From positions 1 to 64,000 of the forward strand of contig JASAMV010006009.1 of assembly GCA_030248065.1 (NCBI GenBank): 64,000 bases of DNA. Direction: 5' to 3'. Position numbers and translations under genes: made by a program. Below, one piece after another: positions 1 through 64,000 of this stretch; the first letter of the stretch is position 1, and every line of letters begins with the position of its first letter. This DNA is from Rhynchonema sp. JSB1_4. Taxonomy: Eukaryota > Nematoda > Chromadorea > Monhysterida > Xyalidae. A model generated the notes under the pieces. It worked only from the letters and a program-made list of their open reading frames with translations. It was not told the DNA's origin and ran no database searches.

Positions 1-366
1 AGGGGAGCCACAGGGGCCATGCCCCTTTTGGTTCGTATGGCACCTGAAGGGAGGGCCAGCGTTTCGGAAGGAAGGACCCCTAAATCGCATACTTTTCACT
101 CTGATACACTTCAAAAGTCCAAAAATCGCGCGCTTCGCGCCTCAGATACACCCATTTTAAATGAAACTTGGCTCTAGCGACGCAAAAGGTGCCAAAATTA
201 CGTGCGCTTCGCGCGCATGGTCACATTCTGTATATTTGGTATGAAAAGCGGGAAATTCTAAACAAGCCATAGATAAAAATGACTTTTCAAAAATGTAACA
301 AGCACTGGATAAAGATGACTTTTTGGGATTGGCCCCTCCCATGGCCAAAAGCTGGATCCGCCACTG
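1..366. mobile_element. hAT-like non-autonomous element, family L, copy 1 (left end outside window)
   Basis: The right end reads, on the minus strand, CAGTGGCGGATCCAG, a typical hAT-type terminus. The body contains the palindromic GCGCGCTTCGCGC stretch in AT-rich sequence and two copies of a 'caagcactngataaa-atgacttttt' phrase. A second, diverged copy lies at about 13390-13757. No coding capacity is seen. The left terminus would lie before base 1, so the length and target duplication cannot be checked. Confidence 0.6.
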
Positions 367-599
367 CCGTACCCACACGGAACATACTATCCGTCATGGA
401 TCATGCGTGCCAGCGCTTGCGCGGCAAGTTGCCATGTTTGCGTGCGATAGAAAAAATGGTTGGGTTGACTTATCACAAGTCCCGCAACATCACCGTCCTT
501 TCGGCCTATTAATTTCTCACTGTCACAGTTGATAGAGGCACCCATGGCCAACTGAACGCACAAAAGGTGTTCGTTGCTAAGCTCGCCCTGCTTACACAG

Positions 600-735
600 C
601 TTGTAGCAGAGATGCGCGCGATCAGAACGCCACAAAGATTAGGCCGACCGAACCTGAATCGGCCTAAATCAAAGTAATTGTATCCACCGAATAAGGAACA
701 AAAATGATTTTGGTCCAGCTGCATCCACATTGAAA
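600..735 (-). repeat. Dispersed repeat, partner of 2905-3040 in inverted orientation
   Basis: The minus strand here and the plus strand at 2905-3040 share a diverged sequence encoding the phrase DLGRFR(F/S)(G/D)R followed by NL and a conserved IA-x-(I/M)SAT. The two copies face each other across the foldback and LINE. The shared reading frame is probably an ancient coding remnant, but the family is not recognised. Confidence 0.45.
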
Positions 736-813
736 ATCAGGAGAACCTGCTCTTCTTCTATTTCGAGCATTTTAAACACGATAATATACCCATGGTCTAA
801 TAACCGTCTTTAA

Positions 814-1457
814 AGCGGAAATTGCACATTCCTAATCGCCCTTCAAGTTTTACAAGTGTTTAGACAGCAATGTGGGCATCACAAAAGTCAAATCACTTGG
901 TATAAGCTTTCAAACATGTACCGAGGAGATTCCGTTCAAGACAAGCCACTGGGAACAAAATTCGGCGCGGACCGGCCGAATTTCTACCTGCGCATTCAGG
1001 CAAATTGCCTGATCAAAAAGCTGTCAAGGCGACGGAATGTTTCGCATGATTTTTGAAACTCACTAACTATAGAATTTCGCTTTTCTTTTTATTTCGAAGT
1101 TGAACGAATTGTTCCAGCGTGTCTGCTAAATGTTTCATGCTCTGCTTGTCACGCTGGAACAATTCGTTGAAATTCGAAATATAAAGAAAAGCAAAATTCT
1201 ATAGTTAGTGAGTTTCAAGAATCATGCGAAACATTCTATCGCCTTGACAGCTTTTTGATCAGGCAGTTTGCCTGAATGCGCAGGTAGAAATTCGGCCGGT
1301 CCGCGCTGAATTTTCTTCCTGATTGCTCCCTTTAAACTGCTTCTCCTGGGTACACGTTTGAGAGTTTGTACCAAGTGATTTGACTTTCATGATGCCCACA
1401 CGACTGTCTAAACACCTGTGGAGTTTGAAAAGCGGTTAGGAATGCGCAATTTCCCCT
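814..1457. mobile_element. Foldback element with TTAA target duplication, copy 1
   Basis: The element is a near-perfect long inverted repeat with ends A(G)GGGAAATTGC and GCAATTTCCCCT. It is bounded by TTAA at 810-813 and 1458-1461, the target site of piggyBac-type transposons. The arms are about 300 bp and meet at a short loop around 1120-1150 carrying TGCTAAATGTTTCATGCTC. It has no coding capacity, so it is a non-autonomous MITE-like copy. The copy at 4694-5596 has the same arms. Confidence 0.75.
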
Positions 1458-1461
1458 TTAA

Positions 1462-2841
1462 CGCACGCTGGAACAACATCTTGGGAGCTCATGTTCGCGT
1501 TGATGGACTTTACCCGTTACAAAATTGGAACCTCGCAAAGCAGGCTATGGAACATTCAAAACATTCACGTGAAAGCACAGAAACATTTCTGGAGCATTTA
1601 TTCTCTGCGTTGCGTGCTTATCGAACCCAATGTGTGAACGTAAATGATGTGTGCTCTGATTTCTTGTCTGTGTACTTTCTGGTGTGCCACAGGGCAGTGT
1701 ATTAGGACCGCTATTGTTTCTCGCATATATTAACTCTGTTGCAAAACTGCATTTCTCTCCGTGTTCACGTATTATCCTCTGTGCTGATGATCTGGTATTA
1801 ATTCACTTCATGTGTACACCTGCCTGTGAAAAACATTTGCAAGAGGATGTGAACTTGATTGTCGAGCACTTCTCCAAACACAAACTTCTCTCCATTAATT
1901 CTACCAAAACAAAACTTCAACAATTCGCTCGCTCAAGTTCATCTCCTGCTGTCCCTGCTATTGTGATTGATGAATGTCTGATTGATGTTGTCGATGCAAA
2001 CAAATATCTGGGTGCTGTTATTGATTCCAAGTTTGATTTTGGTCTGCATACCACTGCCACGTCTGTGAAAGTGAAGAAAATTGCTGGTTCATTGTACTGT
2101 ATCTTTCGTAATGATCTACCTGTGTCTGTCATGCGTTATCTGTATCAAACCTTGATTTGCTCTGTACTATTCATGTACTATTCGCGTGAAGTGACCTATG
2201 CCATACATGATTATTCGCGTAATTTGTTGGAAAGAACACAAAAATCCATTATTCGCCTGTTCTCGGGTAATTATGATCGGTCTGTGTCATATCCGCAGTT
2301 GTGTTCAATGTTTGGTGTTGATTATGTGGGTGTCACTGTCATGAAACGTCGGCTGAGATTGATGCACTCTTATGTTCTTGGTATTCGTGCTGCTCCTGTT
2401 GACTCCTATTCATTCTCGTGCCATTTGTATCCCACGTGCTAAAACTCATATTCTCGCTACCAGTGCTATTGTTACCATGTCTCATCTTTACAATGCTTTA
2501 CCTGATTTTGCTGTTTTCCTGCGAATGGACACATTCAAAGGAGTCATTCGTTCGCAGAGCTTGATTGTTGAATTGTTGTACAAATTGCGATTGCTGCCAG
2601 TGAAATCTATTCCGTCTATGTTTGAAATGTAATTAACCGTTCATGCTGTGTTTCTCTGGTTTCTGTGTTTTTTCCTCCTTATCATCATCATCATCATCTA
2701 CACTTCTCGATCCCTATCTATCCACTGACCCACTAAACACTTGTAATTATGTATGGTCTCGTCGTTACTGTCCAGCTCATGCGTGTTGTTAACGTTACCA
2801 TGTTGCTTCTGATGCAATAAAAAACTTGAACTTGAACTTAT
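1462..2841 (+). mobile_element. 5'-truncated non-LTR retrotransposon (CR1/Jockey-like LINE)
   Basis: The sequence encodes the C-terminal half of a LINE reverse transcriptase. It is followed by a 3' UTR with a short (TCA)n run near 2680, an AATAAA at about 2816-2822, and a terminal repeat of the TTGAAC kind (acttgaacttgaactta). Such tandem 3' termini without a long poly(A) tail fit CR1-type elements. The 5' part is missing. A TTAA foldback abuts its left side. Clade assignment is by motif style only. Confidence 0.7.
1660..2632 (+). pseudogene. Reverse transcriptase fragment of the LINE, frameshifted
   Basis: Reverse transcriptase block 4 is seen as SGVPQGSVLGPLLF near 1678-1720. The catalytic box reads CADD instead of (Y/F)ADD near 1780. 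A thumb-like region follows with LQEDVNLI and a KTK motif, and then YLGAVIDSKFDF. The frame is open from about 1684 to 2442 and then continues in another frame (2372-2632), so there is at least one frameshift near 2410. With the Tyr lost and the 5' half missing, this copy is not expected to be active. Confidence 0.75.
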
Positions 2842-2904
2842 TAGCTGGCTGAATGCGCTGCCTCTCAAAGTGTTTCTCTGTCATAGCGGGAGGTTTTCAA
2901 ATTT

Positions 2905-3040
2905 TAAATAAAGATGTAGGTGGTTCAAAACTATTTTTGTTGCTGCTTCGATTACTTCAATCCCTTCGATCTGGGCCGATTTCGATCCGATCGGCTTAAT
3001 CTTCTGATCGCGCCCATGTCGGCCACAAGATGGAATTATA
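2905..3040 (+). repeat. Dispersed repeat, inverted partner of 600-735
   Basis: This is a diverged copy of the 600-735 sequence in opposite orientation. It is recognised by the shared DLGRFR phrase and the following segment ending in SAT. Together the two copies flank 2.2 kb of transposon sequence. Confidence 0.4.
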
Positions 3041-3237
3041 GTTTTAGCAAGAGCTGCAATTCAAATTCGCAGAATCAAGAAAACCGCGAACTTTTTGCAG
3101 AAAAGGTCGGGTGTTTCTCGACTTCGGGCGAATCATCAGAATCACAATCACGTCGACGTTTTTTCACAGCTGTGGCGCGGTCTGACATGTGAGAAATAAG
3201 GGAAATAATTTCTCTTTATGCATAATGGAAGGCAAAG

Positions 3238-4419
3238 TCAAAAATTTTGATCGAGCCGGATACCAAGGGCTGTGAGAGTACAAATATTGCACAAAAACAA
3301 TTCCATACCGCGAACTGCAGTTCTGCTGCTGCTTCTTTCCCGACTATAGACTTGCAAAGCGTTCTCCAACAACTGGTCTTGGTCAACATTTTCTGTCTTG
3401 ACTGATTCAGCCTCGTGTTTGACTGGTGAGTCGGATGGCATTGCCGTGGACGACGCCGCCAAGACAGCTGACGTTGACATCACCGACGGCAGCAACTAAA
3501 CATTAACTTCTGATCTCAGCCTCCATGATCCTTTACAACTGACTGTAGGTGTACAACTAGAAGAAAGCCGATTGCTGATGTTGTTTTGGTTTGACAACTG
3601 CGCACGGATGGTGCCATCAGGTCAGGTCTCTCTCTTTTTGTCAAAATATCGCATTTGTCACTTCCAAAAACCAACTTCGACAACTTACCTCGTTCCCTTC
3701 CATTTTCGTGGCTCGTTCCACAGCCTTGGTGCACAACTTGGTCAGTTCTTCCTCTTTACCGCGATGAAATGATGATCGTACCTGAATTGAAGAACGTCTG
3801 AATTCGCGTAAACTGTTTTGATTGTTTTCTTTGCGTACACAGTCGATTTGAAGACAAATTTCTGATTCACCTTCATTTCCTCCTCGAGGCTGTGATCCTT
3901 GAACCAGTGATCACGAAATCGATGGTCGGTTGGAAACAACAAACCACATCTGTGAGGTACGAATGGTTGACAATGAAAGAAAAGGACGATGCGCAGTACA
4001 TTTGCAAAACTTGTTGGCAATGTATTATACAGCATGTGAACAACTTTGAACCAGTGACGCTGGGACGCCAATAAGAATGACGCTGTTGTAAACGTGCATT
4101 CAGTAGGTACAGCCCATGGCGGAATAGTTCATGTTCCCACATAAAAGCGTCATAAAAACAACGGTGCTGGTGACCTCGATTGCGTGTGGCGCACCGGTGT
4201 CATCAGTGCAAACGCACCTGAGGGCCGACCATTCACTCAAATATTTACTTGCCAAAGACACACAAACAGAAACAGCAAGCTCACTACTCACATTTCACAT
4301 TGATGTGGTCTGTAATCGAGATGCACAACGGAGAAATGCGCACGCATGTGTTGCTCATCACGAAATACGGACTCGCACTCTTCACACGGACATGTAACAT
4401 TTGAAGGAAAGTCGGCCAT
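3238..4419 (-). CDS. Two-finger C2H2 zinc-finger protein
   Basis: Four exons are supported by phase: 4292-4419, 3871-3949, 3689-3781, 3238-3495 (about 185 aa). The protein starts MADFPSN. Finger 1 is C-EE-C-x12-H-x4-H (CEEC to FSVVH). Finger 2 is split by intron 1: CE(I)C-GLLFPTDHRFRD-H-WFKD-H. A charged segment EEELTKL and a Ser/Glu-rich acidic C-terminus with VKHEAESVKTEN follow. Donors are GTGAGT, GTGAAT and GTAAGT; acceptors end CAG or TAG. A possible 39-nt intron near the 3' end is in frame and does not alter the stop. Two fingers plus an acidic tail suggest a nuclear nucleic-acid-binding factor, but no orthologue is recognised. The minus-strand promoter should lie in 4420-4690, just before a foldback element. 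Confidence 0.7.
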
Positions 4420-4693
4420 GGCGATTGTTGATCAGACAGACGTCCAAATCGAAGCTGAAGAAAAATCAACAAGTGAAAAAAGCACACATGCATTCTAACT
4501 GCTTTGATGCGTTAAAACGAATCGACACGAATATAACAGGTCTTGCTCATGCAACAAAGGAAACTCGAGCTGATGCGACTCTGACATCCAAAATGCGAAA
4601 TCCAAAACCCAACAGCACGAATTCATGAGAACTATCACGGTGACGTTTTATTGCCTGCTCTGCGGTATGTATTCATGACCTTGCCATCGTTAA

Positions 4694-5596
4694 AGGGGAA
4701 ATTGCACATTCCTAATCGCCTTTCAAACTCTAGAAGTGTTTAGACAGTCGTGTGGGCACCATTAAAGTCAAATCACTTGGTGCAAACTCTCAAACATGTA
4801 CCCAGGAGAAGCAGTTTAAAGGGAACAATCGGGAAGAAAATTCGGCGCGGACCGGCCGAATTTCCACCTGCGCATTCAGGCAAATTGCCTGATCAAAAAG
4901 CTGTCAAGGCGACAGAATGTTTCGCACGATTCTTGAAACTCACTAACTATGGAATTTCGCTTTTCTTTATATTTCGAATTTCGACGAATTGTTCCAGCGT
5001 GTCAAGCAGAGCATGAAACATTTAGCAGACACGCTGGAACAATTCGTCGAAATTCGAAATATAAAGAAAAGCGAAATTCTATAGTTACAGTAAATTTCTA
5101 ATTTCGTTGCCTCATGCTGCGGGAACTCCCGTTCAAGTCGAGGCAGGCAACAAGCTACACACACACAGTCAACAAGCCACGCAGCGGACACACACAGCTT
5201 GTGTGACTGAAACATTCGAAACGCACACGAGCCCGCTGCGTGGCTTGTTGACTGTGTGTTGAGCTTGTTGCCTGCTTCGACTTCGAACGGGAGTTTCCCT
5301 GCGTCTGTAAGAATGCATGAGGCAACGAAATTAGAAATTTACTATAGTGAGTTTCAAGAATCGTGCGAAACATTCTGTCGCCTTGACAGCTTTTTGATCA
5401 GGCAATTTGCCTGAATGCGCAGGTAGAAATTCGGCCGGTCCGCGCCGAATTTTGTTCCCAGTGGCTTGTCTTAAACGGAATCTACTGGGTACATGTTTGA
5501 GAGTTTGTACCAAATTATTTGATTTTTGTGATGCCCACATTGCTGTCTAAGCACTTGTAAATCTTGAAAGGCGATTAGGAATGCGCAATTTCCCCT
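4694..5596. mobile_element. Foldback element with TTAA target duplication, copy 2
   Basis: It has the same arms and termini as 814-1457 (AGGGGAAATTGC / GCAATTTCCCCT) and is bounded by TTAA at 4690-4693 and 5597-5600. The central loop is inverted relative to copy 1, reading AGCATGAAACATTTAGCA. The right arm is interrupted by the element at 5088-5344; without it, the copy would be about 646 bp, matching copy 1. Confidence 0.8.
5088..5344. mobile_element. Nested TA-target foldback (Tc1/mariner-type MITE)
   Basis: A 257-bp inverted repeat has ends CAGTAAATTTCTAATTTCG and its complement, flanked by TA (5086-5087 and 5345-5346). The uninterrupted sibling at 814-1457 reads TATAGTTAGTGAG at the matching place, which gives the empty site directly. 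The arms carry cacacacag-type simple sequence. No ORF is seen. Confidence 0.75.
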
Positions 5597-5600
5597 TTAA

Positions 5601-5970
5601 CAGCACAAAATAGTGCGGTGCGTGTTTGGAGATCTGGGAGCAAACTGATACAGGGGTGAGTGAGAAATTTGCGACGCTCGACGGACAATACGCATAAGTT
5701 GGACACATTCCACATATGACTGGGTGTGAAGTATGAAACGATACGAAACAAGTCGCTGACGTTTGTCATCACATTGACATTCATTGATGAAGTTGCCAGT
5801 TCACAAACCGTCTGATCATTTATACAAACGTTGCTTCATTGAATAAAGCTTAATGAACGACCAGCATCAAAGAACGAGCTAAAATTTTCTGAGTTATCAT
5901 TACATCTCACAGAAAGGGGAAAATCAACACAAATTAAAAATTACTAAGTCATCATTGCATTACATATCAC
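5601..5970. other. Intergenic or 3' flank of the COA3-like gene
   Basis: No convincing coding exon was found on either strand. An AATAAA occurs on the plus strand near 5842, but no plus-strand gene was found to go with it. Confidence 0.4.
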
Positions 5971-6273
5971 TTATTTCTTGATCACCCCGACCGGTGGTTC
6001 AGGCACGTCCAAAGTGTCCAAGAAAGTCTCCTGTTTGATGGCGAACATTGTGTAACCATAAATGCCCACAACGACAGCACCAATCAACAGTCCAACCCTG
6101 ATGCCACTTGCTGTTTGTTGTCTTCGTCTGATGGCAAGGCGAGTGCTCGAGTCTTCAATTGTGCGCACAAAACGACGCATCGAAGGGGGCAACTTCTTCA
6201 GATCCACTTGTGCGTTGGCAGTCTGTGAACCGGCTGCTGTGGCCGAGGGGGGTTTGGAGGAGTCTGCGCTCAT
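5971..6273 (-). CDS. COA3: COA3-like cytochrome c oxidase assembly factor
   Basis: This is a 100-aa single-exon ORF starting MSADSSKPP. The C-terminal half matches the COA3/CCDC56 family: a basic stretch (RLAIRRRQQ), one transmembrane helix with the phrase GAVVVGIYGYTMFAI, then the family-like QETFLDTLD. COA3 proteins sit in the inner mitochondrial membrane and stabilise newly made COX1 during complex IV assembly. The length fits (about 100 aa). An in-frame upstream extension to 6408 contains a second hydrophobic run, but it is not family-like and may be 5' UTR or intron, so the internal ATG at 6273 was chosen. Confidence 0.75.
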   Translation of the reverse strand: MSADSSKPPSATAAGSQTANAQVDLKKLPPSMRRFVRTIEDSSTRLAIRRRQQTASGIRVGLLIGAVVVGIYGYTMFAIKQETFLDTLDVPEPPVGVIKK

Positions 6274-7926
6274 CACGGTATCACTATCGGTTCTGTAAGC
6301 ATGGTCGTCGAACAAGACGGAAAACAACAAATACAACGTGCCCAAAACAAATAGTTTCCCCACGAGAATTCGGGCTTTCAGCCACCGCATAAGTCGATGA
6401 GAAAACAAAATTGATGTTTCTGTTTATTTTATTTCCCAAAGGTGACAATTACAGTGATCATTATAAAAGTTGCACATTTGATCGATGGTGTAGAAATCTG
6501 TACAGAAATCGATAGAGATAATCGGACTAATGCGTCTAGTTACCAATGAGGATTAAAGTTTGAAATAAATTCTGAAATTACACGTATAACAAAAACAAAC
6601 AAGGAAACATCAAAACACCGGGTTCCTGAATCTTGTAACAAAAATAAGTGTTGGAGTGAATATAGGCCACTTTGGCACACGCAGTAAAGTCTGATGCAGA
6701 TGGAAACTACATAACAACACTGCTCATTACGCAGTGGGCGGTATCAATTTTGAAAGCAAGTGTATTGGCATGGACTTGGCTTGGACATAGACAAATTCCG
6801 GTTGAGCTGTATTTCGTGGTAGTGTTGGCGCTGCTCCGGTTCAACAAATGAATAACATTTACGCTGGTGGAACTTAGTGTGCCAACTCACTCACAAAATA
6901 CAACTCAACAAAATTTGCCCATGGTCAGGGTCACCCACGGTCCATGGATTGCCTTCAGAGTTGATACGGTAATGTGTCTGGTTGGTCACAATAATATTTA
7001 TAAGTAGGTATTTCTTGCGAGGCGGTGAAAACTGAAGAACAAAGGTTATCACTGATGAGTCCTAAACAGGACACTAACAATTCCAAGGTTTACAGTAAAG
7101 AACGACAAGTATCACTAACAAAATGTTAGCATCAGGGTGCAATAAATTCTTAGGGCAAGTGAATTATAATATCAACGGGTAAAATAATGAAGATTTAAAA
7201 CAGCAAAGAAGGGAGAGCTAAAATCAAAACTTGAGAAGGAATGCTACTAGAAGAACAACACTACTGTCTAAAACGACATACTGTATAACACGAGCAACAG
7301 TTTATGAGGTCTAATTTCGAACAAAAAAAGCATCGAAGATACAAAGTCTCTCTCATTTTTTAGTTCATATTACAAATGGTCCAACTGCGGGTAGAAATTT
7401 GGTTATCTGTCGGTCGATCGATTATCGTGTTCACCAGACACAACCTGTCAAATACAATTGCGTTGTTGTGCGTTTTGAGTAGCAGCAGTGTTGCTGGGCT
7501 TGTGGAGCAATCAAACAATAAAAACAGCAGGTTAGACAGGCATGTGTGGGACTAATTATACAGTGGCAGCCGGCTTATATTAAAACCAATAAAAAATCCA
7601 ATTGTTTGAAGTTTCCGAAAGCATAACTGCTGCCCGTGCGAACAAATTTTGCTGCCACTGTACCTACTGTATTATTGAATTGCAGAAGGACCCGATACAG
7701 ATATAGTCATTCATTTTATTCTCGGTCCAAACAAAGTATACAGCAAATGTTTCATCGAAACAGCAGCCATCAAGTAACACGCATGTTTCGAGCCACGTTG
7801 TCGACCTGTTGGTTATCATTCACGACGATGACTGCTGTTTTCAAGGCTGTGAAACATTTTCTGTATACCGCCTCTGGACTGTTATAAAACGGAAAGACTA
7901 TACCTCATAATGTTGCAATGATTCAA
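6274..7926. other. Between COA3-like and MAP3K4: UTRs and unassigned sequence
   Basis: This stretch should hold the COA3-like promoter and 5' UTR and the MAP3K4 3' UTR. A minus-strand open stretch at about 6890-7035 reads protein-like (RKKYLLINIIV, NSEGNPWTVGDPDHG) after a CTTCAG acceptor, but no partner exon or family was found. Otherwise nothing is recognised. Confidence 0.35.
7715..7720 (-). terminator. Candidate poly(A) signal for MAP3K4
   Basis: AATAAA on the minus strand lies about 210 bases after the MAP3K4 stop codon. It is the nearest canonical signal seen downstream. Confidence 0.45.
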
Positions 7927-10900
7927 TCAAAGCAAGCAGCCATCAGCATCACTCACCCTGCTGAATTGATGTGCCAGCAATTGTCCAACAGTGGCCCGCT
8001 GTGTGTCAATGGGCACAAAGCACATGTCCAGGAAACCCTGTGTGTCACAGGACCCGTCGAGTCCGGATTTGGGATACGGCGGATGCGTGCCCTTGTCACC
8101 CACCATGAACACCACCGGCCACGGTATCTTGTCACGGCCCATATCGTACTCGTGCCACGGGGGCTAAAAGTGAAAATGTCAGGGGTAAGATTCGCGTGCC
8201 GTGACACACGCGGCAGCCTAATGTAGCAACAACCAAGCACCAGTCAAGTTCCATGGCACTAACCGAACTGCGAATGGCACAGCAAAAACGGAAGAAACCC
8301 GTGGCAAACCTTTCCAGTGATCATTTCCAACACGACACATCCGAGACTCCAAATGTCAGCCGAACGACCATAACCCACTTTCACACTTTGACCACCTTCG
8401 CCCATGACATGACCGGAACTGCAATAAGATTCACTTTGTTACCAACCGTGAGAATTACGCTACGTGAGAATGTATCAGCAGCATCACAAGTGCCAGGAAT
8501 ACAACACGTTTAACGCATGCATTCATGACTACTCTGACTACCACTCAACAGCACCCCAGCGGTACTAATGGTTCTGATGAAAACCATTTGAAACAAACAC
8601 CACATACAGCTTTTAAGACAGACCACTCACCGACACACTTCGGGCGCCATATAAATCGGGGTGCCCGAGAAATCCGTAAGTTGCCCCCGAACAGTGCCGG
8701 TGTCGTGCAGACGAAATGATGATCCGAAATCACCTAGTTTCAATTTTTCGGGACCCGAAGACATGAAAATGTTGGCGGCTGAAATTGGTAAAATGCGCTG
8801 TGTTCAATTTCGTCGTCCACAATGAAAACTGCGGTATAGCCGAGAGACAAAGAGCGTACCAAACGGGCGTTAATCTGAGTATGATGACAAGCCAAGCACA
8901 TAGTATACGTAAATGACAAATCAAACCCAACAAGCACTAACGTTTGATGTCGCGATGGACGACATTGGCCTGATGTAGATGCTGTAGTCCCTTGAGCAGG
9001 AAGTGCGTGTAAATACGAACCGACGCCATCTCCAGACCCTCTTCACACACTTTCTTCAATGTGCCCATGTCACACAGCTCCATGAAGATCGAGATGTCGT
9101 CCTGCACGTCAAGAAACAGGCGGAATGTTTTGTTTGCCGTTTTGTGCAAAATGGGCGCTGAAGTTTCATGCATAAATCACATCCGGCCAAAAGTGGTTAA
9201 AACATCGAGGCTTTTGGATTTGCTTCGACGATAAACGAAAACAATCAAACACATGCACAAATGAGATGATCACCATAATACTCACTCGATGCACTTCAAC
9301 GCCATAAAATCGTACCAAATTTGGATGGCGAATTGAGGATAGGTTCCTGCAACAAGCGGCTGTTGGTGTTCAGGAAACCCACAAAAATTGAATAAAACAA
9401 AATTAGCGCAAATAGTCGTGGAAAGCTCCACTGTTGAATAGGGCTAGAGGGACGTCGGGTGCCAAAAAGTGTAGGTGACGGGTGTCGGTTTTTTTGGGAC
9501 CCGACACAGACACTTACCCTTCAAAACATCAGTTTTGATGAGAAAAGAACAATGAGAAAAAATTTTCATTGAATCAAATGTTTTTCGAGGTAGAAAATTT
9601 AACATTTTGGTGTTTATTTTTTCGTTTTTCGATTGATTTTTCGTTTTTGACATTTTCGTTTGAAAAAACTTGGTAGTCAGTAAATTTGCATAAATGATGC
9701 AAATGAGCAAAATTTTGTCTGTTTTTGGTTAAAAAAACTAGATGTCGGGCGTTGGGTATTTTCAGAATTGTGGGGTGTCTGCTTTTTTCTCAGATGTCGG
9801 ATATCGGGTACTTCCAGACGTCGGAATTGCCGTGCATAAAAACAAACAAATTGAATTGAATTGACCTATACTCGTCAACCAGTGTGCGCATTTCACAGTC
9901 GGATCGTCTGATTTGCTGCAAATCGATCTGTTTCATTGCCATCAACTGCTCACTCGGGTGTTTGGCATCGAGATTAAGTGCTTGATAGACGTTGCCGAAT
10001 CGACCACTGCCTGAAATATAACAAATACATTCGTGTCAAGTTAGTATCATGGCAACAGAAGTTTTGTCCACTGGAAATGGGAGCAAGAAAATTATGTTTT
10101 GAAGCTGATGTTTTACTTGCTAACGTAACGACTACTGGGCTCTATCGCCACCGCGTCCGGATGCGGTCAACGGGATGGATATGGCGATGTCTCGTTCGAT
10201 ACGCATTCACGTCAGCCTGGGGACGCCAGCCACGTCGCTAAATGGTGGTACACGGAAGTGACGGACAATCACCAACCCACCATCTGTTCTGGACTGTTGA
10301 CAATATGGACTGATCCCAATATACGCCCTCTCAGCCCGACATTTGTCGTTTGACGAGGACGAGGATTAATGCATAATTTCCAGTTCTGTTAACATGTCCT
10401 GTGATCCGTCCTGATGTCCGTGATTTTTCTCTCTCCTTGGCGCTTTTTGTAGCTTTTATTTGCTGTGGTTTTGTTATAACCAGTGTTGTAACTATTTTCA
10501 TTTCCGTAATTGTCCCACCCGGTCTTGTAACTTTGCTTCTATCACTAATTTACGTGCATGATTTTATTTTTGCGTCACTGAGAGCAATAAACCAACCAAC
10601 TACTGGCGATCATACGCTGATGCCGTGGCTTCTGGAGACGTGTTAAAACACATGGACTTCACAAATCACCAACCGAGGAATTTATCCATTTTACGCCATC
10701 TGAACGGTGCCTTTTTGCCCTCCACATATTGGGCTGGATTCACAGCACTCGGTTCGACTTCACGGCCGATTTCTTTGGAATCCTGAATGAAGCGATATTT
10801 GTTTATCATACACGGTTAGTTAATGTAGAAAGAAATCGAAGAATAATTGCAATCTCTCAGCCAGGTTCACGCAAAACCACCAACCAATCGTTTTTGATTC

Positions 10901-13900
10901 CGTTCAGCGTCCAGCTGCAGACAACGATTGCTGAACGTCTCGTATCTGGTGCCGGCGCGTGATGTCGGCACCAACTTCTCCTGTGTTTTCGATTCGCTAC
11001 CGTCCTGCTGGTCCTTGTCCGGTACATGGTTCTGTTGATGTGCTGCACTGGTGTTGTTGTGGTCTGGAGATGCGTCCGGCATAGTCTCGTCCGATGCAGA
11101 CGCTGTGCTGGAAATGATCATTTGTCCGTACAGCAGCAAGCAGTAGTGTCGTTGGGAAATCAAAAAGTCAGGATACCGGATACCCAAAGTCCAAAATTTT
11201 CGGATACCGACCCAAAATGAAAAATCTCGCATACCAGGGGCGGTTGTTCAAAAAAGGTCAATTTTTAGAGGAAAATAGAGCAAAATTGGTGTTGAATGCA
11301 CAAAAAAGGTCATTTTTTGGGTTATGCTTGCGCCAGCAAGCGATTTTGAGCATTTTGGAGGTAAAAAATGGGCGATTTTTACGGTTTTCGGAAAAATTTT
11401 AGGGTAGGATTAAGGATACCCCTGGACAAAAAGTCAGGATACCGGATACCCCTGGGTGAAAGAATCAAGATACCGGATCAAGAGGGGTAACCCCCCCCCA
11501 ACGACACCACTGGCAGCAAAATTGATTGACTGATGAGGGCATAGCTGAATTCACGAACAAGTGTCTGCCAAGCATCGACAAGTGTGAGTATTTTAAAGTG
11601 GACATGTGGAATAAACACTGTTCACGAAGAACGTAAAGCGAACCGTCTAGCAGCGGTGAGTGGCACCAACGGAATGCTGCCGGCTGTGGTCGGTGACAGC
11701 AAGGCCCCAACTAGTGTGGTCGTCGTCGGGTCCACTGTGAAATCGCCGCCGATAATATGCGTCACGCACGCGGTCATCGTACTTTTCAATTTCTAAAGCA
11801 TTTGAGATGTAACACCTGTACAGCAGGGCGTGACTGGGCTCGATCTTGCATTTGCATAGTTTCCTTTAGTCGTTGTATAAACGCGGCCAGCAACTCAAAA
11901 CACAATTCTATTTTTAACCAAGACCAAGCCCTGTACAACAAACACTTTTCACCTCAAATTGTTCGTGCGTCAAGTGCTTGGTGAGTCTGGGGTCAGCGGT
12001 GGCGAGCAGGAAGAAGAACGACGGATTCGCCCATCGCGGGAACGATTTGTGTCCGGGATGGAATTTGGATTGAACAAATGACGTGAATTCATCCACCAAT
12101 TCACAACATTGCAGGGCTAGTTGCGGACGGCAGTCGGCCGCGACGAATCGGGCCAGCTCGCGATGATACTGAAACATTCAAGGATGATAAAGACCCTGGT
12201 TCACTTTCTAGACTTAAAATTACACGTTAGTTTGTTGCTTCTAATATGCTTTGATGAAAGAGAAAAATTCAGAGCATAGACCACATGTTTTGATGTCGAA
12301 CACTTGATGCCGTACGCTAGATTGACCACCCAAAACATTTGACATTATTAATCACATCGTAGGTTTGCGCTTGGAAAATAAATGAAATAAATCAAAAAGC
12401 ACCCGTTTCTACCCAAACCTCAAACGCAAAGTTGTACGCCTGAATCATCGTGTCGCGATACGACTGTCGTTCGGTGGCGTTTAACGATGAGAACTCCTGG
12501 TCATTCAACAAATCCTGGCTCATGTCGTGTATGTGCGTCATGATCGTGTCGCGAAGACTGATCGCCCGACCCTGATAGTAAAGGCGACGCATGAATGGAA
12601 AGTTGTTTCGGATAAGAACACAACAGCTGCGGGACACCCAATCATACAGCTGCCTGCAGCACCGTTTTGGGTGACGGCTGAGCGTGTCATGCGGTGCGGT
12701 GTCGCAGCTGTCACGTACTCATCCGAAACAACTTTTCGTCCATGCTGTAGTTCGCTATGTTCTTTGCAAAATTTTCAAATTTTAAACTAAACGTTTGTAG
12801 AAGAAACGCAGACTAAATGAGTACCTTTAGATTCTGCACTTGATCAGCGATCATTTCATGACAACTACACTGATCCTCCTTCTCCTCCAGCAGTTCGTTG
12901 GTGATTTTCTCTCGCATCACCTTGCACTGCGCGGACAGATGTTTCGAATTGACAACCACCAGGTACACGCCGTTGACTGGGATCTGACGGACATGGAGCG
13001 CGGGGGTGGGGGGGGGGGGCCCCCCCCCCCCCCCCCCTTGGTGGGACCCCCCTCCCTTTCCCTCCTCCCCCCCCCCCCCCCCGCCCCCGTGAGCAGTTGC
13101 ATAAAGTAGGACATAAAACGCTAGTATGGCACATAACAACGAAACGTGGGCTTTAAAAGTATAACAAAGACAATTCCAATACTTTTTAGTTGACAAAGAA
13201 TATGAAAGCTAACATCGGTGTACTGCAACGAGACCAATGTGTCCGGGTCGGGATTGACATAACATTGACCGCCGTGCATTTGGCGCCACGAGTCTTCATC
13301 GGCTTGGTCGGATTTCACAAGAATCAGGTGGCTGAGCAAAATTTAATACATTGATTTTCATGCCTTGGTTTTTAGAATTATGCGGTTCGACTGTGACTCA
13401 AGGGGGATCCAGGGGGTCACAGGGAACCATGTCCCCCCTTTGGTTTATGAAGAGGGGGTCCAGTCGGAAGGAAGAAGGAAAAAGGATCCCCCCAAGTCGC
13501 CGGATTTTCTCTGATACACTTCAAAAGTCCAAAAATCACGAAGCGTCGAATACACCCATTTTCATTGAAATTTGGTTTTCGCGCGCGTAAAAGTGCCACA
13601 ATTTCGCGCGCTTCGTCACATTTTTATTTGGTGTGAAAAAAGAGCAAATTTAAAACAAGCACTAGATAAAATGACTTTTCAGAAATGGAACAAGCACTCG
13701 ATAAAAATGACTTTTTGGATTTGGCTGCCCCCTCGGCCAAAACTGGATCCGTCACTGCTGCGATGACCAGAAGACAAAGCCCCCGGGCGGTGATTCACCA
13801 TGTAAACAACCTCACGGCCGATAATGACCAACCCGCGTTTGTCAGCCATGTGTTTGGGTACTTCGAACTCATTCCTGCCACAAGTCACATTCAACAACAG

Positions 13901-16900
13901 CTGCAAGTGTTCGTGGTCGTTGGCCGCCGATTGTTCGCAGAACATCAGATAGTCCTTGGTGGCGATCGTCCGGGGCGTCACCACCTGTCCGAGCAAGGAT
14001 AAAATAAAACGTTGGAATTAAACTGTTTTTCTCAGAAGACAGGTGTTGCGTAAATTAGGCAGCTGCTGGCGGCCAATGCCACCACGTGTTTTCGCTGCAA
14101 GCAAAGTGCACAGCTGAGCTGAGTGATGTCCTAAATTTCCTCTCTGATATTTTTTCAATTTTAGGTGCATTGTGATAGCTGCCTACCAACATGTTGGTTG
14201 TGTGCGTGGTGGTTAATTTAGTTAATACTAAAATACGTGGTCTTCGTGATGTGGATGGCTACATTAAAATTTCAGTTCAATTATATATACTCATTATTAT
14301 TGCCGGGTTCAACTTCGGTGTGGCTCAGAACTGCGGTGGTCATTAGTTCTGCTCGAATTAACTTCGTCACCTGGCCAAAGCGGACTCGTTCGCCAGGAGT
14401 GTGTTAACCAAGAGGGTTATAAAGACACGCGCAAGTGCGGAAAAGATGCAGACTAGGACGTCACAGTAGGATGAAAGCAATCACATGGATTGTCTTACCC
14501 CATTATCGTCTTTCAGAGTGGCGATAACCTGATTTTAATGGAATAAGCTCACACCTGATACAGGCTTGCACTTGACGGAACCTTCTCCAGAATAAGTGAA
14601 CATCATGACATCATGATGACCACAAGGAACAACGTAACCGAAAGACTGGAGGTCAGCCAAAACTAGACCGACCAACTCACCATCACATACTGATGTTCGT
14701 GTAATTTTTTGAGCAGATCCTCAATCGTGCATCCCTCGCGCAGTTCGAATTTTGTGGCAATCTCGAGATCGTTGGTGAGCAGTTTGGCAAATCCCATTGC
14801 CCGCGTCGCCCGTTCGTGTGTGTTGCGCATCATGCGTTTGCTGTCACGACACAGACGCAGGATTGTCGAATGACGAGTGCTGCTGCAACACCAAATTGGA
14901 CTTTGGTGCCGTTGCTTGGTTGAAGTTGCGTTTTTCACTTTTTTTCAAAAATGTCAACGGCAAATACATGACTAAAAATTCATTATACAAATTTTATCGT
15001 TGGTTCAATTCAGCAAGCCGTAGCAAATAACTTTCCAGTATGGCATGCTTGCACTCCATTTCCGAAACTGCGTTTTTCGCAACATGAACACAAACTTAGC
15101 GCACAAGTAACCCGAGTGCAATGGCACCTTTGGTCATGTTCATGGTCACTATCGACATCCGTGGCCGACAACACAGTCTCGTGCTCATGCTCGTCATTGT
15201 TGTCGTTCGGTTCGGGTGGGTACTTGATGCGTTCGTATGTCTGCGCCAGATGTTCGCGCACCATTTCGTCGAACATGCACTCGCCCGAATTGCTGCAAAC
15301 AAAGGTGGCTCACAAAAATAGATAGCCCGCTCTTTCGCAGAAATAACCATGTGCTGTGTAATATTTTCAAACTGAACACTACGCAGTAAGTAGTAGAAAG
15401 TGGAACTGCACCCATGAAGGTCATTCCGCAGCGAAGTATCCGTTGCCTGAAGACAGGTTACAACAACAAACCATAACAACTAAAGAAACACTGTCAGAGC
15501 GTTTTGTATCACATTTTCAAATGTTGCTTACTGGTACCGGTAGGCCGACGAACTCTGAGGCAGAAAACTATTTGATTGGTTGGGTCACTGAGCACCGAAT
15601 AATCACTGAAGAAATGCGTCCAGTCATCATGAACCAACCCAAAATCGCCACTAACCAGAACATTTTGGCAGCATTACTTTCACCACTGTTCACACTGATA
15701 GCAATGCCCTTTGCGAATTTCCACTCATTCTCCAGATCTTTCATCAGTTTCTGCCACCATTCCAGTGGCGTATCCATCACGAGTGTGTGCGACGTCACCC
15801 ACGCTCGAACGTACTTGAGGTACACCTAATGGCAGAACAATTGAGTGATTGACAATTGCTTCAAGCACATTTGGAAACTGGTAGCAAATTGTTCACTTTC
15901 AACAACTGCTAAATTTATTGTTTGGAACCAACAATTTTTCGATGCACTCGATTTCGGTAGCAAAGCCACGCGGAAATAACCTAACATAGTGCTGAACCCA
16001 ATGCCTAACACCGAAACTTCGTTAAAATTATCGACTCACATCAAACATGCGCTGCAAGTCGGCTTCAAACGATTTCAGATCGGTGACAATCAACGTCTGC
16101 AGATTTGGTTCGTCGGTTGCTGTGGTCGTGGCTTGCACAAAATCCTGATAGTAGACCTTCACTTCCACCGCTGCTTCCAGACAATCGTGGCAATCGCGCA
16201 TTAGCTGGAGGGAAGATTAGGATATGCAGAGTGTGGAAATACATGATTGATGTTTAATGGTGTTTACCCTAACCTGGACATGCAACATTTGCCCAAATAC
16301 TAATTAAAACTCAAAGTCAATGAACACGTGACCGTCGGGTGTTACAAAATCTAGCACCAGATACATAAATTTGTCGGCCGATGCTTGACGTTTCATGAGA
16401 CAAACACTCACGGCATCTCGCGGTTCAATAACAAGATTTCTTCCTCTCACAAACCAAAATTAAATGAGTCTCACAAACAGTTGCCGCACCGAAGAACTGG
16501 TTCTTTATTTTTTTTATCAAAAAACCGAAAAAAACCGATAAAGAACCGCAGTGTACAAACATGGGGGAACTCAAAACAAGCATTTTGGGCAAGTTTTGCG
16601 TATTACTGGCATCACGCATGTGTTTTATAATGGTTATTATGTTATGCTATGCCCAAAACATGTACGGGTTTTATTACCGCGCTCCGGTTTCAAAAAAGTT
16701 TGTCCGTTATTCCAAAAAAACCTGCCGAATTTCTGGGAGTCCTGGGTCAGCCCGGTTTTTCCACACACCAGAAGGCGTGAAAAAAAACTTTTTTGGTTTT
16801 TACGCGGCAAAAACACTAACTTTCGACTGAGCAGACAATTTTGTAAAGTAATAAAGTTCAACGCAAGCCACGCACCGTGTGCACGCTCTGTCCGTCCGAC

Positions 16901-19900
16901 TTCATATTGTTCTGCAACTGATTCTGTTCAGCAATCTGGTAACGCAGCCATTGATGCACAAGATCGAGGGAGATGCGCAACAGAAACATGAACAACGGCT
17001 TGAACGACGGCAGGTTCATATCGTGGAACAGCGGATGTCGCTCGCCGTACTGCAGCTCGGCGTCGCAGTGGATTAGCGGCACCTGTAATTACTCTGCGTT
17101 ACTGTAGCAGCATATCAGCAAAAAACAGCATTACATGAGTTCTCATCGTGCAAGCCAGGTTGCAACTGAGTTGCCAGACGCAACGTTATGTACATTTGCA
17201 AACAGCACCTGTTGCGAGACGAGCAGTTTCGACTGGAGCTCCTTGTCAATGAGCGGGGGATCGACGGTCTTGTCGAGTGTCTGCGATGACAAAGCGGGAC
17301 TGCTGCCCAACTCGGTGGTGGCGTGCAGACTCGGATTGGCACTCAGATAGCGTTCGGTCGAGTCGGTGCCAGTCGATGTGCTCGGCGACTTGGTCAACGA
17401 TGCCGACAACGACGGTGGTGACGTCACCGAACTGTCGCGTGCGAAAGACAGATTCGCCGATGCCGACACTTGTTTGAATGGTTTCGGTGGTTCTCCACCC
17501 AATCGCTGACCCGTGCTGCTGCCCAAACTAGAGTTGTGCAGATCACGCAGCCATGTGTATTGATGGTTCGGGGTCAATGGCTGCAATTAGCAAGTTACAA
17601 AGGTAAAAACTAGCCTAAAGACTTGCAGCAAGTGCAAGCTAGGGGTACCCAGCAAACTTAAAATGGAGCCAGTTTTGGCAGCCATTGCAATACTTTGTCA
17701 CAGTGAAAACATTTCCTCTCCTTGGATTGCATAACCACCGTGCAGGGATTTTCAGCAAACATAATTGTATCCAATCCAGGTCAGTACTCGATAATTGTTA
17801 GCTTGTCACGCAAACCACTGCATCAGCAAAACCAACCATAAATTTCATCGAGTATTTGGGCGTCATGTTGGTGCCGCCGAGTGGTTGTTCGGTCCTGGTC
17901 TCAGCCCGGTCACCCCCGCCACTGCTGCTACTGCCAGTCACGGTCGGCACGACAGCGGGTGTGTGCTTGTCCAATGCATTCCTCGCCTTCAACAACGTCG
18001 CCACCGTGCGTCGATGCAACAGATTGAGCGCGCGCAGCATGCCGTCCTTTCGCAGATTCTTCTGCACAAAATGGTAATAGAGCATGCCGAGCTCCTCGGC
18101 CGAACCGACGGCATCGCCGGTCTCCGTCGTGCCTGCAGATGGGAACTGATCGAAAATGTCGCTCCGTCCAACCAACGCAGGTGCCAACCTTCGTGGGTCG
18201 ACGTCGACGTGGTCTGTCTGGCAGCAGGTCCCAATGGGAGATCGGGCTCGGAGAATGTCGCACGACTCGGCACCAGACCAATGTCGATCAGTGAATCCTT
18301 GCGATCTGCAAAGATAATTATGTTCATGAGGATAGATACCATGGGGGCTAGCACTTACGCGCCATGCGCGCAAATGTTTGGGTATTTTGAGGTAAAAATA
18401 CCGATTTAGCACTAATTTTGGCCAATTTGGTAAGAAATTGGCATTTTCAGGGCAAAATCGGAGGATACTCACCAGTGGTGTCGTTGGGAAATCAAAAAGT
18501 CAGGATACCGGATACCCAAAATCCGAAATTTTCGGATACCGGATACCCAAAATGAAAAATCTCGGATACCAGCGGGGGGGGTGCCCAGAATAGTGAAACA
18601 TTCATACGGGGCTGCTGATTTGGGAAATGTTACAAGTTGAAGAATACAAAATCGGTGTGAAAGCGCAAAATGATGATTTTGGGGAAATGCTTGCGAGAAC
18701 AAGTGATTTTGAGCAGTTTGGAGATAAAAATGGGCGCTTTTTATCGTTTTCGAATTTTTAGGAACACACAAACCACACCTTCGGAAAAAATCGGGCTCGT
18801 GTTGGTGATACTCACTGCACCGGGGTACAAATGGGGATACCTACTGTGCCATGCCAAACGTCGGGGGGATACCTACTGTAACGGGCAGGGCAGTGGCAGG
18901 CAAATGGTTGCAAGGTACCCTTGGGGGATGGATCCAGGTACCCACCCCTACCCAGACTCCGGAAGGTTGTAAGGTACCTCTAAGGTCCGAAAAAGGGTTT
19001 TTTGCACGCATAATACTGCAAAATTGGCCAAAAAAATGGTATTTTTGTATTTCGGAAAATTTGCCTAAAATGGCTATTATACGGAGTTTTTTTCAGTGCG
19101 CCCATCACTGACCCATGTCATCCTCGTCGGTGTCAGTGTCTGACTGGGCGCCGGCCCTGTCTTCATTGTAGTAGCAGTTGACGAACGGCCACGACACACC
19201 GGATTGTTTGGGGGCATTGTTGGCATCCTTGGGCAGCGCCTTTTTCTTGAATCCCAGCACCCAAAGGCCGATCTCGTGCAAACGATCGGCGATACCCGAT
19301 GAGATATTGTACCAAACGTAGAGCACCTGAGCGGAATACAAAAATGGTGCTATGTATGACAAACATAAACATTATCCTTATATTTTTGCATCAACCTTCA
19401 ATCGTTCTTGTGCGGCATTGAACTGATCCCCGGTCATTTTCGCCATTGTTTTCGATGACGGATAGATCTCGGAGAGCGCCTCGTATTTGTGCAGCAAATG
19501 GCGGACGCGACGTTTCACAGCCTGACACAAGCGCAAACACTTTCTTTCGCACAACAAACTGATGACAAAGCTACAATGTTAGCAACCTGATGTTCTTCGA
19601 GAAATGCGACCGTCAATCGGACATAGTTCGACGACTCGATCAACGCCACATCACCGTCATCAATCGTTGTCTGTGATGTTTCAAGTGCCGACGAACTGTT
19701 GCTATCATGCAGAATAGCTGTGAGCGCGCTTGAATTCGATATCGACAGGCGGTCTGGCAAAAAATTACGCTTCAAAAGAAAGAATGACGGATGAAAAACC
19801 AGGAAAAAAGTTGCCTCTTTGGCTATGCTATGCTTGCGCAATACGTTCCTTGTTCTTTGAAAAAAAACTGTTTTTTTTTCAAATGCTTTTCCAGTACTTA

Positions 19901-22900
19901 AGGTAACCCAGTCGAGAAAGCAAGGTGCTTGGGGGTACAAAATATGTGCATTTGACACAAAAGACAAAAGTACCGTTACATCAACAATTTCTATCCGAAC
20001 ATCCAGCTCAAAATTTACCTGAAGCGAAAAACTCATCGGTAAACAGTTGAAAAACGCCTTTGAAATACATATGGAAAAGTATTCGGGCCTCGGGAAAAAA
20101 CGAGTTTGCGTGAAAAAAAATAGTTTTTTCCGTCCGCCAGCACATCTATGGTATAAAATAATTTCCTGTTCACAAAATTACAAAAACAAACTAAAATGGT
20201 TACTAAACTAATGCTAAACCAACTCTGATCCTCCACAGCAGGTGTGCCAGGTGCGGTCTCACAATCACTGGTTAGTCCACCCGGTTCACTAGCAAACGAC
20301 ATTAGTACGCTGTGCGAATCGTCAACCCGGAAATTGGCGATTTCGTCCAGACACTTGCGTCGTTTGCCTTGCAGCTCGGTGAGAGCCTCGTCGTATGCCT
20401 TGGTTGATGTCTGCAAAGGTATAAGGTATGATTTTTGATTGTGGTTCTATCAGCCAGCTAGTTTGCATCACTAATCCAACCCAATCACTGTTTGTGTTCA
20501 ACTGCTCACCCTCGTTTCCACGACACCATGCATCGGCAAGCCCATCAAGTATGTGCGCAAATACAGCCAGAGAAAGTCGCCGTAGCTCATGTCCTTGTCA
20601 TTGTTTTCGTCCATCTCCTGCAGACCGATTCGACTCACACGACGTCCTGTGCAGGTTGTTGTTCATTTTAGTTTCGTGAGCGTCTGCTAGCTTGTGGTTG
20701 TGACCGTCCAACGTCATGAAGGTTTTAAATCATCTTCTAATCGTGGGGTTAACACACAATAATTTCTACAAGTCTCGAAAAGCACAAAAACCATTTCTTG
20801 TTCACCTCGGCCTCGCAACCAAAATTCGCTCCTGCCCGTTCGCTCTGATGTTTTCTTATCTCGTTCAGTACCTTTACGAATCAGCACCTGTGAATTAAAA
20901 AATATCACCAGGGTTGTTAGCCACTTGAGGTGGCGATTTCGCTCCTCGAGATTTTGAAATCGTCACTCACTTGTATGTTGCATGTAATTATTCAATAAAA
21001 TGCGCGCGAAAATTAACGATTTTGACCTTAGATATGCGAATGTTGGTTCCGAAATCACCACATGGAGTTTGGCGAGTTTCACCACTGGCCATTTGAACCT
21101 TATTTTAGGCTTCTGTTGCACCAGGTTTTAACACCAGGGAACCTCGATGTCGAGTTCAGGTTCTATAGCGAGTCGCCTTAACTACTGATTCGGTACCTAG
21201 GGACCAGAATAATTTGGCACTTGTTACAATAGCGAATGCATTTGTAACGGGCCGCCATTGAGAAAATTCGGGACCGGCCAGGCGGCCAATATTGGTACGT
21301 ATAGCGAGTGCACATATAGCGAGATTTGACCGTATCACACAACGGCGGCACAGCAAACTAAACCGGTTTGGGATGACATTGTTCGAAACAACGAAATTTT
21401 TCGACAATGAAGCCAGCCAGCCAAACAAGACAGAGAATGAAATTTCACAATCCATGCAATTGCATCATCAAGTGTCTGCGTCGAGCCTGGTCTGGCAGGG
21501 AAGCGTGCACATATGAAAACGAAGTGTACCCTGACATTGTGTTTACAATCAGTTCAAACAACGCACCAGCAGGATCAGGCAAAGCCTTTGCAAAAGAGTT
21601 ATTCGTTGTCCAATTACAGTCGTTTATTTCAAAATCGGCTTGTAGCAAATGCTACTAAGTCGAATGCAAATGCTACTATTTTTAGAAACAAATTTTTGTA
21701 AGACCTATTTTCATGATTTGTCTGATTTTCGCCCCTCATTAGTCAAGTATTATCTGATCTGAACAACACCTTGGGAATGAACAGAGTACACTTCGCGCGT
21801 AGCGCACGATCTTTTGCCTTCGCGCGGTATTTTTGCACATTTTCCATGAATATGAGTCATAGTTTTTTGCCACTTAAAAATTTCCGGTTGCTACTAAAAA
21901 TCGAGGTTTAGTTACAGTTTGCTACTCAGAATTCAGGGTTTAGTAGCAAAAATATACCATTAGCTTAGGTATCCAAACTTTTCTTTCTTTATGGTCTTCA
22001 CCCCGAAAATACAAAAGTTTTGCGCTTCGCGCGTTACTTGATTTATTGTCATGGTCACAAGTTGCGAGCTGGTGGGTCGGTCGCCAAATAACTGTTGAAC
22101 ACTTCAATCACTGGCATTCATGTTTATTGATCGTTTGGTCTTTGACTGTTGAAACACGAATGCGTGTGATTATGAGAAACCAGAGATATCGAGCAAAATT
22201 TTCGAGCAAAAGGTGCTGCTTGAAAATTTGGTTCATGATCACAGGTAAAACTAAGACAAAACTTAAGCGATTCGCTTTCGTTCGCCAACCCTGCAGTGGA
22301 TCTTACGAACCTCACATTCACTCACGTAATCATGGGTGGCCAGACTGAAGCCGAAAAAATTAGCGCGCTTCGAGCGCATTGTTGTAGTATGCCTTGCACT
22401 CGGTGTTATCGTCTGATTATACGTGACTAATGGGACACAAAAACAAGAAAAACACCGACAAAATGGCCTTTAAAAATTTGCTACTAAAAAGTGTCGTTGT
22501 AGTCGCAATTGCCAGTGGCTGATTTTGAAATAAAAAAACTCTGATCTGAGTAGTGTAGAGCTCTGCAATGGGTTCTACAGTGTAGAACCCTTTGCAGAGC
22601 CTCAAACGAAAGTGCATTGGCCTTATTGGTGTCTATGACGGGGCGCAAATCTCAAGCAGTGACTGTTTGTTTCAATGCTCTGCTCGTGGTTCATGTTCAT
22701 ACTATACACATGCTCATGTTTCAACAGCGCGAAAATTTTGTATTTTTAGTGTTTCGGTGCTAAAGGAAAGTCATTTTTGGACACATTCAATCTAGTAAAT
22801 GTTTTTGCTACTGATCCCTAAAATTTTAGTAACAATTGCTATCATTCAGTAGCAAAAAATCTATGGTTATGGCCCACCTGAAACCAGTTGTAGAACCGTT

Positions 22901-25495
22901 CTCTATCATCGACGGGCGACGGACTTCGTTCGAGTCTGCGTTTGCTCACAATCTGTTTGGCCGTGCCTGCTTCATGGGTGCCGTCTTGGTCGATGGTGTC
23001 AACAGGTAGCGAGCTGTAGCGCACTGCGCTCGGTGGCTGGTTACGCACATTGCTCAGCACTATTTCCTGTCAAACTTACATACTTTTTAATAATACTCCC
23101 TGAGAAAATCGTGCAACTGGCGCTTCGTTAGCCTTTGAACAGCGTTGGCAAGATTACTCAATCACCTGTTCTCTCATAAATAAGACTGAGCACCAGTCGC
23201 GTCCAGCTCACAACTCACAGTTTCCAAGCGTTGTGCCTCCGACAGAGGTGCCCAAAGTCCAAGTCCTCAAGAAAGACGTTTTACCTGGAATTTCTTCTCC
23301 AATCGCGGGATCATAGCAGCCACATGGCCTTCGTCTGTGTCGTGCTTCTCGTCGTGTTCGTATCGTCGTTGTTTGTTGCGCAATTTTTGAGCATTTCGAA
23401 AATTCTTGACCACTCTCAGAAATTTTGCACCGTCCGCCGGACCTGCATGTATTTATCAGGAAAAGAGCGATTTTATATTTGTGATTTTACAATCGCCTAA
23501 AATTCTAAACATCACACCTGCACCGTCGTCAAACTGATCAGCAGAAGTGTCGTTGTCGCATTCCGGTGTCCGTTGTTGGGAAGAGTGCGCCGTCTGACGG
23601 CTCAGCTTGCGTTGTTGTTGTTTGGTCGATTTTTGCTAAACAAAATCAGATAACTTTTGAAGACAATGATTTTTATCTTTTTTTTACATCGACCACGACC
23701 GGCACTGTACTGGCAGGCGTGGTTGCCGGGTGCCTTTGGGGATGGAAGGACCGGGAACAGTGTAGTTCCTGGGGGGCAGTGCTGTGGCTGGGGGGGAGGT
23801 GGTTCCCCCCAATGGTACCCTACCCGCCCCGGCCTGGTTGGTACACTACCCCCTACCCGCCCCGCTCCGGTACCCTACCCCCCTACCCGCCCCTCCCTGG
23901 TACCGTACCCGCCCCGATGTTTGCCCTCAAAATGCCCATTTTTCGGTCAAAAATGCCCAAATTTCGACCGAAAACCCTTAAAAGTGCAAAAAATCGCGCG
24001 ATATGTGCACTTTATAGCATATAAAAATAGGCACCCAAAAAAACTTGTATTGTACCCTACCCGCCCCAAAAAATCTTCCCCCCTCGCCCCCAACCGGCTT
24101 TCCCCCCTCCAAGATTCCAGGTACACTACCCCCTACCCGCCCCGGATTTTTCCACCTATGTACCCTACCCGCCCGGAAAAGTAGCCACAGCACTGCTGGG
24201 GGGAGGAGGGTCCCCCCTAAGGTACACTAACCGCCGCGACGAAGGTACACTGGTACACTAACCGCCGCGCCAGGTACACTAACGGCCTCAATTTTTGCCT
24301 AAAATCGGCATTTTAGGCCAAAAATGGGCATTTTAGGCCTAAAGTGGGTGATTTTTAGGTCAATGATGCCAAAAGTTGCCAAAATACCCTTTTTATGGAG
24401 AATTTTTTCCAAAAAGGGGCAAAAATCGGTCACATTTACTACCTCAAAAAGTGACTTTTTCCTGGATTTGGGTCTTCCCCCCAGGGAGGTACACTAACCG
24501 CCGCACGGAAAAAAGGATAGGCACACTAACCGCCGCGCCGGACCAGGAACCACACTGACTACACTGACAAAAATACTGCTTTTTGCATGTATTTCATCAC
24601 TGCATTGCTTAGAACCGGAATCTGAAATACCATCAGAAACAGTCGGTCGGAAAAATTGAGTCTGCCCAGTGTGGTTCCTGCTATCCATAAATTCAGAACG
24701 AGAAGAAGCGACTACTTAATCATGGGTACAGACGCTGAACCTGCCCGAGGTCTACCTGCGTGTGCCACCAAGCACACTAAATTCGGCGAACTCTCTCCAA
24801 CGTCCGGAGGATGTCTACGTCCGTTGCACAAACTGGAGATGCCGACCGACTGCTTAATCATGCTTTCCAAATTTTTTCACATTTGCCAGGTATACCCTCC
24901 GATACCGATCGCTGGAGGGGACACCCGCTTGCCCTCACAGCCAAGCACCGAGAGACGCAGGCACTGACCTGTTGGTGGTGGATCGACCCATTGGATTCGA
25001 TGCTCGCTCGACCAGAGTACGCCTTTCGACGACGTTTTTCGAGTCGAGAATTAGCCGCAACGATATCGTCTTCGTCCAGGTGCTGAAAATTTAACTACGT
25101 TGATCATGGTTAAAAATCGTCAGTCTGGCACTGGCAAGATTAGGCAACCATCAAGTCACATTTGGGTTCACTTTCCTTTTCACTGGGCTGGCCCCCAATA
25201 AGACACCAGTGTCTTCAAACTTTATCTTTCGGAATTATTGGAACGCAACTTAAAAGGTCACCTGTTCTCCATTTACGTGCCCTCCATCGTCGTCACTCGG
25301 ACTTTCAGTGTCCGATCCATCCGCCACGTCAGCCTCCTCCTCAGCATCCGCATCTTCAATCACAACCGTTGGCGATGGCGTTAGCGGCGGTCGTTTGGCC
25401 AATTTTGCCCGTTTTTCGTTTGTTGCATTCATTGGCGACACACACTGCTTTTGTTGCATTTTGCTCGTCTTATTTGGTGCTGGTGCGCTACTCAT
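7927..25495 (-). CDS. MAP3K4: MAP kinase kinase kinase 4 (MEKK4/MTK1 type)
   Basis: About 34 exons encode roughly 1,850 aa. Exons 5' to 3': 25262-25495, 24969-25082, 23518-23635, 23285-23442, 22878-23066, 20872-20887 (16 nt), 20510-20646, 20224-20410, 19587-19753, 19396-19521, 19113-19326, 18189-18305, 17837-18132, 17209-17580, 16876-17082, 16040-16204, 15656-15825, 15378-15446, 15128-15292, 14681-14882, ~13795-13984, 13214-13331, 12825-12983, 12419-12571, 11953-12168, ~11698-11792, 10885-11107, 10674-10782, then the kinase exons. Family landmarks include RAMGFAKLL, MIQAYNFAFEYH, CCELVDEF and FVNCYYNEDR. The protein relays stress signals (GADD45 in vertebrates) to MKK3/4/6/7 and then p38/JNK. 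The first ATG (MSSAPAPNK) is a guess, because the frame is open for a short way upstream. Joins 21/22, 18/19 and 26/27 are the weak points. Most large introns carry transposons. Confidence 0.9.
9439..9830. mobile_element. Family F element, copy 2 (right end not recognised)
   Basis: It starts TAGGGCTAGAG and continues with the gtcgggtgcc word and a body matching 27150-27675, including 'ttcaaaacatcag' and 'catttatgcaaat'-like phrases. The right inverted end is not found, so it is probably truncated. It lies in the MAP3K4 intron between the 9346 and 9872 exon edges. Confidence 0.6.
10011..10673. other. MAP3K4 intron with possible LINE 3' remnant
   Basis: Non-coding for MAP3K4. The stretch at about 10080-10600 resembles a retroelement tail: short protein-like phrases, then a TG-rich segment and 'gagcaataaaccaacc'. 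No domain could be named. Confidence 0.3.
11141..11512. mobile_element. hAT-like element, family C, copy 1
   Basis: Ends are CAGTAGTGTCGTTGGG and CCCAACGACACCACTG. An 8-bp near-identical duplication flanks it (GCAGCAAG / GCAGCAAA). The word GGATACCGGATACCC repeats near both ends in the same orientation. The body is AT-rich with the phrase 'gcgccagcaagcgattttgagcattttg'-like sequence shared with copies 2, 3 and 5. It sits in a MAP3K4 intron. Confidence 0.8.
12598..12748. repeat. Short foldback in MAP3K4 intron
   Basis: Arms of about 38 bp (AAAGTTGTTTCGGAT... against ...ATCCGAAACAACTTT) are separated by about 70 bp. It starts 27 bases upstream, in transcript sense, of the exon edge at 12571. 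It could be a small MITE. No clear target duplication was found. Confidence 0.5.
13013..13085. repeat. G/C homopolymer tract beside a MAP3K4 exon
   Basis: Runs of G, then C, then C with few interruptions occupy about 70 bases directly upstream (minus sense) of the exon at 12825-12983. G-tracts are a common feature of the hAT-like ends in this window. Assembly or polishing error is equally possible. Confidence 0.6.
13390..13757. mobile_element. hAT-like element, family L, copy 2
   Basis: This is a diverged full-length relative of 1-366: G-rich left part, 'ctgatacacttcaaaagtccaaaaatc', the GCGCGC palindrome, two 'caagcact' phrases, and the right end CTGGATCCGTCACTG. It lies between MAP3K4 exons 21 and 22 and almost touches the exon 21 reading frame. 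Confidence 0.65.
13985..14680. other. MAP3K4 intron, no feature seen
   Basis: No exon with consistent frame and splice sites, and no recognised repeat. Confidence 0.4.
18473..18807. mobile_element. hAT-like element, family C, copy 4 (diverged)
   Basis: It begins CAGTGGTGTCGTTGGG with the GGATACCGGATACCC word and a recognisable but diverged C-family body. The right terminus has lost its similarity, but exact 8-bp copies of ATACTCAC flank the interval (18465-18472 and 18808-18815), which supports these limits. Confidence 0.6.
18890..19100. mobile_element. Partial family E element
   Basis: It contains GGTTGCAAGGTACC words at 18905-18975 and the start of the E body ('ggtccgaaaa', 'gcataatactgcaaa', 'cctaaaatggctattatacgga'). 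The right end is missing before the MAP3K4 exon at 19113-19326. Confidence 0.6.
20888..22877. other. MAP3K4 intron rich in a GCTACTAAA word
   Basis: No exon is seen. The motif GCTACTAAA, or its complement TTTAGTAGC, recurs near 21653, 21674, 21894, 21922, 21940, 22478, 22807 and 22851. It occurs with AT-rich sequence and GCGCGC-type palindromes near 21800, 22028 and 22360. This looks like another word-bearing element family, but termini were not identified. Confidence 0.45.
23758..24557. mobile_element. hAT-like element, family A, copy 1
   Basis: Left end CAGTGTAGTTCCTGGGGGG, right end CCAGGAACCACACTG. The word GGTACACTAACCGCCGC occurs at 24220-24290 and again at 24485-24535, same orientation. 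The body contains runs of 'cattttaggcc' and 'tcaaaaagtgactttttcc'. It is interrupted by B1. No matching 8-bp flanks were found, so the ends may come from two different A copies. It lies in a MAP3K4 intron. Confidence 0.65.
23777..24195. mobile_element. hAT-like element, family B, copy 1 (nested in A1)
   Basis: Ends are CAGTGCTGTGGCTGGGGGG and AGCCACAGCACTG, flanked by an exact 8-bp duplication CTGGGGGG (23769-23776 and 24196-24203). The word GGTACCCTACCCGCCCC repeats at both ends in the same orientation. The body shares 'tttttcggtcaaaaatgcc' and 'ggcacccaaaaaaacttg' with B2. Confidence 0.85.
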
Positions 25496-25707
25496 GTTTT
25501 GTTGTTCCAGCAAGTCGGCTTTGGATCTCTGGATCCGTTGTTTAGCTAAAACTTTAAAAATTCAAGTTCAAGTTTTATGCACGCTTTCGCAAAAGCCTAA
25601 CGGCAGGCTAGGAAGAATTAACAAAATGAGCTGAACATGAGCAAACAAACACGGACAAACAGAACGGGTAGGACAGGGGCAGTGTGGTTGCAAGGTACCC
25701 TTGGGGG

Positions 25708-26145
25708 CAGTGGTGTCGTTGGGAAATCAAAAAGTCAGGATACCGGATACCCAAAATCCAAAATTTTCGGATACCGGATACCCAAAATGAAAAATCTCGG
25801 ATACCAGGGGGGGGGGGGTTGCTCCCTAAAATAAAAAATCTCGGATACCCAGGGGGGGGGGTTGTTCAAAAAAGGTCAATTTTTTAAGAGGAAAATCGAG
25901 CAAAATTGGTGTTGAAAGCGCAAAAAATGGTCATTTTGGGGGTTATGCTTGCGCTAGCAAGCGATTTTGAGCATTTTGGAGGTAAAAATGGGCGATTTTT
26001 ACGGTTTTCGGAAAAATTTTAGGGTAGGATACCCCTGGACAAAAAGTCAGGATACCGGATACCCCTGGGTGAAAAAATCAAGATACCGGATACCGGATAC
26101 TAGGGGGGGGGTAACCCCCCCCTTCCCCCCCCAACGACACCAGTG
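25708..26145. mobile_element. hAT-like element, family C, copy 3 (nested in E1)
   Basis: Ends are CAGTGGTGTCGTTGGG and CAACGACACCAGTG, with an exact 8-bp duplication CTTGGGGG (25700-25707, 26146-26153). The GGATACC words at both ends are in the same orientation. Removing it restores a continuous E left end. Confidence 0.88.
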
Positions 26146-27149
26146 CTTGGGGGGGATGGATCCAGATGGTTGCAAGGTACCCCTGAGGTCCGAAAAAAGG
26201 GTGTTTTTTGAATGCATTATACTGCAAATTTGGCCGAAAAAATTGGTACTTTTTTGCATTTTGGCCGAAAATTTCCCTAAAATACCTATTATATGGAGGT
26301 TTGCGCGCGGAGCGCGCGATTTTTGGGGGTTTGGAGTCGAAAAACACCCATTTTTACCTATAAAAACCATAAATTGATGGTTGCAAGGTACCCTCCGGGG
26401 TGGTTGCAAGGTACCCAGTGCTGTGGCTGGGGGGAGGGGCGTCCCCCCCCAATGGTACCGTACCCGCCCCGGCCTGGTACACTACCCCCTACCCGCCCCG
26501 CTCCGGTACCCTACCCCACTGTAGTGGCTGGTACCTTGCAACCACCCCTTGGGGGGGAAGGGTAGGTACCTTGCAACCACCCCGGAGGGTACCTTGCAAC
26601 CATCAATTTATGGTTTTTATAGGCAAAAATGGGTGTTTTTCGACCTCAAAACCCCAAAAATCGCGCGCTCCGCACGCAAACCTCCATATAATAGGTATTT
26701 TTGACAAATTTTCGGCAAAATGCAAAAAAAGTACCAATTTTTCGGCCAAATTTGCAGTATAATGCATGCAAAAAACACCCTTTTTTCGGACCTCAGGGGT
26801 ACCTTGCAACCTCCTGGAGGCTGGGTAGGGGGTACCTTGCAGCCATCCAGTGTAGTTCCTGGTCCGGCGGGGAAATTAGTGTACCTCCCTACTTTTTCGG
26901 AGGGGAAATTAGTGTACCTCCCTGGGGGGGAAGGGGGGAGACCCAAAATCAGGGAAAAGTCACTTTTTGAGGTAGAAAATTTGACCAATTTTTACCCCTT
27001 TTTGGAAAAAATTCTTCAGAACAAGGGTATTTTGGGGACTTTTGAGAACATTGACCTAAAAATCACACATTTTAGGCCTAAAAATGCCAATTTTAGGCCT
27101 AAAAATGGCCATTTTAGGCAAAAATTGGGGAAATTAGTGTACCCGGAGG

Positions 27150-27675
27150 TAGGGTTAGAGAGATGTCGGGTGTCGGCTGTCGGGTGTCGGGTGTCGGGTG
27201 CCAAAAAAGTGTAGGTGTCGGGTGTCGGGTGTCGGGTACCCCCAGATGTCGGGTGTCGGGTTTTTTCGGGGCCCACACCCCACAGCCGACACCCGACACT
27301 TACGGTTCAAAACATCAGTATTGCTTGAGAGAAGAATTTTGAGAGAAAATTTTCTTCGAACCAAATGTTTCCGAAGACGCAGAATGTGACATTTTGGTGT
27401 TTATTTCGTGTGAAAATACCTGAATTCAGTAACTTGAGCCAAAAAATTGCACTCATGATGCAAATGAGCAAAAATTTGCCTGTTTTTGTTCCAAAAACAG
27501 GTGTCGGGTGTCGGGTTTGTTTCAAAAACTAGATGTCGGGTGTCGGGTTTTTTTGCAACTGTCGGGTGTCGGGTGTCGGCTTTTTTTCTGAGATGTCGGG
27601 TGTCGGGTGTCGGGTACTTCCAGATGTCGGGTGTCGGCTGTCGGGTGTCGGGTACCCCCCCGACCTCTAACCCTA
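27150..27675. mobile_element. Family F element (TAGGG ends), nested in A2
   Basis: Ends are TAGGGTTAGAG and CTCTAACCCTA, with an exact 8-bp duplication CCCGGAGG (27142-27149, 27676-27683). The word is GTGTCGGGTGTCGGGT, highly repeated. The body matches 9439-9830. Confidence 0.85.
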
Positions 27676-27702
27676 CCCGGAGGGGAAATTAGTGTACTAG
27701 TG

Positions 27703-28180
27703 CAGTGTAGTACTTGGTCAGGGTGTTGACGATAGATAGATTGGGACCCGAAATGTGTTGACGATAGATAGATGACCCAAGTCCGAAATCTGGGGGGGGG
27801 GGTTGACCCAAACTTGTTGACGATAGATAGATGGTGGGGGGTCGCCAAAAATCAAGGTATAGTATAGTGTACTAAGCAGGTAATAATGTGTAAATATTAA
27901 TGAAAATGTACTTAGATGTACTAAATCCGCGCGTAGCGCGCGATTTTTTGCCTATTTGGGACAAAAAATACCGATTTTGAGCCATTTTGAGGCAAAAATA
28001 CCCATTTTGGGGGTCGAAATGTGTTGACGATAGATAGATTGTTCCCAGAATTTGTTGACGATAGATAGATTTGCCCATAAGTGTTGACGATAGATAGATG
28101 AAATCAAAAAGTGTTGACGATAGATAGATGAATTTGGGGGGGACCCCCCCACCCACCCACCCCCCCGAAGTACTACCCTG
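27703..28180. mobile_element. Family G element (TTGACGATAGATAGAT words), nested in A2
   Basis: It begins CAGTGTAGTACTTGG and ends AAGTACTACCCTG, with an exact 8-bp duplication TACTAGTG (27695-27702, 28181-28188). About seven copies of TGTTGACGATAGATAGAT are split between the two ends, all in the same orientation. The body has a GCGCGTAGCGCGCG palindrome. Confidence 0.85.
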
Positions 28181-28281
28181 TACTAGTGTACCTTGGTCGG
28201 GGAAATTAGTGTACCTTAGGGGGGTCCCCCCTCCCCCCCAGGAACTACACTGCAACCATGTGGATCCGATCCATCCCCCCC

Positions 28282-28672
28282 TAAGGCTGCGCGTATACTC
28301 ATTCCGCGGAACAGAAAGAACAGGTAGAGGAACGATCGTTTCTGCCAACTGAAGTGCGTTCCGCTCGAGGAATTGTTTGTGTTTTATCAAACTGATGTTG
28401 CGGTACCAGGTTTTAAAACAACCGAATAATTAAAATATTGGGTTGGCCCAAAATGCTCGTTCCTCCACCAACTTCAGTACATTGAAAGTGGAGGAGCAGT
28501 CATTTTGCTTCAGCCGTATGTGCGCTTGTCATCAAATTTGTTGTGCATGCGCCTGGCGACTAACTAAAGCTTGTTGTTGTTGACCCGTTGGCTAAGTATT
28601 TCGCAGTTAGCAGAAACGTTCGTTCCTCCACTCGTTCCTTCTGTTCCGCGGAACGAGTATACGCGTGCCTTA
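28282..28672. mobile_element. Family K foldback-type element, copy 1 (nested in E2)
   Basis: Long inverted ends TAAGGCTGCGCGTATACTC / GAGTATACGCGTGCCTTA are followed by TTCCGCGGAACAGAA and GGAACG repeats. A second copy is at 33586-33866. It sits in the right word array of E2. The duplication is not clear. Confidence 0.75.
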
Positions 28673-28944
28673 AGGGTCTTGCAACCATTTGCCTGCCACT
28701 ACACTGCCCTACCCCCCTATCCGCCCCGCCCTGGTACCCTACCCGCCCCAATTTTTTCCCTCAAAATGCCCATTTTTCGGTCAAAAATGCCGAAATTTCG
28801 ACCGAAAACCCTTAAAAGTGCAAAAAATCGCGATATATGCACTTTATTGCATATAAAAATAGGCACCCAAAAAAACTTGTATTGTACCCTACCCGCCCCG
28901 AAAAATGTCCCCCCCTCCCCCCCACCCCGGATTTCCCCCCCGCC

Positions 28945-29357
28945 CAGTGTAGTTCCTGGTCCGGAGGGGGGAACAGGCGGTACCCCCCTTTTTTCGGAGG
29001 GGGAACAGACGTACCCACCTGGGAGGGGGGGAAGGGGGGGAGGGACCCGGAAGGGGGGGAGGACCCAAATTTGGAGAAAAGTCATTTTTTGAGGTCGAAA
29101 ATTTGGCTCATTTTTGCCCCTTTTAGGAAAAAAATCTCAATAAAAAAGGTATTTTGGCGATTTTTGACGACATTGACCGACCTAAAAATCACTCATTTTA
29201 TGCCTAAAAATGCCTATTTTAGGCAAAAATTTGCCTATTTTAGGTAAAAATTGGGGGAGCAGACGTACCCGGAGGGGGAACAGTGGGGCAGGCGTACCAT
29301 GGAGGGGGAACAGACGTACCCGAGGGGGGACCCCCCTCCCCCCCAGGAACTACACTG
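28945..29357. mobile_element. Family A-related element J (nested in B2)
   Basis: Ends are CAGTGTAGTTCCTGGTCCGG and CCAGGAACTACACTG, as in family A, and the body is A-like. The word, however, is GGGGGAACAGACGTACC. Flanks are CCCCCGCC / CCCCCCCC. B1 has no insertion at this point, which confirms the site. Confidence 0.8.
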
Positions 29358-29413
29358 CCCCCCCCCAAGATCCCAGGTACACTACCCCCTACCCGCCCCG
29401 GATTTTTCCACCC

Positions 29414-29843
29414 CCGTATTGTCGGAAATAGAACCCGGGGGGTCTATTTTTTCACTGGGGTCATTTTGGGGGGGTTCAATTTATGGGGGGGTCAATTATT
29501 TGGGGGGTTATATTTTTCATTTGGCCCCCCAACGAAAAAAATCATTGTTAATAATGCCCCTAAAAATGGCTTGTTTTCGGTATTTTCTAACTTTAACACC
29601 TGCAATTATGCTTAAAAAGCTGTGTTCTGTTGTGTACGCAAGTTTAAACAACGTTTGACACAACAACACAGCCTTATCATACCACTAATCTGTGGTACGG
29701 TGAAGGTTGGGGGTGGGGTTCTATTAATGGGGGGGGTCAATTAATGGGGGGGTTCTATTTTTGATTTCGAGCCATTTAGGGGGGGTTCAATTAATGGGGG
29801 GGGTCAATTAATGGGGGGGTTCTATTTCCGACAATACGGTATG
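29414..29843. mobile_element. Family H element (TATTGTCGG ends), nested in B2
   Basis: Inverted ends CCGTATTGTCGGAAATAGA and its complement. Internal runs are of the kind GGGGGTCAATTAATGGGGG and GTTCTATTT. B1 gives the empty site CCACC/TATG; no target duplication is visible. The superfamily is unknown. Confidence 0.7.
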
Positions 29844-29877
29844 TACCCTACCCGCCCCGCAAAAGTAGCCACAGCAC

Positions 29878-30306
29878 CAGTGGTGTCGTTGGGAAATCAA
29901 AAAGTCAGGATACCGGATACCCAAAATCCAAAATTTTCGGATACCGGATACCCAAAATGAAAAATCTCGGATACCAGGGGGGGGGGTTGCTCCCCAAAAT
30001 AAAAAGTCTCGGATACCCAGGGGGGGTTGTTCAAAAAAAAGTCAATTTTTTAGAGGAAAATTGAGCAAAATTGGTGTTGGAAGCGCAAAAAATGGTCATT
30101 TTTGGGGTTATGCGTGCGCCAGCAAGCGATTTTGCGCATTTTAGAGGTAAAAATGGGCGATTTTTACGGTTTTCGGGAAAATTTTAGGGTAGGATACCCC
30201 TGGACAAAAAGTCAGGATACCGGATACCCCTGGGTGAAAAAATCAAGATACCGGATACCGGATACTAGGGGGGTAACCCCCCTTCCCCCCCCCAACGACA
30301 CCACTG
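29878..30306. mobile_element. hAT-like element, family C, copy 2 (nested in B2 terminus)
   Basis: Ends are CAGTGGTGTCGTTGGG and CCCAACGACACCACTG, with an exact 8-bp duplication CACAGCAC (29870-29877, 30307-30314). The target was the terminal inverted repeat of B2 itself. The body is close to C3. Confidence 0.9.
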
Positions 30307-30412
30307 CACAGCACTGAAGGTACCTACCCTTCCCCCCATCCCCCCAAGGGGTGGTTGCAAGGTACCTACTCCTTAGGGAGGGAACCCCCCATCCCCCCCA
30401 GCCACTACACTG

Positions 30413-31720
30413 CACAGGGGTAACGGTAACGTATGGTAACAGGGTAACACTACTGGACAACATTGACATGACAACACAACAGACAACAACCAACAGCAAA
30501 AAATGATTTGAAAAGAATGGAACAAACCGATTTTGAGGTGTCCGCAACAGTCAACTCAACGCAATGTGGCACCGAAACAATAAGCCAAGGAAACTTTGAT
30601 AAGTTTGACGAAGTTAATGATTTTAATTGGTCTGAAAGTGAAAAAGACCAATGTAGCAGCGATTCAGCAAGGCGTGACCAACGAATGAGTGATAATTAAT
30701 TGATGGCTGAAGAGAAATTGGACAAAATATGGTCCCAGACACGGTCGCGACAAAGTGCGCGCAGCCTTTTTTTGAATTGATGGGATGAACTTGAGACGAC
30801 CACACACTAGGGAAGACCGTTCCCAGATCGACAACACGGTGACTCCAGAATCTTTCCAAGGACCGACCAGGACCCCGGGCTCGACTCAGCTGGTGGCAGT
30901 GGCCACGGCCACGGACAGGACGGGAGGAGGGTGAGGTGAAAAAGTCGCTCCTTGCAACCCCTGGTATAAGGCCGGAAATAATTTTGTGTAATAATAATAA
31001 GACCGAAATCGGGCTCGTTTTGGCATGGTTTGCCTCTACGTGGACACAGCTGAAAGGATTCCTAAGGGGAGCCTGACTTATTAGGTAGATAACACTGGTT
31101 AATCGTTCCCCAGGCATAATACGTATCCAGAAGGCCGGAATGACGCATCTAAGGGAAGTCAAAAGCGGAAAGGATGTACAGTATATAGAAAAACGTGATC
31201 TAAATGCATCGAAACAGCCTGACCTACAGAACCAGTGGTTTGAGCGTTCCTCAGGCCCAATGCCGCATCCAGGAGGCTGGAATACGGACGCTTCTAAAGG
31301 ACGGTCACAAACCGGAAAGACACCTATGAGCAGGGCGCGTATAGATAGGGCAGTAGCACTTCTTGGCGAACACTTTTCCGGAGTTAAATAAAGGTGTTTC
31401 ACAGTGTTCGCAAAAGGTGTTCTGCTCTGTCAGTACGCGCCCTGAGACGAGATGGACAAAACCTCACGGCCTCGTTCCTGGCCGGCTCGATTGTGAGCGG
31501 CATAGTGCCATGTGAGATCTGTGTTCGCACGAAAATGTATCGCGATCCGAGCCATTGTCGGACATAGACGCGCGACACAAACGAACGGGCACCGCGATTC
31601 CACCAAACACTGCCATCAGGTAAAGCTCCGGGCGATGAGCTGGCCAGAAACGCGAAAGGAATTCAACACAACGCGCGCGGCGAAGCGCAAGCTCGTCTGA
31701 CACCGAACACCACACACTCG
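30413..31720. other. Unassigned region with degenerate repeated coding phrases
   Basis: A plus-strand ORF at 30508-30699 encodes an acidic 63-aa stretch, and 31140-31391 encodes 83 aa with GGWNTDASKGRSQTGK. A related phrase in another frame lies about 145 bp earlier (31107-31165, GRNDASKGSQKRKG), so a coding unit seems duplicated and then broken. A 259-codon minus-strand ORF covers the same DNA but shows no domain. It may be a decayed retroelement; no family is recognised. Confidence 0.3.
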
Positions 31721-31724
31721 CGAC

Positions 31725-32037
31725 ATCCCCCCCCAGAAAAAAGTCTCTGATGCCCAGGGGGGTTGTTCAAGGAAGGTCAAGTTTTTAGAGGAAGATTGAA
31801 CAAAATTGGTGTTGGGAGCGCAAACATGGTCATTTTGGGGGTTATGCTTGCGCCAGCAAGCGATTCTGAGCATTTTGAAGGTAAAAATGGGCAATTTTTA
31901 CGGTTTTCGAAAAAGATTTAGGGTAAGATACCCCTGGACAAAAAGTCAGAATGCCGGATACCCCTGGGTGAAAAAATCAAGATACCGGATACCGGATACT
32001 AGGGAGATAACCTCCTCCCCCCCCAACGACACCACTG
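31725..32037. mobile_element. hAT-like element, family C, copy 5 (5'-truncated)
   Basis: It matches the C body and right end (CCCAACGACACCACTG at 32022-32037) but lacks the left terminus and first words. It abuts the K+ channel pseudogene. Confidence 0.75.
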
Positions 32038-32129
32038 GTAACGACACCCAGCCGAGCCCACTGTTTTGTCACCCGCTATTTGATCGTCTGTCACACAGCT
32101 TGATGTTGTCCGTATACGAGCGCACCAGA

Positions 32130-32319
32130 CTACCGTAATCCACCGAATCTTATCGGCACAATATTGCCGTATCCTACTGATACCGTAGTCATCGTAACGA
32201 CCACCAGAACGCCGCCGGAATGCTGATGAATTGTGTGCCTTCGGTACCGTTATCCACAAAGTACAGGATGCTCGAAAAGAACAGCGCTACGCCTGTCAGA
32301 ATCACCATTGATAACATGC
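32130..32319 (-). pseudogene. Voltage-gated K+ channel pore exon, disrupted
   Basis: After a CATTCAG acceptor the frame reads an S5-like helix (GMLSMVILTGVALFFSS, then ILYFVD) and the pore-helix lead ISIPAAFWW, typical of Shaker-type Kv channels. The frame then shifts before VVTMTTV. The selectivity filter carries two extra residues (TTV-SV-GYG instead of TTVGYG), and a stop follows soon after GNIVPI. S6 is not recognisable. This is a decayed duplicate exon; other exons were not found. Confidence 0.7.
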
Positions 32320-32423
32320 CTGAATGATAAAGGTGACATTGTAAACTCGTTATTTCACCAAAACGCTTGATCCTGTGTCACATCGTTGTTATTTTGTCAT
32401 GAACGTTTGAATACAAAAGCCTG

Positions 32424-32512
32424 GGCCGAAATGTAAGTGGACCGATAGGTACCCGAACCGAAATGTACGTGGACCGAAAGGTACCCGGACCGTAAAGTGT
32501 GTGGACCGAGAA
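32424..32512. repeat. Short tandem repeat with GGTACCCG core
   Basis: About three imperfect units of roughly 34 bp contain CGAAATGTACGTGGACCGA and AGGTACCCG. The GGTAC core matches the word arrays of the hAT-like elements, but no terminal repeats were seen. Confidence 0.55.
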
Positions 32513-32998
32513 ACAAGATACGGAATCGCGCACAGGCGAACGTTCTTTGAACAAAACCCAGCGGTGGTCACATGGACCTCTGCTGTCATGAGATTCTACG
32601 AGAAAAAATATTCTTGGCGGTATACCGAACTTGGTTATTGACTGTGGGTGGTATGGTTGCCGTTTTTTATGCGAACAGAGGAATAGATAGTAAGATGGTA
32701 GAAAGTCACACCAACAAGTGATTAGCAAGCACAATGGGATTTGTTTGCAGCGAATTGATGTTTTTTAAAAACTGCTGTAAAACTGCCATTGTTTTAAAAA
32801 AACTATTAATTTTTTTGGGAACGATATTCATACGACAAGTTTTTTTATGATTCATGATCACGACGCTACTGCTTGGATACGACTTGACGAATTTTTGCCT
32901 GGAAAAAATAAAAAATGGCACAAAAAGTTATTAAAGTGGTTTTATAACTTGAATCAAAGGTTCTACATTCATACTGCGAAACATCAGTTGGTCGGGAA

Positions 32999-35463
32999 AT
33001 GTCTCCATTCTTGTGTCATGATCATGACCCCACGTGTTTCCCCTATCCGACCATTCTTGTGCTGCTGTTCCTGTTATTGGAAAACACCATTTCTAAACCG
33101 GTCCTCATAGAAGAAGATCCCACTGTTCAATCGCTCTATGACGATGAAACATTGCCCAATACCGTATCAGATGAAACCGTCAAATTTAACAGCAAGCAGT
33201 TTGAAACATCAACAATCAGGGCAACCGCCCAACTTCCCGAAGTCCTGCGTGATTTGCCGATTTGGGTGTACTTCGCGGCGGGCGCTGGCGTTGTGGTGGT
33301 GGTGCTGGTTGCAGGTTTGTGGCACAACAACAACAATGACTTGGTTGCGTTTTGCGGTTTGCAGACCGTATGCGCGACGTCGTTCTGGACGCAAACAAAA
33401 CGGTCAAACCCGCTAATCAACACGTGTCAGAAGCAGCACAAGTCTACATAGCTTGCAACTGGCTTTGTGCAAGTGCAGCACAGCCACAAGCAACCCATGC
33501 GCACTGTTTACGGCAATTATATTGGTCGCACAATGGCCATATAAGGATTCATCAAATCAATCCTGATTTTCACGTTCAGTCACTCTTAAGGTGCGCTTAT
33601 ACTCGTTCCGCAGAACTGAAGGAACGGGTGTAGGAATGATTGTTGCGTCGGGCTGTTTATAAACACAAATTCCTCCACGCGCTGCTATACATTGAAAGCG
33701 GAGGAACAGGGATTTTGCTTCATGTGCGCTATCGGAGCTGTTCAGTGTGAATGTGCCTTGTGACAACCGGCAGAGTGTTGTTGATGATTGTTACATGAGC
33801 ACTATGCAGAAAGCAAAAACGCTCGTTCCTCCACTCGTTCCTTCAGTTCCGCGGAACGAGTATGGGCAATCCATTGGCTCATGTCACTTTTGATACACAC
33901 ACACAGCGCATGCAGCAGCACACGCCATTTCCTAAACAAAACGTACACTTTGAGTGAGTGGCATACTTTGATGACCGCTTTTTAATTTATCCGGTTCACA
34001 TTTGCTGCTTGCCATAACACTTTTCTACACTGTTGCAAAATTTGGAGATGTTTGAGCAGATAACTGCAGAGAACAGATGCATTCATTGACGATAGTAATG
34101 CAGCATGCAGCGTGTGTGTCGGAGTGCCATGAGCTGGCGGATTGCCTATATAAGTGCACCTTTAACTACTGTGCTATTTGTGATTCTCACAAAACATTTT
34201 CAGCTGAAAATAATCTAGCAGAGCACCCACCCACGTTGCCTGAGGTCTGCCTGCAACAGGTCTGAAACATTCTCTTTACCACATGTTGTGTGTGCGATCA
34301 CGCAACGCTGCGTCATTGCCCCGTTACTTTCCCGCTTTACGATTCAGGAAAAAAATTTGACCAATTCTTATAAAGTCATTGTGCAACCAATACCACTAAA
34401 TGTTCAGCCCAATTTCCTTTGGTGCACATTCAGTGATCGTGGTCATGTGCGTGTGCGTGCGTCGAATAAGAAAAAGGCGAGCAAAACTGAAAGAACAACA
34501 ACTGGAAGAAAGTCGAAAGAAGACCGCGTCAAAGACAGTGAAGAAACATAAGACAAAGAAGGGAAGCAAATCGGAGATGACGTGGGAAATGGAAGTAATA
34601 AAACGAAAGAAAGAAGAACGAAAGCGAATGAGGGAGAAGCAAAAAGTGCGCTTACACAGTGTTGCTGAACTTGTTGTTTTTGTTCATGTGTCAGCCGATT
34701 TGCTGATCATTTACGGATTTTAGACAATGAAAGTTCCGTCTGAACAGTATCCAAATCCACAGTCATCCAAAAAGAAACAAACCGCCCAGAAAACAAAGTC
34801 GATTGAAAACAGTACAAACACCAAATCTGGAGACCAAACAACGCGGCTCTTCTCAGAAAGTTACAGGTTTGCACCTTCGTAGGTGGACACTTGTGGAAAA
34901 ATTACGATCGTGTACAGTTTCAGTATCTCACAGAAACCAAGTCAGAAACCAAAAGCTGCTGAAAAATCAAAAAGCGCTGAACAAACAACCAAATTATTTT
35001 CGGAATCAAGAAGGTTAATCATTTTTTATCAATGTACAGTATGTTTCCCGGGCGGGACTGCAGGAATTTTTTAGTTGTTTTCAGTGAGAGCAAAACGAAA
35101 ACCAAACTCACCAAAATTCAACACGGAATTGATCAAATTCAAAAAGGGATTCAGAAATTGTATCAATCACCAAAATCGACAGCACGAAAGGCTTACACCG
35201 ATGACAACGCACCTGGAAGACCAAGGAAGAAAAAACTGAACGGTTAGATGTTCGTGATGCTTGAGTGAATGATTGATTGATACAGTAGCATGACAACAGG
35301 CGAGACATCGAGCGCCACCGAATCAGCGCCCTATTCGTTTTCGAAATCGACTGAAGACAAAAGCGGCGTGGAAGTAGAGACCAACAAGTTGAAGTGTGAA
35401 CTGGAAAGTGAGAAGGAAGACATAAAGAAAATGGAACAGAACAAGAAAGGCGAAATGAAATAA
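32999..35463 (+). CDS. Single-pass membrane protein with Lys/Ser-rich tail (unrecognised family)
   Basis: Six phase-consistent exons: 32999-33314, 34434-34645, 34724-34866, 34924-35013, 35085-35242, 35300-35463 (about 360 aa). The N-terminus has a signal-like run (TILVLLFLLLEN). An acidic Thr/Ser ectodomain of about 60 aa follows, then one transmembrane helix from LPIWVYFAAGAG to VIVVM that is split by intron 1 and followed by CVCVRRIRKRR. The remaining about 230 aa are Lys/Gln/Ser-rich. Exons 3 and 4 repeat a unit (S-G/A-D/E-QTT-R/K-LFSES). The C-terminus is charged (ELESEKEDIKKMEQ). The layout recalls the N-terminal half of synaptotagmin-like proteins, but no C2 domain is present, so no function is assigned. 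Exon 2 could also end earlier, at a GTAATA donor. AATAAA overlaps the stop codon. Confidence 0.7.
33586..33866. mobile_element. Family K element, copy 2
   Basis: Left end TTAAGGTGCGCTTATACTC, then TTCCGCAGAACTGAAGGAACG. Right side GTTCCTTCAGTTCCGCGGAACG followed by a decayed end. It lies in intron 1 of the membrane-protein gene. Confidence 0.7.
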
Positions 35464-35638
35464 ACGTGACAAAAGTTTTTTTGTGGAAATGACTCAAAAT
35501 TTTGGTTATGTAGCCTCTGGTGTCGAGTAGCCTACGCTCATGTGGATGAATATTTTCCAGCAGCTACCCGCACTTATCGCGTTTCTTGGAAGTTTTTTCC
35601 TTGATGTGTGACCAAAGTCTCTTTTTCTGGATGTGTAA

Positions 35639-35644
35639 TTTATT
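35639..35644 (-). terminator. Candidate poly(A) signal for the fucosyltransferase
   Basis: AATAAA on the minus strand, about 340 bases past the stop codon at 35982 and short of the convergent gene ending at 35463. Confidence 0.35.
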
Positions 35645-35981
35645 TTGTATCGGTATACATTCGTGAATGGTACGAGCGAGATCATTATCAATGAGCGAGT
35701 ACGAGTATCACAAATGGCATTTATGTAGCACAGAAGGAGATCTTAGTGGGAAAGGAAGTGCCCCTGAATGAAGCCAGTACCGTGTGCGATTCAAATTTGT
35801 TCCCAGGCAATCTGCTCTGTCGAGTGCCGAGTAGTAGGTCTAGTTCAAAAATATTGCACACTGCCCCTCATTAAAACAAACGTTATATAACAGAGATCTA
35901 AATTCACAAAAAGCTCCAATTCCCAATCATTGTGGGCTCTCTTTCATCCTGACGACGTGTCTCAGCCCGCCTCCGTTCGAG

Positions 35982-37982
35982 TCAGAGTGGCACCCAGTCA
36001 GGTGGATAGTAGTCTTTGACGTTGAATTGTTTGTGCAGCACTGAGTGTGGGGGAGCGAACTCTTTCTGATATACCGTAATCCCGTTGGCCAGGTAGGCAC
36101 CCCACCAGCCGAAGGTGCCCACCGACATGATGCTATGCGAACATTGCGACAGCACACAGAGGTCAATCTGACAAATTGCATTTAGTTGCCCGTTGTATCT
36201 GGTTTAAGAGAATTTTTGGGTAATAACTATCAGATGAGTAACTTCGGACCTCGGGAGAGTTTGTCTGAGCGACTGAAACATCGGGTTCTTTCGGTACATT
36301 CTGAATATTCCACGCGTGGTCGTCGCCGACGATCAAGAAATGCACGCAGCGGGTCGTGTTTTGCAATCTGGATGGAAAGAAAAAAATGTCGTGCAAATTT
36401 CAAAACACAAGAGGATTAAGCAGAGAATTCTTCACAAAACAATGCTCACTTGTCTCTCATGTAGCTGATGGCGCGTTTCAGATAGGTGGCACTCGCCGGA
36501 GTGTACATGGACAGAGCGACCATGTCGCCTCGACGCATGTGCGCGCCAACCAGAGTGCATTCACCGCGCTTTAACTGAAAATCAAAAAAACATTAAAGAG
36601 AAAACAAATGAAAGAGAAAATTGTCACCTGTCGCTTTTGTAATTCATTCTTAATCACACCGACGCATTGTTCCTTGATAATATCGTGGAAGACAAACTCG
36701 GATCGGCGAAGTTGGTCGGCAACGTTGTCGAAATAACGCCAACTTTGGAGGTAGCCGTCGAGCACGTAGTTCTGCGTCGGTTGCAGACTGTGCGGGAAAC
36801 AGTTGATAAGGACGAAAGAGGCAGCAAGCGCATCAGCTTTGCCATATCATCATATTTGTTCAGAAAACGGTGGAAAATAATGGAACTGTGCTGAAGACTA
36901 CGCTAATGCCCGAGTGCGGCTCTGATGGCACGCTGTCATTGTTGGCTCGAACCACACCTTGCCTTGCGTTGCAAAAGCCAGCCAGCCGCTGTCTAGAACA
37001 TTCTCAAACTGTCTCAGCCTAGAATCATTGCACCAACTCAACAATCCTGTGACTGAATTTGCAGCAAGCACTTTCGTGCACGGTCTTGAGACTGGATTCG
37101 ACACGATCCGCATCGGCATTCGACCACAACGGTACCGATATGTTGGAGAACATGGACAATCGCCACGTAAACCGTTTGGTGTTCCTGTGAGTTGGCATTT
37201 GGAAGTGGATGGACTCCACTGATTGTCGTCATCTCATCAGATTATAGCGCACCTGCGATAGGCGTGATGTTGTGTGCGTGCCCCTGCACCAAGCAGTGTG
37301 GCATAGATGAACATTTGGTTGCCAAGACGTCCTGAAACATTATTACGTATGTTGTTGGCGTTCAGCAGATGTTTCAAATTATGTGGATTCTGAAGTACCG
37401 AAGCTGGCCAGGAGTTTATAGCGCATATGTTGCGTTGACTTCATGCAAATCAGGATTATACACAGGTTTTGAAACATTCATTGGTCAGTAAATGTTCATT
37501 ATTGACGCATAATTATCCCTGTTTTTGAACATCAAGTGCGAACAACTACTCGCACCGAGCTAAAACTGATGTTTCCCCTTGATCTAACTAAAGCCACTAA
37601 AATGTTTGACCCGCCCACCTCTGGCATTAACGGTAATGAGCGATTCATTAACTTTTCGATTTGATGCTTGTTTGTGAGATCGTTTCGTGTTCTCTTCATA
37701 TCCATTCAACAGCACCAACGGGCTCCGTGTGTGCCTGTTGACTCGCGTAAAAAACGACCCTCCGTAATCGCGTTCTTTTATCATTTTCGCCCCTTTTCCG
37801 TTACCAGTATTCGATGAATAAACATTTGAATTGAATATCGACACATACATTTGATTGTATTGCTGCAATGTCTTTTCGTGCAGCACATGTCTGCCGCTTA
37901 ACGAGAGTTCGATGATGAACAGAAACAGCGCGGTGAAACCGATTAGAGCCACCAGATTCGACTGTGATTGTGTGGATCGCAT
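35982..37982 (-). CDS. Galactoside alpha-1,2-fucosyltransferase (GT11, FUT1/2 type)
   Basis: Eight exons: 37619-37982, 37253-37331, 37034-37184, 36958-37008, 36628-36771, 36450-36574, 36250-36367, 35982-36167. All join in phase (405 aa). It is a type II Golgi enzyme: short N-tail MRSTQSQ, signal-anchor helix (LVALIGFTALFLFIIEL), then a stem and the catalytic domain. GT11 hallmarks: G-RLGNQMFIYATLL, NYVLDGYLQSWRYF, the nucleotide-binding GAHMRRGDM (HxRRGD type), FLIVGDDHAWN, and CSHSIMSVGTFGWWGAYL before the end. It transfers fucose from GDP-fucose to galactose. Exons 3 and 4 are less conserved and rest mainly on phase. Intron 1 ends AATGTTTCAG. The length and motifs indicate an intact gene. 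Confidence 0.88.
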
Positions 37983-38215
37983 CACTGTCACCTGTGGTAT
38001 GTTAACTGGCTCGGGAATTCTTTTTGGAGACAATGTAAGCATTTCTGAAGCAAAGCGGACAGTAACCTGAAATCGTATGAACAAATGAGGAAGCATGACC
38101 AAAACAAACACACAAGCACGTTGTGTTTCCTGTTTTTCTTGGTGCAAAGAAACAAACGACCCCGTGCACTGGGTGCTGTCTTGTGGACGTGCTTTGCACA
38201 AAAGATGATAGATCA

Positions 38216-38368
38216 ATAACGATGCGATTTAGCCTTGTGAGCACGCATTGCGCTAGATCTGTGGATGCAGTTTCGGCAGGGCGCCATTGCAGTCTGGCAT
38301 TATGCGCCGAAACTGCATCCACAGATCTAACGCAATGCGTGCCCACAAGGCTAAATCGTATCGTTAAA
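38216..38368. mobile_element. Small foldback element
   Basis: An almost palindromic 150-bp unit has arms reading TTTAGCCTTGTG(A/G)GCACGC then AGATCTGTGGATGCAG, bounded by TAACGAT / ATCGTTA. The sequence AAACGACCCCGTG occurs on both sides (38154 and 38367). It lies upstream of the fucosyltransferase. Confidence 0.65.
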
Positions 38369-38838
38369 CGACCCCGTGTCACTGTGAGCTTTGTGCGTGT
38401 GCGCTACCAGCACGTCAATGAAACATTCTACTATGTTTGCTGCTGAATGTCGCGCTTGGATTAACAAGGACACATTCTTAATCTCTTTCATTGGTTTTCT
38501 GAAATCTCGACCGCAAACTGGAGTTGAGTTATAACGTCGGGTAGGTTGTTTCCTTTGACCTGCATGAAAAGGAAACACTATATAATGTACTAAACCATGA
38601 TATTGATACCTATGTAGGTATGACCACTCAAAAAATGTTGCGCTGACGAAAACGCTACAGAAATAATTTTCTTTACTCAGTCGTGATTTTTGTATTATAG
38701 CCAGAACATAAGGAAGCCTCGTGGGTTGGCACAAATTATGTACTTGCGGGTGCATTTTTGTGTTTGGTTGCGCACTGATCGACACAGCAGAGTGGCGTCC
38801 TAATACTAATTGAGGACACATGATATGGCAGCAAAAAC

Positions 38839-39147
38839 ATGGAAACGTATTGTAATGTTTATTCAATGTATTTATTTTCAAGTGCGCACTCAGCCGGCGA
38901 GGTAAAAGAAACCTCCTCTACTGATTTATGCCAATTCTTTTCCAAGTGTAACAAACAAAGATGCAAGAAACAAAACCTAACTGATTCATTGCTTGAGGGA
39001 GGATCCGTTTCAGATTTCGTCGGTTGCTTGCGCGAAATAACCGACAACGAGCGTGGAAACTGTGCCTGTATGGGGTGCAAGCCAAGAAATACATACGTCC
39101 AGACGTTAGAATATGATTTGATTCAGTTAATCAACAGTGTTGATTAA
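38839..39147 (+). CDS. Small Cys-containing ORF (possible last or only exon)
   Basis: The ORF has 102 codons. Its second half reads naturally: DLCQFFSKCNKQRC, then DSLLEGGSVSDFVGCLRE and NCACMGC, giving eight cysteines in spaced pairs as in secreted or extracellular modules. The first about 15 codons are less protein-like, so the true start or an upstream exon is unclear; no clean signal peptide is seen. No family was recognised. The stop codon lies in the perfect hairpin at 39120-39154. Confidence 0.4.
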   Translation: METYCNVYSMYLFSSAHSAGEVKETSSTDLCQFFSKCNKQRCKKQNLTDSLLEGGSVSDFVGCLREITDNERGNCACMGCKPRNTYVQTLEYDLIQLINSVD

Positions 39148-39154
39148 CTGAATC
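39120..39154. repeat. Perfect inverted repeat over a stop codon
   Basis: Two 17-base arms (GATTCAGTTAATCAACA and its exact complement) are separated by one base. The TAA stop of the Cys-containing ORF lies in the right arm. Confidence 0.75.
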
Positions 39155-39159
39155 TAATT

Positions 39160-40832
39160 CAACAGTTTTTGAAAGTTTCAGAATGTGGTGTAGAAAACTG
39201 AAAATAATACACGCTACTTTTCAGTCTTTTTGGAGCTGCTCTCGGCACAAGCGGTCTAAAGCTAGGTGAAGGTCGCTCCAAACCTCCATGACAACAATGA
39301 CTAACTTTACCCTTTTGGTCATTGTCGATACTTGCTGGGTACCACTGCCATAACTGCATCGGTTCAGACGTTCAGAGACAACGGACGTTTGGTATGTATA
39401 CATAGGTGGTATACATGAAGTAATGTACATATATAAGCTGTGATTGGTTTGCGCTTCCATTGGGCAGGATCTGGTATTGTGATTGTTTGGTTTTACATTG
39501 CGCGTGTATGTACAGAAATGTTCAGATTGTTACACTGTTGTAGCACTGTTATGATACCGACTTCTGATGTTTCACCTTTGGGTTGCGACTTGAAGCAGAC
39601 GGCGCAAAGTCAATGTCTCTTATGGGAAGGATGTGTCAAATAATATCACCAAACACAAAACAAACAAACAAAAATGCTCTGTTGTTGTCCATTTTTGGCA
39701 GCTTGTTGCCTGCAAATAAACATCACACATCAATGTAAACGTGTAAGTCATTGAAATGTACAAATACAGTCGTTTGTTGACAACAATGACTGCTCAATCG
39801 CACCTTGCCAAGAACAGAGCTGAGGTTTCATTATGTGGGTTTTTGATTTGGTCAAAGGACCACGAACATTTTTTGTATTTCTTTTCGTTCTGCTTGCCAA
39901 ATAAGCCAAACCTCTTCCCGGCACGGTCAAGTAAAGTTTCTAGTGCGAAACGCCCTTTGAATTTTGAAAAGTCTGCATACCACAAGTGTCGCAGTGTACA
40001 ATGATTTCCATCATTTTGAGTTGCGGAAGTGCTTAGACAAACAGAATAGTAGCACTTCGTTACGGCTTAGTGTCTATGCGCGCAACAGTTCAAATACCAC
40101 GCGGCAAGCTGGCATCTAAGCTGATTAAACCACTGCGCTATTGGGGATGCGCCTTTGACACAGTTACACGGGTACTATAATATGTTAGGATTTGGGGCCC
40201 GGATCTGCAAATCGGGCGTTGCTGTCGGTTTTTATGTAGGTACACAATGACAGACGTACCACAAAGGTGACCAACTGTACAATAGCATGAAAAGCAGCGT
40301 AGGACATCTGGGTACCAGTTCAGCGGGGACAACTTGTCTTCTCCGTGAAGCACTCATGGTGATATTGAGCCCATTTTAAGAGATCTAGTACGCTTCTTTC
40401 ATTGTGACAGAGTTTGTAAATTTCGTTTCAATGGAGTGTCAGCCAAAACGCAACGAGGCCGTGTAACTTCTGTAAAGCGTTTTGTCACACCCGTGTGTTG
40501 TACCCGCGCACGCGCGTGTTGCAATTATGTATGAAGTGCGCCGGCTCTCGTATGTGCTCGCATTTTCGAACGTCTTGTGATCTCAAGATTTTGTCATTTT
40601 TTAGTTACGTTGCAACTGCATTGTGTCTGTGCTGCCCTTCCTACGCAGGCGTGTTGCTTGCACCAGGTCATCGTCAGTGCACAGACACCAAGTGTGACGT
40701 GATTTCATCTAAACATAGTTCAAAACAGATCGAAGCTTCTTTGCTCAAATCGTTCTAGAATACCATCGCAGCAACGCGGCAAACAGGTTATCACTGTACA
40801 TACGACGAGTTGCAGAGCCAACAGCCAGCCAG
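39160..40832. other. Intergenic, nothing recognised
   Basis: No ORF with protein-like composition and consistent splice sites was found on either strand. It should contain the promoter of the gene starting at 40833. Confidence 0.4.
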
Positions 40833-41718
40833 ATGTACACCAACAAACGATCGCGCTACTACTACAACGTGAGTGACATTGACAATGCGAGCACAAGCAC
40901 AACCAGTGTTAGCAGAGCAGCAGCAAGTGCAAGCAGCAGCAGCAGCAATGACAATAATGAAGCAGACAGCGTTGACTTAGAGTCACCACCACCCCGGCAG
41001 AGACGACCGTATACCACATCGTATTTCATACCTGACCGCGCACAACGGCAAGCCCGACCCAGGCGTCAGACCCGTGCACAAGCTACCCGCAGAAGGTATT
41101 ACCCCCGACCGGCGTCGCTATCCCCCTCGGGTTGGTCCTTTTGACAGTTGGCTACGATACCGTAATCCTCTCTGGGGTACTGTACTTTGCAGTGGTTTTA
41201 AAACCCTCAACAAATGATAACATCGTCCACAAAGTCTTTCATTGTTAAAAACTGACAAAAATCAGCCGACGTTTTTACTACCCGCACAGTTAACAAAGCT
41301 GACAGGCTATGTGTTATAGCAAGCACCATGCTGCGTAACCCCACAAGTGGCTGCGAAAAATTACTGCTCCCAAACTCTCAGCCAAACCAGTCTCACACGT
41401 GAGGCCGGATTTTTTTTAAAAATCTCTGATTTTTCGCAATACGTGGCAGAAACTGATAATGTATTCATTGCAGGCGTGGTCCGTCTGTACCCATTTGGGG
41501 CGCACACTCAACCAGTTGTGATTATACCGGCCACAGTCATGCGACGATATCGCAGAGATGGCTACGCCCCGGGACACTTCTACGGATACTCGGGCTATGG
41601 ATCACAGATGCCGTTCACATCCCTTGACCAGGTTGGGGCAAATTTAACAAGTTTACAGCTAAATTATTTTCAGTCAGAAATGGAGTTCCCACTTTTCGTG
41701 ACTTTACATCGGTTTTAA
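40833..41718 (+). CDS. Arg/Tyr/Ser-rich protein, unrecognised
   Basis: Exon 1 is 40833-41130 (MYTNKRSRYYYNVSD...), ending at a GTTGGT donor in phase 1. Exon 2 starts at 41474 after TTGCAG and reads GVVRLYPFGAHTQP then RRYRRDGYAPGHFYGYSGYGS. A further 42-nt intron (41632-41673) is optional because it is in frame, and the stop at 41716-41718 is the same either way. The protein is low in complexity: a poly-Ser/Ala tract, a PPPRQRRPY segment, RRRYYPRP and Gly/Tyr repeats. There is no signal peptide or domain. Composition resembles the next gene, so the two may be tandem relatives. Confidence 0.55.
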
Positions 41719-42604
41719 AATTTCTCAGTGCCAATTCTTGATGTTTTTGTTCTCGGCTATGAGCGACACACTTGAGATCTCCCTGGCGGCAACTTGTCAA
41801 AAGCACCCTAGGCAAGCAAAATTGTAACATTCCTCTCTGCCCCAGATAAAAAATCAACTTCGAATAAATTTTCTATTTAGTTTCCGTTCTGGGTCCAGAA
41901 TAAGAACAGGAACTGAACTGGAATATCATGCAGGCAAATGCCTCAGTTTCAGTAACATAAAACAAACAGTCTCGGTGCTTTTGTTTGCGACCAGACCGAG
42001 CTCAGTCACATAAACACAAACAATAATAACATAATATATATTCAAAACTTTTTGCTCGGTGCAACAGAGGGTAACTGACCCGATGTCCAAAATGCAATGC
42101 TCCCACACACACATACAGGTGTATTTTCCGCGGCTATTGTTTTGTTTACACAACACAACCGACATACTGTATATGATCACCGGCTTTCGCGCATTGCGCG
42201 CAAAAAAGTCCAATACAGTATTTTCCCAATAGGCTACAATTTTCCCTCGCTCGTCGGTTTTTTCAACACAGAAATAAATGTGTTACTATGGCCATTATTA
42301 TTAAGATTCAATAGCAAGATTATGATTATCGTTTGTCCAAGCGATTATTCACTATGCAATCTCAATTCCCATCGAATTAAAGTTACAGTAGCTACATTGA
42401 GTATATAAGTTTATTACGAATATCGTACAGTTACAGTGTGTGGTTTGCAGAATAATGTCGTGACAACGCAACACTGCCTGCAATGAAACGAACAAGACTA
42501 ATCGAATCTCCGAACACATAATCTTGCACGAACCGATATAATTTCGTCTAATTTAAAGGGCCAAATATATACCGATAAAGAATCAAGCTTCAAAATTCGT
42601 AAAA

Positions 42605-43783
42605 ATGGCCACCGAAACTCGCTCGCTGCCACCCGATTATCAGAACGAGTTTCAGATCCCGATCAACCTGGCCTACTACACAGCACCGTACCCGAGAGCT
42701 GGTCCAGGGGTGTATGTGCCTCCTCCAGCCCCAGCCCCACCCCGTTACTATCGCGAACATTACCGACCCCATTATCGAAGGTACAAACGTGCACGGACAG
42801 CCCCAGCCAGACTGATCAGGGCTGCGCCAGGGGTTTACTACAGGGTCGAGGGGCATCATGACCTCGGGCGTGCTCCGTCCGTGTTGGATTTCGGTACGTG
42901 CATTTGTTTGAGAAACAAAATGGATCGGCACAACGATAATTCCAGTGTTCTGTTCAGGCCCGGGCCAGCGATACAATACCTGCTTGTAGATGTCCAAGCC
43001 AAGAGCCATGTTTCAGATTTTTATTTACATACTTTCAGCCCCAGGCATGTGCTCCATTCCAGTCGTCCAGCCCAACATGAATAACTTTGCGCCACAACTT
43101 TCAGGTGACGGCCGATACCAATATCAATACAACGATCGTCTTCGGTCGCAAAGTGGTCCAATGAAATACCCCCGTCCCGTCTACCAGAAGCGCACTGGAG
43201 GGCAGTTCGCTTACCGTCGACGCTACTCCTACCCTCCCGTGTTTGACGAGCCCCCGGGCGTGCCCGTCAACCTTGTGCCTCCTGCCGAGCCCAGGGTTTA
43301 CGGTCCTCCACCTCCTGAATCCTTCTATGGCACCAGCCCACGTTATCCAGCTCCACCACCGCCGGAGCCATCGGGGTACAGGCGATACCCGAGAGGTGAG
43401 TTCAAGAGCGTAAAAGGACATTACCCGCTCTTGATAGATTTCGTATTGATGTGTGAAAGATTGCCATGCTTGATACGCACCTCTTCTACTTTTGCCGGAG
43501 GCTTCATTCCATCCATCGAGCAATAGGCCTGAGTACTGCAGTTTAGATCAGGTACCAATATAAAAACACATGGTACATACCTCTGGCCATTTCAGCCGAA
43601 TTCTACGCCCCTCCAAGTGTTGCAACGGGCTACGCCCCCTCCACGCGATTCCGTTCCGCAGGTGTCTATCCCCTTGGTGTCTACCCTGCAACCGACCTAA
43701 AAAGGGAACGGGCATATTACATTGACAGCAGATATCCAACGCTGTGGCGCTATGCGATCAAGATTGCTCAACTGGTTCGCTGA
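42605..43783 (+). CDS. Tyr/Pro/Arg-rich protein, unrecognised
   Basis: Three exons join in phase 1: 42605-42893, 43039-43395, 43596-43783 (277 aa). It starts MATETRSLPPDYQNEF. Motifs include YVPPPAPAPPRYYREHYR, YRRYKRARTAPAR, RRRYSYPPVFDEPPG, PPPPEPSGYRRYPR and AEFYAPPSVATGYAP. The C-terminus is LWRYAIKIAQLVR. No signal peptide, transmembrane helix or named domain was found. The Y/P/R pattern suggests a disordered, perhaps structural or RNA-associated protein, but this is a guess from composition only. Exon 2 could start later (43109) in the same frame. Confidence 0.65.
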
Positions 43784-44083
43784 TTTGGACATTTTTGTTG
43801 GTATGCATTGTCAACGCGAAACCCTGATTTCGGGGCACACAAGCACAAGAACTGAAGAGTTAGCTGGCATGACACGTCCATTTTCCCACTGATGGACTGG
43901 AGCAGGACATCGCTCACGTTCTTTGAAAACTGATACCGTTTCCACCTTTTTTAACTTAGGTAGATATACCGATGTACTACATATGTATGTATATGTATGT
44001 ACATAGTCCCGTCCCAGCGACTGGCACGTAAATGATCAATCACCTGTTATATTTTTTCTCAGAACCCCTCACGCCTTTTTGTG

Positions 44084-44811
44084 ATGTTTCAGTTGCTCGG
44101 TCTGGCCGTCATTCTATTAATCACAGCGCCATCGTGGTCGATCGGGCTTAGTCGTTTCCTGGGTACGACCAAGTCGCAGGGCCAAATCGCTCCCCTTCTG
44201 CTCGCCATTGTCGGCCTGTTGGTGACATTTTGTCTGTTGTCGACGCTGCAGACGGCCAGACATCGACAATCATGGATAAATGCGGTGCGTTCCAGGAGAT
44301 AAAGCATATTTATTCGTGACATAGACACTTTTTGCGAAAAGTTTTAAAGCAACTTATTCTGTGTTTAAACCGAGACGACAGCGCAGCCGTAGTTTCGTCG
44401 CAAACACACGTGATCGAAGCAATTCACACAATACCATGCAATGTCGGTCTCGTGCTAATCGGCCTGAAATGATGGATCTGAAATAAAAATGTCTTGTGCA
44501 AACCAAGCGATTGTATGATTTTGTTGATCACAGGACGCGACAGCAAGTGGCCTGATGTCACTCGCCTATTTTATTGGTGCCATAATCGAGGCCTGGTATG
44601 CTGCCTGCTATCCACCGTATGGACGCGAGTTCCCGAACGCTTGTAACAGAGCGGAATGGATTGTTGCTACGGTAAGAGACATACGTGCTATTTTTGTCAC
44701 CTTCGACCATAAAATATGACAGTTCCAACCCAGATTTTGGCCTTCATCAACATGATACTATACGTTGCCGATCTATTACTTGCGATTCGGACCGGGGTAT
44801 CGGTGATGTGA
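44084..44811 (+). CDS. Four-transmembrane protein, MARVEL-like
   Basis: Three exons: 44084-44284, 44534-44671, 44734-44811 (about 138 aa). Four hydrophobic helices are readable: LLGLAVILLITAPSW, APLLLAIVGLLVTFCLL, GLMSLAYFIGAIIEAWY, and WIVATVLAFINMILYVADLLL. A Cys pair (AACYPP and NACNRAEW) lies in the loop between helices 3 and 4, as in many MARVEL/CMTM-type proteins. The start is ambiguous: ATGTTTCAG at 44084 could be the initiator or a 3' splice site (TTTCAG), in which case a 5' exon is missing. Family assignment rests on topology rather than sequence. Confidence 0.6.
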
Positions 44812-45032
44812 ATATTATTCGTCTGTTTGTCCCATTTTCTGTAACTTCGTCTGGTACAAAAATCGATTTCTATAACTGATAATTATGTTTTCTGTGTATT
44901 TGTTTCTGTCTGCAAATACTCATTTCCTATTGGTTATCTGAAATATTATACTTCTTGCAGCTGCGATCCCACTGCCACGCTATAGTCAAACTTCCAAAGT
45001 ATTTCAGCAATTTTCTTGGTGCTTCTTGCAGA

Positions 45033-45038
45033 AATAAA
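45033..45038 (+). terminator. Candidate poly(A) signal for the four-TM gene
   Basis: AATAAA lies 222 bases after the stop. A second one follows at about 45062. Confidence 0.45.
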
Positions 45039-45099
45039 GTTGAATATCGTTTACTTGATTCAATAAACTACGATAAGTTCATTCGCTGTTTTTTATTAT

Positions 45100-47008
45100 T
45101 ATTATCTTTTTTTAATTTCGAAGAACAGTCTTACAAAAAGATAACATAATAACACACAACGTAGTGCAAAGAGAATTAAAACATGATCAAAGACAAAATA
45201 TCATTGGAAATAAATTATGAACGCGATACATCGAAACCAAATTTACGAAATAGTCCATGTTCTCGAGTGTGACTCGTAAATCCGGTTCAATTAGCTGAAC
45301 ATAAACAGTCGAGAAAGACTGAACAAAAGAGTACATACCATATATACTTAGCTGAATATTTTTCACAATGTGTATATATTGAATCACTCATTCGAAGTGC
45401 ATCTTTATAAGAACAAACACGAACTTCATTTTTTAATATGAATAATTGAACATATTTTCACAAAAAATGGCAACGATTTCGGGTGGTATGAATAACAGTA
45501 AAAAATGAACGGTACACAAATTCTGCAAAGAGCAAGAAAAATTTCTTTTACACGCAACGGGTTTTTCTACGGTAACAAAATACTGCAAATCCATACAGTT
45601 GTGCTTGCAAGCAGTGAGCATTTTGTATAATGTTGTGGTGGATAAGATGAACACGACACTAGAACAATAAATATGCATAAACACAAATAACGTGAACAAC
45701 AATAAAAACATGGACGGCATAGCTGAACACAGACGAATCTCGGGACTGGGGTTACGCGCGCGAGCCTGCTGCGGTCATCATCAGACACAATCTTAGTGTG
45801 CGTCTTTTAACACATTCAATTTGGTTTTTTGACAAGATGTTCAAACTTCAGTGCACGGATTATAACGGAATGGCGCAAACAGTGATTACATTACGTACGC
45901 GTTGCTCTTAAAATAAAACGAAAGAAGCATAACTGTTAATATCGGAGTAAGAACTTTGGTTTCCTAAAACCCACTGTTGTCGTTTTCACCTCTAAACAAC
46001 TATATGACGTCAAACTGCAGCTATAGAAAGACACAGATAAAAACACACGAAATAACAATAACAGAGAAAGCTGCTCTAAAAATAACAGCAGAATTACAAA
46101 ATACAATTACTGATAATGCTAAATTTCGAAACTCGAAGCTTTGGATTTGACTGGAACGACGTGATGTCGTGGGAACAAATAGTGACAACGGGAGTAACAC
46201 AGTTTCCTGGCTGGCTGATGTTTCGAGACAAGATAAGGAACACGTTTCATAGAACAAGCACTTACGGAAACAAACAAAAAATTGAAAACAAAATTAAAGT
46301 TCAAAAACATGTTGTGGTTTACGCATAAATGCAACCGGATTGGACAAAACCAGTATATGGTAAAGATTCGCTTTTTTGTTACTACAGATGCATGAGCGCT
46401 TTTTCGACGCACGAAACAAGTTCACTCACATGTATGTATAGCATAAAAATGGTTGCAAATCACCTTGAATCAGAATGTTGTACATGTCTATCCCGTTGTA
46501 AATTACACCTGTGCTGGTGCTGAATATGTGCCAAATTTACCAAAACCAAGCCACTCACCATAAACCGCTGTTAATGCCGTAAAAAAAGAAGTGTGACTTT
46601 TGAACCACAGTTAAACCGCCACAGTTTGAAGAAGATCCATGCAGTAAGTTAAGATAATATAGCCCGAGCCGCGTTCCAGAATAAATCGTATTTGAACCAA
46701 ACAATAACGCTAATTTTGTGAATGTCACTATATTACTAAAAGTCCAAGATTGGAGCTCCTCCTCGTATACCAAATACGATATAGCGCCTGCACCAGAAGT
46801 AACCGGACCAGAGACACCCTCGGAGCAGCACCGCCACAACCCGACCAGAACAGACCGCACCGCAACCCCAAGTCCCAAGCCGTTAGGCCACCAATAAATG
46901 AATGTGGTAATAGTCCGCCGCGAAGCGAAAATTATTGTAGAAAAATTGATTATAACAGACACCAACTGAACAACAGAGACACGGGCTAAAAGTAGAAGTT
47001 TACAAATG

Positions 47009-47039
<31 letters not shown>

Positions 47040-48254
47040 CCGATAAAGAATGAATATATCTGTGAAATATCATAGTTAGTGAATAATATGCTCTGTTTAG
47101 TGTTCTACATATAGCCCTGGAGACTGACACCAGTTACATAGCTTGAAAAACCCACGGCGTAAAATGACAGGTAAGCCTGATTCGCAAAACATTATAGGTT
47201 CTGAAAGCACCCGATTTCTGTCGTTTAGCGAATTCGACTGTCAAACACCAAGCCCCAATTCAGCCCTTATGCAACAAACCATCACCAGCCCTATACACAT
47301 TGAAGGCACATTTTGCTCGCCAGTGCTAGTGCAGCGTGGGAAAAGCACAACCACTTGTGTGAGTGTAGGAAACCACACTGTGCGGTTTTCATACTGATAT
47401 TCATAAGAAAAACCTATTTTTGTGGTTCACAACAAAATTAAAATGAACAGAATCTATAAATCATACAATACCACCCACTGACGAGAGGCACGCTGGGTGA
47501 ACTCGTGAACTGAATAAAGTCGCACTCTAGCTAAACAAAACATGAAGAAGAAGAGCATTCAGCAGCGCGTGTGCGGTCGTTTTGCCACTAGACTTTTGAT
47601 ATAGAAGGTCTACATTAATAACAATGTTAAAACAAAGAAAACTTCTGGAGACACGATTTGATTTCAGATAACAAATCATAACGACAAAATCTCACCGCAG
47701 TTTCAACCACAAAGGACGGTTCGAAAAATCCTTGTTTACATCGCTGAGTGTCCATGATAAAACAACTATGTACAAGAATGTTTTTCGAAACGTCCAAAGC
47801 GCGACGCGAAAGCAGAAAAGCATTTGGCATGAAAAATTTAGTAAACAAAAGCACAAAAAATAAACAAAAAACTGGAACGGAATTCATGTTGACGCGTTTG
47901 GTCCGAAAACAACGCTGAGCAAGAAATATCAATTATGGGTACAGGAGTACAGTACACAGAGAAACGTTCAGATAAAAAGCACATAACCGAGTGCCAAATT
48001 TCAGAAACATTATACAGAGACTTACATATGTCAGAGAATCGCGGTACCTAATGGTCGGTAGAACAGGCTGCCTTGGATTATCGATCGAGCAGCGGTCATC
48101 GCGCGGAAAGGCAAGATTATTGTGAACCGAATGAACTCGATGAAAACGAACAAATGGACAGAGATTGCGAACAGGGGTGCAGAGAGAGGCGCTTTTACAG
48201 TCATTGTGCAGGGGACGGAGTAGCAACGTTTGCATGCGACAGTGTTCAGCTGCA
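45100..48254. other. Downstream of ESRP: presumed UTR and intergenic
   Basis: No coding exon could be supported. There is a (CA)13 microsatellite at 47009-47034. Several ORFs of 60-190 codons here are hydrophobic or repeat-derived and show no family features. The ESRP 3' UTR should start at 48254; its end was not located. Confidence 0.4.
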
Positions 48255-51200
48255 TCACAAAGTGGCGTACAGATACATTTCGATCTGTCGCTGCATGAAA
48301 ATGGAATGATTCTTGTCGGCAATGGCGCGCAGGGCGTCGTCACGTGACGTGAACGTCACCAACACGTCGCCCGTCGGTTGACCGGTGATGTTTCGCTGGA
48401 TTTGGATGCACTCGGCCGTCACCTGCAGGGAAATTAACGCATCTTTCGGCACATTATGTGGTTCTCGCATTTAGCGACACAATGCGCCGAATACCCGAAA
48501 GGGCAATCGCAATCAAACGCACGCAATCAATAGCGCAGTCAATGTCGCATCGTGTGCAATGTTTCAGTGTACGTTTGATTGCGATTGCGCTTTCGGCCCA
48601 ACGCTGAATGCACGATTTAGCTGCAGCGCAAACTCAACCTCGCCGTATCCTTGAAAGAATGCGAGCAGATCGGTAGTGCTTGCATTGAAGGCCACTTGAC
48701 GCATCAACACCAATGTCGGGCCCTGCGGCGGTGCTGCGGTCATGCTGGCTTGCTGTAACGCTGCCTGTTGCTGCAGCGCCAGTTGCTGTTGTTGCTGAAA
48801 TATGCGCTCTTTTGTGAAAAATCACACTATTTTGAGTTGTTTTCTCAGAAACCTTCACATCGGCAAATTACTAACGATGAGCTGTTGTTGCTGCGCGACG
48901 GCTGCGGCCACCTGTTGTTGCTGCTGTTGTTGTTGGTTCAATGCAGCGTAATAGACGGCATTTGTGGGTGACATGGGTGGACTGGGATACGGCCAGACAT
49001 ATGGATAGAGGACCGGCGTGCCCACTGGTGTGGACGTCGACGTGAGACTGCCGTTGGATGCCACCGATGGCAACATGGCACCGCCGTTCATCGATGTTAC
49101 TAGAATGCGCTTGGGTTACGGTAGGCGCTGGATTACTGTAGTTGCATATTGGTCAAACAACATCATACCCGGTATCATTGGTAGTCTGACTTGTCCGTTG
49201 TGCAGATGATGCGCCTGCGACGTCGTGATCAGCTGCTGCGGCGACAACATCGACTGGGGTGTGCCACTGAGGGACGCTGTGAACGTCGGTGTACCGGGAC
49301 TCGTCAGACCGGGAATGTGCTGGCCGCCAAGCAGACCGACTGCGTTCGTCACTGTGAAACGTGCTTGTTTTGAATTGGAAGAAAGGCGTTGGACACCGAA
49401 ACGTGTTTGCGACTTACTGCCTGGCGACAACGGCAGTCTTGGCAGCGCAGCAACGGTGGGAGCGTTGAAGGAGTTCGGGAACAACTGGGTGGGTGCCGTT
49501 GGCCCGGTCACAACCAGACTCATGTCGTCGGCGCTGCATTGGAACACCTGCGTGAACAAGGCAACATCATGGTCAGTGTCGGCTGCAGTGAATTTGATTT
49601 TTTGGGCACCCCGTTTTTTTTATTTTTCGGTAGTCTTCAGTAGAAATGCATCACGCTAAACGCAGAAACTGAAACGTTTTATGGTGTTCCTACTATTTTT
49701 AGCTCATCAAATTAACTTCGCCCTAATTATGAACTGAAGACGATAGGATGAAACATCAGCCGACCTCAATGTATCGTTGTTTCTTTCCGATGGACATGTA
49801 TTTATTGTGTCGATCCATGGCCGTCGCAGCGGCGTGCTGCTCATCGTCCATTTGAATGAACGCCTCACCGGACGGGTGGCCCTGCAAATTCAGGCTCTTA
49901 GTGGCTCAAAAATTGCAAATTTTATTCTTTCAAAACAAAATTGAAATTGCAATGTTCGGTACCTGACTGTTATACACCAGATGTACGCCTTGATAGACGA
50001 TGAAGCGCGTGAAATCGCCGAGAAAGTCGAGAATGTGATGAACCTGCAGCACAAACGATATTACCTACATATTTCTGTGCTTTTACAAACATATTCAGCA
50101 AATGAAGTTTCTTGTTCGCACCTGTGCTTCGTAGGGCAGCCCCCTGAGTCTGACACAGTCCTTTCGTTGTGTGCCACTGAACACCAGCTGTTGTTGTACC
50201 ATTGACGGCGTAACAAATCTGGAAATGAACTGGGTCAAAATAATAATCGTTCTGAATATGAATAATATGGGTCAATAAATAAAATAAAAACAAAGATCAA
50301 AACAATTTTTACCCGGGAATCGAACCGGTCAACGACGCCACACCATTGGTGCCGTTCTGCTCAACCTTGTGCGGCTCCATGTTCTTGTTGATTACCTGGA
50401 ATGGATTGTGGCTGTGGTTACGATGGTTGTTCGTTATTCAATACATTATCCTTTTTGCTATTGATTTCACAAGGCGATCGTCAGGCGAGCAGACCTGTTT
50501 ATTCGAATCATTACTGAAGTCAAATTGAGCCGACGTGGACGAGCTCTCGGCCGTCGACGCTTCCGACATGGCGGGGTCGGGAAATTCAACTTTCAAATTT
50601 AATGCTTGAATTTCAATTTTGAGTCACAAAAACGGAATTTTTGCATGATGCTACGTTGAACAACAGATGCAGTTTGTGTGGGTTTGCTGTACTGGGCTTG
50701 ATAAGACAATCAATAAATACACAGATAAGAGTAGAGCCAACATGCACGTTATCAACAACGATTTTTACAATGTACCCGCTGTTTTGTCTTGTAAGACAGT
50801 GCCAAGGCGTGTAGCTTCAAATTTATGAGGATGAGGAAAACACGGCGCGAAGAACAACACATCAAAACAACAAAATATGACGGACTGACGGTGACATTGT
50901 GCATTCAGTATGTGGAACGCGAAGCCCCACTGTGCTTGCTTCTTGTAACGTACCCAGCCAGGATTTGACTCATTTAGCATCGCGGCATGACAGTAATCCG
51001 TGAGATTAGAAACCAATAGCGCATGGCTAGCGCAATAGCATAGGGACCAGGCATGGCTAATGCAGCGCAGTAAATCCTGGGATCAAGCATCGCAATGCAC
51101 GTGTGATTTCTGAACCTCACAAGCCGCAATTCGGAAAGAACGAAGTCAATAAATGTAGCGCAGGGGGCTTCAGAAAAACACACCTATACGTGAAAACTCA

Positions 51201-54200
51201 AACCTCTTCGTGTTTTTAAAGACGACGTGCCATGACAATACAAATAGCGCTCAATCTTCGTTGAGCTATAATCAGTTTTCTAATATGCACACACCGATCG
51301 CAATCTGTCGCTGGTGTGGTCGTTTAAAGGGGGACGTAAACCGAGTGGACCTATCGCTAAACTGGTTGTTGAGTACAACTGAGAAGCTCCAAATAGTTCA
51401 ATTTTTACTCAATTTCGGGACCCAACACCTATGTGCATTGTGTGCGCCGGAGTTTACACACAAAACGACGCCGACTGTGGGTTCAGCAACGCAAATTATT
51501 GTGGCATTTTTTGAGTGCGCCGGCAAAGTTTTTGAAACAGCGTGACGCTTGTTCGCTCGCAAAGTGGTGAGAGTGGTGCATATGCTGGCGGTTTACAGCT
51601 GGCTGCGCAACCATATAACAAGTAAGGAGAATACCAAATGAGGAACAGCTTGAATTTTCAAGGAACGTTTTAGTTTCAGTCGACAAAAAAGCCTAATGAT
51701 CGAGCACTGGGCGAACGAAAGCAAAATTTTGCTGGCACAACCGTTATTTTCTACACCGAATAAGGAAGAGCTGCGTGTTGGAGCCACACATCATTATAAA
51801 GGTGCATTGGTCTTCCGTTATAACGAGCGTGGGTACACACAAAAAAGGACATGGGATCTGAGACAACAAACTTGCCGTTAGCCGATTCGGGCGTCAATGT
51901 TTTATCACCAGAGCGACAAAATGGTTGCCCTTGTTCAAAAGTTGAGCCGTTTCAACGCGGCTGGTGCGTGCCAACATGGGAGACCAACCTGAACATTCCA
52001 CGTTAGCCCCATACTCAAGGTAATAGCATGCTGCTCGAAGAATAAAGCGATCAGAGAGGCGATCTGAGCAACGTGGATGTTATGTACATACATATAGTCC
52101 GTCCATCAGCTCATGGCACTTTTGTTGGGGAGGTTCAGGTTCCGTTGTGAAAAATTGTTCCTCCGCAAGGCAATGTCAGCGAAAACGGCGCACAAAAATA
52201 AAAAAACGGGTTCTCTTTCTTTTCTTTTTCGTAAGCCAACCGGAACCGGAAAAGCACTGGATCCTGTCAAGCTTTTCAGCTGAAAAAAGTGTCGTGAGCA
52301 GATGGATGAACTATACGTAAAGTCTAAACGTGTGCGTCGTCTGCCGAAGCAAAAAATATAACCCAAATGTAGGGTTCTGGTGTGGAAATCCAAGTTTGAC
52401 AAAATTTTCACACGACAAGGGACTTTGCACGTGTGTTGCACCCAAACAGCACCAGCGGTACACCACACTTCCTATAACAACATGGTAACATAATCCACCT
52501 AGTGCAGAAAAGCGGGTGGGTTGTTTTGGCTAAGTGGCTAAACCTAACAGACACCCGCTCTCACTTTAAAGAGTTCCTACTTGCCTAGTCCTGCTCAACT
52601 GTAATTCTATTCACAACAAACATTGTTGTCTCTCGACTTGACCCAGGGTTGGGCAAAAAAATTTTTCAAAAGCTTTTAAAATTTTTCTTGGGGAACAAAA
52701 TGCTCCAAAACATCCAAAATGGCCTTTTTGGGGGTTATTTTTTGTCATTTTTCTGAAGGGTCGAAAAATTTTCTTTGCCAAATCACTTCTGTTCTGACTC
52801 TGAGGCGTGTATTTGGTATCTACGATACCACTAATGATGTTATTATACTTTCCCCTGATGCACGGGACACAGTATGCATGCACCTACGTGGGGCACTTCG
52901 AAGTCACACTTCATCGGGGAGCTCGTAGTCGGTCAGATAGACTGATTTAGCGACCCTTCAAGTGCTTAACAAAATTGACTTGTCAATTAAGGTTGCGTTT
53001 TCTGGCCAAATTTGGTCAAATTTCACCCAATCTGAGACTTTTTATAAAAAATTTTTTCCAACCCTGCTTGCGCCTCTTGCGGCTCGTTCATTTTATGGGG
53101 CACGCTGCTTCTCAACAGCAACAACTTTAGCTCATTTTGAGTCCTACGTATTGTAGGTACATTAACTTTGTGGTTGAGTATCTGCGACCTGGGACAAGAA
53201 GACAGGCAAGCTGTAAAAGATTTACCAGTCCGATGTGGTGTTTCAAACGTAACCGAAGCCTCGATGCTAAAAGTTGACGGGACACCGAGCATGGAGACAA
53301 AATTGTTATCATTTAAAACCAACGTGGATGCGGTGGGGTAGTTAACGATAAAACTCGGTGGTCGGTAGCCTTTTAACCAATATTCAAAAAGCCTGAATCT
53401 CCCGTTGAACAATAGTAGAACTGAGCCGCAGTATGCATTAGAATATCGGTGCACAATGTTTGAGCTTTATAGTGAGTCTTAAAAATCGTCCTGTTTACGA
53501 TGACTGACCGTGAACCTCATAACCGTCAAGCAGGAATGCTTAACCCCAGAAGCAAGCTCTCAATGGAATATACTTACATAAGTCACAGACTAAGGCTCAA
53601 AGTTGTAAAAGATTTTCACGGAAAACTTCACCCTTGTGAGACGGGTTCTCAAAAGACCGGCAGCGAAACGTTAATTCACTATTAGGTCAAAAGAACCATA
53701 AATTTTTACGTCATTGACATAATCGTGGTTACACAATGACGCTCGGTCATAAAGATTTTAGACCATCGGACAAAAGAAAGAATGACAAATTTCGGGCTTA
53801 ATTGCTGAAACAGTTGCCGCGTATTAAAACTGAAGTTGGTCAAATACAATTCTGGTCACAACTCCAATCGCCGCAACGAGACAATTATATTGTTTCCAAT
53901 AAGTCAATTGAAAATTTAGCTTCTGCGCACATTCCAAATGGAAGCACTGGTTCTTCTTTATTATATTTGGAAAAACAATCATAAAATTGAATATATGAGC
54001 TCAGCAGTTGCAACATAAACTCGGCGTTGGTTCCTAAAATTGCGTCCGGGAGTTGCAACCGCACGCAAAGTAGGCAGATGCTTCTATGTTTTGACGTCTG
54101 AGCCACACAACTCCAAAATCTTTGGCTTCATTCGAAACACGCGCATAGCGCCTGACCGAGGGTGTCTCTTACAAACTGCTTAGACGACACGGCACATGCC

Positions 54201-57187
54201 CTAAAATGCCCATCGTATACATTTTAGAGGCATTGGTCTAGTGTTGGGTGTTAGTTAATCATTTGGTTGGGCTGATGTAGCAGCGAGACGAGCCCAAATC
54301 GAAATTTAAGCCAACCGCCGGCGTCTTAGATGCTCAATTGGGCATATGCTGATTGAGACCCCAACCCTTTTAAGCAATTAGATTAGACCATCCCGCTCGG
54401 ACATGCTGCTATAATAAATGGCTCCCAGAAGTGCGTGCCCAAAACTATTAGACGGACGGAGGGGACACCACTTTGTACAAACGCTGGTGTTGTTTGGGGG
54501 CATGACGCATTTGTTACAATGCACTCAAAAGGCTGTTTTTTGAAGAAAAGCTGTGATGACATGTGCACCTACTGTACCTACATGTGTTCAGAACCGCTCT
54601 GAATTTCAATTATTGCTCAATTCAAGTGTTACTGTTTTGGCACATACAGTATAGGCAGACGCTAGACGATGGCAGCTGTTATAGTCCACAATAGTTGTTC
54701 CAAATTTATCCGCACAGAGAAAAACATAAACAGTAATGATGACAAGCTTATTGGTCGCACAATGACTATATGAGAACCCACCCAAAAAGTTTTCCTGAAT
54801 TGACAAGCCGGAAAATAACATGGCGCCACGCGACAACCTGCTCATCACGCCCAAACATGTAGTAAACGGAATATTTTATTATTTTCAATTGAAAATGTTT
54901 TGACATGACATATACAGTAAATTCAAATGGCGCAATGGTTTAGAGTGAGCCTGAAAATCAAGGTGGCCTTTGTTGAACTCTCGTGTGGTAATTGTGCGAC
55001 AATCAGCTATGTACCTAATGCTGTGCAGGTGTTTGCAAAGCTACACTGAAAATGTGAAGATTATAATATTGGTATATGCTATAATTTACATTGATTTGCT
55101 TTTTTGTCAAGAAACGAGGAATCACACAGAACACCCATGCCTTTCCATCGCAAAAAAAACCAGAAAGATTAAAATATAAATCAACTTGTTCCGAAGCTCA
55201 TTTTTGCTTACGAAAAAAAGGTTTGTCAAAGTCATCAAACGAAAAAGAGGGATGGATAGATAAGGGCTTCACAGAGCTGAACTTTGGATCTGAAAAAATA
55301 GACAGGAACGAAGGCCACCCTCACACAAGGTGTAGAATAGAAACAATGAAATCGAAGTTATAGAGTACAAAAAGGATGAGTTGCCTTTGAGCTTTACAGT
55401 ATCCAACAAGTTTATTAAGTCGTTGTGCGCCTACAATAACTAGAGGAACAGCAGCGAGCGATGGTAATGAAAGCACACATGTGATGCACAGTGAATTTAT
55501 TAGCTTTTCCCTGTCACATGCTAAGTCTAATCTTTGTGTTGTCCACACATGTCGTGAGTGGTGTCTGGCCCATTTCAAGCGGATAAAATCGATAATGCGC
55601 TTAATTACAATGTGCCTTGACACTCAAAGGATCAGATGGTATTCGTAAATCAATGGGTATGTCCAGAATTATTCAATGTGCATAGCCCTGGTGGTTCCAT
55701 AGTTTAGTTCCTACACGTGTACGGGGCATGGTGTGCACAAAATGACAGTGTACCTATGACACTCAATGTGCATAATATTATGAAGCTGGGTAGCTGAATA
55801 CCCATCTGGATAAAACCGGGTATACCTATGGATAGAGAGTATCACCAGCACAGCTACATACATATGTATGTACCATATGCATATAACCATCTCTACATGA
55901 ATGTGTATGTTTTGCGCATTACTGGCTAATATCTATGCTCTGAAGCTGGTTGGACGGCTGATGCTACTTGCACACATTGAGCACCGCAGTGGCTTACTTG
56001 GGGCTTGATGGAAAGTCGGACAACATAGATGCATAGATGTCGAGCATGGGCGTCATACCTCGGCTTCGGCTTGTGTATTCGGCAGCTCGAGTATTCTAGA
56101 AGTTGCCACAGAGTTGCCCGAATCTACCCACTACACCCTGTATCAGTTATGCACAATACTTGAACATGTGCCATGTATATGTACGAAGCGCGTGCATTAG
56201 TGCAATCAGTTGTCGATGACAACACCAGCAGTACGCACCTACACCACCTAATATTCATGAGCCAACGGTGTGCACCGGTCGGGCGCCCCATCCGATCGAA
56301 ACTACCGGAACCCTGATCACACAAGGACACGAGCTACATCTACCGTAACCCGCTGGTGCACGTTGGACCAAATGACATTGAACCATGACACAGAGCCAGA
56401 GTGTGCAAAAGACAGTATCACACATCACATAAATACTGTATGTAACATTGTAAGCCGCTCTGAGCGTCAAACCTCGGCTCAGCACGATGCTTTGAAACTC
56501 ATGTAACCGGCGAGCGTCTGGTTGCGAGCCAGTGTTATATGAAAACACACTCACTTATGAGATTATGGTCACTGCTCGGCGGCTTATAGGACATCATCTG
56601 GGCCTTAATAACGTGCAAACATGCAAAGCTGGTGCACCAAGTCCTCAAACAAGGCTCAAATGGTTAAAGTCCGCAGTGAGCATTCATACAGTATGTACCA
56701 CGTGAGGGGCGAAGACAGGTTCATACCGGTTCACCGACCCAAAACTGGCTTTGTAAAATTCTCATTTTCTCAGAAACTTCGAGTGCCTCAATGGCTGCGA
56801 TCTTAAATTATGTCGACACAAAGTCAATGCTGACTTTAGTATGGGTCTTGTCTGATGCGTTGCCTGGTTGATAAAAACGAGACAAAACTTCCTGCGCTTT
56901 GTGCCACCGCAAGGTTCTGCACGCAAGCTACTCACATCCAGCAAGCTCTTTTCCAAGAAGTAAATGATGCAAAACAGACAGGGGATAAAAAGAAATTCGT
57001 ATGCAAAGGACTATGGGTGGCACAAAATAAGTTCATTACAAGAAAACTGTGGACGGATACTGTATTATGCGCATTTATTTCCCGCAGTGCTTGTTGATCC
57101 CCGACTGTTTTCAACTTTCTACGTGAAAGCAGCCGCATCGCATAACCCAAATTGGCGAGCTTTCGCACAGTGAGTGCTGTTGTGACT

Positions 57188-57244
<57 letters not shown>

Positions 57245-58570
57245 CCAACCTGTTGCACTTCAGCGGTGGTGCTTCTGAACAGCTCAATGTAGCGACTGCC
57301 GATCGTCTGTTTGTGTTTGGCGAGCGCCTTGGCCGCGTCCTCCTCGCACGCGAACAACACGAACGCGTCACCGGTCGCACGACCGTCCGCACGATTCACG
57401 AACAGAATACCGGACTCGCCGTCGTGCACCTTGATAAATCAGGCACGAAAACTGTACTGTACCCTAGTACTTACTGTACATGAAACATCAACAGTCAGAA
57501 GGTGTTTAGTTATGAACACGTTCATGAGGACGAAGCGCACGAGCTGTTTGTGACGTTTGTGTTGGAATGCAAATCAGTTGCTTAAAAATGTGCATAACAG
57601 AATAAACTGGTGTAACTGATGGCAGTTCTGAGGCTCAGTTTTATAGTAAACAACAAACTACCGTGTACCTCGCATCCGTCGGAAGTCGGCGTCTGGTTGC
57701 TGGAGTCATCACCATTAGCTTCAGACGTTGAGCGAAAAAAATCGATCTTAAAGTCAGAGAAACGATGTTCAAATAATATTAACCAAGCATGTAGGTAATG
57801 GTATGTACCTACAGGGTGGCCCAAAAAATGGAAACCTTTTTTGATGAGCTGCGATCTCGGCCGCAGGGGAACCCAAGGAACGGGTTTCACCTCGATCGGC
57901 AGCCCAGGCGATCTAATGTACCTTATCCTTATCATGCTCAAACATGATATGCTATTTGATCTTGCACTACGCTAGAAGGCAAATTAAGTGCACCTTTGGC
58001 TGCGGGCAACAGGAAACGAAAGAACGCGTGCATCTTAAGGTCCTTCACGGAACAATCAATAGCTGAAAAAGTTTACTGAACCATATTCTAGTACAAAGTA
58101 GTAATTCGCTTCGGCTTTCAATCGAGGGGCAACACATACATCAGGATCAGGGTCCCCTTGCGGCCGAAATGCAGGCTCATCAAAAAAGGTTTCCATTTTT
58201 GTTGGGTCACCCCGTACATGTCTTACACGCGCTTGCATTTCCCCCATTTTGCTCACAGACCAGAGTTCGCTGCTCCCTTCCATTAAAAATCCACGAAAAG
58301 CACTAAACGATGTGCATCGACAATACAAACACCATTTCCCAGATGCAGTCAACAAAATGATAACAAAACCGTCCGGTGTTGCTATTTGTAAAAAATAAAC
58401 TCAGTATAAAAAGTGTAAAGTTGCAATCTCAGCACTTAGAATTAACGATAACATCAACGACAACAAAAAACTAACAATTTGAGCAGCGGTCGCGTCATAC
58501 GGTAGTCCGCGCATACGTACGATCACCGCAGCCCCTTTCTGTAGGAACTCTTGAGCCTCCGTGTTGTTCC
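48255..58570 (-). CDS. ESRP: Epithelial splicing regulatory protein (ESRP / Fusilli), 5' end not found
   Basis: Twelve phase-consistent exons: 58476-58570, 57669-57746, 57250-57429, 50313-50395, 50122-50218, 49963-50043, 49765-49881, 49418-49547, 49169-49351, 48876-49099, 48639-48794, 48255-48422 (about 529 aa). RRM1: [12 protein letters not shown], then [15 protein letters not shown] and [18 protein letters not shown]2: [44 protein letters not shown] Pro/Gln-rich linker ([11 protein letters not shown], poly-Gln) leads to RRM3: [35 protein letters not shown]. The protein is a nuclear RNA-binding regulator of alternative splicing. The N-terminal exonuclease-like domain expected for the family should lie 5' of 58570 but was not recognised. 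A 6.8-kb intron separates RRM1 from RRM2. Confidence 0.9.
48486..48600. mobile_element. Small foldback (CCGAAAG ends) in ESRP intron
   Basis: Arms 48495-48522 and 48569-48596 (CCGAAAGGGCAATCGCAATC...) are nearly complementary. A related element is at 58869-59041. It lies in the last ESRP intron. Confidence 0.6.
50495..50569 (-). CDS. ESRP: Candidate alternative first exon of ESRP (lacks RRM1)
   Basis: A 25-codon open stretch starts with ATG in a good context (CGCCATGTCGG) and reads [18 protein letters not shown] then SNDSNKQ. It ends at a GTCTGC donor in phase 0, which joins in frame to the exon at 50313-50395. The RRM1 exon ending at 57250 joins to the same exon, also in phase 0. No clear acceptor precedes this exon, so an internal promoter upstream (50570-51200) is the simpler reading. 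The product would be about 437 aa with RRM2 and RRM3 only. Confidence 0.55.
52644..53066. mobile_element. hAT-like MITE with CAGGGTTGG ends
   Basis: Ends are CAGGGTTGGGCAAAAAAATTT and AAATTTTTTCCAACCCTG. Flanking 8-mers ACTTGACC / CTTGCGCC are only partly alike. No coding capacity is seen. It lies in the long ESRP intron. Confidence 0.6.
57193..57243. repeat. (AAC)n microsatellite at an ESRP splice donor
   Basis: About 16 AAC units lie beside the exon edge at 57250. In transcript sense the intron begins GTTGGTGTTGTTGTTG, so the donor may itself have been drawn into the (GTT)n run. Confidence 0.9.
57812..58214. mobile_element. Tc1/mariner-type MITE with CAGGGTG ends
   Basis: Terminal inverted repeats of about 36 bp (CAGGGTGGCCCAAAAAATGG / its near-complement ending GGGTCACCCCG) are flanked by TA at 57810-57811 and 58215-58216. 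It is 403 bp with no transposase. It lies in an ESRP intron. Confidence 0.8.
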
Positions 58571-58868
58571 CTGAAACAACAAGGTAAATTATCTTTGGCA
58601 GTCTCAATGGTGAGAATTGAATTGCTCGCAACAGGGGAAATGGTCACAGGTCATCATCAATTTTTGTCCTATAACGTTCGCCCTTGGCTCACCATTTGGA
58701 TTTAGGACAAGGATTGGTTGAAGCCTCCGTTTCGCCGTCAATACAACACCAGGAATGAGATGCAAGAATGCACAGCCCCCAGTGGGGGCTTATTCGGGGG
58801 GACACACTTGGCATTCTCATGTACTGTAATTAAAAAAAACAACTTCAGAGCTAGAGCCACACCTATTG

Positions 58869-59041
58869 GGTCGAATTCCCGAATGCGCAATCGAAATCAA
58901 ACACGCGCGGCTTATTGCTTCTGCGCAACGTTTCCGAGAGTCTCATCACGTGTGCCACGTTTCAACGTTTGGTTGAATGCGTTTGCGCAATGCAATTCAC
59001 CGAGTGTGTTTGATTGCTGTGGCGCTTTCGGGAATTCGACC
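58869..59041. mobile_element. Small foldback (GGTCGAATTCCCGAA ends)
   Basis: Inverted ends GGTCGAATTCCCGAA, then a GCGCAATCG-AATCAAAC-type arm, related to 48486-48600. It sits just 5' of the first recognised ESRP exon. Confidence 0.65.
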
Positions 59042-62000
59042 AATTGAACTCACTCGTGTAATATGGCATGATGATGACAACTTTCAATCCAAGATTCTGT
59101 TTTGCTCGTTCAGGGCATTACCCTTGTCGACGCAAGATAGGGGTGAGGGTGTGTGGACCGAAGAAACAGTTTTGTACAATTGATGAACCAACCAACCAAG
59201 CCAACCGAGTTGCCCAACCCAACCGGATAGAAACAATAATGCCAACCTATGGATACATGTGCATATGTATGGTAAGGTGTGCAAGATTAGTTATGCGTGT
59301 ACAATATAAGAGTGAGATTTTTGTTTTTCACGAAAAAAAATCTACTTTGGAATTCAGTGAATCTGGGCTAAGTACTGTAACCCATGTATAGCATCACTAC
59401 GTACTGCGCAGTGTATTTTCATTTTATATCGCATAATTGCGTGCACTTGCAAGTCTCGGAAAAAACACCTGGTGCACCATTGCAAGTCCACGTCACCCTA
59501 AAACAAGCCAGTAACAGATAAAACGTGTGGGTTTATGCACAAGAAATCCCGAAAACTAAAAAAATATCTATAGCATGGTATCGGTTGGTCGAATATTATT
59601 ATGGCGTTGCACATCGGCTATACTCAGGCACACAGTAGTGGTGAACATCACATCAAGTAAGAAGCAACAGATTTTGGAAGTCATTTTTTTGCGAAGCAGC
59701 GCCCAAGGCATGCCCAGATTACACACATAGGGCAAATCCGTGGATATACAAAAAATGGGCCACTGTAGAATAAGCAAGCAATGTCATGCTTGGGCAGATA
59801 TCTGACATGGCATTTACAGTATGTACAAGTAAAGGTGTATAGCGAACACTTTTGAAAGGCAGGTGCCAGACAGCTCTTGTACACGTCTGCAGCTCAGCTA
59901 GTACAACAACCAGGTAAACCATTCGTTCGTTACCCAAAATCAATTTGAAAAGAATTGCAAATCGCTCCGTGTGCAGTTTGTAAGGGGGCACAGTACCTAA
60001 TGCCTAATACGTAGCCCAACCGAAAAGTACAAGTTGTACACAAAGCAGGTGGTCTTTTTATAGTGGTTACCACGTTCAGGCTAGCCAATATTACAATGCT
60101 TGCCTACAATACCGTAGTCAGCTCATGCTGTACGTCTTCCATCGATGTTATGTGTTGCCTCTATATGTAGCTCATGAACAAATAAATCTGGATGATGCTC
60201 GAGGGGTGTATAAATGGAAAGTTGCGATCCAGATTCGTGCGGATGAACACCTACTAACTGTAGTAGGGTTGGTGGGTGCATGTGTACCTACTAGGTGTTG
60301 AGCCCCATGCACGTGCATGTTCCCAAACACATGTGCTTATATATACGTAGCTTGAAAAGGCTTACAAACGTCGGTTTAGGTGCACTTCGACTCGCCACAA
60401 CAGCGGATTTTGTGTGCAAGCGACACCTGACCTGTTTGATGTTGTTGCAGCTGTGCCGCCACTACCAATACACATACATTAGCTTGCGTACCACAAACTG
60501 TAATAAGCTAACATTAACATCGACTGTACAGAAGAGCGCACAGTGTGCCACGCAATTTCGGAAACATTGACCAAAATCAATATCTCTGTCGTGGAAACAG
60601 AGTGAATTCTGTGGGGAAAGCAAAAGATGATTTCCCTACGAGCTACGACTGAATTCGGCACAGTTGCGCACTGCACTCAACACGAGGTGAAACTGACACC
60701 ACACGATCTGTCCGTGAACTTTCCGTTTCTTTGACGTGTTTGTTTCAAACCCAAATGAATTTCCCACGAAACTTTTTTTGTGTCAAACAGCATTGATATG
60801 ACCAAAAATGATTGGAAAATTTATCATGAATAAAAAGTGCTCCAAACGAACGTGGCCCACGCATAGCTTGTTGTTGTCGTTGATTTCGATTTTCTAAATC
60901 AAGGTTTGGTGTTTGTAATTCAACTGCGCTGAGGTCCAGCCGATGTTGGTGCTTGTTGTCAATTTTAATAATCAATTTGTTGAATATTATTGACCAATAA
61001 TAGCAATATGATATGATGATACTTCAAATCACCCGTGGAACAAAACAGAGAGCGGTTTACCCGTCAGCGAAGCAAAAATTTCTTGACCACACGCGAAGCA
61101 AGTGAATTAACCAATTTTGCAAATATAAACCCTGGAAAAGTGGGAGAGAATATGTTTTACACTATTTTTGGGTCGATAGTTAAATGAAATTAAGCATGTT
61201 AGTGTTTGGAAACTGGCGTTCGTCGCAGTCATAAAAAGCTTAGCATAAAATGCAGACAGTGAACTTGAATGGAAAGTTGCTGCGAAAATAATTTTGACAC
61301 ATTAGCTCCTTGAAAGGGCTGGCGTTGCACGCGAACAGTCATAATAGCTAAACGTGGGATCATGCAGTGCAAGTTTCAAGAGAACAAGCAACTCTCACAA
61401 AACAATATAGGTTATAAAATCATTAATTTTCGTGTAATCGTTTGACTAAAACCCAAGAACAATCGGCTAAGATCCAACCGCGCACAAGAGCGTCCACAAT
61501 GCAGATCGCCTAATCTCTGTGTTTTGTCGCAGACGCGTGCGCTATAACGAGGGTCAACCGGTCATAAAGGGACATAATTGAAAAGCCGTTGAGATTGTGA
61601 TTGACCTTCGTTTTGTGTCGTCAATAACAAGGAAACAATGCAAACGATCTTAGAAACAGAACGTTATGAAAAATGATTGCAAACATGCGGTTGTTTAGAG
61701 AATACAGACTTGTTGAGCAGCAAAGAGAAGAGTACAGCAGAATCAATGGCGATAAGACGAATATGAAAGTCTGACACTGCGCGGTAACAGAGTGCTGTAG
61801 TTCGTGTTCAGCGGTTTCCAATTGCTGGTTTCGAACTTTAGGTTAACCTCATTGCGCTTCTAACTGTTTGGCGTTGTCAAACAATACGCGCAGGAAGGGT
61901 AATTTCCTATGTTTCTGCCGTGTTTAGTGTGTATGGTGTGGGTAAACACTGGGAATTTTTGATAAACGCACATAAAAGGAGACAGAAAAATTAGCTTGAC

Positions 62001-63861
62001 AAATTGGGGCTCCAACTGTCACAAATTTGAAGTCAGATCAATCGGTCTAGCCATATAGACTCAGCTCCAACGATACATTGTTTTTGACGCGCTTAGCAAT
62101 CTTTGTTCAAGAAAGTTTTCCCGGGCTTTCGTGGCTATTTTTGGTGTTAGAGACACGTCAGCTTTTGAAAAACGTTGATTAACGCTGTGATGCAACAAAA
62201 ATAGCATAATTTTGATAATAAAACCTGTTGCGGACTAAAAACTTAAAGAGTATGGTCTGTTTGATACAATGCCGTGTATTCTTGCCTTGTGTTCACTCGT
62301 GTGAATCTCAAATACGAAACCGCAGGTATTGATATTTTTCAATACACAAGTGTACCTAAAGGCAGGAATAAAACATAGATATCAAGAATGTAAATATGTA
62401 AATTTTTTCAGTGACGGTGGATGAAGCCACACACGACACACAAGCGAACACTACATCAGTTGGAGCTGTTGCTTCATCTCAGCGATTGCATGATGTTTCA
62501 CAGAATCGATTAAAAATAACAAATCACACGACGGTATACCCACCCAGCAGAACGTCTGGTGACCACGTGGCAAAAATGTAAAGTACAAAATTGACGTCTA
62601 CTGTAATAAGCTGCTGTGCTCAGCGCTCCGCCCAAAATGCTTGCAAAGGGGCGTTGTGTGATAACAAAATTTATGGAGCAAACGGCCGCGCTCTACCGCT
62701 ACTGCCCCAAATAATGGAGGCTGTTCAGATTAGTACACGGTTAGATTTCAGGTACCGTCACCACTTGTTCTTGGTGCTGCTGAAATAGTACCCAAAACCG
62801 AAGGCGTATGTTCATGTTACTGCCACGTTTACGTATATGCGTTCATGTACAGGTAGGGTACTTAGCGATTGTTCGGGCCGGGTTGTCGGTCCGGTTTTGG
62901 ATGCATGTTCATGTTTTCAACTTCCAAAGTTGTGGCGTGTAACCTGCAACAACGGTCTATACAAACAACGAGCGCATGCAATTGGTGACATGGACACCCT
63001 ATTTGTTGTGTTTAGACCTGCACAACGCAAACGCGCTAATACCTGATTTGTTCAGCTGGCGCCTGTTGTAAACGCACACTGACCTAACGCAGTATTCTAC
63101 GCATGCTTCGTGCCATGGTATATGGTAATATCAGCGCAGCGTTGGGTGATCAGCCAAGCGCACAGGTTCATTTTTTGGTTTTGAACAACCAGCATTAGCA
63201 GGAGGGCCGTGTTACTCGAAAAAAATATTTTTTTTGATCGATTCTTTCTCTTGCAACGGTTTCCAGAATATGTTGCGATATGTGCACAGTACTAGCGCGA
63301 TGCGAAAAAACACACAGGCGAATAAAACAAAATGCAGCACACGAAGCTCATGATTAAAGTTCGAGTGAAAGCAATGTTTGGTGTCGGTTTCTATTTCAAT
63401 AATAACTCTCAGCATGCAGTGTCCTAAGTTCAGTTACAGATCCCTAAGCGAACACTGACAACATACATTACAAACTGCACACGACAACACAACGAAAACA
63501 GGTAATTTTGCATGAAGAGTGCAAGTTTTTCGACGAACTTCGGGCATGAATTTTGATGAAGTTTTTATTTGCGTGAATATAATGTGCGCATAGAGGAGCA
63601 TCATACAATGTCCGTGCGAGCGTTTGTGGACCGTACGTGTACCTAAAAAACAGCTGCCGCAAAATGGTTTTGTCGTGCAATAATACCTGATGCAGCAGCG
63701 GTCTCGTTTGCTGTTTCGGGGGAAAGCCTTCTCTCTCTCTTCGGAATTTATATGCGTGGTAAATGCTTTCTGGTGGTAAATGTTGGAAATCGGGACCGTA
63801 GTTGCAGCTCACCTTGCTGGATCAGGTAGAGTCTAACTAAATTCTGTGTGAAGAAGGCGAA
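59042..63861. other. Presumed 5' region of ESRP, nothing firm
   Basis: The exons for the ESRP N-terminal domain should be here or beyond the window, but none could be supported. A minus-strand stretch at 63689-63812 (YGPDFQHLPPESIYHAYKF, ending at a GTATTA donor) is protein-like but unplaced. Confidence 0.35.
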
Positions 63862-63932
63862 ATGCAACTTGCTAACGATCCTACAGAAGTTCCACGTGTG
63901 GTGCGCTTAAACTTCCCGGGAGTAAGCGTGTT
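63862..63932 (+). CDS. Possible first exon of a gene leaving the window
   Basis: ATG opens MQLANDPTEVPRVVRLNF-PG, followed by a consensus-like donor GTAAGC after 'ccggga'. The sequence reads naturally but is too short for any assignment. The continuation would be beyond base 64000. Confidence 0.25.
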
Positions 63933-64000
63933 GAAAATATCGCTGGATGCTCGTATTAAAAACCTTGGTCACTGTGCGTGCCGAAAACCTACTATGTATC

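Follow-up and report, generated by a model that had tools for sequence, protein, structure and literature searches.

Subterminal repeats are known transposase binding sites in the hAT transposons Ac and Hermes, and have been proposed as such for Kat1. Maize Ac/Ds resemble the elements described here in carrying short subterminal repeats, which the transposase binds cooperatively (AAACGG hexamers in the case of Ac), and Ds elements share tips and some of their repeats (PMC3260210). In maize, however, the shared parts are tip and repeat, with a variable filler, and some Ds1 elements that lack the hexamer still transpose (PMC3260210). Here, tip and body are shared, whereas the repeat varies in concert between families of a single genome. 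In Hermes, a BED finger reads a short core together with the sequence that follows it, at several sites per end: BED domains bind the subterminal repeats, three of them at the left end, while the right-end repeats make no BED contact, mutation of inner left-end sites does not strongly reduce transposition, and the authors suspect a host factor (PMC10368747). The Hermes sites are 4-bp AAGT/AAGC motifs, one pair of which is palindromic (PMC10368747). By contrast, the words described here, whose binding by a BED finger is putative, measure about 14–18 bp in groups A–C, E and G, are direct repeats, and occur in many versions per genome. Preference for 8-mers differs among hAT BED domains, and four hAT proteins have BED domains that match the subterminal regions of their own (PMC8097297). 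Kat1 of Kluyveromyces lactis, a domesticated hAT, likewise has subterminal repeats proposed to bind transposase, but the available part of that account concerns one locus with one repeat and does not describe diversification into families. Coral CMITEs, which are of piggyBac type, share with our elements an internal region that is more conserved than the recognition sequences; unlike here, their TIRs vary and their duplications are TTAA, and repeated words are not described in the part of the report available (PMC2872659). A literature search, mainly of titles and abstract openings, found no description of concerted word exchange. Such exchange on a near-constant body, together with the direct-repeat polarity of the words, is the new part of this work.

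The window, a 64,000-nucleotide stretch of a contig of the nematode Rhynchonema sp. JSB1_4, contains at 23758–30412 a nest of hAT-like MITEs with CAGTG ends and 8-bp duplications (Table 1). An earlier note, made from the sequence alone, had described families of such elements at 23758–32512, each with a short tandem word beside its ends, several of the words sharing a GGTAC core. Words, repeats, ends and duplications stand, but the description of the F unit and F ends, separate termini for A1, A2 and J, and the right edge do not. The repeat at 32426–32509 is a 32-bp tandem array containing GGTACCC with no CAGTG end adjoining; it was left out of the count. Tips of the hAT superfamily are short and inverted, with a YARNG-like start. 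The elements studied here have tips of this kind (CAGTGNNGTNNNTGG), starting with CAGTG or, in F, with TAGGG rather than the CAGTG first ascribed to it. These tips enclose an AT-rich, non-coding body, and a short motif is repeated in both subterminal regions. A vertebrate-type hAT end yielded 5 scattered one-mismatch matches (reversed control, 2).

Table 1. Elements of the nest and its surroundings, in window coordinates; motif counts give forward and reverse occurrences.
Element	Position	Strand	Ends, words, duplication and interruptions
A1	23758..24557	+	CAGTGTAGTTCCTGG-type ends; words GGTACACTAACCGCCGC at 24221, 24252, 24488, 24520; B interrupts at 23777-24195
B	23777..24195	+	Ends CAGTGCTGTGGCTGG / CAGTGCTGTGGCTAC; words GGTACCCTACCCGCCCC; duplication CTGGGGGG; CTACCCGCC 6 forward, 0 reverse
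E1, outermost	25680..30412	-	Words GGTACCTTGCAACC at 25686, 26168, 26379, 26402, 30353; duplication GACAGGGG/CACAGGGG; C and B interrupt
C	25708..26145	+	Words GGATACCGGATACCC; duplication CTTGGGGG; GGATACC 10 forward, 0 reverse
B, second	26416..30316	+	Duplication AAGGTACC within E1 word; interruptions: E1, J, non-CAGTG insertion, C
E1, second, within B	26517..28706	+	Duplication CCCTACCC within B word; words at 26530, 26565, 26588, 26798, 26831
A2	26848..28252	-	Words GGTACACTAATTTCCCC at 26869, 26902, 27127, 27682, 28199; F and G interrupt
F	27150..27675	.	Ends TAGGGTTAGAG (TAGGG); TGTCGGG units 21 forward, 1 reverse; duplication CCCGGAGG
G	27703..28180	+	Words TGTTGACGATAGATAGAT, 7 copies; duplication TACTAGTG
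J (J1)	28945..29357	-	Words GGTACGTCTGTTCCCC at 29000, 29254, 29305, plus variants; duplication CCCCCGCC/CCCCCCCC
C	29878..30306	+	Words GGATACCGGATACCC; duplication CACAGCAC
C, truncated	31727..32037	+	Right end and right-hand words only; left boundary approximate

Target site duplications of 8 bp accompany the B, C, E, F and G elements of the window. We also assembled 28 A-type pairs by their ends, orientation and distance, the duplication playing no part in the choice; it is exact in 17 of the 25 testable pairs, has one mismatch in 6 and is absent from 2, the other 3 pairs lying at a locus edge. No recognisable duplication was found around the A1 element of the nest, and the flanks of the A2 element, CAGCCATC/CAACCATG, are perhaps a decayed one with two mismatches. 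As a separate observation, 10 of 31 duplications touch a word, against 6.6% of 8-mers at the same loci. We do not claim a preference for insertion into the words of other families, because the loci had been selected for their density of elements, two insertions are doubled by an inverted duplicate, and the comparison was not confined to element-rich DNA.

Every word named in the earlier note is present and repeated, with its copies positioned inside elements of its own family. Allowing at most one mismatch, 23700–30420 holds 7 copies of the B word, 4 of A1, 5 of A2, 3 of J, 10 of E, 4 of F as first written, 6 of C and 7 of G; the rest of the window adds 2 of E and 4 of C, and none of the others. 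GGTAC occurs 174 times in the window, where dinucleotide shuffles predict 75.7 and none of 100 reaches the observed number; 71 of the 174 lie inside 23758–30412 (10.7 per kb, versus 1.8 outside). This excess and the positions of the copies in each element rule out chance as the source of the words. Nor are they microsatellites or one tandem array: in A, B and E the slots are dispersed at similar positions with spacers between them, and the pairs compared show no free variation between copies. Elements of groups A, B, C, E and G carry three or four slots interior to the left end and two to four interior to the right, whereas F and hAT-Y, to whose plan that of F is related, contain tandem runs. 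The words are real and look functional.

A conserved core (GGTAC or GGTA) with diversified tails is found in A1, A2, J, K, B, E1 and E2. K, a fourth word on the CAGTGTAGTTCCTGG end, was newly found, as were two additional words for E, a second one for C, and one further GGTAC word not assigned to a family. The shared core had been correctly recognised for A1, A2, J, B and E1, and its absence from G likewise, but not for F, whose unit is TGTCGGG/CCCGACA and which shows GGTAC only where the array terminates. The C word carries an altered core, GGATACC, and E3 has the core on the other strand. Of the proposed core-plus-tail code, family-fixed words survive, and so does a conserved core with diversified tails in the seven word families listed above; the tie of word to terminus does not, nor does the core extend to F.

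The CAGTGTAGTTCCTGG end has 9703 exact copies genome-wide (reversed control, 2), and in the 224 kb in which its word classes were read it is accompanied by no fewer than four families of words (A1, A2, J and K). One word per terminus, as first supposed, is therefore ruled out; A1, A2 and J share a single end sequence. Between consensus sequences, A1 and A2 differ at 0/20 positions in the core, 20/60 in the tail and 9/164 in the body; A1 and K at 1/20, 23/60 and 8/185; A2 and K at 1/20, 18/60 and 7/164 (the A1 consensus, of 7 rows, takes in both rows dropped from the slot analysis below). J1 and J2 show the reverse, with 1/59 tail and 36/184 body differences; the four J rows represent two insertions, because L037 and L038 duplicate a single stretch in inverted orientation. 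Tip identity (0/35) is no result and is uninformative, because the elements were picked by their tips. The spacers between words differ as well (A1–A2 8/44, A1–K 21/44, A2–K 18/44), which indicates that the unit exchanged is the subterminal block and not the word alone.

Within an element, slots differ at 1.28 of 12 positions; the figure is 6.14 when a given slot is compared across families and 4.69 after shuffling of slots, and 0 of 2000 shuffles is as low as the within-element value. This analysis covers 26 of the 28 A-type elements, leaving aside L044_4614 (K-left/A1-right) and L048_1510 (a decayed copy). Slots were set by hand in eight elements: two were re-read by a narrower match, three windows were moved by one base at a C run, R1 of L041_7741 was shifted with one C added as padding, and L3 was blanked in L044_2452 (interrupted) and L045_6776 (deleted). 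A single rule served to re-read L2 in every element, the misread L2 of L052_4975 being kept, and four elements are without one or two slots. Genome-wide, neighbouring slots pair like with like: A1–A1 2499 times, (A2|K)–(A2|K) 2339 and A2–A2 611, against 1 for A1–(A2|K), 3 for (A2|K)–A1 and 0 for A2 followed by K. Reversed controls of all six counts are 0; the patterns are exact, so that decayed words go uncounted, and cover A1, A2 and K in neighbouring slots. Free variation between copies, which had been named as grounds for refutation, is not seen, with 4 discordant A1/(A2|K) pairs against 4838 concordant. A second group, E1/E2/E3, repeats the pattern, with bodies 81–87% identical and different words (one or two copies each). 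Words are thus family-specific, near-uniform across the slots of one element and conserved where the body drifts (J1/J2), and they differ in all slots together on a nearly unchanged (A1/A2/K) or similar (E1/E2/E3) body.

The words also have a direction. In the 28 A-type elements they point one way, 108:0, though the tips are inverted, and in ten elements of other groups the polarity is 98:2. This orientation count overturned an initial view of the E1 words as having opposite directions at the two ends.

Which transposase might read these words? PF05699 was found in all 150 scored hAT candidates, of 330 candidates in total, alongside 32 zf-BED matches and one match to DUF659 (PF04937); DUF4371 (PF14291) gave no match, but control genomes likewise gave none. 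Among the 150 of 330 candidates scored by PF05699 and the 24 hAT 3' flanks, we found no transposase with these tips and a GGTAC word. The flanks are 19/24 hAT-X and 5/24 hAT-Y, both with other tips; autonomous copies carrying each word, for which the earlier note had advised a search, did not turn up. Both coding lineages do carry tandem words of their own, CCCGAT in hAT-X and CCGACA in hAT-Y.

We consider it probable that the words are arrays of sites for the BED finger of hAT transposases, replaced in concert when an element switches to another partner. Each word would be recognised by the BED zinc finger of a single transposase lineage, and several transposase copies may bind the array cooperatively; the tips would supply a cutting site that related transposases have in common, and the left end could be distinguished from the right by the single direction in which the words point. 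A change might follow a shift in the finger specificity of a transposase lineage, or capture of the element by another lineage. Amplification would then be confined to elements with all slots changed, which would make intermediates rare. Conversion between direct repeats may homogenise the slots; this supply of changed slots is the least supported step. Against this explanation count the failure to find a transposase with these tips and a GGTAC word among the candidates and flanks examined, the exchange of spacers along with words, the Hermes right-end repeats and inner left-end mutations, and the behaviour of some maize Ds1 elements. More tentatively, at somewhat short of even chances, the elements may form a modular address system: on one tip and one body, whole subterminal word sets would be exchanged in concert, practically without mixed intermediates, giving parallel, possibly mutually exclusive transposition channels that could be switched with the cutting site unchanged, with word orientation encoding left versus right end.

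Could the words serve something other than a transposase? They might bind a host protein, such as a bending factor or silencer, or be targeted by small RNAs of the host. The pattern of change would fit a host arms race equally well, and the Hermes data suggest a host factor acting on inner end sequences (PMC10368747). We nevertheless think this unlikely: both coding hAT lineages carry lineage-specific words, as expected if the transposase reads them, and polarity and end-proximal slots fit transpososome assembly. It is very improbable that the words are neutral subterminal sequence homogenised by conversion or slippage, the body being the constrained part. Near-identical A1/A2/K bodies with differing tails and spacers would agree with this, and direct repeats can convert, but in J1/J2 the tails are kept while the bodies have diverged, the opposite of tail neutrality; moreover, the slots are dispersed rather than forming a single tandem run, and mixed neighbouring pairs are almost absent.

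Under ordinary descent, each family would derive by its own internal deletion from a different autonomous hAT, and the body they share would be an old common remnant. In its favour, a body tree of 24 rows (omitting L044_2452, for its insertion, and L047_5133, which gave no body and was left out of the body identities) groups largely by word, with 5 changes against a minimum of 4 and a shuffled mean of 14.9. Within that tree, however, the bodies of A1, A2 and K are for the most part an unresolved comb, and body identity is about 89–91% across families versus 88–95% within them; the words therefore most probably changed once the body had been fixed. Shared body limits and slot positions would also be unlikely to arise from independent deletions, and we hold this account to be highly doubtful.

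Concerted replacement of presumed transposase sites bears on a hard problem: a transposase and many scattered sites must change specificity together, and mutating a single site achieves little. In this genome there are thousands of similar elements whose main difference is their presumed binding-site set, which opens the question to direct binding and mobilisation assays. Tools for hAT-based gene delivery would gain from such a system a catalogue of candidate orthogonal recognition words, and it could account for the separation of many MITE families within one genome.

Does a subterminal word of these hAT-like MITEs belong to the terminal inverted sequence (tip) beside it, or to a family? The CAGTGTAGTTCCTGG end is present in 9703 copies genome-wide versus 2 for the reversed control, and within 224 kb, comprising the window and 20 loci selected for carrying this end, it is accompanied by at least four words, those of the A-type families A1, A2, K and J. 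Because one end is shared by at least four words, the word marks the family and not the terminus, and the tie between word and terminus proposed in the earlier note was not borne out. That note had listed A1, A2 and J; the K word has no copy in the window. The words themselves proved real, with an agreement inside each element stronger than its reader could know, while the common GGTAC or GGTA core held for group A, B, E1 and E2 but not for the other families.

Words and positions of the features discussed (window coordinates, or L-numbered loci of the same assembly)
Feature	Position	Sequence or content
A1 word		GGTACACTAACCGCCGC
A2 word		GGTACACTAATTTCCCC
K word		GGTACACTATCTCCCCC
J word		GGTACGTCTGTTCCCCC
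E1 word	L054: 57, 104, 127, 337, 371, 409	GGTACCTTGCAACC
E2 word	L054: 49, 98, 125, 346, 369, 406	GGTATCT..CTCGAG
E3 word		TACTTACCTCTCAC-like; GGTAAGTA on opposite strand only
Second word on C end	L068	GGTATGGGAAA
Further word, unassigned to a family	L064	GGTACAGTAGGTATCCCC
Further CAGTG family	L042 2526-2846; L057 351-734	words AAGAAAGCTAGCTAGC, without GGTAC core
Nest of hAT-like MITEs	23758-30412	one inserted within another
A1 element		B inserted inside
Outer E1	25680-30412	contains C, then B
B within outer E1		contains another E1, J and C
Inner E1 (within B)		contains A2, which in turn contains F and G
Insertion within B	29412-29838	inverted ends around CGTATTGTCGGAAATAGAACCC; runs like GGGGGTTCTATT, TCAATTAATGGGGG; not a CAGTG element; an L055 element is flanked by similar sequence
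Inverted repeat	28279-28676	73 bp, 84% complementary, around CCGCGGAACAGAAAGAACAGG; seemingly a further element within E1
Tandem array	32426-32509	32-bp unit containing GGTACCC; no adjoining CAGTG ends
L044_4614	L044 4524-5155	K words at left, A1 words at right

The window is part of an assembly of 203.9 Mb in 5747 contigs. Element ends in its nest are CAGTGNNGTNNNTGG-like, with F (TAGGGTTAGAG) as the exception. We picked 28 A-type pairs by ends, orientation and distance; in the 25 that could be checked, the 8-bp duplication was exact in 17, had one mismatch in 6 and was absent in 2. Judged by their duplications, 10 of 31 insertions touch words of other families (for example GTTGCAAG, GTATCCGG and GCGGTTAG), and a target preference for such words is possible, the count being uncontrolled for element density. 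Contig C9 (loci L037 and L038) seems to be its own sequence duplicated in inverted orientation, which may be an artefact of the assembly or of haplotypes.

Within an element the words are uniform. Of the 28 A-type elements, 26 entered an alignment of five slots, four of these having one or two missing. Mismatches among the slots of a single element number 1.28 per 12 letters (26 elements), as against a mean of 4.69 when slots were shuffled among elements (0 of 2000 shuffles as low); the same slot differs at 6.14 of 12 letters between families and at 0.49 within one. Genome-wide, neighbouring slots gave 2499 A1 to A1 and 2339 A2-or-K to A2-or-K pairs (including 611 A2 to A2), versus one discordant A1 to A2-or-K and three A2-or-K to A1; exact A2 to K neighbours numbered zero, as did all reversed controls. 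These are exact-word slot pairs rather than elements, one of which may yield two, and the searches covered those six combinations. L044_4614, the element with two kinds of word, sits where a K element inserted into an A1 element; it may have arisen by recombination between nested relatives, and natural recombination may mix words.

How do the words change relative to the rest of the element? Differences were counted by column between family consensus sequences. Between A1 and A2 the differing columns number 0/20 in the core, 20/60 in the tail, 8/44 in the spacer and 9/164 in the body; in the same order, A1 and K differ at 1/20, 23/60, 21/44 and 8/185; and A2 and K at 1/20, 18/60, 18/44 and 7/164. 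The corresponding values for J1 and J2 are 3/19, 1/59, 7/44 and 36/184. Among A1, A2 and K, then, the tails differ in concert on an almost fixed body, whereas in J1 and J2 the tails are fixed and the body drifts. Spacers change along with tails, so it is the subterminal block as a whole that is exchanged. Tip columns were identical (0/35 different) in all ten consensus comparisons of elements that had been selected by their tips, an identity set aside as an effect of that selection. A body tree of 24 rows resolves few branches among A1, A2 and K, which come out as a comb; the five word labels require 5 changes (minimum 4), compared to a mean of 14.9 for shuffled labels (0 of 200 as low).

E-type elements, with CAGTGTAGTGGC-like tips, likewise occur with three words. 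Pairwise alignment of their E1, E2 and E3 bodies, each represented by one or two copies, gives 81–87% identity and scores that greatly exceed those of shuffled sequence; at L054 E1 and E2 carry six words apiece at similar positions. In many of the left ends of A, B and E and the right ends of C, tip and first word are separated by a G-run/C-run stretch, variable in length, that could fold back.

Tips are inverted and words direct: the 28 A-type elements hold 108 forward words and none in reverse, and ten others (three C elements plus single elements of G, B, E1, E2, F, the GCTAGC type and hAT-Y) hold 98 forward and 2 reverse, one of the latter in F and one in hAT-Y. In Kat1, repeat polarity differs between ends (PMC4763223).

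Do coding hATs carry such words? PF05699 matched in 150 of 150 scored candidates (330 in total), zf-BED in 32 of 104 and DUF659 in 1 of 3; the DUF4371 profile gave no match, no control genome having matched either, and is hence uninformative. Grouped by shared sequence, the 3' flanks of 24 hAT genes (loci L056–L080; 20 of them standing high in the match list, 4 picked for other match ranges) fall into two coding lineages, hAT-X (19) and hAT-Y (5). The putative hAT-X terminus, ..CCCGTTCGAACACTG, was placed where copies cease matching; the L062 flank shows no visible end, and L078 has one changed letter. hAT-Y ends in ..CCGACGCCGATCCCTA, and its deletion derivative L076 retains both ends, the BED domain and a duplication, GTTGTTGT. 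Tandem CCCGAT units are visible in 8 of 8 inspected hAT-X flanks, and CCGACA units in 4 of 4 of hAT-Y, so family words do occur on coding hATs of this genome, but a coding hAT joining a GGTAC word to these MITE tips was not found among the 24 flanks. With its TAGGG ends and CCCGACA unit, F is similar in plan to hAT-Y. An identical score is shared by 23 of the 32 zf-BED matches, L076 included, which suggests a recent burst.

The system is of the hAT subterminal-repeat type. In Hermes, BED fingers recognise short repeats in the subterminal regions, with three bound at the left end and none observed at the right; recognition requires the core plus the sequence after it (PMC10368747). Among hAT BED domains the preferred 8-mers vary widely, those of four proteins matching their own subterminal regions (PMC8097297). 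Ac binds AAACGG repeats, yet some Ds1 elements without AAACGG move (PMC3260210). By analogy, each word would be a BED site and each family the address of one transposase lineage: the transposase would bind the words, a change of word set would reflect a change of transposase partner, mixed sets would be selected against, and conversion may operate between slots. As far as searches of the open-licence literature could show, the concerted exchange of all of an element's words, with tips and body shared, is new.
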